Below are positions 1 to 64,000 of a DNA stretch of 64,000 nucleotides, in pieces. The notes under the pieces are model-generated. The model was not told the origin of the DNA and searched no databases. It saw only the letters and a program-made list of their open reading frames with translations. A program made the position numbers and the translations under genes. Numbering within the stretch: position 1 is the stretch's first letter; each line of letters opens with the position of its first letter. Origin of the DNA: Psychromonas sp. SA13A (GTDB taxonomy: Bacteria > Pseudomonadota > Gammaproteobacteria > Enterobacterales > Psychromonadaceae); the NCBI RefSeq assembly GCF_011378715.1, contig NZ_WTKU01000001.1, positions 1 to 64,000 of the forward strand, in the 5' to 3' direction.

Positions 1-67
1 TATAAGAAACTAACAATTTATTATTCTGAAATAACTGCGATTGAACAAGTTCATTCGCTTCGTTATT

Positions 68-91
68 CATTGAAAGATAAATCTTTCAATG
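68..91 (-). repeat. Inverted repeat in rRNA leader
   Basis: CATTGAAAGAT is followed two bases later by its exact reverse complement, giving an RNA stem of about 10-11 bp between boxA and the expected 16S 5' end. It may contribute to leader folding or pre-rRNA processing; that role is inferred. Confidence 0.5.
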
Positions 92-200
92 TAAATGAAT
101 TATTTCGTGTGTCACTATTATTGATGTTGCCTAACAAGTAGGACTTTGATTTTTTTGAAATCACATCAACAACAAGTGCTCACACAGATTGTTTGATTAA

Positions 201-213
201 ATTGTTAAAGAGC
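201..213 (-). promoter_or_regulatory. boxA antitermination site of rrn leader
   Basis: On the minus strand the site reads GCTCTTTAACAAT, matching the boxA element at which NusB-S10 load to form the rRNA antitermination complex. It lies about 25 bases downstream of the proximal promoter -10, as in other gammaproteobacterial rrn leaders. Confidence 0.8.
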
Positions 214-235
214 GTGCCTTGCGGCTAGGCGGCGT

Positions 236-263
236 ATATTACGCGCCTTTCGAACATTGTCAA
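236..263 (-). promoter_or_regulatory. rrn P2-like promoter
   Basis: On the minus strand: -35 TTGACA (263-258), 16-base spacer, -10 TAATAT (241-236), followed by a GC-rich discriminator ACGCCGCC. A 16-base spacer and GC-rich discriminator are typical of stringently controlled rRNA promoters. Confidence 0.8.
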
Positions 264-372
264 CGTTTTAATTTAACTTAATTTCGAAGCGAACGACGAA
301 GCGTTAATACGTTAAAAACTATTCTCAAACTCGCTGAGTAACTTGCGCTACACCCCGTGTCTGTGGGGTCGC

Positions 373-400
373 ATTATAGGGATTGAGATCACATTGGCAA
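373..400 (-). promoter_or_regulatory. rrn P1-like promoter
   Basis: On the minus strand: -35 TTGCCA (400-395), 16-base spacer, perfect -10 TATAAT (378-373), then GCGACCCC. The AT-rich DNA further upstream could hold UP-element or Fis sites. This is the distal of two promoters about 137 bases apart, as in other rrn operons. Confidence 0.8.
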
Positions 401-474
401 GTGTTTTATTACGATTATTTGCAATTAATTTTTATACTGTTCTTGAGCACAAGTTACACACAAATATATGCAAC

Positions 475-483
475 TTATCCACA
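475..483 (+). promoter_or_regulatory. Single DnaA-box match
   Basis: TTATCCACA is an exact DnaA-box consensus 8 bases past the gmhB stop side and upstream of the rrn promoters. Only one perfect box is present, so this is not evidence of a replication origin. It could be a chance match or a DnaA-responsive site. Confidence 0.3.
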
Positions 484-489
484 GAGTTA

Positions 490-1041
490 TTAAATATTTT
501 TAACAACTGTAGTCAAATCATCGAAGATAGCTGATGCTAAACTTTCACCTTCTTCTGTTATTGCTTTACCAGTACGCACTAAATAGTTTGTTTTAATGCC
601 TGCTGCTATGCCTGCTTGTAAGTCAGACACTTTGTCGCCAATCAAAATTGATGTTTCTATATCTATATTAAGGTCCGCAATCGCATTCATTAACATGCCA
701 GGTTTTGGTTTACGGCATTCACAATCAACTTTGAATTCACCTTTACCCTCTGTATTGTGGTGAGGGCAATAATAGATACCATCTAAATCAACACCACGAT
801 CCGCTAATGACCAATCCATCCATTCCGTTAATGTATGGAATTGATCTTCAGAGAACAAACCACGAGCAATACCTGATTGATTGGTTATCACAACTAACAG
901 ATATCCTTTTTTCTTGAATTCGATACACGCTTCAATAGCACCTTCTATAAACTCAAAGTCGTCTATCTCTGAAACGTAACCGCTATCTTTATTAATAACG
1001 CCATCTCTATCTAAAAATACTGCGGGTTTTAATTTACTCAT
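490..1041 (-). CDS. gmhB: D-glycero-beta-D-manno-heptose 1,7-bisphosphate 7-phosphatase
   Basis: A cytosolic HAD-family phosphatase that removes the 7-phosphate from heptose bisphosphate in ADP-heptose synthesis for the LPS inner core. Near the N-terminus FLDRDGVIN supplies the nucleophile and acid/base aspartates; VITNQSG is HAD motif II. The middle carries the structural zinc site typical of GmhB (CPHH followed by CECRKPKPG), and GDKVSDL supplies the C-terminal acidic motif. About 183 residues is the usual length. I chose the ATG at 1041 because AGAGAAG sits at proper spacing; a GTG two codons earlier lies inside that ribosome site. It lies upstream of and in line with the rRNA operon. Confidence 0.93.
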
Positions 1042-1125
1042 TTTCACTTCTCTAGTTCTGGGATGTTTAATGATGTTATTATGCCATCCATTATTATCCC
1101 CTACTATTAATAAAGAGTGACGACA

Positions 1126-1506
1126 ATGAATAGACTTATAACTCTAGCTTTTATTGGCCTACTATCAGGTTGTAGTAATTACCAATTTAATTCAAATGTT
1201 GATAAAGAAAACTTTGATACTTATTTCAAGCCTTCACAAGTCACGGTTTATGACAAAAAGGAACTACTTGATCTCGAATATACGGTATTGGGTGCTGTTG
1301 AAGGAAGTAGTTGCCAAGAGGCTACCATCGACCTACCCGCAAGTGAAAAAGAAGCTCGTACAAAAGCCAGAATCAATGCAGCAGACATGAATGCAAATGG
1401 AGTTGTTTTTCAATCTTGTATTAATTTCAAGCAAGATGAAACCTGTGTCAGTAATGTAATTTGTTACGGACGCGCTTTAAATGTTGAAGCGCCTACTAAT
1501 GACTAG
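1126..1506 (+). CDS. rcsF: Rcs phosphorelay outer-membrane sensor lipoprotein RcsF
   Basis: RcsF is the outer-membrane lipoprotein that senses envelope and LPS damage and activates the Rcs phosphorelay through IgaA. The product starts [16 protein letters not shown], a type II signal peptide with lipobox LSGC. A linker precedes the folded domain, which carries cysteines consistent with the known disulfides ([24 protein letters not shown]). Its position just before trmO matches E. coli. I use the ATG at 1126 (AAAGAG upstream) rather than a GTG at 1117. The stop overlaps the trmO start by 8 bases, so the two are probably co-transcribed. No rcsB, rcsC or rcsD genes are in the window. Confidence 0.88.
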
Positions 1507-2221
1507 TTACCAACATCAAGTGATAGCAATAACTCATTCTCCCTATAAAGAGAAATTTGCAGTGCCTAGGCAACCAGGGCTAGTAGTAAGCGCCAAAGCA
1601 GAATTAGAGATGCTGCCACCCTATGATGATGTTAATGCCTTTAATGGGTTGGAAGCGTTTAGCCATTTATGGTTGGTTTTTGAATTTCATAAAAATGCAC
1701 CAAGTTTTGATACTGATATTACATGGAGCCCTACAGTACGCCCACCACGCTTAGGCGGGAATAAACGTGTTGGTATATTTGCAACTCGCAGTCCTAATCG
1801 GCCCAATAATATTGGCTTATCATTAGTTGAGTATCATGGGGTGATACAACGAGATGGAAAAATATTTCTTTCATTAAGCAGTATCGACTTGGTCGATGGC
1901 ACTCCGATTATAGATATAAAGCCATATATTCCCTATGCCGACTCGATACCTAATGCTAAAGCAGGTTTTGCACAAACATCACCGGAAAAGCTATTAGCGG
2001 TAGATTTTAGTCAAGATGCCGTATCACAGCTTCAATCACTGCCATCACATTACTCGGGCCTACAGCTATTTATTAAAGAGGTGTTACAACAGGATCCTCG
2101 CCCTGCTTATAAAAAGTCGAAAGCCGATAATAAGATTTATGGGATGCTTCTTTCTGATTTTAATATCAAATGGCAATGTACAGCCTCAACGATCACAGTG
2201 CTATCCGTTGACTATGTTTAA
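1499..2221 (+). CDS. trmO: tRNA (adenine(37)-N6)-methyltransferase TrmO
   Basis: TrmO (formerly TsaA/YaeB) uses SAM to methylate N6 of t6A37 in tRNA-Thr. The start [20 protein letters not shown] aligns with the E. coli N-terminus, and KFAVPRQPGLV, FSHLWLVFEFH, RPPRLGGNKRVG and FATRSPNRPNNIG are hallmark UPF0066 segments. About 240 residues is the usual proteobacterial length, including the C-terminal extension. The ATG at 1499 lies within rcsF, implying coupled translation. The stop is only 3 bases from the convergent rhomboid gene, leaving no room for a separate terminator. Confidence 0.93.
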   Translation: MTSYQHQVIAITHSPYKEKFAVPRQPGLVVSAKAELEMLPPYDDVNAFNGLEAFSHLWLVFEFHKNAPSFDTDITWSPTVRPPRLGGNKRVGIFATRSPNRPNNIGLSLVEYHGVIQRDGKIFLSLSSIDLVDGTPIIDIKPYIPYADSIPNAKAGFAQTSPEKLLAVDFSQDAVSQLQSLPSHYSGLQLFIKEVLQQDPRPAYKKSKADNKIYGMLLSDFNIKWQCTASTITVLSVDYV

Positions 2222-2224
2222 TGA

Positions 2225-2764
2225 TTAGCGTTTCGACAAAAAATAACCTAAAACTCCACCAGCCAATGCACCGAAAAAGTGACTTTCATAGGAAACATTA
2301 GGTGCACTTGGTAACACGCCAAACACTAAACCACCGTAGAGCACTAAAACTAAAATAGACACGATGATATCTCTAAAGTGCTTTTTCAAAACACCATAGA
2401 CGATTAAATACCCCCACATTGCATACACCACGCCACTCATTCCGATATGAATGCTCTCCCCCCGCGCAAATAACCAAACTAAACTGCCGGTCATTAATAT
2501 CGATAAAATAAAGACCGTCCAAAAGCGCTTTAAGCTATGTAAACCAATCAAGCTTGAAAAAATAACAAAAGGAAAAAAATTGCTTAATAAATGAGCCCAA
2601 TCACCGTGCAGGAAAGGTGCAAAGGCAATACCAGATAAATGACTTACTTCTCGAGGTACAATACCAAAACGGTTAACGATGAAAATGCCATTAATCAATA
2701 GTAAAACAACGCATATCAACATGATGATCAAACTGTGTTTTGCTGGCTTTAAGTAACGTTGCAT
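2225..2764 (-). CDS. Rhomboid-family intramembrane serine protease
   Basis: A 179-residue membrane protein with about six hydrophobic segments. It carries the rhomboid catalytic pair: GMSG with Ser110 and a late helix with His162 (SHFFGALAGG). HGDWAHLLSN matches the conserved His/Asn region that stabilises the oxyanion. This is the compact bacterial form without the N-terminal cytosolic domain of E. coli GlpG. The substrate is unknown. It is inserted, on the opposite strand, between trmO and proS, which are adjacent in E. coli. Confidence 0.82.
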   Translation of the reverse strand: MQRYLKPAKHSLIIMLICVVLLLINGIFIVNRFGIVPREVSHLSGIAFAPFLHGDWAHLLSNFFPFVIFSSLIGLHSLKRFWTVFILSILMTGSLVWLFARGESIHIGMSGVVYAMWGYLIVYGVLKKHFRDIIVSILVLVLYGGLVFGVLPSAPNVSYESHFFGALAGGVLGYFLSKR

Positions 2765-2929
2765 AGGGGTTCCTCTCAGTTAGTCTCTAAAACTAACTAA
2801 ATTCCAGCTAAAAAAACAATATTATTTAGATAAATCGATTAACAATGCTTTAGTCCACAGCATTCGACTGTTAAAATCAGCCAACTTTTATATTCGCAAT
2901 ACGATAGCTAACTATCAACAAGGATCACC

Positions 2930-4654
2930 ATGCGTACTACCAATTATTTATTATCCACTCAAAAAGAAGCACCAAGTGATGCAGTAATTGCCAGCCACCA
3001 GCTGATGTTACGCGCAGGTATGATCCGCAAGATAGCATCGGGATTGTATACTTGGTTACCAACTGGTTTACGTGTTTTACGTAAAGTAGAAAACATTGTA
3101 CGAGAAGAAATGGAACGTGCTGGTTCTGTAGAAATTTTAATGCCAGTTGTGCAGCCTGCTGATTTATGGCAAGAGTCAGGGCGTTGGGATAAATTTGGTG
3201 GAGAATTGTTGCGTATAAAAGATCGTCACAACCGTGATTTTGTTTTAGGACCAACGCATGAAGAAGTGATCACTGAATTAGTACGTAAAGAAGTTAATAG
3301 CTACAAACAGTTACCATTAAACTTATTTCAAATTCAAACTAAATTCCGTGACGAAACTCGCCCGCGCTTTGGTGTGATGCGTACACGTGAATTCACCATG
3401 AAAGACGCTTACACTTTCCATTTGGATCAAGAGTGTTTAGAAAAAACTTATCAAACTATGTTTGATGCCTACTGCAGAATCTTTGATCGCTTAGGTTTAG
3501 AATACCGCGCAGTAATTGCAGATACAGGTAGTATCGGTGGTAGTGCTTCGCATGAATTCCATGTGTTAGCGCAGAGTGGTGAAGATGCTATCGTATTTTC
3601 AAATCAAAGTGATTACGCAGCAAACATTGAAAAAGCAGAGGCTATTGCACCTGCATTTGATCGCCCAGCAGCCACCGCAGATATTAACGTTATCGACACA
3701 CCTACTGCACATACAATTGAAGATGTTAGTCAGTTACTTAACATTGCTCCTTCACAAGTTATTAAAACATTATTAGTGCAAGGCGAGGCAGAGGAAGGCA
3801 AAACTATTCCAGTAATTGCATTAGTATTACGTGGTGACCACAACTTAAATGAAATCAAAGTTGAACATATTGAAGGCATTGCAAGTCCACTGTGTTTTGC
3901 CAATGCTCAACAAATTCTAGAAACAGCAAATTGTGAAGCGGGTTCAATTGGACCTAAAGGCTTGACTATCCGCACTATCGTTGACCGTGCAGCTGAAAAA
4001 CTAGCAGACTTTGTTTGTGGTGCCAATGAAACTGGTAAGCATTTAACAGGTGTTAACTGGGATCGTGATATTACAGATTATGAAGTCGCAGATTTACGTG
4101 ACGTGGTTGAAGGGGATCCAAGTCCATGTGGTCAAGGTACGCTATCGATAGCACGCGGTATTGAAGTGGGCCATATTTTCCAATTAGGCGATACTTATGC
4201 GCAGGCAATGAATGCAGCAGTATTAAATCAACAAGGCAAAAACCAAGTGATGACCATGGGTTGTTACGGTGTTGGTATTTCACGCATTGTGGCAGCAGCG
4301 ATTGAGCAAAACAATGATGAAAATGGCATTATCTGGAATGATGTACTTGCGCCTTTCTCCGTTGTGATTGTGCCAATGAACATGAAAAAATCACATCGTG
4401 TTGCTGATTTAGCAGAACAATATTACGCAGAGTTACAAGCAGCCGGTATTGAAGTACTGTTAGATGATCGTAAAGAACGCCCTGGTATTATGTTTGCCGA
4501 TGCAGAGCTGATTGGTATCCCACATACACTAGTCATTGGCGACCGTAGTATTGATAACGGTGTTATCGAATATAAAGATCGTGCTTCTGGCGAAAAACAA
4601 GAAGTTAAGATTGAAGAAGTGACTGCGTTTATTAAAGCAAAATTAGCAAAGTAA
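2930..4654 (+). CDS. proS: Prolyl-tRNA synthetase (bacterial type)
   Basis: A class II aminoacyl-tRNA synthetase that charges tRNA-Pro. The N-terminal [18 protein letters not shown] and the motif 2 segment [17 protein letters not shown] are diagnostic. A YbaK-type editing insertion follows (roughly residues 230-400), which clears mis-charged Ala-tRNA-Pro. The motif 3 region [18 protein letters not shown] precedes the anticodon-binding domain. The 574-residue length is standard for the bacterial ProS with insertion. AAGGATC just before the ATG serves as a ribosome site. A strong terminator follows at 4679. Confidence 0.97.
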
Positions 4655-4678
4655 ACCTTATTCAACTCTGATTAATAG

Positions 4679-4706
4679 ACCACACTTCTGAAGTGTGGTT
4701 TTTTTA
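4679..4706 (+). terminator. Intrinsic terminator after proS
   Basis: ACCACACTT, loop CTG, AAGTGTGGT form a 9-bp perfect stem directly followed by seven T residues. Confidence 0.9.
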
Positions 4707-4781
4707 TGCCTAAAATATGGGTTCATGATTGTGCTACATTACATTAAGATTAAAAATCATTGGACTAGAAATGGGTGTTAT

Positions 4782-5954
4782 ATGGTGTGCTTAATTCGTA
4801 TTGTAAGGTTGTTGCCTATTCTATCCATATTGTTTCATCCAACAATGCAGGCCAGCCCTACTATGTTAGAAGATAAAATACAGTTAGAAGATAAGACACA
4901 GTTAGAAGATAAAGCAAAACTAGAAAGTAAGACTGAAAGTTTTCTAGATAATAAATACCTCCTTAATACAGAAGCACTGCTTGATGACCAATTCTCACCC
5001 ACAATTAATCGATTTTGGGATGAGAATGCTAAAGTAAAAACCTTTGAAAGTATCAATGGTGGCACTATCCATACCGTTCATATTAAAACTGGACAAGCTA
5101 ACGCAGTGGTGATCAGCCAAGGTAGAAATGAGTCCACACTCAAATATAAAGAGCTCGCTTTTGAATTAAGCCAACAGGGGTATGATATTTTTTTAATTGA
5201 CCATCGAGGTCAAGGTTTATCTAGTCGCCTTGGCGGAGATGCGCATCGTGGCCATGTGCAAGCATTTCAAGATTATGTGGTAGATTTAGCGACTTTTGTT
5301 GAAACATTACAATTAGACACAAAATACCATTCACGTTTTTTATTATCTCACTCAATGGGCGGCACTATTAGTGCGCTGTATCTGCAACAACAAGCACACC
5401 CTTTTCAAGCAAGTGCATTTTTTAGTCCCATGTTTTCTATCAACCTAGGTGCTCTGCCTACTTTTCTTGCTAAGTTCATCAGTTATATGAGTGATTTAAT
5501 CTGCACTTGGTTTAGTGATTTAGCATGTTATGCCCCAGGTTCAGGTCCTTACTTTAGTACCCCTTTTGAAGGTAACAGTTTAACCAGCAGTGAAAAACGT
5601 TATCACTCGGCATTGAACACTTTTGAAATAAACACTAAAACTCAACTTGGGGGACCCAGCATGCGCTGGGTGAATGAAAGTTTATACGCCAGTGAAAAAG
5701 CGATTCAACAAGCTTCGCAAATCGATATCCCTATGATCATTGTTCAAGCTGGTGCTGACTCGATTGTGAAAGCAGAAGGACAACAGGCATTTTTTGCAAA
5801 TAATCAGCGCTGCGAACACAACCAATTTATAGAAGTTGTTAATGCAAAGCATGAATTATTATTAGAACAAGATAAATACAGGATACCTGCTATCGCTGCA
5901 GTACTTGATTTTTTCAAACAATCTCAACAAGGTAAGCTGACATGTACAAAATAG
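4782..5954 (+). CDS. pldB: Lysophospholipase L2 (PldB-like alpha/beta hydrolase)
   Basis: A serine hydrolase expected to cleave lysophospholipids at the inner membrane. The catalytic triad is visible: Ser in SHSMGG, Asp in QAGADSIV and His in NAKHELL. DHRGQGLSSR is typical of the PldB/monoglyceride-lipase group. I place the start at the ATG at 4782 (about 390 residues), which gives a hydrophobic N-terminal segment resembling a signal or anchor; earlier in-frame starts lie in the proS terminator. Just after this segment is a tandem six-residue repeat (LEDKIQ-like, four copies) not expected in PldB. The 3' end overlaps yigL by 13 bases, matching the pldB-yigL pairing of E. coli. Confidence 0.85.
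   Translation: MVCLIRIVRLLPILSILFHPTMQASPTMLEDKIQLEDKTQLEDKAKLESKTESFLDNKYLLNTEALLDDQFSPTINRFWDENAKVKTFESINGGTIHTVHIKTGQANAVVISQGRNESTLKYKELAFELSQQGYDIFLIDHRGQGLSSRLGGDAHRGHVQAFQDYVVDLATFVETLQLDTKYHSRFLLSHSMGGTISALYLQQQAHPFQASAFFSPMFSINLGALPTFLAKFISYMSDLICTWFSDLACYAPGSGPYFSTPFEGNSLTSSEKRYHSALNTFEINTKTQLGGPSMRWVNESLYASEKAIQQASQIDIPMIIVQAGADSIVKAEGQQAFFANNQRCEHNQFIEVVNAKHELLLEQDKYRIPAIAAVLDFFKQSQQGKLTCTK
4866..4937 (+). repeat. In-frame 18-bp tandem repeat in pldB
   Basis: Four consecutive 18-base units starting TTAGAAGATAA (4866, 4884, 4902; the fourth at 4920 more diverged) encode LEDKIQ, LEDKTQ, LEDKAK and LESKTE. The repeat lies between the N-terminal hydrophobic segment and the hydrolase domain, so its copy number should vary without breaking the frame. 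Confidence 0.85.
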
Positions 5955-6742
5955 CTATTTCAGATCTTGATGGCACATTACTCGGTCCAGATCATAAAGT
6001 ATCAGCACAAACTAAAGAAAGTATTGATCGTTGGTTACAAGACGGTAGAAAATTTGTTATTGCAACAGGCCGCCATTATATAGAAGCAAAGAAAATACAA
6101 GAGGAGTTAGGCGACCCTATTTATTTGATCACCTCAAATGGTGCACGAGTGCATAACAAAACAGGTGATATTATTTTAAAACAAAATTTACCGACTGATA
6201 TTGCAACCGCTATTTGCGAGCAAGACTTTGACCCAACGGTACAAATAAACTTATTCACTGACCATCAATGGTATGCTAATTTTTCTCTTCAAGAATTAGT
6301 AGGAATGACCATTGATAGCGCTTTTTATTGTCAGGCTGTTGATTTAAAAAAAATAGATAAATCGAATACCATCAAAATATTCTTCTGGGGAGAAAGAGAT
6401 AAATTGGATGTTATTTACAAACAGTTGAAGCAACAATTTGCAGGCAGAGTTAACCTGACTTTCTCACTAGATAAATGTTTAGAAGTCATGGAAGCAACCA
6501 CTAATAAAGGTGCTGCGGTGGATGCTGTCTTAAAAACCATGAACTTAAATACTCAACAGTGTATTGCTTTTGGTGATGGAATGAATGATGTGGAGATGTT
6601 ACGCAGTGCAGGCAAGGCAATCTTGATGGCCAATGCTCAAAAAGATTTATTGAAAGCATTACCCGATGCTGAAGTAACGGTATCTTCTAAAGATCAGGGT
6701 GTTGCAGTAAAACTTGATGCTCTATTAAATTGCTCTGAATAG
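5942..6742 (+). CDS. yigL: HAD-superfamily sugar/pyridoxal-phosphate phosphatase YigL
   Basis: A Cof-type (class IIB) HAD phosphatase. E. coli YigL dephosphorylates sugar phosphates and pyridoxal phosphate. The motifs are SDLDGTLL (nucleophile Asp), ITSNGARVH, a conserved Lys in NKGAAVDAV, and GDGMNDVEML (acidic metal motif). The 266-residue length and end-to-end resemblance, including ATGRH and CLEVM, support YigL rather than another Cof paralogue. It overlaps the end of pldB, so translation is probably coupled. Confidence 0.9.
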   Translation: MYKIAISDLDGTLLGPDHKVSAQTKESIDRWLQDGRKFVIATGRHYIEAKKIQEELGDPIYLITSNGARVHNKTGDIILKQNLPTDIATAICEQDFDPTVQINLFTDHQWYANFSLQELVGMTIDSAFYCQAVDLKKIDKSNTIKIFFWGERDKLDVIYKQLKQQFAGRVNLTFSLDKCLEVMEATTNKGAAVDAVLKTMNLNTQQCIAFGDGMNDVEMLRSAGKAILMANAQKDLLKALPDAEVTVSSKDQGVAVKLDALLNCSE

Positions 6743-6882
6743 CACTGAATAACGTTAATTTAAAATAGAAAAGTATGGAATAAGTCATTACAAGAACACT
6801 ACGCTGAGCTTTAACCTGAAAATATTTTTTATTTTAAGATTAAAGCTTCTGGCAATTAAAATCGAGAACCAATAACAATTAA

Positions 6883-6931
6883 AAAGCCCACGTTTTAGGA
6901 GCCACTTGAACTGACTCCATAACTGGGCTTT
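6883..6931. terminator. Bidirectional terminator between yigL and yaaA
   Basis: AAAGCCCA and TGGGCTTT form the outer stem, with GGAG/CTCC able to pair inside. It lies between two convergent genes and has A- and T-rich flanks on both sides. Confidence 0.7.
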
Positions 6932-6952
6932 CTACTATTCATCAATTAATTA

Positions 6953-7729
6953 TTATTGCTCATCACGTTGAAAGACTAAATCGGTCTCAGTGGATGCTGC
7001 AGCTACAAAATAATACCCGCCGACAGTAAACTCTTTTAATTGTTTAATATCAGTAATTTCATTCTCCATAATATAGCGAGCCATTAATCCACGCGCTTTT
7101 TTAGCATAAAAACTAATTACTTTATATTGACCATTTTTTTGATCTTTAAAAATAGGCGTGATCACAGTAGCTTTTAATGCCTTTGTTTTTACCGCTTTAA
7201 AATATTCATTGGAAGCAAGGTTAACCAGATATGGTGAATCTTGTGCCGTTAAATTAAAATTCAGCTGCTCAGTGATTAAATCACCCCAAAACTGATAAAG
7301 GTTAGTACCTCGTTCATTATCTAAACGTGTTCCCATTTCAAGTCGGTAAGCTAACATTAAATCTAATGGGCGCAATAACCCGTATAAGCCTGATAATATT
7401 CGCAAATTCTGTTGCGCATACTGTAATGCGTTATCGCTTAATGTTTCCGCTTCTAAACCAGTATAAACATCACCTTTAAAAGCAAATAAACATTGCTTGG
7501 CGTTATTTTCTAACTTCAAAGGTTTTTTCCACTCTGCAAAGCGAGCAACATTTAATCCTGCAATTTTATCACTCACTTTCATTAATGAAGCTACGTCTTG
7601 CATTGATAATTGTTGGCAACGATTTATTAATAACTGACTCTGCTCTAATAAATTTGCAGTGGTAAACTCCGATGTTGTGGCAGGAGTTTCAAAGTCTAAC
7701 GTTTTGGCTGGAGATATTACAACTATCAT
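6953..7729 (-). CDS. yaaA: Peroxide-stress protein YaaA (DUF328)
   Basis: YaaA limits intracellular free iron and DNA damage under peroxide stress in E. coli and binds DNA. The product starts MIVVISPAKTLDFE, the family signature, and contains FKGDVYTGL, LSGLYGLLRPLD, YRLEMGTRL and NLASNEYFKAV. The 258-residue length is normal. It appears to be monocistronic and converges on yigL. In other species this gene can be OxyR-controlled; I did not identify an OxyR site here. Confidence 0.93.
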   Translation of the reverse strand: MIVVISPAKTLDFETPATTSEFTTANLLEQSQLLINRCQQLSMQDVASLMKVSDKIAGLNVARFAEWKKPLKLENNAKQCLFAFKGDVYTGLEAETLSDNALQYAQQNLRILSGLYGLLRPLDLMLAYRLEMGTRLDNERGTNLYQFWGDLITEQLNFNLTAQDSPYLVNLASNEYFKAVKTKALKATVITPIFKDQKNGQYKVISFYAKKARGLMARYIMENEITDIKQLKEFTVGGYYFVAAASTETDLVFQRDEQ

Positions 7730-7803
7730 GTTTTTTCCTAATCTATAAAAACAAAGCGATCAATAAGTTCGCTTTGTTTGGGCTATCATTTAATCAACGG
7801 ATA

Positions 7804-8916
7804 TCAGACGATATGGAGATCACTTAACGTCTCAGAATTAGTAGTTATTCCATTCTCTTTTGCTTTTAACTTAATTCTCAAGCGTAGATCATTGGCAGAA
7901 TCAGCATGAGCTAAAGCTTCATTATAACCAATTTTCCCCTCTAAATATAAACGTAATAATGCCTGATCAAAGGTTTGCATTCCATAGGTCCCCGAAACCT
8001 TCATAATATCTTTTAATAAATGCAGGTCACCATTACGAATCGCTTCTTCTAATGTAGGTGTATTAAGCATAATTTCAAAAGCTGCAATACTACCTTTTCC
8101 ATCTGAAGTGGGAATTAGGTGCTGCGCAATCACCGCAGTTAAATTGATTGATAGATCAAACAAAAACTGACGTTGAGTTTCCTCTGGCACCATGCGCAGC
8201 ATACGATCTAAAGCTTGATTTGCATTATTAGCATGTAAAGTCCCCATGCATAAATGCCCCGTTTCAGCAAATGTAATTGCATGGTGTAAGGTCTCATAAG
8301 TACGAATTTCACCTTGTACAATGACATCAGCCGCTTGGCGTAATGAATTACGTAATGCCTCTTCAAAAGATTCCGTATCAAGCCCAACTTCACGTTGTGT
8401 CACCACTGAACGGCCATGTTCATGCACAAATTCGATCGGGTCTTCAACGGTTAATATATGGCCTGATGCATGCTGATTGCGATAACCAATCATAGCTGCT
8501 TGAGTTGTAGATTTACCGGAACCAGTAGCGCCCACAAATAAAATCAAGCCTCGCTTTTCCATGCAGGTTTTTTTTAATTGCTCTGGTAAAAATAATTCTT
8601 CGAAGGTTGGGATCTTACTTTTTAAATGCCGAATAACCATACTCGGCGTATCTTTTTGCATAAAAGCACTGACACGAAAACGACCAATATCCAGTAAGTT
8701 AAGCGCAAAGTTCGCTTCTTTTTTCTTTTTGAATTCAGTAATACGTTCTGTTTCGACCACTTCGGCCAGTAAATTATATATTCCGTCCTCAGTTAGACTC
8801 TGATCGTTTAACGATATTAGCTTACCATTGACCTTAATCGTAGGCGGCAACCCCACCGCAATATATAAATCAGAGGCTTTTTTCTTGACCAACTCACTTA
8901 ATAACTCATCGAGCAT
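7804..8916 (-). CDS. pilU: Type IV pilus retraction ATPase PilU
   Basis: A hexameric secretion-type ATPase of the GspE/PilT superfamily, acting at the inner-membrane base of type IV pili as the accessory retraction motor. Walker A is GATGSGKST, the Asp box is HILTVEDPIEFVHEHG, Walker B is ADVIVQGEIR and the His box is GHLCMGTLHANNA. The LRQAADV and GEIRTYET wording fits PilU rather than PilT. About 370 residues. I prefer the ATG at 8916: AGGAAA lies about 7 bases ahead of it, whereas the ATG at 8922 directly abuts that ribosome site. It follows pilT by a few bases, so the two form one operon. No pilin genes are in the window. Confidence 0.92.
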   Translation of the reverse strand: MLDELLSELVKKKASDLYIAVGLPPTIKVNGKLISLNDQSLTEDGIYNLLAEVVETERITEFKKKKEANFALNLLDIGRFRVSAFMQKDTPSMVIRHLKSKIPTFEELFLPEQLKKTCMEKRGLILFVGATGSGKSTTQAAMIGYRNQHASGHILTVEDPIEFVHEHGRSVVTQREVGLDTESFEEALRNSLRQAADVIVQGEIRTYETLHHAITFAETGHLCMGTLHANNANQALDRMLRMVPEETQRQFLFDLSINLTAVIAQHLIPTSDGKGSIAAFEIMLNTPTLEEAIRNGDLHLLKDIMKVSGTYGMQTFDQALLRLYLEGKIGYNEALAHADSANDLRLRIKLKAKENGITTNSETLSDLHIV

Positions 8917-8925
8917 TAGCATTTC

Positions 8926-9960
8926 CTAGAGTGATTTTGGATCCATCGCTTTGGTCGCAGCATCTTCATAAGAAACAGTGCCTTGACTAACTAAATTACG
9001 CAAGCTTTGATCCAGTGTTTGCATACCATGTACCATACCCGTTTGGATAACCGAGTACATTTGCGCTACTTTATCTTCACGAATTAAGTTACGGATTGCT
9101 GGGATCCCCATCATAATTTCATGTGCGGCGACTCGTCCACCACCGTGTTTTTTCAGTAATGTTTGAGAAATAACCGCACGTAAAGACTCTGATAACATCG
9201 AACGAACCATGCTTTTTTCTGCGGCGGGGAATACATCTACAATACGGTCAACGGTTTTGGCTGCTGACGTGGTATGTAATGTGCCAAATACTAAGTGCCC
9301 TGTTTCTGCTGCCGTTAAAGCCAAACGAATGGTTTCTAAATCACGCATCTCCCCCACCAAAATAACATCGGGATCTTCACGTAATGCACTACGTAATGCA
9401 CTTTCAAAACTTAGAGTATCTTTATGAACTTCGCGTTGATTGATCAATGCTTTTTTAGATTCATGCACAAACTCAATAGGGTCTTCAATGGTTAGAATGT
9501 GCTCATGGCGATGATCATTAATATAATCAATCATGGCCGCTAAGGTCGTTGACTTACCAGACCCTGTTGCCCCAGTCACTAGAACTAAACCACGTGACAA
9601 GTCAGAAATTTTCTTAAAAATGGGAGGCGCATTAATTTCTTCTAACGTTAACACTTTACTTGGGATCGTACGAAATACTGCACCAGCCCCACGATTTTGA
9701 TTAAAAGCATTAACACGAAAACGAGCAAGGTCTGGAATTTCAAAGGAAAAGTCAGTTTCTAGCTGTTCTTCAAAGTCCTTACGTTGCTTATCATCCATGA
9801 TGTCGTAGATTAAATTGTTTACTTCTTTATGCTCTAATGCAGGAACATTTATTTTGCGTACCTCTCCATCAACTCGAATCATTGGAGGAACACCTGCAGA
9901 AAGGTGTAGATCTGATGCTTTATGCTTTACACTAAAGGCTAATAATTCCGTTATATCCAT
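8926..9960 (-). CDS. pilT: Type IV pilus retraction ATPase PilT
   Basis: The main pilus retraction motor, 344 residues. MDITELLAFSVKHKASDLHLS is the PilT N-terminus. Walker A GATGSGKSTTLAA, Asp box ILTIEDPIEFVHESKK, Walker B DVILVGEMRDLETI and His box GHLVFGTLHT are intact, as is the AIRNLIRE segment of the retraction-specific AIRNLIRE motif. The start lies only 19 bases from the divergent yggS start, so promoter elements must reach into the neighbouring coding sequence. TAGGATT is at the right place for a ribosome site. Confidence 0.96.
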   Translation of the reverse strand: MDITELLAFSVKHKASDLHLSAGVPPMIRVDGEVRKINVPALEHKEVNNLIYDIMDDKQRKDFEEQLETDFSFEIPDLARFRVNAFNQNRGAGAVFRTIPSKVLTLEEINAPPIFKKISDLSRGLVLVTGATGSGKSTTLAAMIDYINDHRHEHILTIEDPIEFVHESKKALINQREVHKDTLSFESALRSALREDPDVILVGEMRDLETIRLALTAAETGHLVFGTLHTTSAAKTVDRIVDVFPAAEKSMVRSMLSESLRAVISQTLLKKHGGGRVAAHEIMMGIPAIRNLIREDKVAQMYSVIQTGMVHGMQTLDQSLRNLVSQGTVSYEDAATKAMDPKSL

Positions 9961-9979
9961 AATTTAAAATCCTAATAAT

Positions 9980-10672
9980 ATGACTAATATATCTAACAAT
10001 ATCGAAGCAGTAGAACAAAAAATAGCTCAAGCTAGCATAAAAGCAATGCGCGAAGGCGAAGTTCAGTTACTTGCTGTCAGCAAAACCAAGCCAGTTTCGT
10101 TGATCAAACAAGCTTTTGCACAGGGATTATCTCACTTTGGAGAAAATTATGTGCAAGAAAGCATAGAAAAAATTCAACAAATTAAACAAGATAGCGAATT
10201 TGACAGACCTATTTTTTGGTATTTTATTGGCCCACTACAATCGAATAAAACTCGCCCAGTTGCGGAAAATTTTGACTGGGTACAAAGTGTTGATCGCTTG
10301 AAAATAGCAGAGCGCTTGAATCAACAACGCCCTGTTGATATGCCAAGACTTAATATTTGTTTGCAAGTTAATATCAGTGGTGAGGAAAGTAAATCCGGCA
10401 CCACGCTATCACAGGTCATTGAATTAGCAGAACAAGTTCAGGGTCTACCGCGTTTAAAACTGCGTGGCATTATGGCTATTCCACAAAATAGCGATGACCC
10501 GAAAATAATAGAACAACAATTCACTGCGCTACATGATATTTATCAAACATTACAACAACAATATCCAGACATTGATACATTATCGATGGGCATGAGTGGT
10601 GACTTGGAAAGTGCGATTGCCTGTGGTAGTACTATGGTGAGAATTGGCACCGATATATTTGGCGCAAGATAA
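9980..10672 (+). CDS. yggS: PLP homeostasis protein YggS (PLPBP/PROSC family)
   Basis: A pyridoxal-phosphate-binding TIM-barrel protein that buffers PLP and affects amino-acid and keto-acid balance; it has no known catalytic activity. The PLP lysine lies in LLAVSKTKP near residue 36. FGENYVQE, WYFIGPLQSNK and LSMGMSGDLESAI follow in family order. It has 230 residues. It heads the run yggS-proC-yggT-yggU-DUF4426-rdgB. I see no clear Shine-Dalgarno ahead of the ATG, unusual among its neighbours, and the gap to divergent pilT is only 19 bases. Confidence 0.95.
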   Translation: MTNISNNIEAVEQKIAQASIKAMREGEVQLLAVSKTKPVSLIKQAFAQGLSHFGENYVQESIEKIQQIKQDSEFDRPIFWYFIGPLQSNKTRPVAENFDWVQSVDRLKIAERLNQQRPVDMPRLNICLQVNISGEESKSGTTLSQVIELAEQVQGLPRLKLRGIMAIPQNSDDPKIIEQQFTALHDIYQTLQQQYPDIDTLSMGMSGDLESAIACGSTMVRIGTDIFGAR

Positions 10673-10693
10673 ATTAACAGTAAGGAAAAGATA

Positions 10694-11518
10694 ATGCAGC
10701 ATAAAAAAATCACCTTCATTGGTGCAGGTAATATGGCGGGTAGTATTATTAACGGCTTAGTAAAAGGCGGTTACCCAGCAGAATTAATCTGTGCATCAGC
10801 ACCCAGCTTAACCAACACCCAAAAATTGGTAACTGAACTTTCAATTACAAGCAGCCAAGATAATAAACAATCAGCACAATGGGCTGATGTGATCGTATTA
10901 GGTGTTAAACCGCAAATGATGGCAGATGTTTGCCAAGCGCTTGTTGATGACGGTGTTGATCTCACTAATAAATTAATAATCTCTATTGCAGCCGGTGTTT
11001 CAGTATCACGTTTTCAATCTATTTTAGGTAAAGAAACGGCTGTGATCCGTACTATGCCTAATACGCCATCTCTTTTGCAAAAAGGCATGACAGGGTTATT
11101 TGCTTCAAAACAAGCAACTGAACAAGATAAACACTTCGCAGGTGAATTGATGAGTGCTGTCGGTGAAATTGTATGGGTTGAACAAGAATCACAAATTAAT
11201 GCAGTAATTGCAGCAGCCGGTTCAGCCCCTGCTTATTTTTTCCTATTTATGGAATCGATGCAGAAAAAAGCCATCGAAATGGGGTTTAGTGAAGCCGATG
11301 CGCGTCTGTTAGTGCAACAATCTGCGATTGGTAGTGCTGAGATGGTAAAACAAAATCAACACTTGGATTTAACAACTTTACGAAACAACGTAATATCTAA
11401 AGGTGGTACAACGGCTGAAGCAGTACGTACTTTTAATGAACAGGGTTTGCCTGAGATTGTTGCCAAAGCAATGCAAGCAGCATCCGACCGTGGTGAAGAA
11501 ATGGAAAAACTATTTTAA
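10694..11518 (+). CDS. proC: Pyrroline-5-carboxylate reductase
   Basis: Catalyses the last step of proline synthesis, NAD(P)H-dependent reduction of pyrroline-5-carboxylate. The N-terminal Rossmann motif is FIGAGNMAGSIINGL. VIRTMPNTPSLLQKGMTGL and the C-terminal signature region (LRNNVISKGGTTAEAV) are canonical. The 274-residue length is standard. TAAGGAAAAG precedes the start. It sits between yggS and yggT, a common gammaproteobacterial arrangement linking amino-acid metabolism with PLP homeostasis. Confidence 0.96.
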   Translation: MQHKKITFIGAGNMAGSIINGLVKGGYPAELICASAPSLTNTQKLVTELSITSSQDNKQSAQWADVIVLGVKPQMMADVCQALVDDGVDLTNKLIISIAAGVSVSRFQSILGKETAVIRTMPNTPSLLQKGMTGLFASKQATEQDKHFAGELMSAVGEIVWVEQESQINAVIAAAGSAPAYFFLFMESMQKKAIEMGFSEADARLLVQQSAIGSAEMVKQNQHLDLTTLRNNVISKGGTTAEAVRTFNEQGLPEIVAKAMQAASDRGEEMEKLF

Positions 11519-11544
11519 TAGTCCTATAACGAGGTAGTAAGTAA

Positions 11545-12090
11545 ATGAATGCAGTTAATTTTTTAATCGATACTCTATTTGACCTGTATCTTATGGTGGT
11601 TTTATTGCGTGTCTGGTTACAACTCGCACGCGCAGATTTTTATAATCCATTTAGCCAATTTATTGTGAAAGCAACACAACCAGTTGTTGCCCCTCTGCGT
11701 CGCTTTATTCCAGGATTGGGTGGCTTAGACGTTGCGACGATTATCTTTGCATTTGTAGTTGCCGTGGCCAAAATATTTGTATTGAGCCTAGTGATAAACT
11801 TTGATATCACCGTTGTAGCAATGTTGATTTCAGCTCTGGCAATTGTTATCACCACCACATTCAAACTGCTTTTTTGGATATTAGTGATACGCGCTATTTT
11901 AAGCTGGGTAAGTAAAGGGCAAAATCCAATTGAAGCAGTAATGATTCAATTAACTGAGCCACTTTTAAGCCCAGTGCGTCGCGTTATTCCTGCAATGGGC
12001 GGCTTAGACTTATCAATGCTTGTGGTATTGTTAGGTTTACAATTTTTAGAAAAATTATTCAACGATCTATTAGCTCAAATATTGGGTTAA
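11545..12090 (+). CDS. yggT: YggT-family integral membrane protein
   Basis: A 181-residue inner-membrane protein made of two YggT repeats. Each repeat has a hydrophobic helix, then a conserved NP motif (YNPFSQF; GQNPIEAV), a P-L/P-V-R-R segment (VAPLRRFIPGLGGLD; LSPVRRVIPAMGGLD) and another hydrophobic stretch. The duplication is obvious by eye. The family is linked to osmotic tolerance or cell-division and membrane processes in some bacteria, but the molecular function is not settled. GAGGTAG is a good ribosome site. Confidence 0.92.
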   Translation: MNAVNFLIDTLFDLYLMVVLLRVWLQLARADFYNPFSQFIVKATQPVVAPLRRFIPGLGGLDVATIIFAFVVAVAKIFVLSLVINFDITVVAMLISALAIVITTTFKLLFWILVIRAILSWVSKGQNPIEAVMIQLTEPLLSPVRRVIPAMGGLDLSMLVVLLGLQFLEKLFNDLLAQILG

Positions 12091-12120
12091 TTTATAAATG
12101 AAAAAGTGGTGTAGTAATAA

Positions 12121-12414
12121 ATGAGCCAAATACCAAGTTATTACTCATATCAAGGCGAGGACTTAGTGCTTCGCCTTTACTTACAACCTAAAGCAAGCCG
12201 CGATCAATTTGTTGGACAGCATGGTGAAGAGTTAAAAATAGCCATTACTGCACCGCCCGTTGATGGCAAAGCGAATGCTCACTTAGTGAAGTTTTTAAGT
12301 AAACAATTTAAAGTAGCAAAAAGTGCAATTAATGTAGAAAAAGGCTTACAAAGTCGACATAAATTAGTGCGTATTAAACAGCCTAAAAACCTACCTTCTA
12401 TTTTTTCACAATAA
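12121..12414 (+). CDS. yggU: YggU/DUF167 family protein
   Basis: A 97-residue soluble protein of the UPF0235/DUF167 fold. The conserved run [18 protein letters not shown], then [14 protein letters not shown] and the following SKQF and RHKLVRI, define the family. The function is unknown even in well-studied species. It is in frame with the operon and 30 bases after yggT. Confidence 0.92.
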
Positions 12415-12422
12415 GGGATTAT

Positions 12423-12908
12423 ATGTTTAACTCAATAGTATTACCTAAAAAAATGATAACCAAAGGCTCAGTGTTTAAAGGGTTCGTATTTAATACGTTA
12501 TTACTCACTACATTATTATTTACAAGCTTGCAGGCAACAGCAGACCAGTTTAAACAATTTGCTAACCTAGAAGTGCACTACATTGCCCTACCAAGTACTT
12601 TTATTGAGCCAAGTATTGCCACTCAATACAATATCAAACGCAGTAAGAATAATGGGTTATTAAATATTTCTGTTCTTAATAGTAAACAGAATAAACAAGC
12701 CGTTGAAGCGACGTTAAAAGGTACGGGAAAAAACTTAATCGGCCAAACTCATCAGCTTGAGTTTAGGCAGATAAAAGAAGGTAAAGCGATTTATTATCTC
12801 GCTGAATACCCTTTTACTAATGAAGAAATTGTTAATTTTGAAATCAATGTTAAAACAGAAAAGAAATCGAACACACTTAAGTTTCAACATAAATTCTATG
12901 TTGATTAA
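12423..12908 (+). CDS. DUF4426 periplasmic protein
   Basis: A 161-residue exported protein. An N-terminal basic region and hydrophobic stretch (FVFNTLLLTTLLFTS) end at a likely signal-peptidase site near ATADQ. The mature part begins QFKQFANLEVHYIALPSTFI, which fits the DUF4426 family commonly found between yggU and rdgB in Vibrio and Shewanella relatives. An internal ATG ten codons in (MITKGS) is an alternative start. The role is unknown. It ends 9 bases before rdgB, so co-transcription is likely. Confidence 0.8.
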   Translation: MFNSIVLPKKMITKGSVFKGFVFNTLLLTTLLFTSLQATADQFKQFANLEVHYIALPSTFIEPSIATQYNIKRSKNNGLLNISVLNSKQNKQAVEATLKGTGKNLIGQTHQLEFRQIKEGKAIYYLAEYPFTNEEIVNFEINVKTEKKSNTLKFQHKFYVD

Positions 12909-12917
12909 GGACAGAAC

Positions 12918-13523
12918 ATGAAACAAAAATGGGTACTTGCCACCGGCAATCAAGGCAAAGTAAAAGAGATGAGCGAATTATTAAATAGCTTTTCTATTGA
13001 GGTATTACCACAAAGCAAGTTTAATGTGCCGGATGTACCAGAAACAGGTACAACCTTTGTTGAAAATGCCATTATCAAAGCAAGACATGCAGCAAAATTA
13101 ACAGGTTTACCCGCGATTGCCGATGACTCAGGTTTAGAAGTTGATTTTCTAAATGGCCAACCGGGAATTTATTCCGCTCGTTATGCTGGTAAATTAGCTA
13201 CAGATCAAGATAACATTGATAAACTATTAAATAAGCTGGAAGGCATTAACGCTGAACAGCGTAAAGCGCGCTTTCAGTGTGTTTTAGTTTATCTACGCCA
13301 TGAGTTAGATCCTACGCCGATTATTTGCCAAGGTACTTGGGAAGGTAGTATTACAGAAGCCGTGGACGGTGAAAATGGATTTGGTTATGATCCAGTGTTC
13401 TGGGTTGAAAGCGAACAATCAACTTCTGCACAATTAAGCAAACAACGTAAAAGTGAATTAAGCCATCGCGGTAAAGCGCTAACGCAATTAGTCGCGTTAC
13501 TACAAAAGCAATTATCTGCTTAA
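12918..13523 (+). CDS. rdgB: XTP/dITP diphosphatase (RdgB/HAM1)
   Basis: Hydrolyses deaminated purine nucleoside triphosphates (dITP, XTP) to monophosphates, keeping them out of DNA. LATGNQGKVKE supplies the substrate-binding N-terminus, IADDSGLEVDFLNGQPGIYSA is the family core, and FGYDPVF and LSHRGKAL complete the signature. The 201-residue length is typical. GGACAG lies before the ATG. A hairpin (GCCCAT/ATGGGC) and then a strong terminator at 13601 separate it from hemW. Confidence 0.95.
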   Translation: MKQKWVLATGNQGKVKEMSELLNSFSIEVLPQSKFNVPDVPETGTTFVENAIIKARHAAKLTGLPAIADDSGLEVDFLNGQPGIYSARYAGKLATDQDNIDKLLNKLEGINAEQRKARFQCVLVYLRHELDPTPIICQGTWEGSITEAVDGENGFGYDPVFWVESEQSTSAQLSKQRKSELSHRGKALTQLVALLQKQLSA

Positions 13524-13542
13524 TCGCTATTTTAATTTACAG

Positions 13543-13558
13543 GCCCATTAATATGGGC
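13543..13558 (+). other. Perfect hairpin after rdgB
   Basis: GCCCAT, loop TAAT, ATGGGC form a 6-bp perfect stem 19 bases past the rdgB stop. It has no T-run, so it may protect the 3' end rather than terminate. Confidence 0.4.
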
Positions 13559-13600
13559 AATAAAACGATAGCTTTATTATTACCGTTTAAACTCACTTTT

Positions 13601-13627
13601 AAAGCGACTGATTCAGTCGCTTTTTTT
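13601..13627 (+). terminator. Intrinsic terminator between rdgB and hemW
   Basis: AAAGCGACTG, loop ATT, CAGTCGCTTT form a perfect stem followed by a run of Ts. It ends only 15 bases before the hemW ATG, so hemW must rely on read-through or a promoter inside this region. Confidence 0.85.
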
Positions 13628-13642
13628 AGCTTGGAAAAATGA

Positions 13643-14785
13643 ATGTTACAACTTCCCCCGCTCAGCCTATATGTGCATATTCCTTGGTGTATTGAAAAAT
13701 GCCCTTACTGCGACTTTAACTCTCATAAGTTAAAAGGAGAGATCCCAGAACAAGAATATTTAACTGCGCTTATTGACGATCTCAAACAAGATTTAAGCTT
13801 TGTACAAGGACGTCACTTATTCAGTATTTTTATTGGAGGCGGTACACCGAGTTTAATTTCAGCACCGGGTATTCAATGGTTATTAGAAAATATTCAGCAC
13901 CTTATTCCCTTTAGTGAAAACATAGAGATCACCCTAGAAGCTAATCCAGGAGCCATTGAGAACCAAAAAATTGCTGATTTCAAAACAGCGGGTATTAATC
14001 GTTTTTCCTTTGGAGTGCAAAGCTTCCAACAAGATAAGCTCACCAAACTCGGTCGAATTCATGGTGTAGAGGAAGCAAAAACCGCAGCTAAACAGGCACA
14101 TAATGTAGGAATGAAAACATTCAACCTAGATTTAATGCATGGCCTACCTAATCAAACGTTAGAAGATGCCATGAGTGACTTAGCAACGGCGATTGCCTTA
14201 AAACCAACTCATCTATCTTGGTATCAGCTGACTATTGAACCTAATACACAATACTTTTCTCACCCTCCTACTTTACCCGATGATGAAACACTATGGGATA
14301 TTCAAGAAGCAGGTGTGAAATTATTAGCGGAACACGGTTACAACCAATATGAAATATCGGGCTACAGCCAAGACAATTGGCAATGTCAGCATAATTTAAA
14401 TTATTGGCGTTTTGGTGATTATTTGGGAATTGGTTGTGGTGCACACGGTAAAATATCATTACCCCTCGAAAATAAAGTACTTCGCACCACTAAGATAAAG
14501 CACCCTAAAGGATACTTAGACCCGCAACGTGCTTATATGGATGATTACAATACAGTCCCTAAAGAGGAGCTGGTTTTTGAATACATGATGAATCGATTAC
14601 GTTTGATGGAAGACATTCCATTGGCTGAATTTGAAGATTATACCGGTTTAACACGTACTGTATTAGATAAGCAGTTACAACAAGCTACTGAGAAAAACTT
14701 AATGCGAGTATCAGCAGACACCTGTCAAGTAACACCATTAGGACATAGATATTTGAACGAGTTATTGACTATGTTTATGGACTAA
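13643..14785 (+). CDS. hemW: Radical SAM heme chaperone HemW
   Basis: A radical SAM protein once called coproporphyrinogen oxidase-like; HemW transfers heme to respiratory enzymes. The iron-sulfur motif CIEKCPYCDFNSHK (CxxxCxxC) is near residue 16. FIGGGTPSLI, TLEANPG, RFSFGVQSF and NLDLMHGLPNQT follow, and there is a C-terminal HemN-C winged domain. The 380-residue length fits HemW. It is placed after rdgB as in E. coli, but a terminator lies between the two genes. Confidence 0.94.
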   Translation: MLQLPPLSLYVHIPWCIEKCPYCDFNSHKLKGEIPEQEYLTALIDDLKQDLSFVQGRHLFSIFIGGGTPSLISAPGIQWLLENIQHLIPFSENIEITLEANPGAIENQKIADFKTAGINRFSFGVQSFQQDKLTKLGRIHGVEEAKTAAKQAHNVGMKTFNLDLMHGLPNQTLEDAMSDLATAIALKPTHLSWYQLTIEPNTQYFSHPPTLPDDETLWDIQEAGVKLLAEHGYNQYEISGYSQDNWQCQHNLNYWRFGDYLGIGCGAHGKISLPLENKVLRTTKIKHPKGYLDPQRAYMDDYNTVPKEELVFEYMMNRLRLMEDIPLAEFEDYTGLTRTVLDKQLQQATEKNLMRVSADTCQVTPLGHRYLNELLTMFMD

Positions 14786-14825
14786 TCTGTTTTAGCAACT
14801 AACTTAGCTAAACTGAACTCAATAT

Positions 14826-14879
14826 AAATAGCCCTAATATTAAATTTAAAATATTGAAAGTTGAATGTAGGGCTATTTT
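14826..14879 (+). terminator. Hairpin terminator after hemW
   Basis: AAATAGCCCTA pairs with TAGGGCTATTT across a loop that itself contains AATATT repeats; the stem ends in TTTTATTACTT. The A-rich 5' side would let it work for the convergent yqjG transcript too. Confidence 0.7.
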
Positions 14880-14973
14880 ATTACTTCTTGTATTGCATCA
14901 CTTCATTACTTTTAAGCTTTACCTTCGATTTATAAAGTATTTTTTATAAAGAGATTTTTATAAAATAATTGGT

Positions 14974-15954
14974 TTAAGCAAAGCGTAATCGATCATGTGC
15001 TTGCATAAAATCAACATCAGGACCAACAGGAATAATTCGCGTCGGGTTAATGGTTTCATGTGAACCGTAATAATGTGCTTTGATATAATCAATATCCACT
15101 GTTTTAGCTATGCCTGGATGCTGGTATAAATCACGAACATAATGAGACAGTGATGGGTAATCAGCAATGCGCTTTTTATTACATTTAAAGTGTCCCACAT
15201 AGGCAGCATCAAAACGTATTAAAGTAGTAAACAAGCGCCAGTCTGCTTCGGTTAATTGCTTACCAAGTAAATAACGTTGTGTACTCAAACGCAGTTCTAA
15301 TTTATCTAGAGCCTCGAACACACCGTTTACCGCTTCTTCATAGGCCGTTTGCGTTGTAGCAAAACCTGCGCGATACACTCCATTATTAATATCACTATAA
15401 ATCCAATCATTTATTTCGTTAATTTCATTGTGTACAGATGCTGGATAATAATCTCCTTCACTGGCACCAATACCATCAAAGGCACTATTAAACATTCGAA
15501 TAATATCTGCCGATTCATTGCTCACAATTGTCTTTTGTTGTTTGTCCCATAAAATCGGCACAGTCACTCGCCCAGAATAATTCACATCTGCCAAGGTATA
15601 TAATTCATGAACCAGTGAAACATGATTAACAGTATCTTCAATTACACCTGGTCCCGGCTTAAAGGTCCACCCCTCTTCAGCCATTAGAGAGTTCACTGCG
15701 GAGATATCAATCATGGATTGCAGACCTTTTAGCTCTCTAAAGATCAAGGTGCGATGCGCCCATGGACACGCTAACGAAACATATAAATGATAACGCCCTG
15801 CTTCTGCTTTAAAGCCCGCTTTACCGGTTGGCCCAGCTTGACCATCGGCGGTGATCCAGTTTCTAAATTGTGCTTCACTTCTAACAAATTTACCATTGCT
15901 TGATTTGGTATCGTACCACTGGTTATGCCACTGTCCATCGACTAATAATCCCAT
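14974..15954 (-). CDS. yqjG: Glutathionyl-hydroquinone reductase (YqjG/ECM4-type, xi-class GST)
   Basis: Reduces glutathionyl-hydroquinones to hydroquinones plus oxidised glutathione, using an active-site Cys. That residue lies in YVSLACPWAHRTLIF near residue 60. The start MGLLVDGQWHNQWYDTKSSN, the phrase RVTVPILWDKQ..TIVSNESADIIRMFN and the C-terminal FKCNKKRI and SHETINPTRI match E. coli YqjG almost end to end. The 326-residue length is right. It is followed, in the same orientation, by a pirin gene upstream, with a repetitive 100-base spacer between them. The neighbours suggest quinone or aromatic detoxification. Confidence 0.93.
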   Translation of the reverse strand: MGLLVDGQWHNQWYDTKSSNGKFVRSEAQFRNWITADGQAGPTGKAGFKAEAGRYHLYVSLACPWAHRTLIFRELKGLQSMIDISAVNSLMAEEGWTFKPGPGVIEDTVNHVSLVHELYTLADVNYSGRVTVPILWDKQQKTIVSNESADIIRMFNSAFDGIGASEGDYYPASVHNEINEINDWIYSDINNGVYRAGFATTQTAYEEAVNGVFEALDKLELRLSTQRYLLGKQLTEADWRLFTTLIRFDAAYVGHFKCNKKRIADYPSLSHYVRDLYQHPGIAKTVDIDYIKAHYYGSHETINPTRIIPVGPDVDFMQAHDRLRFA

Positions 15955-15974
15955 AACATATTCCTCTATTTTTT

Positions 15975-16062
15975 GACTAAGCTTAGTTTGGCTAAGTTAA
16001 GCTTTACTGAGTTTAGTTTGGTTAAGCTTAGTTTAGTTTGATTGGCTAGATTGGCTTAGTTA
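15975..16062. repeat. Degenerate short direct repeats between pirin and yqjG
   Basis: Variants of TTAGTTTGGCTAAGCTTAG recur several times in tandem, with internal TTAGC/GCTAA-like palindromes. This low-complexity tract fills the whole gap between two co-oriented genes. It resembles other slippage-type tracts in this window. Confidence 0.65.
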
Positions 16063-16962
16063 GGCAAACTTACCCTGATTAAAATCATCAAAAGCCTGTA
16101 ATAACTGCTCTCTTGTATTCATAACAAAAGGTCCATGACGTGCAACAGGCTCATTAAAAGGCTTACCGGCGATTAATAAAAATCGGCTACTTTGCTGCCC
16201 ACCTACTATAGAAACTTGCTCGCCGTCAGTTAAAACAGCTAACTTTGTCGCTGCAATAGCATCAAAATGATCCGCACTTTGTACGCTGACCTCACCTTCA
16301 ATAACATAAATGAATGCATTATGATTTAACGTAATCGATTGTGTTAATACTTGCCCTTCAGGTAAATGAACATCTAAATACAAAGGTTCACTATAAACAT
16401 TAGTAACGGCGCCAGTGGTTCCTTGATTAGTCGTTCCTGCTATCACATTAATTTTTGTTCCGTTATTTGATTGCTCATGTGCCATGGCGTTTGGCAAAAA
16501 CTCTTGATACTGTGGTTTATTCATTTTGGCATGGCTAGGCAGATTCACCCACAACTGGAATCCTTTTAATAAACCATATTCTTGCTCTGGCATTTCAGAA
16601 TGTAAAATACCTCTAGCTGCGGTCATCCATTGCACACCACCGGGTTCAATAACGCCTTCATTACCAGCGCTATCCTTATGGCGCATTTTACCATTTAGCA
16701 GGTATGTCACCGTTTCAAAGCCTCGATGAGGATGAGTAGGAAAGCCTCCAATATAGTCTTCAGCCTGATCACTTTCAAAACAGTCTAATAATAAAAAGGG
16801 ATCTAACATATCTAGCTGTGAAGAGCCAATAAGACGCGTTAACTTAACACCGTCACCATCGGATGTTTTCACACCAGAAACAATTTTTTTAATGCTCCGC
16901 TCACTACGATTATCTGACTTATTAAGTGCGTCATGCCTATTAGATTCGGTTATCGCATTCAT
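16060..16962 (-). CDS. Pirin-family bicupin protein
   Basis: A cytosolic bicupin; some bacterial pirins have quercetinase activity and others modulate enzymes. The N-terminal cupin carries the metal-binding pattern FPTHPHRGFETVTYLLNG with downstream Glu/His residues (GGVQWMTAARGILHSEMPE). The second cupin covers LDVHLPEGQ to the end, with the conserved C-terminal GKPFNEPVARHGPFVMNT. It has 300 residues. GAGGAGG precedes the start. It is divergent from a LysR regulator at 17118, which is its probable controller, and likely co-transcribed with yqjG. Confidence 0.9.
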   Translation of the reverse strand: MNAITESNRHDALNKSDNRSERSIKKIVSGVKTSDGDGVKLTRLIGSSQLDMLDPFLLLDCFESDQAEDYIGGFPTHPHRGFETVTYLLNGKMRHKDSAGNEGVIEPGGVQWMTAARGILHSEMPEQEYGLLKGFQLWVNLPSHAKMNKPQYQEFLPNAMAHEQSNNGTKINVIAGTTNQGTTGAVTNVYSEPLYLDVHLPEGQVLTQSITLNHNAFIYVIEGEVSVQSADHFDAIAATKLAVLTDGEQVSIVGGQQSSRFLLIAGKPFNEPVARHGPFVMNTREQLLQAFDDFNQGKFA

Positions 16963-17117
16963 CGTTTCCTCCTCCTGTTGCTGTTAATGAATAAAGGTTG
17001 TTAATGGATAAAGCTTATTAATGATCAAATATTATCAATAAACAAATCATAACTGTTGAAGTATTAACAATAAACAGCAATAATTTGAATTTATAATTGC
17101 CATATGGAGAACAATGA

Positions 17118-18011
17118 ATGGGACAGATGGAAAACATGGCACTGTTTGTTCGTATCGTAGAAGCGGGAGGCATTGGTAAAGCAGCAGCGCAATTAGATAT
17201 TGCAAAATCTGCCGTGAGTCGACGCTTAGTCGAACTTGAGCAGCAACTCGATACGCAATTGTTATCACGTACCACTCGCCAATCTCACCTTACCGATGCA
17301 GGGCGAATTTATTATCAAAAAGCGTTAACTATTCTTAATGATATAGCCGAATTAAATGCCCAAACAAGTGGTATCAGCACCAATATTGAAGGCACATTAC
17401 GCTTAACCGCCCCTTTGTCTTTTGGTTTAACGCACCTTGCGCCTATTCTTGATGAATTTAGTCAATTGCACGATAACCTTTGTATCGATATCGACTTCTC
17501 TGATCGCCATGTTGACTTAGTGGAAGAAGGCTACGAGCTTGCTATTCGAATTTCAGACTTAAAAGATTCAACGTTAAAAGCAAAACGGCTAACGACGATC
17601 CGCCATTGTTTATGTGCAAGCCCTGAATATTTAAAACAATATGGGCAACCTAAAAATCTCGCACAATTAAGTCAACATCGTTTATTACAATATACCCAAA
17701 ATGGTCACAATAAATTGCACATCCAAGACCCGCAGCATAAACAACATCAACTTGATATCAGTGCAAAAATTAAAGCGAATAACGGTGATTTTTTAAAAAT
17801 GTCCGCCATTAATGGGCAGGGAATTGTAGCATTACCACTCTTTATTGTTCATCAAGCCATCGCTAGCGGGGAATTAGTCGCGATATTAACGGATCATCAA
17901 TTGCCCAATTTACATGCCTATGCGGTTTATCCACAAACACGTTTTTTATCTCACCGTTGCCGTTTATTAATTGATTTCATCAGTGATAAATTTGCACAGA
18001 AACCTCTCTGA
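17118..18011 (+). CDS. LysR-family transcriptional regulator
   Basis: 297 residues with the N-terminal LysR winged helix (MENMALFVRIVEAGGIGKAA, AKSAVSRRLVELE, RTTRQSHLTDAG) and a C-terminal effector domain of the CrgA/DmlR group (LAPILDEF, DRHVDLVEEGYELAIR). GGAG sits 8 bases before the ATG. It is divergent from the pirin-yqjG pair across 155 bases of AT-rich DNA, the standard geometry for a LysR activator and its target. The inducer cannot be read from sequence; an electrophilic aromatic is a guess from the neighbours. Confidence 0.9.
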   Translation: MGQMENMALFVRIVEAGGIGKAAAQLDIAKSAVSRRLVELEQQLDTQLLSRTTRQSHLTDAGRIYYQKALTILNDIAELNAQTSGISTNIEGTLRLTAPLSFGLTHLAPILDEFSQLHDNLCIDIDFSDRHVDLVEEGYELAIRISDLKDSTLKAKRLTTIRHCLCASPEYLKQYGQPKNLAQLSQHRLLQYTQNGHNKLHIQDPQHKQHQLDISAKIKANNGDFLKMSAINGQGIVALPLFIVHQAIASGELVAILTDHQLPNLHAYAVYPQTRFLSHRCRLLIDFISDKFAQKPL

Positions 18012-18101
18012 CATGACCTTGAATAAAACATTGAAAGCAGTGAAAATGATCACTAATAAGATCCGCTATTACCCGTAATCATTCTAAGATGTAAAAACAA
18101 T

Positions 18102-18124
18102 AAACCTACCAGTGAGCAGGTTTA
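18102..18124. terminator. Weak hairpin between convergent genes
   Basis: AAACCTAC and GCAGGTTT pair around CAGTGA (one mismatch) with AT-rich flanks between the LysR gene and the convergent monooxygenase gene. Confidence 0.4.
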
Positions 18125-18150
18125 ATATTAAAGCTATAACGGGTTAAATA

Positions 18151-18441
18151 TCATTTTAATTCAGTCATTTCACTGACATCAAATGATTCGATAGCTCCTT
18201 CAACCACGGCGCGGTATTCTGACATATGCGCATTTTCCCTATGTTTTTGCCACGCTTCTCGAGATTGCCAACATTCATAAAAAAGAAAGTGCTCAAGGTT
18301 ATTATTATTCTGGTGTAAACGATATTCCACACAGCCAGCTTCAACGAGTGTTGGGTCAATTAGTTTAATCATTTCACTTTTTACAAAGTCACGCTGCCCT
18401 TGTTTAACAATAATACTCGCAACGATAGTCAAATTTGTCAT
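18151..18441 (-). CDS. Small antibiotic-biosynthesis-monooxygenase (ABM) domain protein
   Basis: A 96-residue ferredoxin-like dimeric alpha/beta-barrel protein. TIVASIIVKQGQRDFV, LIDPTLVEAGCVEYRLHQN, FLFYECWQSREAWQKHREN and SEYRAVVEGAI match the ABM family that includes E. coli YgiN, a quinol monooxygenase. The substrate cannot be assigned. AGGATTG lies upstream of the ATG. Closeness to the hydroquinone reductase and pirin genes fits quinone metabolism. Confidence 0.85.
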   Translation of the reverse strand: MTNLTIVASIIVKQGQRDFVKSEMIKLIDPTLVEAGCVEYRLHQNNNNLEHFLFYECWQSREAWQKHRENAHMSEYRAVVEGAIESFDVSEMTELK

Positions 18442-18766
18442 TTACAATCCTTTCAATAATTGAGTTTATTAGTCGATTATCTTTGGTAAAGCATAACCAC
18501 CACGATGTTCAATCCTCCCCTTCATTTAATGCTATCAATACAAAAAAGGGATTATTCATCTTAAAACATTTTAAAATCAAATTCGTTAACTACTTATCAT
18601 TAAATAATTTATTGAGATGAATAAGAAGGTTTTATTAATCATTCTGTTGTGGTCAAATACGGGCAATATTCTATTGTAGTGATACAGTAATTTTACCACT
18701 TACAAATATTCTACCCATTTACACAAGGAGAGTGCTATCAATCACCAACAGCTTAAAAAAGCCGAA
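18442..18766. other. 325-bp intergenic region before azlC
   Basis: AT-rich DNA between two divergent genes. It should contain both promoters, but I cannot assign -35/-10 boxes with confidence. The only clear signal is AAGGAG at 18725-18730, which is spaced for a start at 18737 rather than for the ATG at 18767. A 61-codon open frame at 18435-18620 has no ribosome site or recognisable product. Confidence 0.5.
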
Positions 18767-19477
18767 ATGAAAGCAGGTTGCAAAGCTGCCATTCCATTGA
18801 TCATAGGCGCAATTCCTTTTGGTGTTTTATTTGGCACATTAGCGCCAACCAGTGGCCTTTCTGTTTGGGCAACCATGGCAATGTCACTCATTGTATTTGC
18901 AGGCTCCGCTCAATTTATTGTATTGGCATTAATTGCAGTGCAAGCACCGCTAGAGATTATTTTATTAACCACCTTTGTGGTCAATTTACGCCATCTATTA
19001 TACGCCACAGCATTAGTGCCTCGTGTAAGCCATTTACCATTTGCATTACGCACACTATTAGCCTTTGGTTTAACCGATGAAACCTTTGCTAATATGAGCC
19101 AACGTTACCAACCTGGCTCCCCATTAGGCGACGACCATCAATTTGCGCACTTCTTTTATCTGGGCTCTATGTTTAGCTTTTATATCACTTGGAGTTCAGC
19201 TACGGCAATCGGTTTAGTACTGGGTAATATCATTCCAGATATGACAAGTTGGGGATTAGAGTTTGCGATGTCTGTGACTTTCATTGGCATGGTGATCCCT
19301 TATTTAAATACGAAGGCAATGTTTAGTGCAATGTTCTGTGCAGCTATTGCTTCACTATACTTTGCTTATTTACCTAATAAATTAGGATTAATTATCAGTG
19401 CATTAATCGGGGTTTCCGCAGGTTTATCTGTTGTTCATTTTCAGAAAATGTCGATTAATCAAGGAGAGCAAGCATGA
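18767..19477 (+). CDS. azlC: Branched-chain amino acid exporter large subunit AzlC
   Basis: An inner-membrane protein of the LIV-E family; with AzlD it exports branched-chain amino acids or analogues. CKAAIPLIIGAIPFGVLFG, FAGSAQFI and NLRHLLYA are AzlC hallmarks, with about seven hydrophobic helices over 236 residues. The ATG at 18767 has no ribosome site. The reading frame is open upstream and AAGGAG at 18725 is ideally placed for an ATC codon at 18737, which would add INHQQLKKAE-like residues, so the true start may be non-standard. The stop overlaps azlD by 4 bases. Confidence 0.9.
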   Translation: MKAGCKAAIPLIIGAIPFGVLFGTLAPTSGLSVWATMAMSLIVFAGSAQFIVLALIAVQAPLEIILLTTFVVNLRHLLYATALVPRVSHLPFALRTLLAFGLTDETFANMSQRYQPGSPLGDDHQFAHFFYLGSMFSFYITWSSATAIGLVLGNIIPDMTSWGLEFAMSVTFIGMVIPYLNTKAMFSAMFCAAIASLYFAYLPNKLGLIISALIGVSAGLSVVHFQKMSINQGEQA

Positions 19478-19791
19478 ATGAGTTTTGGTTAATATTGGGA
19501 ATGTTTGTGATCACTTTTGGCATTCGCTTTGTGATGTTTGCTTTTGCAGGAAAAATTACTTTCCCTGTATGGATGCAACAATCATTAAAATTTGTTCCTC
19601 CTGCAGTCTTAACCGCAATCATAGTGCCTGCAGTGGTGATGCCTTTTGGAGAAATGGACTTCAGCTTCAGTAATGTTTATTTATTAGCCGCTATTATTAG
19701 TGTCATTATTAGCTTAGTGACAAAGAGCCTATTAAAAACCATCTTCTTTGGCATGCTAGTATTTTTGTTATTAAAGTTTTTGATGGTTTAA
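19474..19791 (+). CDS. azlD: Branched-chain amino acid exporter small subunit AzlD
   Basis: A 105-residue membrane partner of AzlC with four hydrophobic segments. GMFVITFGIRFVMFAFAGK, LKFVPPAVLTAIIVPAV and the alternating hydrophobic tail fit the AzlD family. The ATGA overlap with azlC indicates translational coupling; AAGGAGAG upstream lies within azlC. A strong terminator follows. Confidence 0.92.
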   Translation: MNEFWLILGMFVITFGIRFVMFAFAGKITFPVWMQQSLKFVPPAVLTAIIVPAVVMPFGEMDFSFSNVYLLAAIISVIISLVTKSLLKTIFFGMLVFLLLKFLMV

Positions 19792-19804
19792 AAATTGCTG
19801 TAAC

Positions 19805-19837
19805 AAAAAAACCGATGCTTTGTGGGCATCGGTTTTT
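19805..19837. terminator. Terminator between azlD and recA
   Basis: AAAAAACCGATGC and GCATCGGTTTTT pair around TTTGTGG. The A and T flanks make it usable in both directions for the convergent azlD and recA transcripts. Confidence 0.9.
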
Positions 19838-19891
19838 ATTTATCGCGAGTTAGTCGCTGTTAACCAGTAACTTATTAAATCATTAAGCTAG

Positions 19892-20938
19892 TTACTCAGG
19901 TGCTTCTGTTTCAACTTCTTTTGATTCTGGTTTCAAGTCAGGTTTTGCTAATAATATTTCACGTAACTTAGCATCTAACTCTTTAGCAGCAGCTGGATTT
20001 TCATCTAAGAATTTACATGCATTAGTTTTACCTTGGCCAATTTTATTACCATTATATGAATACCAAGATCCTGATTTTTCGACTAGTTCTTGCTTAACGC
20101 CTAGATCAATCAACTCACCGTAATTATTAATACCTTGTCCATATAAAATTTGGAACTCAGCTTGTTTAAACGGAGGTGATACTTTGTTTTTAACTACTTT
20201 AACGCGTGTTTCATTACCCGTTATCTCATCGCCATTTTTAACCGCACCAATACGACGGATATCTAAACGAACTGAAGCATAGAATTTTAAAGCGTTACCA
20301 CCGGTAGTTGTTTCTGGGTTACCAAACATCACACCAATTTTCATACGAATTTGGTTAATAAAGATAACCATAGTATTGGTTTGCTTGATATTACCCGTTA
20401 ATTTACGTAATGCTTGAGACATTAAACGTGCTTGAAGACCCATGTGTGAATCACCCATGTCTCCTTCAATTTCAGCTTTTGGTGTTAAGGCTGCAACAGA
20501 ATCGACAATCACAACACCCACTGCGCCAGAGCGAACTAACATGTCGCATATTTCTAATGCTTGCTCACCCGTATCTGGCTGTGAGATAAGAAGGTCGTCT
20601 ACATTAACGCCTAATTTTCTTGCATAGCTTGGGTCGAGTGCATGCTCTGCATCGATAAATGCACAGGTTTTACCTTGTTTTTGTGCTTCAGCAATAACTT
20701 GTAATGTTAGCGTCGTTTTACCAGAGCTTTCTGGTCCGTAAATTTCAACAACACGTCCGTAAGGTAAGCCGCCTATGCCTAGCGCAACATCTAAACCTAA
20801 TGAGCCAGTTGAAACAGATTCAATTTCCATTGCTGCTGCACCGTCTCCCAGACGCATGATTGAACCTTTACCAAATTGTTTCTCAATTTGGCCTAATGCC
20901 GCCGCTAATGCTTTATCTTTATTCGCGTCCTGACTCAT
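19892..20938 (-). CDS. recA: Recombinase RecA
   Basis: ATP-dependent DNA strand-exchange protein and co-protease for LexA. Walker A is GPESSGKTT, Walker B and neighbours are [12 protein letters not shown] and [10 protein letters not shown], loop L1 is [10 protein letters not shown] and loop L2 is [20 protein letters not shown]. 348 residues, with an acidic C-terminus. GGAGAG precedes the ATG. Two LexA-like boxes overlap the -35/-10 at 20967-21008, so SOS control is expected. It is followed upstream by pncC in the same orientation, the usual pncC-recA arrangement. Confidence 0.98.
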
Positions 20939-20966
20939 ATTCTCTCCAGTGATGTTCTATAATTTA

Positions 20967-20982
20967 CTGTATATTTATGCAG
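20967..20982. promoter_or_regulatory. LexA-like box (proximal) of recA
   Basis: CTGTATATTTATGCAG fits the LexA consensus with one mismatch. It lies 20 bp from the other box (centre to centre) and covers the probable transcription start. Confidence 0.65.
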
Positions 20983-21008
20983 TATACTGATCATTTATAC
21001 AGTATCAA
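20981..21008 (-). promoter_or_regulatory. recA promoter
   Basis: On the minus strand: -35 TTGATA (21008-21003), 16-base spacer, -10 TATACT (20986-20981). One LexA-like box fills the spacer and another overlaps the region just downstream. Confidence 0.75.
20987..21002. promoter_or_regulatory. LexA box (distal) of recA
   Basis: CTGATCATTTATACAG fits CTGT-N8-ACAG with one mismatch. It occupies exactly the spacer between the recA -35 and -10 elements, an effective repression position. Confidence 0.75.
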
Positions 21009-21017
21009 GTGTTTTTA

Positions 21018-21518
21018 TTAAAAATTTGTTTCTATATTATCGATTAACCCTAATAAAGCTAAACGAATGGCTTGAGTTCTGACCTCTGAACGATCACCCA
21101 CAAATAAATAGGTTTCCGTTTTGTGACCACTGTGTGCGTTATACCAAGCAATGCATACAGTACCAACAGGTTTTTCATCGCTTCCACCATCAGGCCCAGC
21201 AATACCACTTATCGCAACGGCAATATCAGCATCAGAATTTTTCACGGCACCAATCGCCATCGCATTAACTACTTCTTTTGAAACGGCGCCAAACTCATCA
21301 ATCAGACCGGCATCTACGCCCAGCATTTGTGTTTTAGCACCATTACTGTAAGTCACAAAACTACGATCAAACCACAGCGAACTTCCAGAAATTTCTGTAA
21401 TAGCGTATGCTACGCCACCACCGGTACAGGATTCTGCAGTGGTCGCAATTAAACCTGCATTAGTGAGTTTTTCTCCTAATACTTGCGCCAATTCTTTAAC
21501 GGTTTTTTCAGTAAACAT
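21018..21518 (-). CDS. pncC: Nicotinamide-nucleotide amidase (CinA C-terminal domain)
   Basis: Deamidates NMN to nicotinic acid mononucleotide in the pyridine-nucleotide salvage cycle. The 166-residue protein is the stand-alone CinA-C domain. TTAESCTGGGVAYAIT, SNGAKTQMLGV, GAVSKEVVNAMA and SGIAGPDGGSDEKPVGTVCIA contain the catalytic residues and family signature. It lies upstream of recA on the same strand, a conserved pairing, but the recA promoter separates them. It is divergent from mutS. Confidence 0.94.
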   Translation of the reverse strand: MFTEKTVKELAQVLGEKLTNAGLIATTAESCTGGGVAYAITEISGSSLWFDRSFVTYSNGAKTQMLGVDAGLIDEFGAVSKEVVNAMAIGAVKNSDADIAVAISGIAGPDGGSDEKPVGTVCIAWYNAHSGHKTETYLFVGDRSEVRTQAIRLALLGLIDNIETNF

Positions 21519-21561
21519 AATTTTCCGCCTTTTTTAGAAATAGTTATTAAGTGTATTCATT

Positions 21562-24171
21562 ATGAAGCCAACAGCGCAAGAATTAAAACAACATACTCCG
21601 ATGATGCAACAGTTTTTAACCTTAAAAAGTGAAGTGCCAGACACCTTACTCTTTTATCGCATGGGTGACTTCTACGAACTGTTTTTCGATGACGCTCGTA
21701 AAGCCTCTCAGTTATTAGGTATTTCCCTCACTCAACGCGGTAAAACCGGCGGTAATGCAATCCCTATGGCCGGCGTTCCCTACCATAGTGTGGAAGGTTA
21801 TTTAGCAAAGCTAATTGCGCTCGGTGAATCGATTGCAATTTGTGAACAAATTGGCGATCCAGCAACCAGTAAAGGACCTGTTGAACGTAAGATTGTACGT
21901 ATCATCACCCCTGGTACGATCACCGATGAAGCATTATTGGATGATAAACAAGATAATTTATTATGTTCAGTTTATCAGCAAGGCGACACCTTTGGTATTG
22001 CTTCCTTAGATATTGGTAGTGGCCGTTTTATTGTTAATGAAGTTAATAAAACTGAATCACTGCAAGCTGAAATACAGCGCCTCAACCCAGCAGAGCTACT
22101 GTACCCAGATAATTTTGAATGTGTTGATTTAATTGAGCACTTACCCACTATTCGCCGTCGCCCTGAATGGGAGTTTGAATTAGGTACCTGTAAAAATATC
22201 TTAACTCAACAACTCGGCACCAAGGACTTAGTGGGTTTTGGTATTGAAAAAGCACATTTTGCTATTTGTGCTGCAGGTGCATTATTACAGTACTTAAAAG
22301 ATACACAACGTACTGTATTGACACATATTCAGTCGATCACATTAGAGCAAAGCACAGATACGGTTATTTTAGATGCGGCGACACGTCGTAATTTAGAACT
22401 GACCTTTAACCTAGCTGGCGGTACTGATAATACCCTGGCGCAAGTACTAGATACCACAGTAACCCCGATGGGTAGCCGTTTATTAAAACGTTGGATCCAC
22501 CAGCCGATTCGTAATTTAACGGTGCTCAACTACCGTCAAACCATGATCCAAACGCTAATGGATTTCGACTTAACCGACGCACTTTCAATACCACTTAAAC
22601 AAATTGGTGATATTGAACGAGTGATTGCTCGCCTTGCGTTACGTTCTGCTCGTCCGCGCGATTTGACACGTTTACGCTGTGCTTTCTCTTTACTGCCTGA
22701 GTTACAACACTTAATCACGCAATTACCTCAAGATCTAGTAGCTGACCTTAGCGAAGAGATGGGTAACTACCCTGAGTTATTGAATCTATTAGAAACGGCT
22801 GTTATTGATAATCCACCGGTATTGATTAGAGATGGGGGCGTGATCAAGGAAGGTTACAACAGTGAGCTAGATCATTGGCGCAACTTATCTAAAGGTGCAA
22901 CAGACTATTTAGAAGCACTAGAAAAACGTGAACGAGAAAGCACCGGTATCAGCACTTTAAAAGTTGGCTATAATCGTGTCCACGGCTATTTTATTGAAAT
23001 AAGTCGCAGCCAATCGGCACATGTGCCTGAACATTATGTACGCCGCCAAACCCTTAAAGGGGCAGAACGTTACATTATCGCCGAACTAAAAGAACATGAA
23101 GAAAAAGTGTTATCAAGCCAAGGTAAAGCGCTAGCGTTAGAAAAACAGCTTTATGAACAACTGATTGATCTATTACTACCACATTTAAAAAGTCTGCAAT
23201 TTACCGCTAAATCTTTAGCCGAGTTGGATGTATTAAACACCTTAACTGAGCGTGCATTAACGTTAAATTATGTGCGCCCTGTTTTGCAGCAACAAAGTGG
23301 AATTGAAATAGAAGAAGGCCGCCACCCCGTCGTTGAGCAAGTGAGTAAAACGCCATTTATAGCCAACCCTGTTAACTTGCATCAACAACGACGTATGTTG
23401 ATCATTACCGGCCCTAATATGGGTGGTAAATCAACCTATATGCGTCAAGTTGCGTTAATGGTGTTAATGGCACACATTGGTAGTTTCATTCCTGCACAAA
23501 GTGCAACAATTGGTCCGATTGATCGTATCTTTACACGTATTGGCGCTTCCGATGACCTCGCCAGTGGTCGTTCAACCTTTATGGTAGAAATGACCGAGAC
23601 AGCTAATATCTTACATAATGCAACGCCCAACTCATTAGTGTTAATGGATGAAATTGGTCGTGGTACGAGTACCTTTGATGGTTTGTCTTTAGCTTGGGCT
23701 TGTGCTGAACAATTAGCACAAAAAATCCAGGCCTATACCTTATTCGCAACGCACTATTTTGAGTTAACACGCTTACCTGAAACTATTCCTGAATTAGTTA
23801 ATGTGCATCTAGATGCCGTTGAGCATGGTGATAGTATTGCGTTTTTACATGCTTTACAGGAAGGCGCTGCAAATAAAAGTTATGGATTACAAGTTGCCGC
23901 ATTAGCAGGTGTACCTAAATCAGTATTAGATAATGCGAAGAAAAAGTTACAGCAGTTAGAAGCTTCTTCACTCCAATCGCAACAACAAGCACAACTTAAC
24001 TCTCAGGCGTTAGTCGAAAGTAATGCAGAGCAAGCGTCGGTGCAATGTAGTTTAGACTTTTCACAGCCAGAGCCTCATCAAGCTATCACTTTATTGACCA
24101 GCTTAGATCCGGATGATTTAACCCCAAAACAAGCGTTGGCAATGCTTTATCAGCTGAAAGAGCAGCTTTAA
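21562..24171 (+). CDS. mutS: DNA mismatch repair protein MutS
   Basis: Binds mismatches and insertion/deletion loops and recruits MutL. The mismatch-wedging motif is [13 protein letters not shown] (Phe-x-Glu). Connector, lever and clamp domains fill the middle. The ATPase has Walker [11 protein letters not shown], the [17 protein letters not shown] loop, Walker [16 protein letters not shown] and the ATHYFELT switch. The C-terminal tail [15 protein letters not shown] is the dimer/tetramer segment. 869 residues is a normal length. It is monocistronic, followed by a terminator at 24248. Confidence 0.98.
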
Positions 24172-24247
24172 TTTTTATCATTATTTTTATTTCTGATAGA
24201 GAACAGGTGCTTAATAAAAAATGTTAAACAGCTAACCATTAAAATAT

Positions 24248-24280
24248 AGCGGAGTGTTTAATCACACTCTGCTTTTTCTT
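24248..24280 (+). terminator. Intrinsic terminator after mutS
   Basis: AGCGGAGTG and CACTCTGCT pair (one G-T) around an 8-base loop, followed by TTTTTC and a T-rich stretch. Confidence 0.8.
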
Positions 24281-24297
24281 TATTATTTCCCCTTTTC

Positions 24298-24332
24298 ACT
24301 TATTACTTATTACTTATTACTTATTACTTATC
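24298..24332 (+). repeat. 7-bp tandem repeat (ACTTATT x5)
   Basis: Five head-to-tail copies of ACTTATT, the last ending in C. This is a microsatellite-like tract in non-coding DNA that is likely to vary in copy number by slippage. Confidence 0.9.
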
Positions 24333-24543
24333 AGCTCGCACCAATCACCCTGCCCTTTTTAAAACCCGAATAAAATCTCTATCTATTATAATTTTCAAAT
24401 CAATAATCATCATTATTTTAAAATTAACGAATTTTTTATGACAACTGAAATATTTCTGTAACAAAACTCTGTTCTAATCGGCGCATTAACAAAATACATA
24501 ACCTTTGTGCACTAAATAGCTTCCTAATAATAGGCTTAATAAA

Positions 24544-25683
24544 ATGAATAATGAAAATAACAACAGTACTTTAAAACAACTAATTAATTGGTCTACGGTG
24601 ATCTTTTTAGTCTATTGCATGTTAGTTGCCGTGAGCACGGTTAGCAGCGGGTTTAAATTATTTTCAGGGGGCGCTGCAGGGGCTGAAGAGATATTTCAAT
24701 TTGCAAGTAACCCACTTGTTGCCTTGATTCTAGGCACACTAGCAACAGCATTAGTACAATCATCTTCTACCGTCACAGCTGTAACCGTTGGTTTAGTGGC
24801 CGGTGGTTTACCCGTTTCAATTGCAATCCCATTAATCATGGGGGCTAACATCGGCACCACGATCACTAACTCTATTGTATCCATCGGACACGTGCGTGAT
24901 AAGGAAGACTTCAAACGTGCTTTTAGTGCAGCAACAGTACATGACTTTTTTAACTTAATTGCAGTGCTTATATTCTTACCGCTTGAATTGATGTTTGGTT
25001 TATTAGAAAAAATGGCCGGTGCCGCATCACATTTATTGGTTGGTAGCGCGGATATGTCGCTTAAAGGTTTTAACTTTATGAAACCTTTAACAAAACCAGG
25101 CGTGAACCTAATTTCAGATATGGCTTCTATTATTCCAGGGAAAATGGCCGGTATTGCAATGGTCATTGCTGGCGTTGCACTTATCTTATTCTCAGTCGCT
25201 TTCTTAGGTAAAGTACTGAAAAAAGTATTAGTGGGTAGAGCAAAATCCATCTTGCATAATGCTTTAGGTAAAGGTCCTATTGCAGGTATCAGTTCAGGCG
25301 CCTTAATGACAGTGATGGTGCAATCATCATCAACGACTACTAGCTTAATGATCCCATTAGCGGGTAGCGGCATGTTCACCACCCGTCAAATATACCCTTT
25401 CACACTAGGTGCAAATATCGGTACAACAATCACCGCATTATTAGCAGCCACAGCTATCTCAGGCCCAATGGCCGAAGCTGCGTTAACTATTGCCCTAGTG
25501 CATTTCCTATTTAACTTCTTAGCAGTCGTGGTCATCTACGGAATTCCATTCCTACGTGAACTACCGTTAAAAGGTGCAGAGAAACTGGCTCAAGTGGGCA
25601 CAGAAAATAAACTCCTCGCCTTTGGGTATGTTATTGGCACCTTCTTTATCTTACCCGGCTTAATTTTAGTTGGTGTACGTTAA
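24544..25683 (+). CDS. Na+/phosphate symporter (NptA/PNaS family)
   Basis: An inner-membrane sodium-coupled phosphate importer. The two inverted repeats of the family are plain: ALVQSSSTVTAVTVGLV with GANIGTTITNSIVS, and TVMVQSSSTTTSLMIPL with GANIGTTITALLA. The 379 residues have about eight or nine membrane spans and lack the C-terminal PhoU-like domain of larger homologues, resembling Vibrio NptA. It appears to be monocistronic with its own terminator at 25741. The two-component system downstream may or may not regulate it. Confidence 0.9.
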   Translation: MNNENNNSTLKQLINWSTVIFLVYCMLVAVSTVSSGFKLFSGGAAGAEEIFQFASNPLVALILGTLATALVQSSSTVTAVTVGLVAGGLPVSIAIPLIMGANIGTTITNSIVSIGHVRDKEDFKRAFSAATVHDFFNLIAVLIFLPLELMFGLLEKMAGAASHLLVGSADMSLKGFNFMKPLTKPGVNLISDMASIIPGKMAGIAMVIAGVALILFSVAFLGKVLKKVLVGRAKSILHNALGKGPIAGISSGALMTVMVQSSSTTTSLMIPLAGSGMFTTRQIYPFTLGANIGTTITALLAATAISGPMAEAALTIALVHFLFNFLAVVVIYGIPFLRELPLKGAEKLAQVGTENKLLAFGYVIGTFFILPGLILVGVR

Positions 25684-25740
25684 TAACAAGCTTAAGTTTT
25701 AAATAGTAATTAATCTCTAAAAAAATCTGCATATATTTAC

Positions 25741-25767
25741 AAGCGACTCAATGAGTCGCTTTTTTTG
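25741..25767 (+). terminator. Intrinsic terminator after Na/Pi symporter
   Basis: AAGCGACTC, loop AAT, GAGTCGCTT form a 9-bp perfect stem followed by TTTTTT. The stem sequence is nearly the same as the terminator at 13601. Confidence 0.92.
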
Positions 25768-25913
25768 TGTCATCACCTACCAAGCTACACTACTTCACAA
25801 CGTCAATCATCATAAAAACTAATTGTTTGGTCTTAACCATCTATTAACCTTACAATTGTTATCGTATTTACCTCAAGTAAAGTTCTACCGATTACACAAA
25901 TGAAGGAATAATC

Positions 25914-26621
25914 ATGGATTCAGATAAGTTGCAATTATTATTAGTAGAAGATGATATTGACTTGGCAACCGCTGTGATTGATTACTTTGAATTAGAAAAT
26001 ATTCAATGTGACCATGCCACCAATGGCTTGTCAGGTTTTAATCTGATCACAACAAACAATTACGATGTCGTTATTTTAGACTTAAATATGCCTAAAATGA
26101 ATGGTTTAGAAGTTTGTGAAAAACTCAGAACACAGGGCATTGATGTGCCTATATTAATGCTCACAGCAAAAGATACATTGGATGATAAATTGCAAGGTTT
26201 CTCCAAAGGAGCCGATGATTATTTGGTGAAACCTTTTGCGATGGAAGAGTTAATTGTGAGAGTACAGGTATTATCTCGTCGACGTAGTGGGCAAGTTAAA
26301 ATGCTCAATGTTTGTGGTTTAGAATTAAATGCCAAACAACAAACCGCCTCACGTGACGGCATACCCTTAAAATTATCCCCTATCAGCTTTAAAATTTTAG
26401 AAACATTAATGCTTGCTAGTCCCAACCCAGTAAGTAGAGAAAAGTTAGTACAAAGTGTTTGGGGCGACCATCAGCCTGATAGTAATAGCTTAAAAGTACA
26501 CATGTACAACTTAAGAAAATCGGTGGATGGTAAAAGCGATAATGACAATACCAATACAAACAAAACAAAATTAATCCATACGCTTGTTGGCCATGGTTTT
26601 GTTTTAAAAAGTGAGCAGTAG
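25914..26621 (+). CDS. OmpR-family response regulator
   Basis: A DNA-binding response regulator of 235 residues. The receiver domain has the acidic pair in VEDDID, phospho-acceptor Asp56 in VVILDLNMPKMNG, Thr in LMLTAKD and Lys in YLVKPFAMEEL. The C-terminal OmpR winged helix follows (ISFKILETLM, SREKLVQSVWGDHQPDSNSLKVHMYNLRKSVD). It contains an Asn/Asp-rich linker (SDNDNTNTNKTK) inside the wing. AAGGAATA lies upstream of the ATG. It is co-transcribed with the histidine kinase 2 bases downstream. The signal is unknown. Confidence 0.93.
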   Translation: MDSDKLQLLLVEDDIDLATAVIDYFELENIQCDHATNGLSGFNLITTNNYDVVILDLNMPKMNGLEVCEKLRTQGIDVPILMLTAKDTLDDKLQGFSKGADDYLVKPFAMEELIVRVQVLSRRRSGQVKMLNVCGLELNAKQQTASRDGIPLKLSPISFKILETLMLASPNPVSREKLVQSVWGDHQPDSNSLKVHMYNLRKSVDGKSDNDNTNTNKTKLIHTLVGHGFVLKSEQ

Positions 26622-26623
26622 TA

Positions 26624-27877
26624 ATGAAAATAATCCCGAGCCTCAAGTTATATTTTTTCGCCATGATGCTAGTGGCCGGAGTTACGACAATTTCAATTAT
26701 GTCTTTTGTTAGTTATAAATACTTTGTTTACGGTGTTAATATTGCGATGAGTGACTCGATGCGATCAATTGCTAATATTGAAAATGTTTCCGAAGGAAAT
26801 CCAATCAGTATTAATGACTTTGTGGTCGCTAATAGATGGCAAGATTTGCCTAGTATTATTCAAGAAAAATTAGATCCGAACGATATAAAAGAAAATGAGC
26901 TATTGAAAGCGATGGATGGCATGCCTCCTTTTACGCCTCCTATAGCGGTTTACTTTGCTATAAAATTGAATGTTGATGGCCAAGTGCGTTTTATCTCAAC
27001 AATTTTTACAACGAAGGATCAACCTAACACAGGGTTTGATGGCCCCCCTCCTTTCATAAACCTATTAATAATTGCATTGTCTGTCATGGCACTATTTACT
27101 TTAACGCCTTATCTGATTTTACATAAAGTAGCTAATCCAGTAGAAAAGCTAATGCTTTGGGCTAAGCAATTAAATAAAAAACAATTGTCTCTTCCTGCAC
27201 CTGATTTTCATTATAGTGAACTGAATAGCTTAGCGAAGATTGTGCAATCGAGTTTACAATCAGTACAAACAAGTTTAAAACGAGAAAAACGCTTTTTAGG
27301 TTATGCTAGCCATGAATTACGCACGCCTATAGCCGTTACACGCACAAATGCTGAATTACTGCGAAAAATGATATCGAAAGGTATTAGTAGTGAAAAACAA
27401 CTGCTTGTATTAGATCGTATTGAGCGAGCAAGTATTACCATGACAGATTTAACCGAAACACTATTGTGGTTAAACCGCCAACCCGATAAATCTATTCCAG
27501 TTAAATCAATTTCATTGGGTTTAATGACACAGCAATTATTAGAACAACTTACTTATTTATTGAATGGTAAAAATGTAGATGTCACGATTGAAACTGATAT
27601 CAGTATCCATTCTTTACCTGAGGCGCTGTGTCAAATTGTGATCACTAATATCATTAGAAATGCTTTACAGCATACTCAAGAAGGCACTATAACGATCAAG
27701 CAATCTAAGAGCCACCTCGTGATCAATAATCAAAATATTCGTGATGATAAACATGAGGATGAGCTGGGTTTTGGCTTAGGGTTAGAGTTAACCGAGAAAC
27801 TAGTTCAGCACTATGGCTGGCAATATGAGAATGTTGCAACCGCTAATGGGCGTCATGTAGAAATTAACTTTAGATGA
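26624..27877 (+). CDS. Sensor histidine kinase
   Basis: The membrane partner of the preceding regulator, 417 residues. Two transmembrane helices (about residues 8-30 and 145-170) flank a periplasmic domain of about 115 residues that is rich in Pro and Phe near its end (DGPPPFINL). The HisKA phosphorylation site is GYASHELRTPIAVTR. The ATPase domain has the N box TNIIRNALQHT and a single G box GFGLGLEL; the canonical DxGxG motif between them is hard to see, so the ATP lid may be short. It is most like the compact sensors of OmpR-type pairs. The ligand is unknown. Confidence 0.88.
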   Translation: MKIIPSLKLYFFAMMLVAGVTTISIMSFVSYKYFVYGVNIAMSDSMRSIANIENVSEGNPISINDFVVANRWQDLPSIIQEKLDPNDIKENELLKAMDGMPPFTPPIAVYFAIKLNVDGQVRFISTIFTTKDQPNTGFDGPPPFINLLIIALSVMALFTLTPYLILHKVANPVEKLMLWAKQLNKKQLSLPAPDFHYSELNSLAKIVQSSLQSVQTSLKREKRFLGYASHELRTPIAVTRTNAELLRKMISKGISSEKQLLVLDRIERASITMTDLTETLLWLNRQPDKSIPVKSISLGLMTQQLLEQLTYLLNGKNVDVTIETDISIHSLPEALCQIVITNIIRNALQHTQEGTITIKQSKSHLVINNQNIRDDKHEDELGFGLGLELTEKLVQHYGWQYENVATANGRHVEINFR

Positions 27878-27883
27878 TCTAAA

Positions 27884-27916
27884 AAACCGCAGTGAGTAAT
27901 TTACTAACTGCGGTTT
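27884..27916. terminator. Bidirectional hairpin between kinase and mazG-like genes
   Basis: AAACCGCAGT and ACTGCGGTTT form a 10-bp perfect stem with an AT-rich 13-base loop and A/T flanks, between convergent genes. Confidence 0.75.
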
Positions 27917-28034
27917 AAAATTTATTCAGTGAATTTTTGTTGGGTTGCTAATTCACTGCTACTTATTCACAGTTAGTTATTAACAACTGCTTAGTCACAA
28001 CGACTTAGCCAGCTACCACTCAGCTAATAAGCTA

Positions 28035-28613
28035 TTAACCATTAACAAGGGGAGCAAGATCCGCAGGGCGATAAAATACCGATTTAAGAACTTTACCTTG
28101 GCGAACTAATTTACCTTCTAACTGTACATCTTCAGCACACTTAGCAATGATAAATTCACCTTTAACACTATCCACTAACTTCACACCTTGCTCAGCATAA
28201 AAAGCTTCTGTTTCAAGATACTCTTGTTGGTTACGACACACTTTACTCATGTTGCTTGAATGCACTTCATTCCAACACGCCATAAAATCAATATTACGTT
28301 GCTTGGCTACATTTAAAAACAGATCAACTAAATAGCTAATGGCGATATTATCTTCCACATTTTTATTGCCAAGGTGAACCACTCGCCCCATTAAAACATA
28401 CACACTATCAACAATTGCATCGGCTTGTTCAACTTTGCATGGCGCTTCTGCCAACTCTGTTAATTCTTCAATAATCAATGAGCTATGTAATGCATCTGCT
28501 TTTTCATCCAAGGTTTCTGGCGCAGCACAAGGCAGGTCAAAGGTTTCTCTAAACTGAGTAATATCAGTGTAAAGTTTGTCGTAAATTGCAGCGGTTAATT
28601 GAGTTAGTTTCAT
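28035..28613 (-). CDS. MazG-like all-alpha NTP pyrophosphohydrolase
   Basis: 192 residues. The N-terminal half carries the all-alpha NTP-PPase metal motif: IIEELTELAEA followed by EQADAIVDSVYVLMG (EExxE then ExxD). The region CWNEVHSSNMSKVC is typical of phosphoribosyl-ATP pyrophosphohydrolase-like members, and the C-terminal part is specific to this subgroup. It probably hydrolyses a nucleoside triphosphate or related pyrophosphate; the substrate is not predictable. It lies on the same strand as guaD's transcription direction but 198 bases downstream of it, so operon membership is unclear. Confidence 0.8.
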   Translation of the reverse strand: MKLTQLTAAIYDKLYTDITQFRETFDLPCAAPETLDEKADALHSSLIIEELTELAEAPCKVEQADAIVDSVYVLMGRVVHLGNKNVEDNIAISYLVDLFLNVAKQRNIDFMACWNEVHSSNMSKVCRNQQEYLETEAFYAEQGVKLVDSVKGEFIIAKCAEDVQLEGKLVRQGKVLKSVFYRPADLAPLVNG

Positions 28614-28811
28614 GGTATTTCCTGTTACAGACTAAATGAGAGCAATCAGACAAAAGGTGCTAAATTCACAAATATTAAATTAGCACCAACATTATATTTT
28701 TTGTCTTAATGGCCATCTAAATTGGCATAAAGTGTAAATTTTTTGCTCACCTATAGATAGGGATAAACAAAAAATAATTAAATCCCCTTATTATGCCAAT
28801 TCAAAACGCCC

Positions 28812-30200
28812 TTATACAGCACTATAAACTAATTTCCCGGCAACATACGTTGCTTCAACATTACGCTCATCACCTAACATCATCAAAGCGAATAACTTAT
28901 CCTGTAGGTTGTTAGAGTTCTTTAATCGTAGCTTTTGTAAATCCGTCGCTGCCCAGTTTAATGCCACAAAATCTGCTTCTTTACCTGTCACAAAATTTCC
29001 TATTTTATGATCTAAACTGAGAGATCTTGCACTGCCTAAGGTTGCTAAATACAGGCCTTTAAAGACCGACAATTTTTTGCCTTGCAACTGCATAATTTTG
29101 TAAGCTTCACTAAGTGACTGCAACTGTGAAAAGCTAGTGCCTCCGCCTACATCTGTTGCTAAGCCAACACGAATATTATTTTTATCGGCTTTTTCTAGAT
29201 CAAATAACCCACTGCCTAAAAATAAATTTGAAGTCGGACAGAATGCGATTACTGAATCCGTTTCAGACATTGCTTGCCACTCGTTTTCAGTAAGGTGGAT
29301 AGAATGTGCAAAGATAGATTTATTGCCAGTGAGTCCGTAATGCTGGTAAACATCAAAGTACCCTGCTCGCTCTGGGAAAAGTGATTTAACCCAATTAATT
29401 TCATCTATATTTTCTGATAAATGCGTTTGCACATAAACATCTGGGTATTCGGCTTTTAACTGTCCTGCAAACTGTAATTGTTCAGCTGTTGAAGTAGGCG
29501 CAAAACGCGGAGTAATCGCATATTGTAAACGCCCTTTATTATGCCACTTTTCAATTAATACTTTAGATTGGTCATAGCTCGATTGTGCGGTATCCAATAA
29601 ATAATCTGGTGCATTGCGATCCATCATCACTTTGCCTGCTATCAATCGCATATCTATTTTTTGCGCTTCTTCAAACAAAGCATCAACTGACTCAGGGTGT
29701 ACAGTACCAAATACTAATGCGCTGGTTGTACCATTTTTTAGAAGTTCATGAATAAAAAATTCAGATATTTTTTGCGCGTACTCTTTATCAGAAAATTGTT
29801 TTTCGGTAGGGAAAGTATAGGTTTCTAACCATTCTAACAATTGTGCACCGTAAGCGGCGATCATCTCAGTTTGTGGGTAATGGATATGTGTATCGATAAA
29901 ACCAGGCATAATTAATTTGCCACGCTGATCTTCAACCGACTCGCATAAGTCTGCATTTTTTTGTTCGAAAGCTTGTAATGATTTTATTTTGCCATTTTCG
30001 ATCACCATCAAACCATCTTCAATATATTGATAAGCTTCTTGTGCATTGTCGAGCTGAGCAGGATCTTCAATAAAATGTAAGAAACTGGCACGAATCGCGT
30101 TAATCGCTGATTGTTCAGAATTAGATGAAGGAGTTGGTGCTGTAGTATTTAAATTAGTACTTGGATTCGCACTTGGATTAGTATTTAGATTTTTTTGCAT
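28812..30200 (-). CDS. guaD: Guanine deaminase
   Basis: A zinc amidohydrolase converting guanine to xanthine in purine salvage and catabolism. The metal ligands are visible in PGFIDTHIHYPQTEM, VQTHLSEN, FAHSIHL and LATDVGGGTSF. ALVFGTVHPESVDALF and MMDRNAPDYLLDTAQSSYDQSK closely match E. coli GuaD. The 462 residues exceed the usual length by about 30 because of an N-terminal Asn/Pro/Ser/Thr-rich extension (MQKNLNTNPSANPSTNLN) encoded by 12-base tandem repeats. The conserved part begins at NAIRASFLHF, where I see no better start. Confidence 0.94.
   Translation of the reverse strand: MQKNLNTNPSANPSTNLNTTAPTPSSNSEQSAINAIRASFLHFIEDPAQLDNAQEAYQYIEDGLMVIENGKIKSLQAFEQKNADLCESVEDQRGKLIMPGFIDTHIHYPQTEMIAAYGAQLLEWLETYTFPTEKQFSDKEYAQKISEFFIHELLKNGTTSALVFGTVHPESVDALFEEAQKIDMRLIAGKVMMDRNAPDYLLDTAQSSYDQSKVLIEKWHNKGRLQYAITPRFAPTSTAEQLQFAGQLKAEYPDVYVQTHLSENIDEINWVKSLFPERAGYFDVYQHYGLTGNKSIFAHSIHLTENEWQAMSETDSVIAFCPTSNLFLGSGLFDLEKADKNNIRVGLATDVGGGTSFSQLQSLSEAYKIMQLQGKKLSVFKGLYLATLGSARSLSLDHKIGNFVTGKEADFVALNWAATDLQKLRLKNSNNLQDKLFALMMLGDERNVEATYVAGKLVYSAV
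30154..30194 (-). repeat. 12-bp tandem repeats at start of guaD
   Basis: Variants of GCACTTGGATTA (plus-strand reading) occur three to four times in a row and encode the NTNPSANPSTNLNT-like extension of guanine deaminase. The period is a multiple of three, so variation keeps the frame. Confidence 0.75.
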
Positions 30201-30794
30201 AGCATATTGCCCATAGTGATATTAGGTAAAATTCAGTTGAATTTAGTTAAATGAAAACTATGATTTTTGACTCGACAATACCGAGCCCTTGTTTCAAGCG
30301 TTTATTATTAACAACCGAAAATCACTAAAAGCTTACTTAATATAACCAAAATTCAGCCAAGCTTAAAGTATTAATTTACCTGTCCCCTGTAATGTTAATG
30401 AATAAACTTGTTCTCATTATTAATATCTATCGCTCTATTTTGCTCTATTTAATGACTAACTTAAATAAATGACTAACTTTACACCTCACTTATCTGCACG
30501 TTTTTTACTCAAATTGTGGTAGAATATGGCTGCATTAATGGCCTATGAGATAAATAAATGAACTAAACGGTCATAAAATTGGACTATTATCATTACAAAT
30601 AACAGACCTCGCATTACCAATACCCATATAAAAATGAAGCATCATATTTTCACCATTTGAAGCCTAGCTTTGAGATTTTGCAATGGCCCTGTAAAAACAA
30701 TTGATTTTGTTCAATTAACCTAATAATTTTTTAATATTTACTCATTACAATTAATTACTATGAGATATACTTTCCAACAACTAAGGAGGAACCA
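30201..30794. other. 594-bp intergenic region between guaD and a membrane protein gene
   Basis: AT-rich DNA between divergent genes, with repeated phrases such as AATGACTAACTT (two copies near 30453 and 30469). I see no RNA gene, convincing terminator or ORF. It should hold both promoters. An AAGGAGG at 30783-30789 belongs to the following TTG-started gene. Confidence 0.5.
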
Positions 30795-32255
30795 TTGCCC
30801 AACTTCACTTTAAAACAAGATGAGAAATTATCGATTAAACTAACCCATCATATGAAACAAGGGACGTTTAGACGTATTGACTTATATTTTTCACTTCCAA
30901 AAGAGATGGGCATCAATAAAGACACCTTAAGCGAAGTCGATTATTTTAATGCGGGCATTAACGGACGACGCGCTTACCATACCAATGGCTTGCATTTACC
31001 TCTATTACACCGTCGTTTTGCCAGTCGTATGAAACGCTCGACCGCTGAATATAAAAGTAATTTAAACCTTTTCGCATACCAATATATTTCAGCATTAGAT
31101 ACCGATGCAAATGAAGTATTGGCGATTAACGATAGTGAAGGTTTAGCTGACTTTTATCATGCGGCTGTTGATTTAACAGAGCATTGTTTAGATATTTTAA
31201 AGAAGCACAGAAGCCATCAACCAACCAGCGCCAAGCTCACTTCTATCTATGAAAATGTAGACAATTACTTATCTTGGCATACTGAACAAACCATCATGCG
31301 AATGTTGGTCAAAAAACCACGTAACAGCGAGTTTAGTGAAACACGTTTAGCGCTGTTGGCTATTTGCGATGAAGAAAATCAGTATCGCAAAAAAAAGGGC
31401 TATAACTCTGAAGCCACTTTAAAAGATCCAAACCGTATTGCTAATAAAATGCGCCTATTACGTCGCTTAATTGAATACGGGGTAATCTTTAAAAGTAGAA
31501 CGTTAATATTAGGTAATCACACTCGAAAATTAGTAACGGGCGTTGCGACCGCGCTATTGATGAGTGTGGTGTTAGTGTTGATTATTAAAACGCAAGGTGC
31601 GTTTAGCCAGTTAACCACGTTAATGATATTTATATTGGCGATCATTTATGGTGTGCGTGAAGTATTTAAAGACGAGTTTAAAAATATGCTTTGGCGTTGG
31701 ATACGGCGTGGTAAACCTAAATGGTCTCGCACATTATTCGATTCGACTAATCAACAGGAAATAGCCAGACAAAAAGTTTGGCTGGATTACAGCATCAGTA
31801 AGAAACTGCCTCAACAAAGTAGGGACTTGTTAGCTGAGCGTCATAGTCAAAATAAACAGAGTGCGCAGCTTTTGCATTACCGTATTGAATCACGTATCAG
31901 TAAACAAGGTTTTCAGGCTGGTTACGATACCATTGAAGAAAATATATTCTTTAGTCTACGCCCATTAACTCGGTTTGTGGAAGGTGGAACAGGCAAAGTA
32001 TTTGAACGCTTAGAAAGCACCTCAAATAAAGAAAAGATCCAAACTACTTCTATTGAACGACGCTACCAAATTAACGTCATTGTAGCCTTAGACCAAGGCC
32101 AATATGATGCACAGTTTGAACGTTATAGAATTACCTTGAATCGTTCAGGGATTATTGAAATAGAGAAAGCCGGTGAAGCCAAAATTAAAGACCGAGCGGA
32201 TAAAAAACTGCAATCAAAACTATACTCGTTATTGCATATTAAAAGACGTAAATGA
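30795..32255 (+). CDS. Conserved-looking membrane protein of unknown function
   Basis: 486 residues, not recognised. A long soluble N-terminal part (about 255 residues; repeated Arg/His-rich segments such as LHLPLLHRRFASRMKR) is followed by two adjacent transmembrane helices (LVTGVATALLMSVVLVLII and LTTLMIFILAIIYGV). A basic soluble C-terminal part of about 190 residues contains KMLW-like, Trp-rich and Arg-rich stretches. The short gap between helices predicts a hairpin anchor with both domains on the same side, probably cytoplasmic. The TTG start is supported by AAGGAGG six bases upstream. It stands alone, with no obvious partner. Confidence 0.8.
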   Translation: MPNFTLKQDEKLSIKLTHHMKQGTFRRIDLYFSLPKEMGINKDTLSEVDYFNAGINGRRAYHTNGLHLPLLHRRFASRMKRSTAEYKSNLNLFAYQYISALDTDANEVLAINDSEGLADFYHAAVDLTEHCLDILKKHRSHQPTSAKLTSIYENVDNYLSWHTEQTIMRMLVKKPRNSEFSETRLALLAICDEENQYRKKKGYNSEATLKDPNRIANKMRLLRRLIEYGVIFKSRTLILGNHTRKLVTGVATALLMSVVLVLIIKTQGAFSQLTTLMIFILAIIYGVREVFKDEFKNMLWRWIRRGKPKWSRTLFDSTNQQEIARQKVWLDYSISKKLPQQSRDLLAERHSQNKQSAQLLHYRIESRISKQGFQAGYDTIEENIFFSLRPLTRFVEGGTGKVFERLESTSNKEKIQTTSIERRYQINVIVALDQGQYDAQFERYRITLNRSGIIEIEKAGEAKIKDRADKKLQSKLYSLLHIKRRK

Positions 32256-32271
32256 ACGTTGAATCAAAGTA

Positions 32272-32308
32272 ATGACCGCAACCAATATTAATATTAGCTG
32301 CGGTCAGT
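32272..32308 (+). terminator. Possible hairpin after the 30795 gene
   Basis: GACCGCA and TGCGGTC form a stem with an internal AATATT inverted repeat; no T-run follows, so termination activity is uncertain. Confidence 0.4.
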
Positions 32309-32386
32309 AGCGCCTGGCAGATTCAACTTTAAAATACATAACGACAATATTGTAAAAACAGACTGCATTTAAAAACACGAGAACTT

Positions 32387-33277
32387 TTAAAACAACCAGC
32401 GCTGCAATGGTTTATCTTCGGTGATCCCAGCCCTTCCCCAACGGTCGATACTATCGACAACCAATATCTGATCAAAATCAGGTAATAATGCTTTTAGTTG
32501 AGCTGATACCTTACGTGTTGTGACTAACCACAACTCAGGCGATTCTGTTAATAACGTTGTTAAACTCGCTTTATCCTGAGCTGTCCATTCCAACTCATCT
32601 TTAAATAATCGATCCACTACAAACAACTGATTTGCCGAAGAAAAGTCTTCTAATTGATCCGAAAGTAATACAACGGAATCAATCTCTTTATCAAATAAAG
32701 TTTGCTGTTGTTGGTTAATCAGCGAGCGAATATTAATCAATAACTGTTGTTGATTTTTTTCAATTACAGGCGCTTTTTCTGGCCAAATTTTCTTTAAATC
32801 TTCACTCACAATACTTAGCATAGTGCTCAAATTATTTGGATTTAACCACGCATAAATTGAACTCTCTCCGTTCGGTAATGTAACCGATGCGATGCCTCGA
32901 CTGCGAGGAGAGAGTGATTGTGAAGCATCTATCTCAATTAGTTTGATATTCCCCTGACGCGCATAAATGAACAAAGGATCCTGCTGCCATAGTGCGCTTA
33001 ATGTAATAGCAACAGTGGCTTGCTCTCCTGCTTGATATGCTTTTTGCTCACCTTTATTTGCATACCAATTATTTAAACGATCAATACCGTAACGCTTAGG
33101 TGCTAAGTAGGTTGTGCTAATTGTTGTACCTTTCATTAACTGGGTCGCCAACATGTAAGTCACTGGTGTAGTGGTTACTATATCCTTGGCCATTAACTGA
33201 CTAGGCAATAAGAACAATATAGATAATAAAATTCGGCTAAACAGAGGTGACTTTTTTAATTTATTTAAGAGATTCAT
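32387..33277 (-). CDS. Divergent metal-ABC substrate-binding-like periplasmic protein
   Basis: 296 residues with an N-terminal signal peptide (ILLSILFLLPSQLMAKD). The layout resembles cluster A-I (ZnuA/TroA) binding proteins: TTTPVTYMLATQLM corresponds to the first strand and SSIYAWLNPNNLSTM to the usual H-x-W-x-D-P segment, followed by a long helix and a C-terminal lobe. The metal-ligand histidines expected at those places are absent (YAWLNP instead of HIWLDP). It is the last gene of the ABC operon, 2 bases after the permease. It may be an accessory or chaperone-like paralogue instead of a metal binder. The family assignment is by eye. Confidence 0.7.
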   Translation of the reverse strand: MNLLNKLKKSPLFSRILLSILFLLPSQLMAKDIVTTTPVTYMLATQLMKGTTISTTYLAPKRYGIDRLNNWYANKGEQKAYQAGEQATVAITLSALWQQDPLFIYARQGNIKLIEIDASQSLSPRSRGIASVTLPNGESSIYAWLNPNNLSTMLSIVSEDLKKIWPEKAPVIEKNQQQLLINIRSLINQQQQTLFDKEIDSVVLLSDQLEDFSSANQLFVVDRLFKDELEWTAQDKASLTTLLTESPELWLVTTRKVSAQLKALLPDFDQILVVDSIDRWGRAGITEDKPLQRWLF

Positions 33278-33279
33278 TA

Positions 33280-34155
33280 TTATTTCCTCGCCACAATTCG
33301 ATAAACCGTTGCGATTAAAAAGAAGCTAGCTGCCACTAAAATAATTGACGCGCCAGAGGGAATAGGAAGCTTTAATTCCATTGGTAACAAAGTACCAATT
33401 AAACAGCTTAACGTAGCTAATAATGAAGACAACAGAACAAAACTGCCCATGCTTCTAGTCATTAAACGTGCCGTTGCACCGGGTATTAATAGCAACGCCC
33501 CCACTAACACTGCACCAACAATTTTCACCGCAGCAATAGTCACTAAGGTGATCATCATTACAAATAAGTAATCATAAAAGTGCGTGTTATAACCACGAAC
33601 TTTAGCGATATCAGGGCTAATTGAAGCTAATAAAATACGATTAAAAGTGAACATCAACCCAACAATAATAAGTAGGCAACTGACACCTAATACTAATAAA
33701 TCAAAGTCAGTGATAGTTAATATTGAACCAAATAATACATTCTCTAACATGTGAATATTAATTTTACGTGCAACATACATTAATAATGCGGCACCACCGG
33801 CTAACGCAACAGCAAGGAACACCCCGACTAAAGTATCGTAAGGTACAGCTGTGCGGTTACGTACAAAATGTAATAACAATGCAAAGATCATGCAGAAACA
33901 GAACAAGCCAATGATTGGATTTTCAGGGGGTTCCCCTAACAATACGCCAATAGCAATCCCCGTTAATGCGGCATGCCCTACCGCCTCTGAAAAGAATGCA
34001 AGACGTTTAGCAATCACTAATGTACCTAATCCACCCAATAGTGGTCCAACGAACAAGGCAGCCACTAAAGCATTGACCATAAAACCATAGGCAAAGCTTT
34101 CACTTAACCAGCCAGCTTCCGCGCCTTGGTTTGCTAATAAACGTAACCAATCCAT
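33280..34155 (-). CDS. Metal ABC transporter permease (ZnuB/SitC-type)
   Basis: 291 residues with about eight or nine transmembrane helices, ABC-3 family. GPLLGGLGTLVIAKRLAFFSEAVGHAAL is the signature N-terminal region, and VKIVGAVLVGALLLIPGATARL and ATLSCLIGTLLP are in the expected later positions. It forms the inner-membrane channel for Zn, Mn or Fe with the ATPase upstream; its ATG overlaps the ATPase stop (TAATG), indicating coupled translation. Metal specificity cannot be read from the permease. Confidence 0.92.
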   Translation of the reverse strand: MDWLRLLANQGAEAGWLSESFAYGFMVNALVAALFVGPLLGGLGTLVIAKRLAFFSEAVGHAALTGIAIGVLLGEPPENPIIGLFCFCMIFALLLHFVRNRTAVPYDTLVGVFLAVALAGGAALLMYVARKINIHMLENVLFGSILTITDFDLLVLGVSCLLIIVGLMFTFNRILLASISPDIAKVRGYNTHFYDYLFVMMITLVTIAAVKIVGAVLVGALLLIPGATARLMTRSMGSFVLLSSLLATLSCLIGTLLPMELKLPIPSGASIILVAASFFLIATVYRIVARK

Positions 34156-34886
34156 TAAGCGACTTCCTCGTTTTGATGGTTTGAGTGGCTACGATAATGA
34201 TTAAATAATCGTTCTATTTTATTTGGCTTTAACACGTCTTCTGCCAATCCACTTTCCAATAAAGTTCCATTCACTACATGCACCACGGCCTGTAAACGGC
34301 GTACTGCACTAATATCATGATGTACAACCAAAATGGTTTTGTTTTCTTTCACAAGGTCAGCAATCAATGACTCAAAATAACGTACACCTTGGTCATCCAT
34401 ACCATTGGTAGGCTCATCCAAAATCAATAAATCAGGATCATCTAACAAGGCTTGTGCAAATAAAACTCGTTGCTGCTCGCCCCCAGACAATTGCCCCATT
34501 CTAAACATGGCGCGATCTTCCATTCCCAAACGTGCCAACTGTTGCAGCGCTTTGACCTTGTGCTTTTTATTAAAGTTAAAAAATAAAGGTGAGCGACTTT
34601 GATTAAGTAAAATAAAGTCTAATACTGTTAACGGCAAGCTAGGCTCAAAGGTCGCTTTTTGTGGCACATACCCTATTTTACCTTTGCCCTTAGGCCAATG
34701 GATATTCACCTCTCCTTTAAAAGGAGTTAATCCTAATATCGAACGTAATAGTGACGTTTTTCCTCCTCCATTAGGGCCCATGATGACATGGCATTCACCG
34801 GAACCTAATGTGGCTGAAATATCCTGTAAAACAATGTTATTTTCATAGCGTAAACTAACATGACTTAATGAAATAGAGGGGCCCAC
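34155..34886 (-). CDS. Metal ABC transporter ATP-binding protein (ZnuC/SitB-type)
   Basis: 243 residues. Walker A GPNGGGKTSLL, Q loop GYVPQKATFEPSLPLTVLDF, ABC signature LSGGEQQRVLFAQAL, Walker B DLLILDEPTNGMD and H loop VVHHDIS are complete. It powers metal uptake with the adjacent permease and binding protein. Start and stop codons overlap both neighbours by a base or so. The C-terminus is His-containing (LFNHYRSHSNHQNE), which could touch metal, though this is speculative. Confidence 0.95.
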   Translation of the reverse strand: MGPSISLSHVSLRYENNIVLQDISATLGSGECHVIMGPNGGGKTSLLRSILGLTPFKGEVNIHWPKGKGKIGYVPQKATFEPSLPLTVLDFILLNQSRSPLFFNFNKKHKVKALQQLARLGMEDRAMFRMGQLSGGEQQRVLFAQALLDDPDLLILDEPTNGMDDQGVRYFESLIADLVKENKTILVVHHDISAVRRLQAVVHVVNGTLLESGLAEDVLKPNKIERLFNHYRSHSNHQNEEVA

Positions 34887-35893
34887 TACACACCACCTTT
34901 TTGTGCCGCAGTAAACTTCATCGCTTCCACTAGCATATTTAAATTTTGACGCATTTCCACTTCAACTTTGTCCGCTCGATAAGCTCCGTGGGTCATGTGT
35001 GAGAAACGGTATAACTTAATTCCTGTTTCTTTTTCGATGGTATCAACATAACGGTTTGGCATATTTAGCTCATAAAACAATACATCGATACCAGATTCTT
35101 TAATCTTTTCGATGGTTTCTTGCAGTTGGCTTGCACTTGGCTCAACACCGTGCGCAGGTTCGATAACAGCACTGACTTGTACACCAAACTCCTGCAGAAT
35201 ATAACCATAGGCATTATGTGTAGTCGCAACTTTCATACCTGCGGTATTAATATCGCTTAAGTTCATCATTGCTTTATGTTTCATCTTTCTAAATTTCAAA
35301 GCATAAGCTCGTGCGTTTGCACGGTATAACTTAGCGTTGTCAGGGTCTATTTTAGACATTTCATTGGCAATGCTATAAACCTTTTGAATGGTTGTTGCCA
35401 CACCTACAAAGGTATGTGGATTAACAACTCCATTGCCGACAGATTGCCCCATGGCAGGTAAGAGAGGTACATCTTTATTCGCTTTGATAATAATAAGATT
35501 ATTGCGGTCAGCAGCTTTAATCACTTTTAATGCAAAATCATCGTGCCCAATAGCATTAACAACAATGACATCCATTAAATTTAAACGACGTAAATCATTG
35601 GCTTGAGGTTGGTAGTTGTGTGGGTTAAATCCTTCATCAACAAGGGGCAATACATTCACTTGGTCACCAACCACTGCTTTCACGTAGCTATAATAAGGTT
35701 GTAACGTAATGCCAACCGTTAGTTTTTTTTCTTGTCGATTCTGTTCGCTGCTTTGTTGTTTAAGTTGTTTAAGTTGCTTAGGTTGAATCTTTTGCTCATT
35801 TTTTAGATCAACTTGTGCATAGCTTTGCAAACTCGTCAGCGTTAACAATAAAAGCAATGAGAAGCGTTTAAGCATAATTAATAATGTCGCCAT
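34886..35893 (-). CDS. Metal ABC transporter substrate-binding protein (ZnuA-like)
   Basis: 335 residues with a signal peptide (LLLLLTLTSLQSYAQ). It belongs to cluster A-I binding proteins: GFNPHNYQP, NAIGHDDF, TTHNAYGYILQEFGV and a late ELNMPNRYVDTI segment hold the expected ligand positions, with further histidines in VNPHTFVG and MTHGAYRA. Between signal peptide and domain is a Gln/Lys-rich linker (PKQLKQLKQQSS) from 9-base repeats, replacing the His-rich loop of classic ZnuA. The ATG at 35893 has TAGGAAA nearby; an internal start (MLKRFS) is possible. It feeds the permease and ATPase downstream. Confidence 0.9.
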   Translation of the reverse strand: MATLLIMLKRFSLLLLLTLTSLQSYAQVDLKNEQKIQPKQLKQLKQQSSEQNRQEKKLTVGITLQPYYSYVKAVVGDQVNVLPLVDEGFNPHNYQPQANDLRRLNLMDVIVVNAIGHDDFALKVIKAADRNNLIIIKANKDVPLLPAMGQSVGNGVVNPHTFVGVATTIQKVYSIANEMSKIDPDNAKLYRANARAYALKFRKMKHKAMMNLSDINTAGMKVATTHNAYGYILQEFGVQVSAVIEPAHGVEPSASQLQETIEKIKESGIDVLFYELNMPNRYVDTIEKETGIKLYRFSHMTHGAYRADKVEVEMRQNLNMLVEAMKFTAAQKGGV

Positions 35894-35938
35894 GGAAATT
35901 TCCTAATGCTGATGTTCAGCGTCGTTTTACTGTCCAGG

Positions 35939-35974
35939 AATACTTTAATGTTCAGTAATACTTTAATGTTCAGT
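35939..35974. repeat. Perfect tandem 18-bp duplication at a gene end
   Basis: AATACTTTAATGTTCAGT is present twice without a gap (35939-35956 and 35957-35974). The right-hand copy contains the stop codon of the DUF6162 gene. Confidence 0.95.
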
Positions 35975-36511
35975 ATGTTGCTCTGTAAGTTGTGACTCAC
36001 TAAACACCACTTGAGTCCAACCTGATGTAGCTAAAGCATTTAGATCAAAAGCGGTAGCTACACTTGCTTGCGGTTTTTCCTGCAACCAAATATCAACTTG
36101 ATCACTACGGCTATTTAAAAGATAACGTATGCCACCTTTAGCCGGTGTACTTTGATATATTCCAGCAGCAACTAAAGACCAATCATGCTCACCTTGATGC
36201 GCCCAGCTTTTATCTTTTACAAAGGGAGCAATCCAATCTTGCTCCAACTGCGTTACCGCTAACCAATCTTGTTGCATCTGATAAAAATAACGGATCTCTT
36301 CATGGGCTAACCGCAGCTCAGCAATCATAGCTAAAGGAGGAGAAGGCAGATCAGTGATCAGCACTTGATGATCAGCTAAAGACTGATGTTGATGATGTGC
36401 ACTGTTATAGGGTAATAATAGTGCGCCTATTAGCAAAATTAAAAGGCATAATGTCGCTATCCAGTAACCTTCATGCCCTTTATTCTCGCTGACAACTGCT
36501 TGTATGGTCAT
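35963..36511 (-). CDS. DUF6162-type membrane-anchored periplasmic protein
   Basis: 182 residues with one N-terminal transmembrane helix (YWIATLCLLILLIGALLLP) and a periplasmic domain beginning with a His-rich segment (NSAHHQHQSLADHQ). The rest is Trp/Gln-rich (QQDWLAVTQLEQDWI, SWAHQGEHDW), and the end is EQHTEH. I believe this is DUF6162, a family seen beside metal ABC transporters; the name is from memory. The histidines could bind metal. The start overlaps the previous gene by 4 bases. The C-terminal codons lie at the edge of an 18-bp tandem duplication. Confidence 0.7.
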   Translation of the reverse strand: MTIQAVVSENKGHEGYWIATLCLLILLIGALLLPYNSAHHQHQSLADHQVLITDLPSPPLAMIAELRLAHEEIRYFYQMQQDWLAVTQLEQDWIAPFVKDKSWAHQGEHDWSLVAAGIYQSTPAKGGIRYLLNSRSDQVDIWLQEKPQASVATAFDLNALATSGWTQVVFSESQLTEQHTEH

Positions 36512-36846
36512 TTCTCAGTTATCTCGACACTATCCACTTCAACGGGATACTCGTGCCCAGAATCAAATACCAAATAGTATTCATCGGGCGTATCATTAAA
36601 AGTAGCAATAGAACGTTTATCCGTTTTCACTTTAGCAATTAAGTTATCGTCGTAGTCGTACATATTGACCTGATAGTCAACCGCTTTACTGCCATCACTA
36701 TAACCCGCTTCACATTCAATATTGTCGCCAACAATTGAACAATGCATTAGTGGATAATGCGCAAAAGCAAGCTGACTAACAGAAAGAAGACCGATACCTA
36801 TTAGACTTTTTTTAAGCAGGGCAACTGCACTCACGCGGGCAACCAC
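36508..36846 (-). CDS. Small secreted two-cysteine protein of metal-uptake operon
   Basis: 112 residues with a signal peptide (IGLLSVSQLAFA) and a short mature domain HYPLMHCSIVGDNIECEAGYSD that has two cysteines able to form a disulfide. The rest looks like a small beta-sandwich (VNMYDYDDNLIAKV, YYLVFDSGHEYPVEV). It resembles small accessory proteins found with DUF4198/NikM-type components, but I cannot name a family. The start overlaps the DUF4198 gene end and the stop overlaps the DUF6162 gene start, so it is firmly in the operon. Confidence 0.75.
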   Translation of the reverse strand: MVARVSAVALLKKSLIGIGLLSVSQLAFAHYPLMHCSIVGDNIECEAGYSDGSKAVDYQVNMYDYDDNLIAKVKTDKRSIATFNDTPDEYYLVFDSGHEYPVEVDSVEITEK

Positions 36847-37679
36847 TACGGTAATATCGCTTCAAAAGTAAGGTGCACACTAGCATTCATTTTTTCTGCT
36901 AGTGGATTATTCATAATCGCTGCACGATGCGACGCTTTTAAAATATAACGGCCAGCAATCTCTGGCGTAAACTCAATAAAACCTTGCTCATCACTAACAA
37001 CGTCAATTTGGTCTTGCTGGTTACGGTATAAAGTGCCATCACGTGTAATTTCTGCTTTTACACCCGCTTGGGCTTTACCGTTAAAGAATAATTGAAAACG
37101 TACAGGCTCAGTCGCCACAATATCAGCAGGCTTAGTAGTAGGTTGCAGCTCTAGGTACTTACCTTCTAATGGGAAAGGCTTTTCACTTGGCTTGCCAACA
37201 GTAATGTAGGTTTCTGCTCGCGTGTAGTTTAATGTGCTGCTTACATCACGCGCACCTTCTGGTAATAATGCAACTCGCTCAACCTTGTTCGCACGTAATC
37301 TTTTCTGAGTATCACGTTTACCAGCTTTATAGCTTGTTACGTAGCTTGGCGTACCATTAATTTGTACTCGGTGTGTCCCTTCTTCTGTAAAGTGGAAATC
37401 AAATACAGAGCGGCGTTTACCACGCAATACAAAGTCAGGACGTTCTTTACGGCCATCGGGCATAACCACTTGTGCTGTTTCACTGCCCGCAGGTTTATCC
37501 ATCACAAAGGTGCCATGAGACGCTGTCACATCAAAAGTTAGCCAATCGCCACCTTCTTTAGAAATAGTAAAATGAGAGGGTAATACCCAACGTGGATGTG
37601 CACTAGCAACACTTGATAGTGTTAATCCGACTAACATTGACGCCATTACAACAACGGCATTGAATTTTTTATTTAGCAT
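36846..37679 (-). CDS. DUF4198 periplasmic protein
   Basis: 277 residues with a signal peptide ending near SVASAHPRWVLP. The mature N-terminus HPRWVLPSHFTISKEGGDWLTFDVTASHG is the DUF4198 hallmark. TFVMDKPAG and two beta-sandwich domains follow, the second with the Ig-like RFQLFFNGKAQAGVKAEI and GRYILKASHRA. DUF4198 proteins accompany nickel/cobalt or TonB-dependent metal uptake systems; whether they bind metal is not established. The free N-terminal His after signal cleavage is a plausible ligand. GAGAGAGAA precedes the start. Confidence 0.85.
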   Translation of the reverse strand: MLNKKFNAVVVMASMLVGLTLSSVASAHPRWVLPSHFTISKEGGDWLTFDVTASHGTFVMDKPAGSETAQVVMPDGRKERPDFVLRGKRRSVFDFHFTEEGTHRVQINGTPSYVTSYKAGKRDTQKRLRANKVERVALLPEGARDVSSTLNYTRAETYITVGKPSEKPFPLEGKYLELQPTTKPADIVATEPVRFQLFFNGKAQAGVKAEITRDGTLYRNQQDQIDVVSDEQGFIEFTPEIAGRYILKASHRAAIMNNPLAEKMNASVHLTFEAILP

Positions 37680-37794
37680 TGTTCTCTCTCTTAAGTAATT
37701 GTTGATTAGTGATTATTAATTAGTAATTAGTAACTATTAATAGGTGGCTATTAACGGGTGGCTGCGACTTAATAACTGGAAAATATAAAACCCA
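37680..37794. repeat. Low-complexity spacer with TTAGTAATTA-like repeats
   Basis: The 115-base gap between DUF2271 and DUF4198 genes consists largely of overlapping variants of GATTAGTGATTATTAATTAG and TAATAGGTGGCTATTAACGG, giving a short-period repetitive tract. Confidence 0.55.
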
Positions 37795-38310
37795 TTAATT
37801 AAGCTGATAATGTAAAGCAATGTTGCCAGTCTCTTCAGTAGGTGCAATTTGCAAATCAAAGCTTTCTTCACCTAGGGTTATTTTTTGTCGAATGTAATTA
37901 CGTCCACCGTGCTCACGTACAACTTCGACATAAAAAATGTAATCACCTTGTTCAACGCGGTTTCCTTGCTGATCTAAACCATCCCAGGTAAAGCGATGTT
38001 GTCCAACGGGTCTAGTAGCAGAAGTGACGGCATCAACAACCGAACGGTCATCACGCCCAACTTTACGCCACCAACTACGTAAGTCTTTTAACCATTCATC
38101 ATCACCAACCCAAAGTTGTATAGTGCGTACAGGCTGTCGTTTTTTATCTTCAATCCACACTGCAACATAGGGCCGAGCATAGATACTTGCTTCCACTTGA
38201 GGTAATTCAAACTCAACGCCCATGCTCGCTGATGCTGGAATAGTTTTTGCCCAACTCGGTAAGGCAACCATTAAGCCCAATAGCCAATAACTAAAATAAA
38301 TTCCCTTCAT
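37795..38310 (-). CDS. DUF2271 periplasmic protein
   Basis: 171 residues with a signal peptide (YWLLGLMVALPSWA). The mature part matches DUF2271: YVAVWIEDKKRQPVRTIQLW, then WLKDLRSWWRKV, DAVTSATRPVGQHRFTWDG and GDYIFYVEVVREHGGRN. The family has a FlgD-like Ig fold and is often encoded with PepSY proteins and TonB receptors in metal-regulated loci. Its function is unknown. It is 83 bases downstream of the PepSY gene. Confidence 0.85.
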   Translation of the reverse strand: MKGIYFSYWLLGLMVALPSWAKTIPASASMGVEFELPQVEASIYARPYVAVWIEDKKRQPVRTIQLWVGDDEWLKDLRSWWRKVGRDDRSVVDAVTSATRPVGQHRFTWDGLDQQGNRVEQGDYIFYVEVVREHGGRNYIRQKITLGEESFDLQIAPTEETGNIALHYQLN

Positions 38311-38393
38311 TTTCTCACTCTCATTGTTTAAATTTTCTTAACGGTATTTTTTGTTGATATGTTGTTAATTTCAGAAATAACTCACAGGACTTT

Positions 38394-39029
38394 TTATGGT
38401 ACAGCGAAGAGATAAATCAGTAGGCTGATAACGGAGCCAAATGCAGTCCATTTTAATCCCAAGCTAAAACTCTTTTTCTTCGGTACTAACAAGCACACTC
38501 CTGTTAACACAAAAAAAATCATTAATAGGGCACTAATATCAATAAACCATGCCCATACTTGGCCACTGTTCCTGCCTTTATGTAGGTCATTTAAGACTGC
38601 AATCACGCCATAATGCGTTGTTTCTATTTCCGCTTCTTGCGTGACTAAATCAATAAAGACTGTGCTGTTAAAACCAGGGCCTTTGTAATCTAAAGAAACC
38701 TCACCTTCAACCAATTCCCCTTCTTCAACTTCGCTGAACAACTGCACAGATGAAGGCTTTCCGGTGACATTGGTTTTATCTGCTAAGTAAGCTAATAGCT
38801 TTGTTTTATCAACGACTAAATGATCGTCTGTTATTGCAAATAAAAAATCAGGTATGGCCAATATTTGCTGATCGACTTTTGGTTGTTCACTAACATACAA
38901 GTGAGGTCTATTTAAAGTGATACCTGTAACAGCAAAAAATAAAACAACTAATAATAAAGCCATTGAAACGTAGATATGTAAACGCCTTGCCCATAACTGC
39001 ACTTTTTTATTTTTGAGCGAATTGACCAT
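38394..39029 (-). CDS. PepSY-associated transmembrane protein
   Basis: 211 residues. The N-terminal helix LHIYVSMALLLVVLFFAVTGITLN is the PepSY_TM signature (W-x-R-x-L-H-x-Y context, conserved His). A periplasmic region contains LNDLHKGRNSGQVWAWFID, followed by two more helices. Proteins of this type are linked to ferric-siderophore reduction or envelope redox; the conserved histidines could hold heme. It begins the accessory operon and has a Fur-like site 42 bases upstream of its start. Confidence 0.85.
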   Translation of the reverse strand: MVNSLKNKKVQLWARRLHIYVSMALLLVVLFFAVTGITLNRPHLYVSEQPKVDQQILAIPDFLFAITDDHLVVDKTKLLAYLADKTNVTGKPSSVQLFSEVEEGELVEGEVSLDYKGPGFNSTVFIDLVTQEAEIETTHYGVIAVLNDLHKGRNSGQVWAWFIDISALLMIFFVLTGVCLLVPKKKSFSLGLKWTAFGSVISLLIYLFAVP

Positions 39030-39070
39030 GAAAGTTGATGTCTTATTTTATTAGATTATAAAAACGCAAA

Positions 39071-39085
39071 TGTAACTCATTATCA
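39071..39085. promoter_or_regulatory. Fur-box-like site upstream of PepSY operon
   Basis: TGTAACT-C-ATTATCA matches the 7-1-7 Fur inverted repeat TGATAAT-N-ATTATCA at 11 of 14 positions. Confidence 0.5.
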
Positions 39086-39194
39086 TTTAAGAGATAAATA
39101 AATTTACATTCTTTACATTTCTTATGTAATGCAAATAAATAATAAGGTGAGATTGTAAATAAATGACAGGGCGATTAGATTGCCAATAGATGTA

Positions 39195-39226
39195 TTAACT
39201 GTTTGAGCATCTACTCAAACAGTTAA
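39195..39226. terminator. Strong hairpin after the TonB receptor gene
   Basis: TTAACTGTTTGAG and CTCAAACAGTTAA form a 13-bp perfect stem with a 6-base loop, 11 bases past the receptor stop on the minus strand. There is no U-run, but stem strength suggests transcription termination or 3'-end protection, separating receptor and PepSY transcripts. Confidence 0.7.
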
Positions 39227-39236
39227 TAGGTTTTAC

Positions 39237-41351
39237 TTAATAACGAACTTGTACTGTTGCCATAAAGTTACGTCCTTCGCCAACCACTACGTTTTGTGCA
39301 CCGTTACTCGCGTAATCATCACTTGTTGAACCGCCACCAGCGTAGTAATCAGTATCAAATAGGTTCTCTACGTTTAAACGGAAAACCATGTCGAGGTTTT
39401 GGTCATATTGAAGTGTATGAGAAATACCTAAATCAATGCGTGTGTAAGCATCTTTTTTGTAGGTATTAGCAGCATCACTGTAACGAGAGCCCACGTAGGT
39501 AGCACCTAAGTTAAGATCCGTATCACTGGTAACTTGATAACGAGACCAAACACTAGCGGAAAACTTAGGCACATCAGCAGGTCGATTACCCTGATAATTT
39601 GCATCAGTAGTGTATTCAGCATCAAGGTAAGTACCCGTACCACTCAATGATAATGACTCTGTTAAATTACCTTGGAATGCTAATTCAGCACCACGATGAA
39701 CTCGTTCGCCTGCTTGCGTGACTTCGTATGATTCAGAAGTGCCCACATTAATAGTTGAGTTTTCCTGCGTAATTTCAAAAATAGCGGCAGAAGCAAACAA
39801 CCTATCGTCAAACAGTTCCCATTTCGTCCCTAATTCGTAAAGTTTACCTGTCACTGGATCAAGTGAAGCACCGTCGTTAGTCGCTTTACTATCTGAAACA
39901 TCAGATAATGGCTCAAAACTTTCAGAATAAGTTAAGTAGATAGAACCATTATTTGCAGGGTGATAAATCAATGCTAGTTTAGGCACAATTGCATCTAATC
40001 TTTCATCAGATTCACCATCTTCACCTGGTGTAACTTTTAAGTCATAGCGAAGTCCACCTAAGACTTGCCACTGTTTATTTAAGGTCACCATATCTTGGAC
40101 ATAAAAACCATAAGCGTTATATTCACTGTCACTTGTTTTTACACTTGCAGAAGTGTTGATAGTTGCAGAGTCATTTGGTTCACCAACTGTTGTTGTAGTG
40201 CTGTTTAACGAATACTGTTCACGTTCATAGCTGTAGCCTAACCAGTTACTACCAATTAATAATTGGTGTTCAATACTGCCAGTATTAAATTCACCTACTA
40301 AATCAGCACTTGCAGTTTGGAAGATCCAATGGTCACTGCGGTCACTACCGCCTTGTGAATAAGTTGTTCCATCAAACGTTGTTTCAACGGGGTAACTCTC
40401 TACATCATGACGCTTAAAATTTTGATAGTTATAACTAACATTTAACGACCAATTTTGATTTAATTGTGCATCGACACCAAGGCCTACATTCTCAACTTCA
40501 TTATCAATGTTTGACCATTGCGTATCCCAAATATACTTATCGCCTAATACTGATTTACCATCAACAACATAAGCACCAGAGTCAACACTTCCGTCATCTG
40601 TTGTACGGTCATAATGTGCAGAAACAGTGACGGCATCATTGATATCATAATCAACAAATAATCCACCTACAAAACGTTCTGTAGAAGGTGTAGAACCATC
40701 ACTATAGCTTCTCCATGAATCATAATTTTGTTGTGATAAAACTAAGCGACTGCGTAATGTTTTATCTTCATTTAATGCACCACTGACATCGAGCGTGCTT
40801 CGTGTTGCGCTGTTTGAACCAATATCTTGGCTAAATACAACTTGCGTTTCAGCGGTAGGTTTTTTAGAGACCATGTTAATAAGGCCGCCAGGTGCTGATT
40901 GTCCGTATAACAAACCAGCTGGCCCTTTTAATACTTCAACAGATTCTAATAATTCAACAGGTTGACGGTAATGAGACCAATGTTGTTTGCCATCACGTAA
41001 AAAACCACTGCTACTACCTAATTCAAAACCACGTAAAGAGAAGCGCTCACGGTTACGGCTATCACCGCCCGCTGAAACACTTGAGTCATTTTTTAAAACT
41101 TGTCCTAATGTTGTCGCACGCTGCTCATCAATTAATTGCTCATCGATCACCGTAACTTGTCCCGGTGTTTCAAGTTGCGTCATTTCCATACGCATAGAGC
41201 CTGTATTATTATCGGCTTTATAGTTTGCACGCTCAGCAGTGATAACCATTACATCTTCAGGATTTAGCTCTTTTTCAGCAGCGTTAACATAAACCATTGA
41301 TGAGGCAAGCGTCGCCCCTACGAATAATGCTAACTGACTTTTTTTAAACAT
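39237..41351 (-). CDS. TonB-dependent siderophore/metal receptor
   Basis: 704-residue outer-membrane beta-barrel. After a signal peptide ending near VYVNAAEKE comes a plug domain: QVTVIDEQLIDEQRATTLGQVL, RFSLRGFEL, VELLESVEVLKGPAGLLYGQ and GGLINMVSKKP. Aromatic-rich barrel strands follow and end with a terminal YGNF-like VGEGRNFMATVQVRY (C-terminal aromatic needed for BAM). Plug wording fits the FhuA/FoxA ferric-hydroxamate-type group. The upstream perfect Fur box predicts iron control. It probably supplies substrate to the ABC system encoded downstream; the ligand is unknown. Confidence 0.93.
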   Translation of the reverse strand: MFKKSQLALFVGATLASSMVYVNAAEKELNPEDVMVITAERANYKADNNTGSMRMEMTQLETPGQVTVIDEQLIDEQRATTLGQVLKNDSSVSAGGDSRNRERFSLRGFELGSSSGFLRDGKQHWSHYRQPVELLESVEVLKGPAGLLYGQSAPGGLINMVSKKPTAETQVVFSQDIGSNSATRSTLDVSGALNEDKTLRSRLVLSQQNYDSWRSYSDGSTPSTERFVGGLFVDYDINDAVTVSAHYDRTTDDGSVDSGAYVVDGKSVLGDKYIWDTQWSNIDNEVENVGLGVDAQLNQNWSLNVSYNYQNFKRHDVESYPVETTFDGTTYSQGGSDRSDHWIFQTASADLVGEFNTGSIEHQLLIGSNWLGYSYEREQYSLNSTTTTVGEPNDSATINTSASVKTSDSEYNAYGFYVQDMVTLNKQWQVLGGLRYDLKVTPGEDGESDERLDAIVPKLALIYHPANNGSIYLTYSESFEPLSDVSDSKATNDGASLDPVTGKLYELGTKWELFDDRLFASAAIFEITQENSTINVGTSESYEVTQAGERVHRGAELAFQGNLTESLSLSGTGTYLDAEYTTDANYQGNRPADVPKFSASVWSRYQVTSDTDLNLGATYVGSRYSDAANTYKKDAYTRIDLGISHTLQYDQNLDMVFRLNVENLFDTDYYAGGGSTSDDYASNGAQNVVVGEGRNFMATVQVRY

Positions 41352-41459
41352 GTTTCACTTCTCCAAAGTGTTAATTTTCATTTCCTCAATTAGGAAATAA
41401 TCGCAATTCCATTTGAGTGATAAATCTCATGCACTGATGGAAACAACGCAAAACTTACA

Positions 41460-41474
41460 TGATAATAATTATCA
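41460..41474. promoter_or_regulatory. Perfect Fur box upstream of TonB receptor
   Basis: TGATAAT-A-ATTATCA is an exact 7-1-7 Fur palindrome, 109 bases upstream of the receptor ATG. Confidence 0.85.
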
Positions 41475-41645
41475 ATAACATCAAAATTACATTATTTACA
41501 TTTTCGAAAATAAAAACACAGATAATCTGGATTTACTATGCTGCTTTTGAGGGCAACAAAGTAAATCCAGTCATTCGCTAGAGTTGGTTAGCGTTTAAAA
41601 ATAGAAGAGATGGCAGTAGAAGTATTAAATTGAAATATAAAAATG

Positions 41646-42335
41646 TTAAAAATAAAAAAATCCAAGAGAAAGTTGGCTGATTTTTTCACAAAAAGTATAA
41701 CCTTTACCGTGCACGGTTTTGATATGTAATTTTGATAGCCCTGCACTCAACATTTTTCTACGTATGTTACTGATATGCACATCTAAATTTCTATCAAAAG
41801 CTGATATATCTTTTTTCAACACCTCTTTTTGTAAGGTTGCTTTAGAGATAACATTACCATCATTTTTACTTAGATATTGTACTAAGGAGACTTCAGTTTC
41901 GGTTAAAGGTAGGCGTGCGACTCTCAGTGAAAACTGTTTACTGCAATGATGAAATGTTAAACGTTGCCTATCTAAACTGACTCGGCGTAACAAAGCATCA
42001 ATATGCACTAATAGTGTTTTAGCGGAAAAAGGCTTTGTCAGGTATTGATCTGCGCCTCCTTGTAAACCATCGAGTACAGCAGTTGGATCGGTTGATTCGC
42101 TCAACAATAAAATGGGGGTGGCAAAATTTTTACATATCGTCGTAATTAGTTTTAAGGTCTGCGCTGAGGACAAGTAGTTATCAACTAATACAAGATCAAC
42201 ATTTTGTTGCTGCAGAAAGTTTAAAATTGTTTCACCATCACTAAAACAAGTGACTTGGTGTTTTTTGCTGCTTAGCACTTCAGTGAGTGACACAGTACTT
42301 TGTGGATCATCACTTAATAACACTATATTTGACAT
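41646..42335 (-). CDS. Orphan OmpR-family response regulator
   Basis: 229 residues. The receiver domain has LLSDDPQ, phospho-acceptor Asp52 in LVLVDNYLS and Lys in YLTKPFSAKTLL. The OmpR winged helix contains LPLTETEVSLVQYL, ISKATLQKEVL and DVHISNIRRKMLSAGL, ending KTVHGKGYTF. No histidine kinase lies nearby. A Fur-like site 26 bases upstream of its start and its place just upstream of the receptor gene suggest that it regulates the metal-uptake locus. The receiver is slightly off-consensus (SDDP, DNYL), so phosphorylation is likely but not certain. Confidence 0.88.
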   Translation of the reverse strand: MSNIVLLSDDPQSTVSLTEVLSSKKHQVTCFSDGETILNFLQQQNVDLVLVDNYLSSAQTLKLITTICKNFATPILLLSESTDPTAVLDGLQGGADQYLTKPFSAKTLLVHIDALLRRVSLDRQRLTFHHCSKQFSLRVARLPLTETEVSLVQYLSKNDGNVISKATLQKEVLKKDISAFDRNLDVHISNIRRKMLSAGLSKLHIKTVHGKGYTFCEKISQLSLGFFYF

Positions 42336-42360
42336 AATGACCTTTAAAAATAAAAACGAA

Positions 42361-42375
42361 CGATAATGATTCGCA
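42361..42375. promoter_or_regulatory. Fur-box-like site upstream of orphan regulator
   Basis: CGATAAT-G-ATTCGCA matches 11 of 14 positions of the 7-1-7 Fur palindrome and lies 26 bases before the regulator start codon. Confidence 0.55.
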
Positions 42376-42745
42376 TTCTACTTTTTAAAGTTGAACTTAT
42401 CAATGATACGGATACGTTTTTATCCTACTGATCTATTAACAATCGAAAAAACTTCTTCTCAGCAACATACTAGCAACGCGTAACTGACACTTTTATCTAT
42501 TCTACTAGTGAGTCCATAGGGTTTCATGGCCATATTTTTATTGGCATATTTTTTAATAGCGTATTATTTGGTTAGGGTATTGTTCGAAGAGTTGTTGAGC
42601 TGGTCATTTGTGACATAGCTTGATGAAGGTTGGCTTAACTTAATTGGAGGCTGGTGTAGCTGATGCTTAATTAATCGAGTATAGGCTATTAATAAAAATC
42701 TAACTTAATCGGTCTATCACTAATGTAATAAGTGCTAATGTCATA

Positions 42746-42782
42746 AAGGCTTCAATAATCATCAAATGATCGTTGAAGCCTT
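42746..42782. terminator. Hairpin after leuA
   Basis: AAGGCTTCAA and TTGAAGCCTT form a 10-bp perfect stem; the loop contains an inner ATCATCAAATGAT repeat. It lies 48 bases beyond the leuA stop. Confidence 0.75.
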
Positions 42783-42830
42783 CGTTTTAATCGCTGCGTT
42801 ATAACACTAGCGAATTATCATTTCTTTGCT

Positions 42831-44567
42831 CTAAGCAGATAACGAGACAATCGATTCTATCTCTACACCACTTCGACCTAATGCATTTAATACCGCTTGC
42901 ATTGATGCAGTCACAATATCTTCGCAATGTGATGCAGCACAGTAACGCTGGCCTTTAATGCTAATTTGTACGTAAGCCATTGCCTCGGCTTGTTCATTTT
43001 CAGCGCCTAATTTACTTGGCATAGCATGCTCATTATAATCAAGTAATACAATGTCATAGCCAATCTTAGCGCTTAGTCCTTTAACAAAGGCATCTAACAC
43101 ACCTTTACCTTCGCCTTTAATACCAACAACTTGGTCTGCGATTTCTAATTCAACCTGTAAAGTATCTACATTACCCTCGCGGTTTAATTGGTAATCAGCC
43201 ATTTTAGCTGCTTGTTGTGGATTTAAATAAGTACTAGAAAAAATATCTTTAATCGCTTTAGGACCTACTTCTGCTTCGCTTTTTTCTGCAAACTCTTGAA
43301 TATATGGGCTAAAGTCAACTTGCATCCAACGTGGCATTTGAATGCCGTAATCTTGCTCAAGTACATAAGCAACACCGCCTTTGCCTGACTGGCTATTGAT
43401 ACGAATAACTTGTTGATAAGAACGACCTAAATCTCGAGGATCAATAGGTAAATAAGCCACCTGCCAATGTGCATCAGGATCTTGCTCTCGCTGCTCAGCA
43501 TCAATACTCATACATTTATTTATCGCATCTTGATGGCTACCTGAAAAGGCTGCAAACACAAGCTCACCAGCATAAGCATGACGAGGATGAACCGCTAATT
43601 GCGTACAACGCTCAACGGTTGAAATAATACGATCCATATCTGAGAAGTTTAATTCAGGGTCAATGCCTTGGCTGTAAATATTCATCGCCATGGTGACAAT
43701 ATCCATATTACCAGTACGCTCACCATTACCTAATAAAGTCCCTTCAATACGATCTGCACCTGCTAGCACACCTAACTCAGCGGCAGCAACACCACAGCCA
43801 CGGTCATTATGTGTATGTAGGCTGATCCTTACTGCTTCTCGATGACTAATATTATCGTTAATCCACTCAATTTGGTCGGCATAAACATTAGGTGTTGATA
43901 CTTCTACTGTCGCAGGTAAGTTGATGATCACTTTGTTATCAACAGTCGGTTGCCACACATTTATCACCGCATCACATACTTCTAATGCATAGTCCATTTC
44001 TGTACCGGTAAAGCTTTCAGGAGAATACTGGAAAGACCAATAGGTATCAGGTTGTTGTAACGCCATCTCTTTTACCCATTTCGCACCTTGCACTGCAATA
44101 CTCTTAATCTCTTCACGCGACTTTTTAAAAACCTGTTCACGTTGCACCGTAGAGGTTGAATTATACAAATGTACAATCGCTTTTTTAGCGCCTTTTAAGG
44201 CTTCAAAACTACGTGCAATTAAAGGCTCTCTAGCCTGTGTTAATACTTGAATCGTTACGTCATCTGGAATTAAATCTTGCTCAATCAATTGACGAACAAA
44301 ATCAAAGTCAGGGGCTGAAGCGGCTGGAAAACCCACTTCAATCTCTTTAAAACCAACATCAACTAATAGCTTAAACAACTCTAATTTCTGGCTTGGACTC
44401 ATTGGCTCGATCAGCGCTTGATTACCATCTCTTAAATCAACACTACACCACTCTGGTGCCTGGGTAATTGTACGATTTGGCCAACGTCTATCGGTTTTTT
44501 GAATAGGCGTAAAAGCACGATACTTTTTATGATTGAAGCTAGATGGCTGATTGCTATTCATTGACAT
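42831..44567 (-). CDS. leuA: 2-isopropylmalate synthase (LeuA type 2)
   Basis: The first committed enzyme of leucine synthesis, condensing acetyl-CoA with 2-ketoisovalerate. The TIM-barrel motifs are WCSVDLRDGNQAL, IEVGFPAASAPDFDF, HTHNDRGCGVAAAELGVLAGADRIEGTLLGNGERTGN and the C-terminal regulatory domain. Length (578 residues) and wording place it in the longer class II group typical of actinobacteria and yeast, rather than the about 520-residue E. coli LeuA. It stands alone: no leuBCD nearby. TAGGGAA is the ribosome site. An Lrp-type regulator is divergent across 329 bases. Confidence 0.94.
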   Translation of the reverse strand: MSMNSNQPSSFNHKKYRAFTPIQKTDRRWPNRTITQAPEWCSVDLRDGNQALIEPMSPSQKLELFKLLVDVGFKEIEVGFPAASAPDFDFVRQLIEQDLIPDDVTIQVLTQAREPLIARSFEALKGAKKAIVHLYNSTSTVQREQVFKKSREEIKSIAVQGAKWVKEMALQQPDTYWSFQYSPESFTGTEMDYALEVCDAVINVWQPTVDNKVIINLPATVEVSTPNVYADQIEWINDNISHREAVRISLHTHNDRGCGVAAAELGVLAGADRIEGTLLGNGERTGNMDIVTMAMNIYSQGIDPELNFSDMDRIISTVERCTQLAVHPRHAYAGELVFAAFSGSHQDAINKCMSIDAEQREQDPDAHWQVAYLPIDPRDLGRSYQQVIRINSQSGKGGVAYVLEQDYGIQMPRWMQVDFSPYIQEFAEKSEAEVGPKAIKDIFSSTYLNPQQAAKMADYQLNREGNVDTLQVELEIADQVVGIKGEGKGVLDAFVKGLSAKIGYDIVLLDYNEHAMPSKLGAENEQAEAMAYVQISIKGQRYCAASHCEDIVTASMQAVLNALGRSGVEIESIVSLSA

Positions 44568-44896
44568 AAGAGATTCCCTAAAACTATTCTTCGATTAACG
44601 GTTTGTTGCTATCTTATTCTGTCCTACTTAGTCTTTGGTCTGCATAGTAGTTGGTTACGACTCTTTTATTTTATCTCTGGTTAAGATAAAACAAAAGAAT
44701 CAGCGAGTTGGCTCAGCATGGTAAGGTTATTGCCACCCGTTTCCGGTTAGAAACTTCGCTCGCTATCCATAGTGAAACTATAAACAATTTTATGGAGTGA
44801 ATGATTGCAAATTCGCTTATTTAATGGCAAATTATCGCAATAAAAACCTATTTAAACCAACAATAGTAGTGATTAAAACCAAACAGAGGTTAAAGC
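44568..44896. other. Divergent leuA / Lrp-type control region
   Basis: 329 bases carrying promoters for both genes. The main structure is a 15-bp hairpin at 44663-44697. A 12-codon frame (44681-44719, minus strand) would encode MLSQLADSFVLS, with three leucines, and ends in the hairpin, but lacks a ribosome site. Confidence 0.5.
44663..44697. promoter_or_regulatory. AT-rich 15-bp inverted repeat in leuA leader
   Basis: Arms CTTTTATTTTATCTC-like and AAGATAAAACAAAAG pair along about 15 bp (one or two G-T). No T-run follows in either direction, so it is not a simple terminator. It may be a binding palindrome for the adjacent Lrp-type protein or part of a leader RNA. Confidence 0.5.
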
Positions 44897-45373
44897 ATGC
44901 ACTCAGTGATCAAATTAGACCGAACTGACAAACAAATATTGCGCTTAATGCAAAGTAATGCACGGATCAGTAATTTAGAGTTAGCTGACAGTGTTGGCTT
45001 ATCCCCTACCCCCTGTTCTCGACGTGTAAAACGCCTAGAAGAGTCAGGCATTATTGATAAACACGTCACTCTATTAAAACCAGCTGCCTTGGGTTTAAAC
45101 CTAACCGCAATGATCGGCATTAGTATGGATAGGCATACCCCAGAACGATTTGAAAACTTTGAAAGAGAAGTCACATCATTACCGGAAGTATTAGAATGCC
45201 TAATTGTCACAGGGCAATCAGCAGACTTTTTATTAAAAGTAGTAGTACGAGATATGCAGCATTACGAGAAGTTTCTATTGGGGCACATTACCAAACTTGA
45301 AGGCGTAACCGGAGTACATTCAAGTTTTGTATTACGTGAAGTTATTAAAAAAACCGCATTACCGCTTGATTAA
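44897..45373 (+). CDS. Lrp/AsnC-family transcriptional regulator
   Basis: 158 residues. The N-terminal helix-turn-helix is LDRTDKQILRLMQSNARISNLELADSVGLSPTPC and RRVKRLEESGII; the C-terminal RAM domain covers VTSLPEVLECLIVTGQSADFLLKVVV. It is divergent from leuA, and its likely effector is an amino acid, possibly leucine. AGAGG lies before the ATG. This is a paralogue of Lrp, not necessarily Lrp itself; E. coli Lrp has a different neighbourhood. Confidence 0.92.
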   Translation: MHSVIKLDRTDKQILRLMQSNARISNLELADSVGLSPTPCSRRVKRLEESGIIDKHVTLLKPAALGLNLTAMIGISMDRHTPERFENFEREVTSLPEVLECLIVTGQSADFLLKVVVRDMQHYEKFLLGHITKLEGVTGVHSSFVLREVIKKTALPLD

Positions 45374-45460
45374 TAAAAACAATAACTGGTAAAAATTTAT
45401 ACATAGTGCAGATTAAAGTACACACAGAAACACTCAAAGTAAGCGAAAAAGGACACACAA

Positions 45461-46132
45461 ATGTCAGTAACACAATTAGATAGGATCACCATCGAACCTT
45501 CATCAAAAGCAACATGCTGTGTAATTTGGTTACATGGATTAGGCGATTCTGGCGCTGGTTTTTCACCGATAGTTCCGGTCTTACGATTACCACAGGATCA
45601 TCAAATTCGCTTTGTTTTCCCACATGCACCGGAACAAGCAGTGACCATTAATCAAGGTGCAGTAATGCGCTCATGGTATGACATTAAAAGCATGGAGTTA
45701 CATAACCGAGCAAATTTAGCCGATGTACTTGATTCAGAAAAGATCATTCAAGGGTTAATACAAGAGCAACTTGATAGCGGAATTGCCAGTGACAAAATAG
45801 TATTGGCTGGTTTTAGCCAAGGTGGAGTGATGAGCTTATTTACTGGATTAAGATATACGCAAAAACTAGCGGGTATTTTAGCGATGTCATGCTACTTACC
45901 TAATGGTGATCAATTACCTGCATCTTTAGCCCTTGAAAATCAGCAAACACCGATTTTACATCAACACGGTGAGCAAGATGACGTGGTGCCTTTTAGCGCA
46001 GGTAAAATGGCTAATCAATTATTAGTTAATGCCGGATATCAAGTACAGTGGTATTCATATCCGATGCCGCATACGGTAGTCGCTGAGCAGTTGAGAGATA
46101 TTTCAGCATGGCTACAAAAGGTACTGAAGTAA
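45461..46132 (+). CDS. Carboxylesterase / acyl-protein thioesterase-like hydrolase
   Basis: 223-residue alpha/beta hydrolase of the phospholipase/carboxylesterase family. VIWLHGLGDSGAGF is the oxyanion region, VLAGFSQGGVMSLF holds the nucleophile Ser, and the Asp and His are in GEQDDVVPF and PMPHTVVAEQL. FVFPHAPEQAVTINQG and MRSWYDI are typical. The physiological substrate is unknown. AAAAAGGA precedes the ATG. It is 87 bases after the Lrp-type gene and could share its transcript. Confidence 0.9.
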   Translation: MSVTQLDRITIEPSSKATCCVIWLHGLGDSGAGFSPIVPVLRLPQDHQIRFVFPHAPEQAVTINQGAVMRSWYDIKSMELHNRANLADVLDSEKIIQGLIQEQLDSGIASDKIVLAGFSQGGVMSLFTGLRYTQKLAGILAMSCYLPNGDQLPASLALENQQTPILHQHGEQDDVVPFSAGKMANQLLVNAGYQVQWYSYPMPHTVVAEQLRDISAWLQKVLK

Positions 46133-46191
46133 GGTTTACTTTGGAGTACTTTGTATTTGTAAATTATAAAATTTAATAAGGAATTATTCTT

Positions 46192-46986
46192 TTGTCCGTT
46201 AAGTTATATGAAGGTCAATTTAAATATAAATACATGGAGTATAGCGATGGTGCTAAATTCCTTATCAAAGATGCAACAATGAAATTTACTCACCCAAATG
46301 AATTCAATGATCCATTTGATTGCTTACCTTCATATTCACTAGAAAAACTAGACAACATTGATAAGAGGATTTTAAAGAAAGCAGCAGATGAGCTTGGCTA
46401 TAACGCATCAGAAAGGATCCTAAATAAAAAAAAGATGATTGCTAATATTAAACGATCAGTTCTCGAAGGAAAGTGGCAGAATTCAATTAAAGATGATATC
46501 GGAATTTGTTCATTAACAACTAAGCCATGTAATTTACTCATGTGGGCACACTATGCAAATAATCATAAAGGGATAGTTGTAGAATTTAAAAATGAAATAC
46601 CTAACAATAGTAACGACTCAGAAAAATATTTATCATCTTTTTATGTTGAGTATCATAAAATTAAGCCAGTTATGGAATTGTATGAAACGAATGTTGAACA
46701 TGACCTATTAATTAAAGGACTAGATTGGCAATATGAAGATGAAATTAGATGCTTAGATATGCATAGAAAAGCAGGGATACATCCCTACCGTAGAGATTTA
46801 CTGGAATCAATAATACTTGGAGTTAAATTTGACGAACAAAAAATTAGTGAAATAAAATCTATAGTAGACGCAGTAAATAAAAAATATGCTTTAAATATAA
46901 AAGTATATAAAGCAGAAATTGTTAAAAATACATTTAAAATTTATATCCCTGAACATCCAATATATAAAGATAAACAATGGGAGTAA
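46192..46986 (+). CDS. DUF2971 domain protein
   Basis: 264 residues. The DUF2971 pattern is clear: MKFTHPNEFNDPFDCLPSY, GICSLTTKPCNLLMWAHYANNHKGIVVEF and the later WQYEDEIRCLD and ILGVKFDEQ. The function of the family is unknown; members are scattered and often seem horizontally acquired, some near defence genes. The start is TTG with AAGGA nine bases before. The gene is Lys/Asn/Ile-rich with strongly A/T third positions compared with the esterase next door, and it is followed by 440 bases without a clear gene, which fits an accessory insertion. Confidence 0.8.
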   Translation: MSVKLYEGQFKYKYMEYSDGAKFLIKDATMKFTHPNEFNDPFDCLPSYSLEKLDNIDKRILKKAADELGYNASERILNKKKMIANIKRSVLEGKWQNSIKDDIGICSLTTKPCNLLMWAHYANNHKGIVVEFKNEIPNNSNDSEKYLSSFYVEYHKIKPVMELYETNVEHDLLIKGLDWQYEDEIRCLDMHRKAGIHPYRRDLLESIILGVKFDEQKISEIKSIVDAVNKKYALNIKVYKAEIVKNTFKIYIPEHPIYKDKQWE

Positions 46987-47284
46987 TAATTTTTCTACGA
47001 AATAAAACTAGCCTCCCTCGTCAAAACATAACGGTGTTTAATAGCTCCTTTTTCGCCCTGTCAGCGAATTTACTTTCTTAATCAGAAGAGGACCTATCCC
47101 TACAGAAATCAAATGAGCGGGCACCAGATTGTTTTTTGATCCGAACAATGTACAGCTTTTTAACACATCGACTATTCCTGACCATTACTTCCAAATTCTT
47201 AAAATAGATTAAAGACAATTAAATCAATAGCAAACAACATTTTTATACTAATTTTTAGGCATATTATGCTATGGTAAATTCTTC
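46987..47284. other. Intergenic block with possible repeat or gene remnant
   Basis: About 300 bases. The part at 47007-47160 is less AT-rich than its flanks and has long frames interrupted by stops on the minus strand (for example one ending LTGRKRSY), which suggests an interspersed element or decayed gene. No complete ORF is present. The rest is AT-rich and probably carries the promoter of the 47425 gene. Confidence 0.4.
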
Positions 47285-47424
47285 CCATTGAGCACTTCTG
47301 TAAGTTGTACCAACTTGTAATAGAGTTAATGGTGATGTGCGCTCAATGGAGTGATTAAGGGGGAATTATGTTAATACAATTTCTAAAAGGTTCTCTGTTC
47401 TAGGTATTTCCTAGGAGAGAGAAA
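47285..47424 (+). promoter_or_regulatory. Structured leader of the 47425 gene (candidate RNA regulator)
   Basis: Three nested or successive structures are visible. CCATTGAGC (47285) pairs with GCTCAATGG (47341). Inside it AAGTTG-TAC-CAACTT is a perfect hairpin (47303-47317). Downstream, TTCTCT..CTAGG (47391-47405) pairs with CCTAG..AGAGAA (47410-47423), burying the ribosome site GGAGAGAG of the 74-residue gene. A leader peptide with a strong ribosome site (47368-47403) ends inside this last hairpin. The layout suggests translation-controlled or ligand-controlled access to the gene start. I could not match it to a known riboswitch. Confidence 0.65.
47368..47403 (+). CDS. Candidate 11-residue leader peptide
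   Basis: ATG at 47368 is preceded by AAGGGGG (47357-47363) at suitable spacing, stronger than many ribosome sites in the window. The frame encodes MLIQFLKGSLF and stops (TAG, 47401) in the loop side of the hairpin that hides the next gene's ribosome site. A ribosome translating or stalling here would open or close that hairpin. Coding is inferred from signal placement only. Confidence 0.5.
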   Translation: MLIQFLKGSLF

Positions 47425-47649
47425 ATGAAAAAAGAAAATAAATTAATTTCAGCGTACGGTGTAAATGAAGCTGGCTTAGCAGCAATGCCTCGTAAAATTT
47501 CAGGCACTTTTATTTCCAGAATCTGTGTTGGTGAAGAGATGGGATGTAATCATTGTTTTCCACATGGCATAGAAACCAGTAATGACTACTGGTCAAAACA
47601 GCAAAGAAATTGGAAAAAAAATCGTAAAACACAATGGAAAAATGCTTAA
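47425..47649 (+). CDS. Small cysteine-containing basic protein of unknown function
   Basis: 74 residues, not recognised. The N-terminal half (KLISAYGVNEAGLAAMPRKI) is followed by a metal-site-like cluster: Cys34, Cys41, His43, Cys44 and His47 in ICVGEEMGCNHCFPHG. The C-terminus is strongly basic and Trp-containing (KQQRNWKKNRKTQWKN), suggesting RNA or nucleic-acid contact. The ribosome site GGAGAGAG sits in a hairpin with a leader peptide upstream. A terminator follows at 47695, so the gene forms its own unit. The elaborate leader argues that it is a real, regulated gene. Confidence 0.75.
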   Translation: MKKENKLISAYGVNEAGLAAMPRKISGTFISRICVGEEMGCNHCFPHGIETSNDYWSKQQRNWKKNRKTQWKNA

Positions 47650-47694
47650 GCTAATAAACTAGAATTGAAGTTAATTAACCAATGCTGACAACAT

Positions 47695-47733
47695 AAAGCG
47701 TGTATTAGGAGACTGGTACGCGCTTTATTTTTT
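47695..47733 (+). terminator. Intrinsic terminator after the 47425 gene
   Basis: AAAGCGTGTA and TACGCGCTTT pair over 10 bp (one G-T) around TTAGGAGACTGG, followed by ATTTTTTATT. It abuts the convergent LysR gene stop. Confidence 0.85.
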
Positions 47734-48598
47734 ATTGTAAATGCTTGGCAAGATGATCGATTAACAAACGGATCTTAGGTGACATATAACGATTCTGTGG
47801 GTAGACCGCCCAAATGCCCTCTGCGGGTTCTCTGAACTGATCCAAAATAGTCATTAACTGGCCTGATTCTATATATGTTTGCACGTAATAATCCGGTAAC
47901 TGCACAATACCAATATTTTTTAATGCAGCATCCACCAGCGATAAGCCACTATTGCAGCGTAAATTTCCCTTTACCCTCACCGCTTTTTCTTTACCTTGTT
48001 CAATGAAGCGCCAATAGTCTCGCGTGCCCAATAAACAATTGTGATGTTTTAACTCCGATAACGAGTGAGGTTGGCCGTGTGTTTGTAAATAATCTTCCGT
48101 GGCACACACATAATTAAAACGTTGACTCAATCGTTTGGCGATTAAGGTTGAGTCTTGTAATTGCCCTAAACGAATAGCAATATCAAAGCCGCCATCAATT
48201 AAATCAACACGGTGGTTAGTCAACTCGGTAGTCACTTCAATTTCGTTATGTAATGCTACAAAGTCATTCACTAATGGCAATATTTTTTGCTCTCCATAGG
48301 TAACTGGCACCGTTAGCTTTATTTTCCCCTGGGGGCTACTTTGCAGATTGGTTATCGCTTGTTCTGCGGTATCAAGACTATCTAATAGATGACGACAATG
48401 CTGATAAAATAGCTGTGCTTCCTGTGTTAGTGACACTTTACGTGTGGTACGGTAGAACAGTTTTACCTTTAAACGTTTTTCCAGCGCACTGATTTGACGG
48501 CTTACTTGTGCGGTTGATATATTGAGGTTTTTAGCGGCTAATGAAAAACTCTGGGTTTCAGCTACCGCTACAAATTCATTAATACCTTGCCACTTCAT
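47732..48598 (-). CDS. LysR-family regulator divergent from frmA
   Basis: About 288 residues. The N-terminal LysR helix-turn-helix is KWQGINEFVAVAETQSFSLAA, STAQVSRQISALEKRLK and RTTRKVSLTQEA; the effector domain has VTVPVTYGEQKILPLVNDF and NHRVDLIDGGFDIAIRLG. I prefer the ATG at 48598, with TAGGTGG upstream, over a GTG three codons earlier. It is divergent from the glutathione-dependent formaldehyde genes by about 107 bases, so it is likely their regulator, taking the place that FrmR holds in E. coli. Confidence 0.9.
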   Translation of the reverse strand: MKWQGINEFVAVAETQSFSLAAKNLNISTAQVSRQISALEKRLKVKLFYRTTRKVSLTQEAQLFYQHCRHLLDSLDTAEQAITNLQSSPQGKIKLTVPVTYGEQKILPLVNDFVALHNEIEVTTELTNHRVDLIDGGFDIAIRLGQLQDSTLIAKRLSQRFNYVCATEDYLQTHGQPHSLSELKHHNCLLGTRDYWRFIEQGKEKAVRVKGNLRCNSGLSLVDAALKNIGIVQLPDYYVQTYIESGQLMTILDQFREPAEGIWAVYPQNRYMSPKIRLLIDHLAKHLQ

Positions 48599-48636
48599 TG
48601 TTACCACCTAGTAAAAGTAATTTTCATTTTAGGTAG

Positions 48637-49905
<1,269 letters not shown>

Positions 49906-49967
49906 CCTCATTGATAGACCAAGCAGGATCTCTGTTTGGTCTACTTCATTTAAAAACGAGCAATATT

Positions 49968-50816
49968 ATGATCCTTGAAAATATCAGCAGTAATAAACTA
50001 TTTGAAGGTTGGCATAAACAATATACTCACTCATCAAACATACTTAACTGTGAAATGCGTTTTGCCATCTATTTACCGCCGCAAGCAAGCAGTAATAATC
50101 CAGTACCAGTCATGTATTGGTTGTCAGGTTTAACCTGTAGCGACGAAAACTTTATGCAAAAAGCAGGCGCACAAAAGTTAGCAGCAGAGTTAGGTATTGC
50201 GATTGTTGCACCGGATACCAGCCCACGTGGTGATAATGTAGCCGACGATAAAGATAAAGCTTACGACCTTGGTTTAGGTGCAGGTTTTTATTTGAATGCG
50301 ACACAAGCACCATGGAATAAGCATTATCAAATGTACGATTATATCGTTAATGAGCTGCCAGCTTTAATAGAGGCTAACTTCCCAGTCACCAAACAACGTG
50401 TGATCAGCGGTCACTCTATGGGTGGTCATGGCGCATTAACCATTGGTTTACGTAATCCTGAGTTATACCAATCAATCAGTGCATTTAGTCCAATCTGTAA
50501 CCCTATTAATTGCCCATGGGGAGAAAAAGCATTTAGCGCTTATTTAGGTGATAATGTTGAAGAGTGGAAAACCTATGACAGTTGTGAATTATTAGCACAG
50601 CAAGAAAAACATCAACCTATTTTAATTGACCAAGGTAGCAACGATTCGTTTTTACAAGAACAGCTAAAACCAGAAAATTTAGCCGCGATTGCTAACACTC
50701 AATTAAACCAGTTCCAACTCAATATGCGTGAAGGTTACGACCACAGTTATTACTTCATCAGCAGTTATATTGATTCACACCTACAGTTCCATGCTAAAAA
50801 CTTAGGCTTGCTGTAA
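49968..50816 (+). CDS. fghA: S-formylglutathione hydrolase
   Basis: Hydrolyses S-formylglutathione to formate and glutathione, completing formaldehyde detoxification with FrmA. An esterase-D fold: YWLSGLTCSDENFMQKAGAQ, APDTSPRGDNVADD, catalytic Ser in ISGHSMGGHGALT, Asp in IDQGSNDSFL and His in GYDHSYYFI. The start MILENISSNKLFEGW matches the family, so I use the ATG at 49968; the open frame runs further upstream but in non-conserved sequence. About 282 residues, the usual length. Confidence 0.95.
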   Translation: MILENISSNKLFEGWHKQYTHSSNILNCEMRFAIYLPPQASSNNPVPVMYWLSGLTCSDENFMQKAGAQKLAAELGIAIVAPDTSPRGDNVADDKDKAYDLGLGAGFYLNATQAPWNKHYQMYDYIVNELPALIEANFPVTKQRVISGHSMGGHGALTIGLRNPELYQSISAFSPICNPINCPWGEKAFSAYLGDNVEEWKTYDSCELLAQQEKHQPILIDQGSNDSFLQEQLKPENLAAIANTQLNQFQLNMREGYDHSYYFISSYIDSHLQFHAKNLGLL

Positions 50817-50833
50817 AAGGTTAGGCCAATTGT

Positions 50834-50862
50834 CGAGAACTAATCAATAATGTTAGTTCTCG
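50834..50862 (+). terminator. Hairpin after fghA
   Basis: CGAGAACTAA and TTAGTTCTCG form a 10-bp perfect stem with a 9-base loop, 18 bases past the fghA stop; no T-run. Confidence 0.6.
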
Positions 50863-51069
50863 CATATCCCTCCATATTGAAAGACATTAGCTGAATCTTA
50901 ACATTTGAATGACACGAGTTAAGCCAAGCAATAAAAAACCTAGATTCTGATAATAAAGGCATAACTCCCTCATTTATCAACGATTTATTTTGCCATGTAC
51001 TCCCCCGTTTAGTTTCTTACCGCTTTAAAACCCAAACATCGTTAATTTATTTTCAAATACAAATGAAAG

Positions 51070-51111
51070 TTTACTTAGCCTGCTAACTAAGTATAATACT
51101 TAGCTTGCTAA
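51070..51111 (+). promoter_or_regulatory. Promoter with twin operator palindromes for the efflux operon
   Basis: TTTACT (51070-51075), 16-base spacer, TATAAT (51092-51097) form a promoter. Two identical-type palindromes, TTAGCCTGCTAA (51075-51086) and TTAGCTTGCTAA (51100-51111), flank the -10 with centres 25 bp apart. This is the classic pattern for a MarR/SlyA-type repressor controlling its own operon. Confidence 0.75.
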
Positions 51112-51135
51112 CTATATTTTATATGGATGAGAAAT

Positions 51136-51606
51136 ATGCGACAAGAATTAGAGCGATTAAAGGAACTATCACTTGCTGAACATCTCGCCCGCTTGCATAG
51201 GTTATGGCGTAATGTTGCAGATATTGAGCTTGCACCATTGGGGTTAACCTATCCACGTTGGACCGCCCTTTGGAAATTATTGCGGTTAGGTGACAAAGTG
51301 AGCCAAAAAGTATTAGCCAATGCTTTAGAAATCGAACTACCTTCGTTAATGCGTACCTTGGGGCAATTAGAACAACAAGGATTGATTGAGCGACACAGCT
51401 GCGATAAAGATAAGCGAGCTAGAATTGTGGTACTAACGCCCGCAGGAAAAGAGATTTTAAAAAAAATAGAAGCACGGATCATTGAAGTCCGCATGGATTT
51501 GCTTGAAGGAATAAGCCCAACTGAACTTAATGAGTTCGAACGTATTATGAGTTTAATTACTGTTAACGCCAACGAAAAACTGGCGAATATCACTTCAACC
51601 GATTGA
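51136..51606 (+). CDS. SlyA/MarR-family transcriptional regulator
   Basis: About 156 residues with a MarR winged helix similar to SlyA: HLARLHRLWRNVADIELAPLGLTYPRW, VSQKVLANALEIELPSLMRTLGQLEQQGLI, and the wing CDKDKRARIVVLTPAG. An alternative ATG lies at 51127; GGATGAG suits 51136. Palindromes flanking its promoter predict autorepression. The stop overlaps the next gene (TGATG), so it is co-transcribed with the HlyD-type gene and probably also the DUF2955 gene. Confidence 0.88.
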   Translation: MRQELERLKELSLAEHLARLHRLWRNVADIELAPLGLTYPRWTALWKLLRLGDKVSQKVLANALEIELPSLMRTLGQLEQQGLIERHSCDKDKRARIVVLTPAGKEILKKIEARIIEVRMDLLEGISPTELNEFERIMSLITVNANEKLANITSTD

Positions 51607-52676
51607 TGAGAACTAAGATGACACCAGATCAACAATTTGCCCGTTTAGTAAAAATCGCTATTCTTGGATTTATGATGATTTTTAGCTATTTTTTACTGGC
51701 CGATAATATTATCCCTTTAACACCCCAAGCAATGGCAACACGAGTCGTGACTAAAGTAACACCGCAAATTAGCGGTAAAGTTAACATCATTGCAGTCACC
51801 AACAATCAAACAGTAACAAAGGGAGATTTACTTTTCCAAATCGACCCTACGCCTTATCAATTGGCGCTCGCGCAATCTCAATTAGCCCTAGAGCAAGCCA
51901 AGCAAGATAATGCAGAGTTAGATGCGTCACTCGCGGCAGCTAAAGCGGATGTGTATGCAAGTAAAAGCAATGCGCAGCAGAAACGTAGTGAAGCGAAACG
52001 TCTTGATGCATTATTTGTTTCTCATGGTGTTTCACGACAACAAAAAGATCAAGTAGATAGTGATGCAGACGCTGCTGAAGCTAACCTTTTAGCGGCTAAT
52101 GCCCGCTTACAAAAACTTAAAATTAGTCGTGGCAGTTATGGTGATAAAAATCTCAAATTACGACAGGCCCAAAACCGTTTAGCACAAGCTAAGTTGGACC
52201 TTTCTTACACTCAAATCCATGCGGATCAAGATGGTATTGTCACCAACCTGCAATTAGAGGTGGGAAGCTTTGCGACAATCGGCCAACCGTTACTCGCTTT
52301 GGTCTCTGAAAGAGTAGATATTATCGCCGACTTTAGAGAGAAGAGTTTACGGGGTGTAAATATTAACTCAGCTGCATTAGTTACCTTTGATGGTGACCCA
52401 GGCCATCTATATTCAGCGACCGTAAGCGGTATCGATGCTGGAGTGAGTGCGGGTCAATTCGATGCTAATGGCCGATTAGCAACTCCACAACAGTCCACGC
52501 GTTGGGTACGAGATGCACAACGTTTAAGGTTGCATTTATCTTTAGACCAGCCGCTAGCGAACCGGCTCCCTGCAGGAGCTAGAGCGACGGTACAGCTATT
52601 ATCTGATAATAGTCTTCTCGCTTTATTCGCCAAAGCACAGATTAAAATAATCGGGCTGTTGCATTATATCTACTAG
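51606..52676 (+). CDS. HlyD/EmrA-type membrane fusion protein
   Basis: About 356 residues. A single N-terminal membrane helix (IAILGFMMIFSYFLLADNI) anchors a periplasmic adaptor. The biotinyl-lipoyl halves are VTPQISGKVNIIAVTNNQTVTKGDLLFQIDPTPY and TQIHADQDGIVTNLQLEVGSF, separated by an Ala/Gln/Lys-rich coiled-coil hairpin. It most resembles EmrA/AaeA partners of aromatic-compound exporters. The start overlaps the regulator's stop; an ATG at 51618 is also possible. It works with the DUF2955 membrane protein downstream. Confidence 0.9.
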   Translation: MRTKMTPDQQFARLVKIAILGFMMIFSYFLLADNIIPLTPQAMATRVVTKVTPQISGKVNIIAVTNNQTVTKGDLLFQIDPTPYQLALAQSQLALEQAKQDNAELDASLAAAKADVYASKSNAQQKRSEAKRLDALFVSHGVSRQQKDQVDSDADAAEANLLAANARLQKLKISRGSYGDKNLKLRQAQNRLAQAKLDLSYTQIHADQDGIVTNLQLEVGSFATIGQPLLALVSERVDIIADFREKSLRGVNINSAALVTFDGDPGHLYSATVSGIDAGVSAGQFDANGRLATPQQSTRWVRDAQRLRLHLSLDQPLANRLPAGARATVQLLSDNSLLALFAKAQIKIIGLLHYIY

Positions 52677-52846
52677 TGATAAAACAAAGTCCTTCTGATT
52701 TTGCATTCATGGCTAAGTTCATTTCTAGATTCATTTCTATGTTCATGAGCTTAACCATGGTTCGGTTTATTATCGCATGGGGTTCAAAAGAACTTTCACT
52801 GCAGGCCGACACAGACAAAAAAGTACAATAAAGGTATCGCATTATC

Positions 52847-53875
52847 ATGCAAACACGTAAAAACCCATTAACCAGCAATGACCTACGCCAGTGTTTACGG
52901 GTTGCAACAGGCGCAACCCTAGGTTTTGCACTGTGTAAAATATTTGATTGGCAGTATGGAATTTTCTATACCGTTACCCCAATGATCTTACTTGGTTTAG
53001 TCCCCGTTATGTCTGCTCATGCTATGCGCCAACTTATCGCTTCATCGGTGATGGCTATTATTGAGGTCGGATTAATCGGTAGTTTATTAATGGGCTCGCC
53101 TGGAATGATGGTACTGGTTGTGTTTTTATTATTTATTTATCGATTTGCACTCATGTCTCGAGGCGCTTTATTTCTGTTTGGAGCTAATGGTGTATTAATG
53201 CTCAGCATTATGTTGCACTTTGCCAGTTACCCAAATACCAACTTAAATGAACTGCTATTTAATAATTTTTGGGCAACGGTTCTGTCTGTGATCATTGCCT
53301 ATGTCATGATGGCCATTATACCCGATACAGAACCTAGAACAGCTCATAAACCAGGGCCCAAAGCGACACACAGGATGCGTCACGAAGCTTTGTTAGGCGC
53401 AACCATTGCCACTATTTCATTCCTTATTTTTCAGACATTTAACTTACAAGATTCAATGTCAGCTCAAGCCAGTACAATCTTGATCCTATTCCCAATGCAT
53501 TGGAATGGTGTGATTGGTTATGCTCGTAAACGGGCGGTAGGAACAATCATTGGTGTCACCTTTGGAATGAGTGTACAAATCTTGCTTTATGACTGGTCCA
53601 GCCAATTGTTATTAGTCGTTCCCATTTTCTGGATTGGTCTGATGTTATTTAGTCAATTTCATGTTCGAGAAGGAGGAGGTTCAAGTATTGGTTTTGGTGC
53701 TATGACCACCTTAGGCATTCTTTTCGGACAATATTTAAGTCCTGATAATGATTTAATATTTAGTGCTTTTTATCGTATCAGTAGCATTGCAGTGGCAATT
53801 ATTATCACCCTATTCCTTTGCTATTCGTTACATAGATTATTAAATCGCTTTGAAGCCACTCGTTTTGGATATTAA
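52847..53875 (+). CDS. DUF2955/FUSC-type inner-membrane efflux protein
   Basis: 342 residues with about nine or ten transmembrane helices in two repeats (LRVATGATLGFALCKIFDWQYGIFYTV; a second cluster begins HEALLGATIATISFLIF). Family DUF2955 is related to the aromatic-acid exporter (AaeB/FUSC) group. The PGPKATHRMR cytosolic loop separates the halves. It pairs with the preceding fusion protein to form an exporter, perhaps using TolC; substrate unknown. 170 bases with short TTCATTTCTA repeats separate the two genes. Confidence 0.85.
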   Translation: MQTRKNPLTSNDLRQCLRVATGATLGFALCKIFDWQYGIFYTVTPMILLGLVPVMSAHAMRQLIASSVMAIIEVGLIGSLLMGSPGMMVLVVFLLFIYRFALMSRGALFLFGANGVLMLSIMLHFASYPNTNLNELLFNNFWATVLSVIIAYVMMAIIPDTEPRTAHKPGPKATHRMRHEALLGATIATISFLIFQTFNLQDSMSAQASTILILFPMHWNGVIGYARKRAVGTIIGVTFGMSVQILLYDWSSQLLLVVPIFWIGLMLFSQFHVREGGGSSIGFGAMTTLGILFGQYLSPDNDLIFSAFYRISSIAVAIIITLFLCYSLHRLLNRFEATRFGY

Positions 53876-53980
53876 TAACTGAAATTTTTTATTGATATTC
53901 GAGGTCTTTTGCATATTCAGTGAACTTTAGTTGAGCCAATAACGTATTGACTCAGATATGAACATGACAAGGTTTTTCAG

Positions 53981-54964
53981 ATGGTTAAAGAAGTTCCCCT
54001 GCGTTTAGGTGAAAAGGTGATGCCTAAAGCGCCAAAAATTTTACTAAGTAATGGTGACTACTGTGTGCCCCAACACTACTTAACCTATCACCATACTCTG
54101 CAAAGTGTCGAAGCACTCATTTGTGATATTGAGTATGATCCGAGATATGTTGTGTTTGCAGCTCAGGAACTATCGGGTATTTATATACAAGTAGGCGTTG
54201 TAGGTCACGATAACTACCATAAAAAATCAACTCAAAAAGAAAGCCAGCTTAAGTTATTATTTGGTCGAAAATGGCGTGTAGAGCCAGAACTGCCTACCTC
54301 TGAAATTATTCAAAGTGTTTTTTTAGCGATAAAAAAATCACGCGAACATGAAGTGAGAGAGCTATTCAAATTAACACTTAACGATAGTACAACCACGCCT
54401 TTTAACACTCATATTGATCTTCCTTTAATGGCAGAGTTTTACGATAAAGATCAATGTATAAGTGAGCCTATAGCGACAACAAGTACAGAACAAAAAATCA
54501 ACCAAGTACTGAATAAAATAAATTATGACAATAGCCAACTGAGCTTGTTAGAAGCGCAACAACGACCTAATGGTTTATGGCTAGTCGATATAAAAGTTCA
54601 ACAAACGGAACGCAGCACTTTGCCAGAGATGGACAATGCGACACTTTATTTAATGGTAGATGAACTGTCTTTAAATGCATTGAGCCGCGCTTTAATGCAG
54701 GAGTTTATTCGCCTAAGTGATTTACATGTAGATAAACATTTTAGTTATCAAGGCTTTCATCGTTTTGACCCTGATATTGATATTGCAGATATTGCCGACT
54801 TGTCTCAACAAAGTCGTAAACATGAACTAGCAGCGCATTTTGCAAGCGAGTTTTCTAAGAGCAATAAAGAAATCGATTTAATGCGAATTCCTACTGTGAA
54901 AGAAGGTGTTTTAGCGCAAAAACATAAACAGATTATTGAACAGTTTAAATTACAAATGCAATAA
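53981..54964 (+). CDS. Cytosolic protein of unknown function
   Basis: 327 residues, not recognised. There is no signal peptide or membrane helix. The N-terminal part has HYLTYHHTLQSVEALICDIEYD and VVFAAQELSGIYIQVGVVGHDNY-like segments; the C-terminus is helical and rich in Lys/Gln (EGVLAQKHKQIIEQFKLQMQ). I cannot assign motifs with confidence. It follows the efflux genes by 105 bases and ends at a strong hairpin (54997-55029). Confidence 0.75.
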   Translation: MVKEVPLRLGEKVMPKAPKILLSNGDYCVPQHYLTYHHTLQSVEALICDIEYDPRYVVFAAQELSGIYIQVGVVGHDNYHKKSTQKESQLKLLFGRKWRVEPELPTSEIIQSVFLAIKKSREHEVRELFKLTLNDSTTTPFNTHIDLPLMAEFYDKDQCISEPIATTSTEQKINQVLNKINYDNSQLSLLEAQQRPNGLWLVDIKVQQTERSTLPEMDNATLYLMVDELSLNALSRALMQEFIRLSDLHVDKHFSYQGFHRFDPDIDIADIADLSQQSRKHELAAHFASEFSKSNKEIDLMRIPTVKEGVLAQKHKQIIEQFKLQMQ

Positions 54965-55360
54965 AACAACATCAGAAAGTATAAAGTTTATTTGTTAAAG
55001 CACAGGTAAAATACAGTTCCCTGTGCTTTAAACTCATTCATCTAAACTATTGCCTTTAAACTCGCTCCTCTAAACTAACAGCTTGTAATTCAGTGTTTTA
55101 AATTCACGGTTATAAATTGACAAACACCTTTAAATTTAAAGCTATTAGCGCGCTTACTGAAAGTGTACAAAGTTAATTAATGGGCATGTTTAATTGAATA
55201 TGCTTAATTGAAAATGTGTAAGTATTAAGAAGATGAACAAAAGCAGGAAAAGACAAGTAAAAAATCAGCCATAAAAATAAACCTGATGTATTTTTTTATG
55301 ACTGACTACAGTGGCTAATTAATCTATATTGAGTTAAACCTAAACTTAATTAAACCAAGC
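54965..55360. other. Intergenic region before envelope lipoprotein cluster
   Basis: 396 bases. It holds a hairpin terminator for the preceding gene at 54997-55029 and repeated TCTAAACT/TTTAAACT units near 55027-55077. No other gene or RNA is apparent. Confidence 0.6.
54997..55029 (+). terminator. Hairpin after the 53981 gene
   Basis: AAAGCACAGG and CCTGTGCTTT form a 10-bp perfect stem with a 13-base loop and A/T flanks. Confidence 0.75.
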
Positions 55361-56404
55361 TTAGTTAAACATGTTTTTTAAGCCGCTATTAAAACTAGTG
55401 GTCATTTTAGTCGTAAGATCACCGAAGGTAGATTTCTCATATTTAACTTTAACGTAGTCGCCTAACTTAACTTGATCTGCATATTCGTCATCCACTAAAA
55501 TCCAAGCAAAATGATCACTAATAAGGTTGCTCGTTATCGTACCTTCAACAACTGCATATTCCTCGATAGCAACATCACCGGTTAATGGATTCGCTTTAAC
55601 TTCTAAGTTATAAAAGGTAATCGTTGATTCAGGTTTAAAGCCAAAATTCTTACCTGCTGATATTTTAAATAAACTTTTATCGCCATTTACTTTTCGCTCT
55701 AACACGTAGGCTTTAGGTGAAAAGAAGTTTTGGAATTTTGCTCTATTACTCTCAACACCGGCTTTAGCTGCTTTACGTATTAAAGCATTAGCAGATGCAT
55801 TACTGATAGGGCATCGACTATTACTAGTATCGGTTGAAAAGGAAGCTTTGTCTTCTGTTGTAATGGTCTTTGAATAAGCTAATCCTGGTAATTTATAGAG
55901 TTTTAAATTAGCAGCAACCGTCGCCGTGAAACGACAGTGCGCAGGTGTCACACTGGTTTTACCATCATCATTTGTGTACGACTTTCGCGCTGTAAAATCA
56001 TAAGAGAGAGAAGCGTTTGAAACATTACCCGTAATAGCATAGTTAGCAACATCAGGACCATTATATTGCGACTTACCCTTTGACTCTGCTAGGGCGAGTT
56101 CTTTTTTAAGCTTTTTTGCAATATTTCTATCTACTATTTCAACCCCTACCTCCGCAAGATGAGTTTCTAATGCAGTGGAAATAGCAGTGCCGGTATGGCT
56201 TGATTTACCTAATGGAGTATCTGTTGTATCTGCAGGAAAAATCACTATTTTTTGCTTCGCACCAGCAAGGGTTTCTTTGCTTGGTAAGATATCTGCTTTT
56301 TGCATTGAAACATCAGTATATTCGCGAATATTTTCTTTTGTTTGTATACAACCAGTAAGGCCCAACGTTGCAGATACTGCGACAACTAATAATTTTTTCT
56401 TCAT
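55361..56404 (-). CDS. CsgG/FlgT-like outer-membrane lipoprotein
   Basis: 347 residues with a type II signal peptide and lipobox (ATLGLTGCIQ). The first domain resembles the CsgG/TolB-type N-terminal fold: IVIFPADTTDTPLG, AISTALETHLAEVGVEIVDRNIAKKL and NYAITGNVSNASLSY. A later segment (SDHFAWILVDDEYADQVKLGDYVKVKY) resembles the C-terminal domain of flagellar H-ring protein FlgT. It has two Cys in the middle region. It is the last gene of a five-gene leftward cluster. By analogy it could form an outer-membrane ring or pore; this is inference from fold likeness only. Confidence 0.72.
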   Translation of the reverse strand: MKKKLLVVAVSATLGLTGCIQTKENIREYTDVSMQKADILPSKETLAGAKQKIVIFPADTTDTPLGKSSHTGTAISTALETHLAEVGVEIVDRNIAKKLKKELALAESKGKSQYNGPDVANYAITGNVSNASLSYDFTARKSYTNDDGKTSVTPAHCRFTATVAANLKLYKLPGLAYSKTITTEDKASFSTDTSNSRCPISNASANALIRKAAKAGVESNRAKFQNFFSPKAYVLERKVNGDKSLFKISAGKNFGFKPESTITFYNLEVKANPLTGDVAIEEYAVVEGTITSNLISDHFAWILVDDEYADQVKLGDYVKVKYEKSTFGDLTTKMTTSFNSGLKNMFN

Positions 56405-56485
56405 GTACTACTTCCTTTTAATATGCAAAGTTAAATATGCTGAAATGCGCTTATTTAATTAATTTGTACTCGTTATCAGTATCGT

Positions 56486-57484
56486 TTACTCATCAAATCC
56501 CAATAACTGATAAACATCGGAGCGGTTTTCAACCACGGTTAAGAATTTACTCACGGCACTTTCATAAGCTTGTTGGTAGGCCGTCACAGAAGAACCATTA
56601 AGCAGATATGATTTTTTGCTGTAAACCTTGCCGGAGTTGGATTTAACTAAGAAACTAAAGTTAATACGTGTGCTATAAACAGAAAAAGCCAAACTGTTCT
56701 TTGTTTTTCCTTGCACCTGAATAATGGCATCAGCTTTACTTTTACGGCTAGCAACTTGGAACCCATGTGTTTGTATCAGGTCATTTAGTTGTTCTGCAAT
56801 GGGGGATACATTACTCGTTGATTGAATATAAAAGTGGGTACTTGCAAGTAATTGCGCTTCGGCTAATGAATACTCCTGAAATAAACGCGTATAAGGTGTT
56901 AAATCAAATTCACTATCGGCAACTGCAATCAAATACAATAGCGGCTCAGCTTCAGCTACACTGGCTTGAACTTTGTTATAGGCGTAAAGCTGTTCAATCT
57001 TACTTTTACTACTTATATTATGCAGCCTAGTATCTATGTGATTGGTGATGGTTGTCAGCTTAGATTTTTTATCCTTAATAAACTCATTTCTCGAGATAGC
57101 AATTTCTACAAAATATTGTTGTTCTACCTTTTCAGCCTTTTTTTGCTCCACCTGCGTAAACTCAATATCTTTCACTTGAGTATTAATTTTTTGTGAAAAA
57201 AGCTGATCTACTTGCCCATTATGTAAAGACTGCTTGTGTAATGTATCGCTGTTAACACTGACCGAAAATTTACCGGCAATCTCTTTTAATGCATGTTGCT
57301 TGGCTTCTTCAAGCCCCTTGCCAACACCAACGCCATACATATATTGTTGATTATCTTGAGTAGGTGAAAGCACCCACTCAGGCACGTTTTCATTACCTGA
57401 ATTAGATGAACATGCACTTAAAAGTACAAGCCCTGTCATAGCAACAAATAAAGGCTTAAAATACTGCTTACATTTAATCATCAT
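56486..57484 (-). CDS. LPP20-type lipoprotein
   Basis: 332 residues with lipobox (LVLLSACSSNSG). The first half has the LPP20/FlgP-like pattern PEWVLSPTQDNQQYMYGVGVGKGLEEAKQHALKEIAGKFSVSV, here quoted in pieces: PEWVLSP, YGVGVGKGL and ALKEIAGKF. A helical middle and a second domain follow, ending LTVVENRSDVYQLLGFDE. Proteins of this family coat outer-membrane structures in flagellated vibrios. It starts 15 bases after the transglycosylase gene in the same operon. Function here is unknown. Confidence 0.78.
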   Translation of the reverse strand: MMIKCKQYFKPLFVAMTGLVLLSACSSNSGNENVPEWVLSPTQDNQQYMYGVGVGKGLEEAKQHALKEIAGKFSVSVNSDTLHKQSLHNGQVDQLFSQKINTQVKDIEFTQVEQKKAEKVEQQYFVEIAISRNEFIKDKKSKLTTITNHIDTRLHNISSKSKIEQLYAYNKVQASVAEAEPLLYLIAVADSEFDLTPYTRLFQEYSLAEAQLLASTHFYIQSTSNVSPIAEQLNDLIQTHGFQVASRKSKADAIIQVQGKTKNSLAFSVYSTRINFSFLVKSNSGKVYSKKSYLLNGSSVTAYQQAYESAVSKFLTVVENRSDVYQLLGFDE

Positions 57485-57499
57485 TTTTCCTATAGCAGA

Positions 57500-58825
57500 T
57501 TATATTGCAGATTTTGTTTCGTATAAGGCGATTCGTTTAGACACTTTTTTTAAGTAATGCTTAGTTTCATCGTAAGGCAGTTTATTCATTAAAGCGTTAT
57601 ACACTTGCTCAGGCGATAATGTGTTAATAACCCGTGCCGCTTTGTTAATATTTCTGGTGTTACCACTGTTATTAAAGACTTTTGCGACATTACCTGCACC
57701 GGTGTTGTAGGCTGCGATAGTGCAATACAAACGACTCTTTGGATCGGTTATCGACTTCAAATAACGTTTATCTAAAATACTCAAATAAGCACTGCCCGTT
57801 TCAACGTTAATACTAGGCACATACAACTCTTTAACTTGCATTGGTTTATCTATTTTTCGAATCATTTTATTCACGTCATGACCGGCAGTGCGTGGCACTA
57901 TTTGCATTAAACCATAAGCAGGAACCGCTGATTTAGCCTTCGGTTGAAAAGCAGATTCGGAATGCATAATAGCCATCACTAGCGCCACGGGAATATCGAA
58001 GCGTTGGCTCTCTTTTTCAGCAAATGGCTTGTATTTTTTGGCTCTTTTACTGAGGCTGTTAGCCGGTAATTTAGCGGTATATTTAAGAACTTTATAAGTA
58101 GGCGGTGTCACCTTTGTTTTTTCTCTCAGCGCTGCATATTGTGCTTCAACAGTTGCAATACGTTGTGCCTCTTCTTTTTCTAGAGTCTTTTTTTGTAACT
58201 CAACAGATTTTTCAATAATACTTTCAGGCACACTTGCTTGAGTTTCTTGTAGCTTATCTGCTTTTAGATCTGCTTCATTCTTATAAGCGAGCGTTTGCTT
58301 TTTGATCACTTCCTTGGCATTTTTTTCTTGTTCAGTATCGAATTTAATCTCATTTAACTGAATATTCTTGGCCTTAACGACTTTATCAAGAGCTTGTTTT
58401 ACTTCTGATTTATTTTCATCTTTAGCAAGATATGACGTTAATATTTTTTCACTCTCAGCTGCAGTAGTATCCGCAGGAACGAGTATTTCAACCACAGCCT
58501 GATTGTTATCGTAGTCAACAAGTTCTCTGGTTTTTAAGTCTTCAGAATAAACAACATTATTTATATCTTTTGCAGTAGTTTCACCCCATTGCATAATAAT
58601 TTGAGTTTGTTTGTAATCGAACCCGTTTAAATACTCCTTTCTCCAAGTGTCATATTCAGCTAAATACCCACTAACAAAAGAAATATACTCTTCGACTATT
58701 TTGTCATTGTCAGGGGATTCAAACTCATTCATTTCTGCATCAAATTCATCAAATACATTGTCTGAACTTGCCAGTGGGCTAAGTGCTAAAGAGATAACGA
58801 ATAGGCTAGTTATAAATTTTTTCAT
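57500..58825 (-). CDS. MltC-like lytic transglycosylase with coiled-coil insert
   Basis: 441 residues. A cleavable signal peptide (FVISLALSPLASS) replaces the lipobox of MltC. An N-terminal DUF3393-like region precedes a long Lys/Glu-rich coiled coil (roughly residues 150-240). The C-terminal SLT domain has catalytic Glu290 in MAIMHSESAF, then AYGLMQIVP, SAYLSIL and CTIAAYNTGAGNVAKVF. It cuts peptidoglycan glycan strands, presumably to admit an envelope structure built by neighbouring lipoproteins. It sits between two LPP20-type genes. Confidence 0.85.
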   Translation of the reverse strand: MKKFITSLFVISLALSPLASSDNVFDEFDAEMNEFESPDNDKIVEEYISFVSGYLAEYDTWRKEYLNGFDYKQTQIIMQWGETTAKDINNVVYSEDLKTRELVDYDNNQAVVEILVPADTTAAESEKILTSYLAKDENKSEVKQALDKVVKAKNIQLNEIKFDTEQEKNAKEVIKKQTLAYKNEADLKADKLQETQASVPESIIEKSVELQKKTLEKEEAQRIATVEAQYAALREKTKVTPPTYKVLKYTAKLPANSLSKRAKKYKPFAEKESQRFDIPVALVMAIMHSESAFQPKAKSAVPAYGLMQIVPRTAGHDVNKMIRKIDKPMQVKELYVPSINVETGSAYLSILDKRYLKSITDPKSRLYCTIAAYNTGAGNVAKVFNNSGNTRNINKAARVINTLSPEQVYNALMNKLPYDETKHYLKKVSKRIALYETKSAI

Positions 58826-58880
58826 ATGACCTCAGAAAAGCCACATCACTCAGAAAATATCAGTGATGTGGCTTCCTATA

Positions 58881-59480
58881 TTATTTGTTTTTTAATTTTG
58901 AAAGCACGTTTGCAAGTTCATCAGCGGTCTTTTTGTCATTGAACTTAGACCATAACTCGGCATCCTTTGCTTCTGCTTTTTGGATCACTTTAGAAAAGTT
59001 CATATCGAAAGTCGCCTTGTCCATACCTACTAACGTATACAAACCACCAGCGGGACTAGTACGTTTAGTAATGATTCTTGAGTTATTTAAAGTGGTGCTT
59101 GAGATACTTTTTGTGACATTTTCAAAGTATTCATCTACATTTTCACTAACACCTTCAGTAGTTGTATTAGTAGAAGACGTTGAAGCCGTTTTTAAAATAC
59201 TTTGTACATTAACTTCGAATTGACGACCTAGATTCACGCGTGCGTCATTGATGGAAATATCATTCATAATACTTGCCCCTGCTACATTTTTCTTAGCATA
59301 GCCTGTCGCACTAATTTCCAATCCTGTTGGTGTTACACCACACACCCATTGCGGCGCTTCTTCCTTTGGCGCGTCAGGGTAAAAACAAGCTAATGACTGC
59401 ACATCGTTAACACTTGAAGTGCTTTGGCAAGCAGTTAATACCGTTACTAACGAGAATGTGAGTGCTGTTTTTTTAAACAT
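58881..59480 (-). CDS. LPP20-type lipoprotein (short)
   Basis: 199 residues, lipobox LTACQSTSS. Mature segments APQWVCGVTPTGLEISATGYAKK and INDARVNLGRQFEVNV follow the LPP20 pattern, and YTLVGMDKATFDMNFSKVIQ closes the domain. Two cysteines beyond the lipidated one (SLACFYP, WVCGV) may form a disulfide. It is a paralogue-like partner of the lipoprotein at 56486, in the same operon. Confidence 0.78.
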   Translation of the reverse strand: MFKKTALTFSLVTVLTACQSTSSVNDVQSLACFYPDAPKEEAPQWVCGVTPTGLEISATGYAKKNVAGASIMNDISINDARVNLGRQFEVNVQSILKTASTSSTNTTTEGVSENVDEYFENVTKSISSTTLNNSRIITKRTSPAGGLYTLVGMDKATFDMNFSKVIQKAEAKDAELWSKFNDKKTADELANVLSKLKNK

Positions 59481-59510
59481 TGGAGATCCTTTTTTTAAAT
59501 AACGAAGTAA

Positions 59511-60275
59511 TTAATAATGATTGTTAAATAACGCACTCATCTCATAATTGCTTAATAGAGATTCCAGCATTATTTCGTTAGACAATTCAGTAATAGAATA
59601 AAAATTGGGTATTAATGGTGATGAAAATGTCACTGAGGAAAAATCAAACTCTTCAACTGAGTTCAACTCATGGTTAACGTCAATAATAGTTTGGCTATAA
59701 GGTGTAGGCGCATTGCTGTAGTTCACATGCCCTAACAATAAGTTATAGAACATTAAGTTACGGCTTAACTCATAACTTTCTGAGAAATATTCCAAACTAC
59801 CGACATTAGTTAGTATTGACTCCTGTGAAGGTAGGTATTGTTTAATATCCAGCGTATTAAGTTGCTTGTTGATATAAGCAACCGGTGCTAAAAAATCAGC
59901 TTTTTTACTGAATACGGTAAAACCATTCAAACGTTGGTTTTTAATAAAAGTAACCAATAAAAATTTTTCACTGTTGTAATAATAATATTGAAGATCATCA
60001 TCTAATTTAGAAGGTTTAATGACTTGAGGAGATCCTAGGATTTGCTCCGTATAACGCTCAGTAAGTCCAATCCGCAATTTGCTAATACGCTTATATTCTA
60101 TTTCGTTGGTAAACCTTGAAATCACTTCCTCATAAACACTAACAACGGCTTCTTTAGTATCATTCCACTGCCCAAGCGACAACATAATCAACACCACCGT
60201 AAAAGAGATATTTTTTATCTTTACTAACAAGGTAGAGTTATTATTTGCGGGAGTATCTGTATCGCTTTGTTGCAT
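59511..60275 (-). CDS. Single-pass membrane protein heading the lipoprotein cluster
   Basis: About 254 residues, using the ATG at 60275 with AGAGGTGA upstream; an earlier frame start at 60329 lacks a ribosome site. One transmembrane helix near the N-terminus (ISFTVVLIMLSLGQW) is followed by a soluble, presumably periplasmic domain with KLRIGLTERYTEQILGSPQ and YYYNSEKFLLVTFIKNQRL. The GLTERYTEQILGSPQ stretch resembles a small assembly-factor domain seen in BamE-like and related proteins. It may belong to a family I recall as ETEC_3214-type, unverified. It is the first gene of the cluster. Confidence 0.7.
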   Translation of the reverse strand: MQQSDTDTPANNNSTLLVKIKNISFTVVLIMLSLGQWNDTKEAVVSVYEEVISRFTNEIEYKRISKLRIGLTERYTEQILGSPQVIKPSKLDDDLQYYYYNSEKFLLVTFIKNQRLNGFTVFSKKADFLAPVAYINKQLNTLDIKQYLPSQESILTNVGSLEYFSESYELSRNLMFYNLLLGHVNYSNAPTPYSQTIIDVNHELNSVEEFDFSSVTFSSPLIPNFYSITELSNEIMLESLLSNYEMSALFNNHY

Positions 60276-60329
60276 CCATTCACCTCTATTTGCGTACAAA
60301 TAGTTTATTTCCAATAAAAAAAATACCAC

Positions 60330-60645
60330 CTAAGTGGTAACATCGTGGAAATACTAAGGTTTTTTTAATAAAAAAGCGAAGAAAAAATTGAACTTTTATA
60401 GATTTTAACAATACATTTAAGAACAGAGATCACACTTTATAGGTTATTACATTTAAAAAGGCTTTATTAATATTATTTATTGACTTTATTTAATTAAAAA
60501 ACACGTGAGTTCAGTGTTGTATCATTTATTTAAATGGATAAAACTATTGTTATCAACGCATAACGTACTATATTTAATATTAATAAAAATGCCTTCTAGT
60601 TTAGTTAATATTAAAATATTCCATTATAAATAGAGAGAATACTCA
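60330..60645. other. Divergent promoter region between lipoprotein cluster and diguanylate cyclase gene
   Basis: 316 AT-rich bases with long A and T runs. Promoters of both units must lie here, but I cannot place them with confidence. There is no ORF, RNA gene or clear operator palindrome. Confidence 0.5.
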
Positions 60646-62415
60646 GTGAAGTCTATTCCCCTGCGTTGGTTAATTATTACCCCCTTCGTACTACTTGCAC
60701 TTATTGCAGGTGTGCTGATGTACTTTGTATCCACCGTCACCATTTCCAATATAGCTAATAATGTAGGCGAGCAATATATCAAGGAGGTGGAAAATCGAAT
60801 TGATGATAGGGTGGGAGATTTCATTGCGCCACTCAGCGACATTTTAGAAATTAACCGTGATGCCTTTACTAACAAACCTGAATTACTGAATAACTTAACC
60901 CCCATCGCCACCCGCTTTTACGAGCAAGCTACCCCTTTTGAACATATGACGTTTATTTCCGTTGCCACAGCAGACGGTCGTTACCTCGCATCTGCACGCG
61001 ATCCCATTGGTAAAATACAACACAACATTGCAGCAAATTTTATTAACAAACCTTTCACCATGGAAGGATTTAACTATCACCCTAAAAAAAGTATCGGCGC
61101 CAAGATAGAAACCGATCCCGCTTTTAGTTACGACCCAAGGGGAAGACCCTTTTACCTCGATGCATTAAAAGCCCAAACAATAACCTGGAGTGATATTCAT
61201 CCCTATTATGGTCGTCCAACATTGGGGATCGGCTTATCGGTTCCTATTTATGATGTAAATGGCAAAGTATTAGGTGTCACGGCAACCAGTGTTGCGTTGA
61301 TTGAATTAGATGATTATTTAGAATCGTTAGAGCTAGTGGATAACGCTTACATTTTTTTAGCTGAAGAAAATGGTGCATTGATTGCCACTTCAAGCAAAGA
61401 TGCTTTGTACAATATTACGGAAGGAACCTACACTAGGCTAAATCTCAACAACCACCCAGATCCCTTGTTTAAAATGGCCAGCCAGCACTTTAAAAAAGGC
61501 TCATATCACCTTAATCTTGATGGAGAAGCCTACTTATATCGCGTCAGTAACATCCAACTCAAATATGGAAAAACTTGGCTGATTGGTGTGCTTATTCCTT
61601 CTTCTTACCATGAAGGAATATTAACTGAATACACACAAACCACTATTTTCATTACACTCTCTCTATTTGCTTGTATTGCAATCATTGGCTCCGCGATTGC
61701 TTGGTATATAGGCAAACCGATACAACAACTTAATAAAGCCGCTAATGATAAAAAAGTTGAAAGTATTCTATTACTCCCACAACCCATGAGTAGGATCCGC
61801 GAAATTTGTTCGCTCAATCAAGGTCTACATGCAATGGCCGAAAACCTTTTAGATATATTGCAACACCTAGAACAAAAAGTATCAGAGCGAACGTCTTATT
61901 TACAGGATGAAAATGAGAATTTACTTGAGAGCTCGCTCACCGACGAGTTAACAACACTTTATAACCGTCGAGGCTTTAACCTCGTATTCGAAAAAGCATT
62001 TAAATCAGCACAAAACAAAGCACACTCACTTACCTTTGTACTGGGTGATATTGACTACTTTAAACGTATCAATGACGATTACGGACATACTTTAGGTGAC
62101 TGCGCACTAGTCGCCGTAGCCGCTAACCTCAAAAAACATACACGTGCTGCAAAAGATATAGTAGCGCGTTATGGAGGCGAAGAATTTGCCTTGGTATTTC
62201 TGAATATGGAAACGGAACAGGTCCTTGAAAGACTTAATAATATTCAACAGGAATTTTCTACTATCCCCGTCTTTGAAAATCAGCACATAACCATGAGCTT
62301 TGGCTTAGCTGACCTCAAGGAACATCCCAATGCTTCAGCTGAGGCCTTGATAGAAATAGCAGATAAGAGACTTTATAAAGCAAAAAATAGCGGTAGAAAT
62401 AAGATTGTTAGTTAG
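60646..62415 (+). CDS. Cache-domain diguanylate cyclase (GGDEF family)
   Basis: 589 residues. A membrane helix at about 10-30, a periplasmic dCache sensor domain (FVSVATADGRYLASARDP-like pieces, DPRGRPFYLDALKA, GIGLSVPIYDVNGKVLG) and a second helix near 345 are followed by a HAMP-like linker, a coiled coil and a GGDEF domain. The signature is RYGGEEF at 508-514, so it should make c-di-GMP. The inhibitory RxxD motif is not in place (AAKD instead), suggesting no product inhibition at the usual site. GTG start with AGAGAGA upstream. It is divergent from the lipoprotein cluster. Confidence 0.9.
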   Translation: MKSIPLRWLIITPFVLLALIAGVLMYFVSTVTISNIANNVGEQYIKEVENRIDDRVGDFIAPLSDILEINRDAFTNKPELLNNLTPIATRFYEQATPFEHMTFISVATADGRYLASARDPIGKIQHNIAANFINKPFTMEGFNYHPKKSIGAKIETDPAFSYDPRGRPFYLDALKAQTITWSDIHPYYGRPTLGIGLSVPIYDVNGKVLGVTATSVALIELDDYLESLELVDNAYIFLAEENGALIATSSKDALYNITEGTYTRLNLNNHPDPLFKMASQHFKKGSYHLNLDGEAYLYRVSNIQLKYGKTWLIGVLIPSSYHEGILTEYTQTTIFITLSLFACIAIIGSAIAWYIGKPIQQLNKAANDKKVESILLLPQPMSRIREICSLNQGLHAMAENLLDILQHLEQKVSERTSYLQDENENLLESSLTDELTTLYNRRGFNLVFEKAFKSAQNKAHSLTFVLGDIDYFKRINDDYGHTLGDCALVAVAANLKKHTRAAKDIVARYGGEEFALVFLNMETEQVLERLNNIQQEFSTIPVFENQHITMSFGLADLKEHPNASAEALIEIADKRLYKAKNSGRNKIVS

Positions 62416-62489
62416 TATTTAAGGGCCCTAAAAAGGAATACAGCGTTCTGGAATCGCTACCTAAATTACTTGAATGACATCATAAAAAG

Positions 62490-62529
62490 CTACCTTTAAG
62501 TAAGTGGAACTGCATTGCTAAAGGGTAGC
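62490..62529. terminator. Hairpin between convergent cyclase and kinase-like genes
   Basis: GCTACCTTTA and TAAAGGGTAGC form a strong stem (one bulge) with a 19-base loop. A second smaller hairpin, ATGACAA/TTGTCAT, lies at 62556-62577. Confidence 0.6.
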
Positions 62530-62641
62530 GTGATGATAATTGTTAAAAGTAAGTATATGACAATGATCTTTTTGTCATTCAACTTATTGAATAAATTCAA
62601 CTAAGTAGAGCCACAGCACTTACCTTTTCTTAAAAACTTAC

Positions 62642-63745
62642 TTATTTTTCAGAGCCTAATTGGAAACTTATGGCTTGGTTACGAAGCTCAGTATATTTAA
62701 CGATTAGTTGTTCCTGATTTAATTTTTCGTCACCAAAGAAAAAGGCATTGTTATTAAGAAGCTGAATAAAGTAATCATGGATAAAACTTAAAATCAAATC
62801 TGCTTTTTTAAGCGTATAAATATTACATGACTGACCATGTAAATCATCCAACAAGTCCAGTACGTTAGAGCGATAATTTTCAACTAAATACAACTCTCTT
62901 AACGCTTCTTCGTTACTCAGTGCTTTTTCCCATTTCAAATTAATATTGTTTTGATGGCTAATAACACTAGTATCAGCTGCTGCATTTTTCAGGTTTTGAA
63001 GCTTATGCAGATAGGCCTGTAGCGCACATTGTTTTTCCAGACGATATAATCCAAATAACTCTTCCTTAGATAATTGAAGAGGATTTTTTAATAAGTAATC
63101 AAAAAAGAAGCGTGTTTCAAAGCGTTCGATACCGTGAAATAAAGGAGTATCTTGACCATTGCTATTAAAGTGCTTGAGTGGATTAAATTGATACATATAA
63201 CCAAAATCAAACAGCTTAATCCTATTATTATTGTCCAATAAAATATTACCAGGGGATAGATCCCACTCAAAAAATCCGTTGAGTTCTAAATTGCAAATAC
63301 ATGTAAAAATTTGTTCAAAAATTTTTTTATTAAAACGTTGAGGAGGTGCTCCTACAATCCATGGAGAAAGAATAATCCCTTCAGTATATGATGCAAATTT
63401 GGTCTCAATTATATGATTAAAATCAGCCGCTTTAGTTTGCTTTAAAACGCTAAAATCATGGCGGCGCTGCACCTCATTAAGAAAGGATGTTTGACCGTCG
63501 ACATTATTCACTAGGCTAGCAGACCTTTTTAGCTTAAGTGTCCAGTGCCTATCTGCAAACTGGAGATGATAGACAACGCCAGTCAGCCCAGAGTCGAAGG
63601 TTTCAACAACATAATGAGATTCACTGTTTGTCGACTTTAATTCTGCTAATGTAATTGGGAAGCCTTTAAGATCACCTACTTCAATATTTTTACCATTCTC
63701 ACAAAAGCTCAGTTGTGCCTGTTGTCGTACTTTTTCTAAACTCAT
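62642..63745 (-). CDS. Protein-kinase-fold protein of unknown substrate
   Basis: 367 residues. The kinase core is visible: beta-3 Lys in WTLKLKRS (Lys71/73), a helix-C Glu candidate at 91 (LNEVQRR), catalytic loop WDLSPGNILL (Asp162, Asn167) and KLFDFGYMY (Asp180), so it should bind Mg-ATP. The glycine-rich loop is short (SGLTGVVYHL). The C-terminal 170 residues are helical and specific. It is neither a typical Ser/Thr kinase nor a standard aminoglycoside kinase; it is loosely like small-molecule or LPS-sugar kinases. No partner gene is near. TTTTACTCC-type DNA gives a GGAG ribosome site before the ATG. Confidence 0.8.
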   Translation of the reverse strand: MSLEKVRQQAQLSFCENGKNIEVGDLKGFPITLAELKSTNSESHYVVETFDSGLTGVVYHLQFADRHWTLKLKRSASLVNNVDGQTSFLNEVQRRHDFSVLKQTKAADFNHIIETKFASYTEGIILSPWIVGAPPQRFNKKIFEQIFTCICNLELNGFFEWDLSPGNILLDNNNRIKLFDFGYMYQFNPLKHFNSNGQDTPLFHGIERFETRFFFDYLLKNPLQLSKEELFGLYRLEKQCALQAYLHKLQNLKNAAADTSVISHQNNINLKWEKALSNEEALRELYLVENYRSNVLDLLDDLHGQSCNIYTLKKADLILSFIHDYFIQLLNNNAFFFGDEKLNQEQLIVKYTELRNQAISFQLGSEK

Positions 63746-64000
63746 TTTTGCTCCTTTATTTTACTCCTGCATAAAACGACTCGCTGAGCTTATAATTTCA
63801 ATCACAATGAATAACATCCTGTTACCTTTACAGTAAGTGAGACTCGTTAATAAACAAAGTAAAACTTTAAGTTATTGCAGAGTGTTCGACTAAGTGAGGA
63901 TTTAAACAAAACAGTTAGATATTGCAAATAAACGGAATATGAAGTAGCGATAAGGGGCATTGTAAAAAGACAAGTTGAGGCTGTATTATATGCACAGCTA
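63746..64000. other. Window end, upstream of kinase-like gene
   Basis: 255 AT-rich bases that should include the promoter of the leftward kinase-like gene. I see no other gene or structure. Confidence 0.5.

Follow-up and report, generated by a model that had tools for sequence, protein, structure and literature searches.

Lipoproteins with the LPP20, FlgT and LpoB folds turn up in many envelope contexts, where some build rings, some act as adhesins and others activate enzymes; most have been given no function so far. LpoB is an outer-membrane activator of a wall enzyme. The N-terminal domain of the flagellar protein FlgT shares the SHS2 fold with LPP20 proteins, and an insert in LPP20 proteins has been reported to correlate with ring formation (PMC12222027). 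In Helicobacter pylori, two wall hydrolases, MltD and AmiA, came down with HP0018 in co-precipitation, and HP1457 has been termed an LpoB homologue (PMC11394524). In Escherichia coli, the ETEC virulence regulator CfaD activates the ETEC_3214 gene directly, and no role has so far been assigned to that gene (PMC5554520).

In this study, a cluster of five genes that brings such lipoproteins together with a lytic transglycosylase and an ETEC_3214-domain protein was analysed in a 64-kb window, which is the whole stretch of DNA under study. What was established here by computation is the make-up of the gene set, how it is conserved, which domains and folds its products have and where their signal sequences predict them to be located. 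The five genes are probably a real cell-envelope system that has gone undescribed, and we place the probability that they specify one envelope complex, which positions and controls a dedicated peptidoglycan-cutting enzyme, at about one half.

The five open reading frames lie back to back on the minus strand between positions 55361 and 60275 (Table 1), consecutive and on one strand as originally predicted, and are transcribed in the order E, S, LT, Lg and CSG. The gaps had been given as about 15–235 bases; they are 30 (E–S), 55 (S–LT), 15 (LT–Lg) and 81 bases (Lg–CSG). The open frame of E extends further upstream to a GTG at 60329, and its start is most likely the ATG at 60275, because this codon, M19 in the numbering of the extended frame, lines up with the conserved start. 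Candidate promoters of sigma-70 type, including the one upstream of E, occurred in the region at chance level. No Rfam match was found in the 64-kb window or in the operon leader.

Table 1. Features of the five-gene locus, with positions in the window
Feature	Description	Position	Strand	Basis
E	ETEC_3214-domain inner-membrane protein, 254 aa from ATG	59511..60275	−	NF043066 match and AF2 model
S	Short LPP20 lipoprotein, 199 aa	58881..59480	−	PF02169 near cut-off and family profile to Lpp20
LT	MltC-like lytic transglycosylase	57500..58825	−	PF01464 and MltC structure matches
Lg	Long LPP20 lipoprotein, 332 aa	56486..57484	−	PF02169 above cut-off and family profile to HP1454
CSG	FlgT_M/CsgG-fold domain and FlgT_C-like barrel, lipoprotein, 347 aa	55361..56404	−	AF2 model, Foldseek
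Candidate promoter	Sigma-70 type, TTCACT-16-TATAAT, upstream of E	60623..60650	−	Consensus match alone

LT comprises a Sec signal, an N-terminal MltC-like region, a charged linker and an SLT domain (PF01464, 5e-27), and it matched MltC structures at 5e-38. It shares with MltC the SLT domain and an intact active-site region, with E290 and S291 invariant; the Mltc_N domain (PF11873), for which the window protein gave no match, was detected in 7 of 22 relatives. It differs from MltC in the inserted linker, in its linkage to LPP20 partners and in its score against the NCBIfam MltC equivalog (174 bits), which is far below the cut-off of 375. A lipobox is likewise lacking, in the window protein as in 109 of 114 LT-cluster sequences. 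Because the signal peptide has no lipobox, LT is predicted to be soluble in the periplasm, unlike MltC. The enzyme type that had been proposed, an MltC-like lytic transglycosylase, stands. A scan of viral contigs and a phage search with LT alone returned no relative beyond general SLT-domain matches.

Two LPP20-type lipoproteins had been predicted, and both were recovered. Lg scored 38.3 bits against PF02169, above the cut-off of 25.9, and S fell just below it with 25.5 bits, while an S homologue (locus L017) reached 42.9 bits. The S family profile matched the structure of H. pylori Lpp20 (HP1456; 5ok8) at 2.3e-11, and the Lg family profile matched that of HP1454 (4kzs) at 9.6e-21. The signal sequences carry the lipoboxes LTAC in S, LSAC in Lg and LTGC in CSG, followed at position +2 by Gln, Ser and Ile, respectively, and the outer membrane is therefore the predicted location of all three lipoproteins.

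No significant Pfam or NCBIfam match was obtained for CSG, including FlgT, CsgG and LpoB (PF13036), and Pseudoalteromonas equivalents match Pfam CsgG. Profile alignment with E. coli CsgG matched the lipoprotein signal alone, and alignment with the FlgT of the same genome gave a weak C-terminal match only; kinship therefore rests on the predicted fold. With the AF2 model (pLDDT 83.7), Foldseek retrieved FlgT (3w1e, 3.1e-13), a chain of the LPHT ring (8z5n, 2.1e-13) and CsgG (4uv2, 2.1e-5), in agreement with the CsgG/FlgT-like lipoprotein of the original prediction. The FlgT match covers model residues 47–323 (VIA Z 9.6, rmsd 9.5 over 237 residues), and the mature part starts with the middle-type domain, the N-terminal SHS2/LPP20 domain of FlgT being absent. 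The cysteine pair C157/C198 is invariant.

E had been described as a single-pass inner-membrane protein, and the analysis agreed: it matched the NCBIfam ETEC_3214 domain (NF043066) with 108 bits against a curated cut-off of 35, and its AF2 model (pLDDT 86.5) has a single N-terminal transmembrane helix at residues 31–51. The periplasmic domain is BamE/BLIP-like, with fold matches to DUF4309 YjgB and BamE (for BamE, Z 5.8, rmsd 2.5 over 64 residues); against the BamE family PF04355, E scored 16.6 bits (cut-off 23.2).

Conservation was assessed by a collection scan queried with LT, the ETEC_3214 alignment being too divergent for such a scan. Among 95 non-redundant loci of the LT subfamily, S was found near LT in 87, E in 55, Lg in 42 and CSG in 35, and all five genes occurred together in 33. 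LT and S were adjacent 88 times, always on the same strand, with a median gap of 44 bases. At least three five-gene orders were observed, the main ones being Lg-CSG-S-LT-E, E-Lg-CSG-S-LT and E-S-LT-Lg-CSG. The full set is present in Psychromonas, Vibrio, Photobacterium, Shewanella, Enterovibrio and Ferrimonas, with an equivalent set in Pseudoalteromonas. An Aquificaceae bin contained the S-LT pair by itself; S, a small LPP20 gene, LT and Lg were found in another bin, which is filed under Fusobacteriales. As a control, none of the 17 MltC-type loci (L173–L189) had an LPP20 or CSG gene closer than 1.5 kb, whereas module partners stood beside LT in six of six full-length LT loci.

The grouping of the five genes is not due to chance. 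Every one of the families can also be found on its own in some genomes, as a fortuitous neighbourhood of unrelated envelope genes would have it, but this reading is refuted to the point of being negligible by conservation that persists despite reshuffling, and by the canonical MltC loci without partners. Since the set stays together in shuffled orders in many marine bacteria, it is probably a real but undescribed envelope system. No description of this five-gene module was found in the literature, and no characterised system was found to match the whole cluster; the undescribed envelope gene set that had been proposed is well supported, and homologues scattered without co-localisation are not what the neighbourhood analysis found. 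Distance correlations among the five proteins (0.76–0.94) ignore species history and so are not evidence of interaction. A neighbouring diguanylate cyclase was considered as a regulator and dropped because it is not a conserved neighbour of the module: GGDEF or EAL motifs flank only 5 of 103 loci, and some of these are near-identical.

From this conservation and these assignments we infer physical interaction, control of LT and a biological purpose. LT would pass into the periplasm and there, as a soluble transglycosylase of MltC type, cut glycan strands, and S, which almost always sits beside LT, may be its outer-membrane partner. Lg and CSG, with their LPP20 and FlgT/CsgG/LpoB folds, would form a scaffold that extends from the outer membrane into the wall and either restricts the cutting or switches it on, and E would be the inner-membrane anchor that offers its BamE-like periplasmic domain for docking. 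The purpose may be local wall remodelling for envelope integrity, or room for another structure. The reshuffled co-localisation, the intact active-site region of LT and, in Pseudoalteromonas, the LpoB gene beside the S-LT pair support controlled wall cutting, and the data on the Helicobacter relatives HP0018 and HP1457 fit it. Against it, co-localisation fits enzyme regulation as well as structure building; CSG has no Pfam LpoB match, and the best folds of its model are the ring protein FlgT and the pore CsgG. LT lies without S or E nearby in some Psychromonas species (L076, L077, L079 and L080) and can therefore work without the set, and E is present in E. coli and others without the other four genes.

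The original prediction of an exporter or trans-envelope structure was not supported, and it is retained as a tentative alternative. Here, CSG would be an outer-membrane ring or pore lined by the LPP20 proteins, LT would open the wall and E would anchor the assembly. CsgG and PelC are oligomeric outer-membrane lipoproteins that share the core fold, dedicated transglycosylases go with many envelope machines, and the CSG model resembles FlgT_M and FlgT_C, including the LPHT ring chain; these points count for a ring or exporter. However, no ATPase, secretin, cargo or further conserved gene recurs beside the five genes; the absence of a visible cargo gene had already been noted for this locus. The ring-correlated LPP20 insert was not seen in the alignments of S with Lpp20 and of Lg with HP1454, LT is not a lipoprotein, and FlgT, to which CSG comes closest, is a component of a ring and is not known to form a pore. 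The region of the second CsgG hairpin is polar by eye in CSG, and the hydrophobicity alternation profile for membrane hairpins does not decide. A peptidoglycan-remodelling complex needs fewer assumptions. Should the module nevertheless build a non-flagellar outer-membrane ring or conduit, which is possible but doubtful, it would give marine Gammaproteobacteria a trans-envelope structure of a kind not seen before, put together from the fold types of the Vibrio H ring and of the LPP20 proteins in Helicobacter and equipped with a wall-cutting enzyme and an inner-membrane anchor of its own.

It is unlikely that the set serves as a flagellar accessory which, like the LPP20 and FlgT proteins of Helicobacter, Campylobacter and Vibrio, stabilises the wall or outer membrane surrounding a polar flagellum. 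The fold kinship of CSG to FlgT, an S paralogue beside fliE in the same genome and the binding of H. pylori Lpp20 and HP1454 to FlgP and FapH (PMC11756786) speak for this role. Yet the genome's own FlgT, FlgO-like and FlgP-like genes lie beside flagellar genes on another contig, no flagellar gene adjoined the module in the loci inspected, and distribution is patchy, with E in 28 of 395 genomes of the order. Such accessory-like patchiness, a caspase-domain gene in one module variant, and the CfaD activation of ETEC_3214 are compatible with a phage-defence, stress-response or adhesion cassette, in which the lipoproteins would detect damage to the envelope or serve as adhesins in the manner of Campylobacter jejuni Cj0091, which belongs to a lipoprotein operon and contributes to adherence (PMC3100323). 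This is more improbable still: PADLOC matched none of the five proteins, the surroundings of the set show no recurring genes of mobile elements or defence, and its most constant member is a wall-cutting enzyme.

By linking such lipoproteins to one wall-cutting enzyme, the module offers a direct route to an LPP20 role outside flagella and is conserved widely enough for testing in several genera. It also supplies a likely functional context for ETEC_3214, which 231 of 5,426 complete E. coli genomes carry as an orphan gene.

The best reading of the complex is one related by fold to flagellar FlgT, to Helicobacter Lpp20/HP1454 and to LpoB. CSG aligns to the middle and C-terminal domains of FlgT from the Vibrio H ring; given the LPP20-type SHS2 fold of the FlgT N-terminal domain, the fold types that FlgT combines are divided among several proteins in this module. 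Unlike FlgT, CSG is a lipoprotein; it lacks the N-terminal domain, gives no Pfam match to FlgT and is encoded at a distance from flagellar genes (module on contig C1, the genome's own FlgT_C match on C50). With CsgG, CSG has the core lipoprotein fold in common, but in the window it lacks a Pfam CsgG match and adds a FlgT_C-like barrel, and none of the curli partners csgA, csgB, csgE and csgF was found near the cluster, either in the window or in relatives; for curli genes, this agrees with what had been claimed. The trio of LpoB, LPP20 and TPR genes (contig C10 in this genome; in Pseudoalteromonas, the S-LT pair has as neighbours a long LPP20 gene and a true LpoB gene, which matches PF13036 with 135 bits) has homologous long LPP20 proteins and an LpoB-type lipoprotein with a weak profile match to CSG, but it includes LpoB and a TPR protein and in this genome has no adjoining transglycosylase. 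The H. pylori hp1454–hp1457 and Campylobacter cj0089–cj0091 operons likewise unite homologues of S (Lpp20) and Lg (HP1454) in one cluster, and HP1457, termed an LpoB homologue, is comparable to CSG; the available parts of these reports mention no transglycosylase or ETEC_3214 protein, whereas the present module holds both.

The module, as we call the five genes together, occupies five consecutive open frames on the minus strand, and the intergenic gaps in the order E, S, LT, Lg and CSG are 30, 55, 15 and 81 bases. In the leader, a hairpin that resembles a terminator and has a tail of eight Ts (window 60324-60339) lies between the ATG of E and a promoter-like site; an Rfam search of the leader gave no match. 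Psychromonas arctica was the nearest named genome in the scan from LT, with a 97% identical transglycosylase.

Genes of the module and its flanks in the window
Feature	Position	Strand or orientation	Placement
E (ETEC_3214-domain inner-membrane protein)	59511-60275	minus	first in transcription order
S (short LPP20 lipoprotein)	58881-59480	minus	second in transcription order
LT (MltC-like lytic transglycosylase)	57500-58825	minus	third in transcription order
Lg (long LPP20 lipoprotein)	56486-57484	minus	fourth in transcription order
CSG (FlgT/CsgG-fold lipoprotein)	55361-56404	minus	fifth in transcription order
Diguanylate cyclase gene	60646-62415	divergent	upstream of module
Gene without assigned family	53981-54964	convergent	downstream of module

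E scores 108 bits against the NCBIfam ETEC_3214 domain model (cut-off 35) and has a single N-terminal membrane helix; the fold predicted for it is similar to BamE/BLIP-like and DUF4309 proteins. Lg is a clear LPP20 lipoprotein, whose family profile matched H. pylori HP1454; the Pfam LPP20 match of S is borderline, and the profile of the S family matched H. pylori Lpp20. LT combines an SLT domain with an MltC-like N-terminal region and has no lipobox. It was the best MltC-like match in its own genome, where no protein exceeded the MltC equivalog cut-off in a whole-genome search. Pfam and NCBIfam searches gave no significant match for CSG; its structural model (mean pLDDT 83.7) matched the middle and C-terminal domains of FlgT best in Foldseek, followed by CsgG, PelC and similar folds. 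In E. coli, the residue after the lipidated cysteine (+2) governs outer-membrane sorting. Outer-membrane sorting is thus expected for S, Lg and CSG, in which this residue is Gln, Ser and Ile, respectively.

E was present in 28 of 395 genomes of the order, and LT lay near it in 23 of the 27 fetched E loci (L048-L074), with a varying order of the other parts. A separate scan from LT found at least 558 relatives, of which the best 80 were mapped; these were picked by similarity to LT, and heavily sequenced genera are over-represented. Both sets, with near-identical copies removed, comprised 95 LT loci with S at 87, E at 55, Lg at 42, CSG at 35 and all five at 33. S and LT were adjacent in 88 raw loci, on the same strand every time. 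The five-gene set was found in at least three gene orders; this variety argues for selection on the grouping rather than for inheritance of gene order alone. The control, 17 canonical MltC-type loci from the same search, had no such neighbours within 1.5 kb. At four loci of other Psychromonas species (L076, L077, L079 and L080), an LT from the same subfamily is encoded with none of the partners S, Lg, CSG and E close by.

Other gene settings also retained the S-LT pair. In V. harveyi and others (L098, L096 and L097 among them), the operon of the pair also encodes a long LPP20 protein, together with five further products that gave no significant Pfam match where tested. One of these five, v11, appeared FlgT_C-like by eye, but hhalign gave no support for a link to CSG. 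In Pseudoalteromonas, the genes divergent from S and LT encode a true LpoB, a long LPP20 protein and a TPR protein. A third variant (L063 1611-9165, also L065 and L071) adds a caspase-domain protein (PF00656, 1.6e-12 in L063); its long LPP20 protein matches DUF4384 weakly and is followed by LT, S and E. The pair stands alone in an Aquificaceae bin, a bin filed as Fusobacteriales holds S, a small LPP20 gene, LT and Lg, and a CSG-like gene adjoins LT at L166, a locus from a different class. On the basis of these variants, the constant core is S with LT, and the remaining parts come from a repertoire of LPP20, FlgT/CsgG and LpoB folds.

Members of these families also occur outside the module. A lone S paralogue in the window's own genome (L019 7790-8383, contig C3) adjoins fliE-fliF-fliG, and a link between the family and flagella is possible. 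An orphan ETEC_3214 gene lies in E. coli H10407 (L015 15593-16330), on a genomic island without other module genes, and is found at 99% identity or more in 231 of 5,426 complete E. coli genomes. CfaD activates ETEC_3214 in enterotoxigenic E. coli, and its function was reported as unknown (PMC5554520). Searches of the open literature that paired LPP20 with CsgG, transglycosylase or FlgT returned no description of the set; the gene set is therefore undescribed within that open literature only.

The original prediction proposed a trans-envelope structure or exporter, and the exporter was not borne out, as no consistent cargo, ATPase, secretin or pilin gene was added at the mapped loci. FlgT forms a ring and is not known to act as a pore. 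According to a structural paper, members of the LPP20/SHS2 family that form rings have an insert separating the helix from the second strand (PMC12222027); S aligned to Lpp20 and Lg aligned to HP1454 have no large insert at this place. A ring of CSG remains the main rival because CSG could form one as FlgT does.

The constant part consists of a peptidoglycan-cutting enzyme and a lipoprotein predicted on the inner face of the outer membrane, and LpoB and FlgT folds occur among the added parts. LpoB reaches through the wall and activates an enzyme. We favour a complex that would position LT and control it from the outer membrane, E being its putative inner-membrane anchor; its control, contacts and purpose we infer from the S-LT core, the LpoB and FlgT folds, and contacts reported in Helicobacter. 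One study reports contacts of the relative HP0018 with the wall hydrolases MltD and AmiA (PMC11394524), and another reports contacts of HP1454 and HP1456 with the flagellar disk proteins FlgP and FapH (PMC11756786). The window's genome also holds, on contig C10 (L018 3798-6932), a trio of an LpoB-type lipoprotein, a TPR-like protein and a long LPP20 lipoprotein, of the same kind as that beside S-LT in Pseudoalteromonas.
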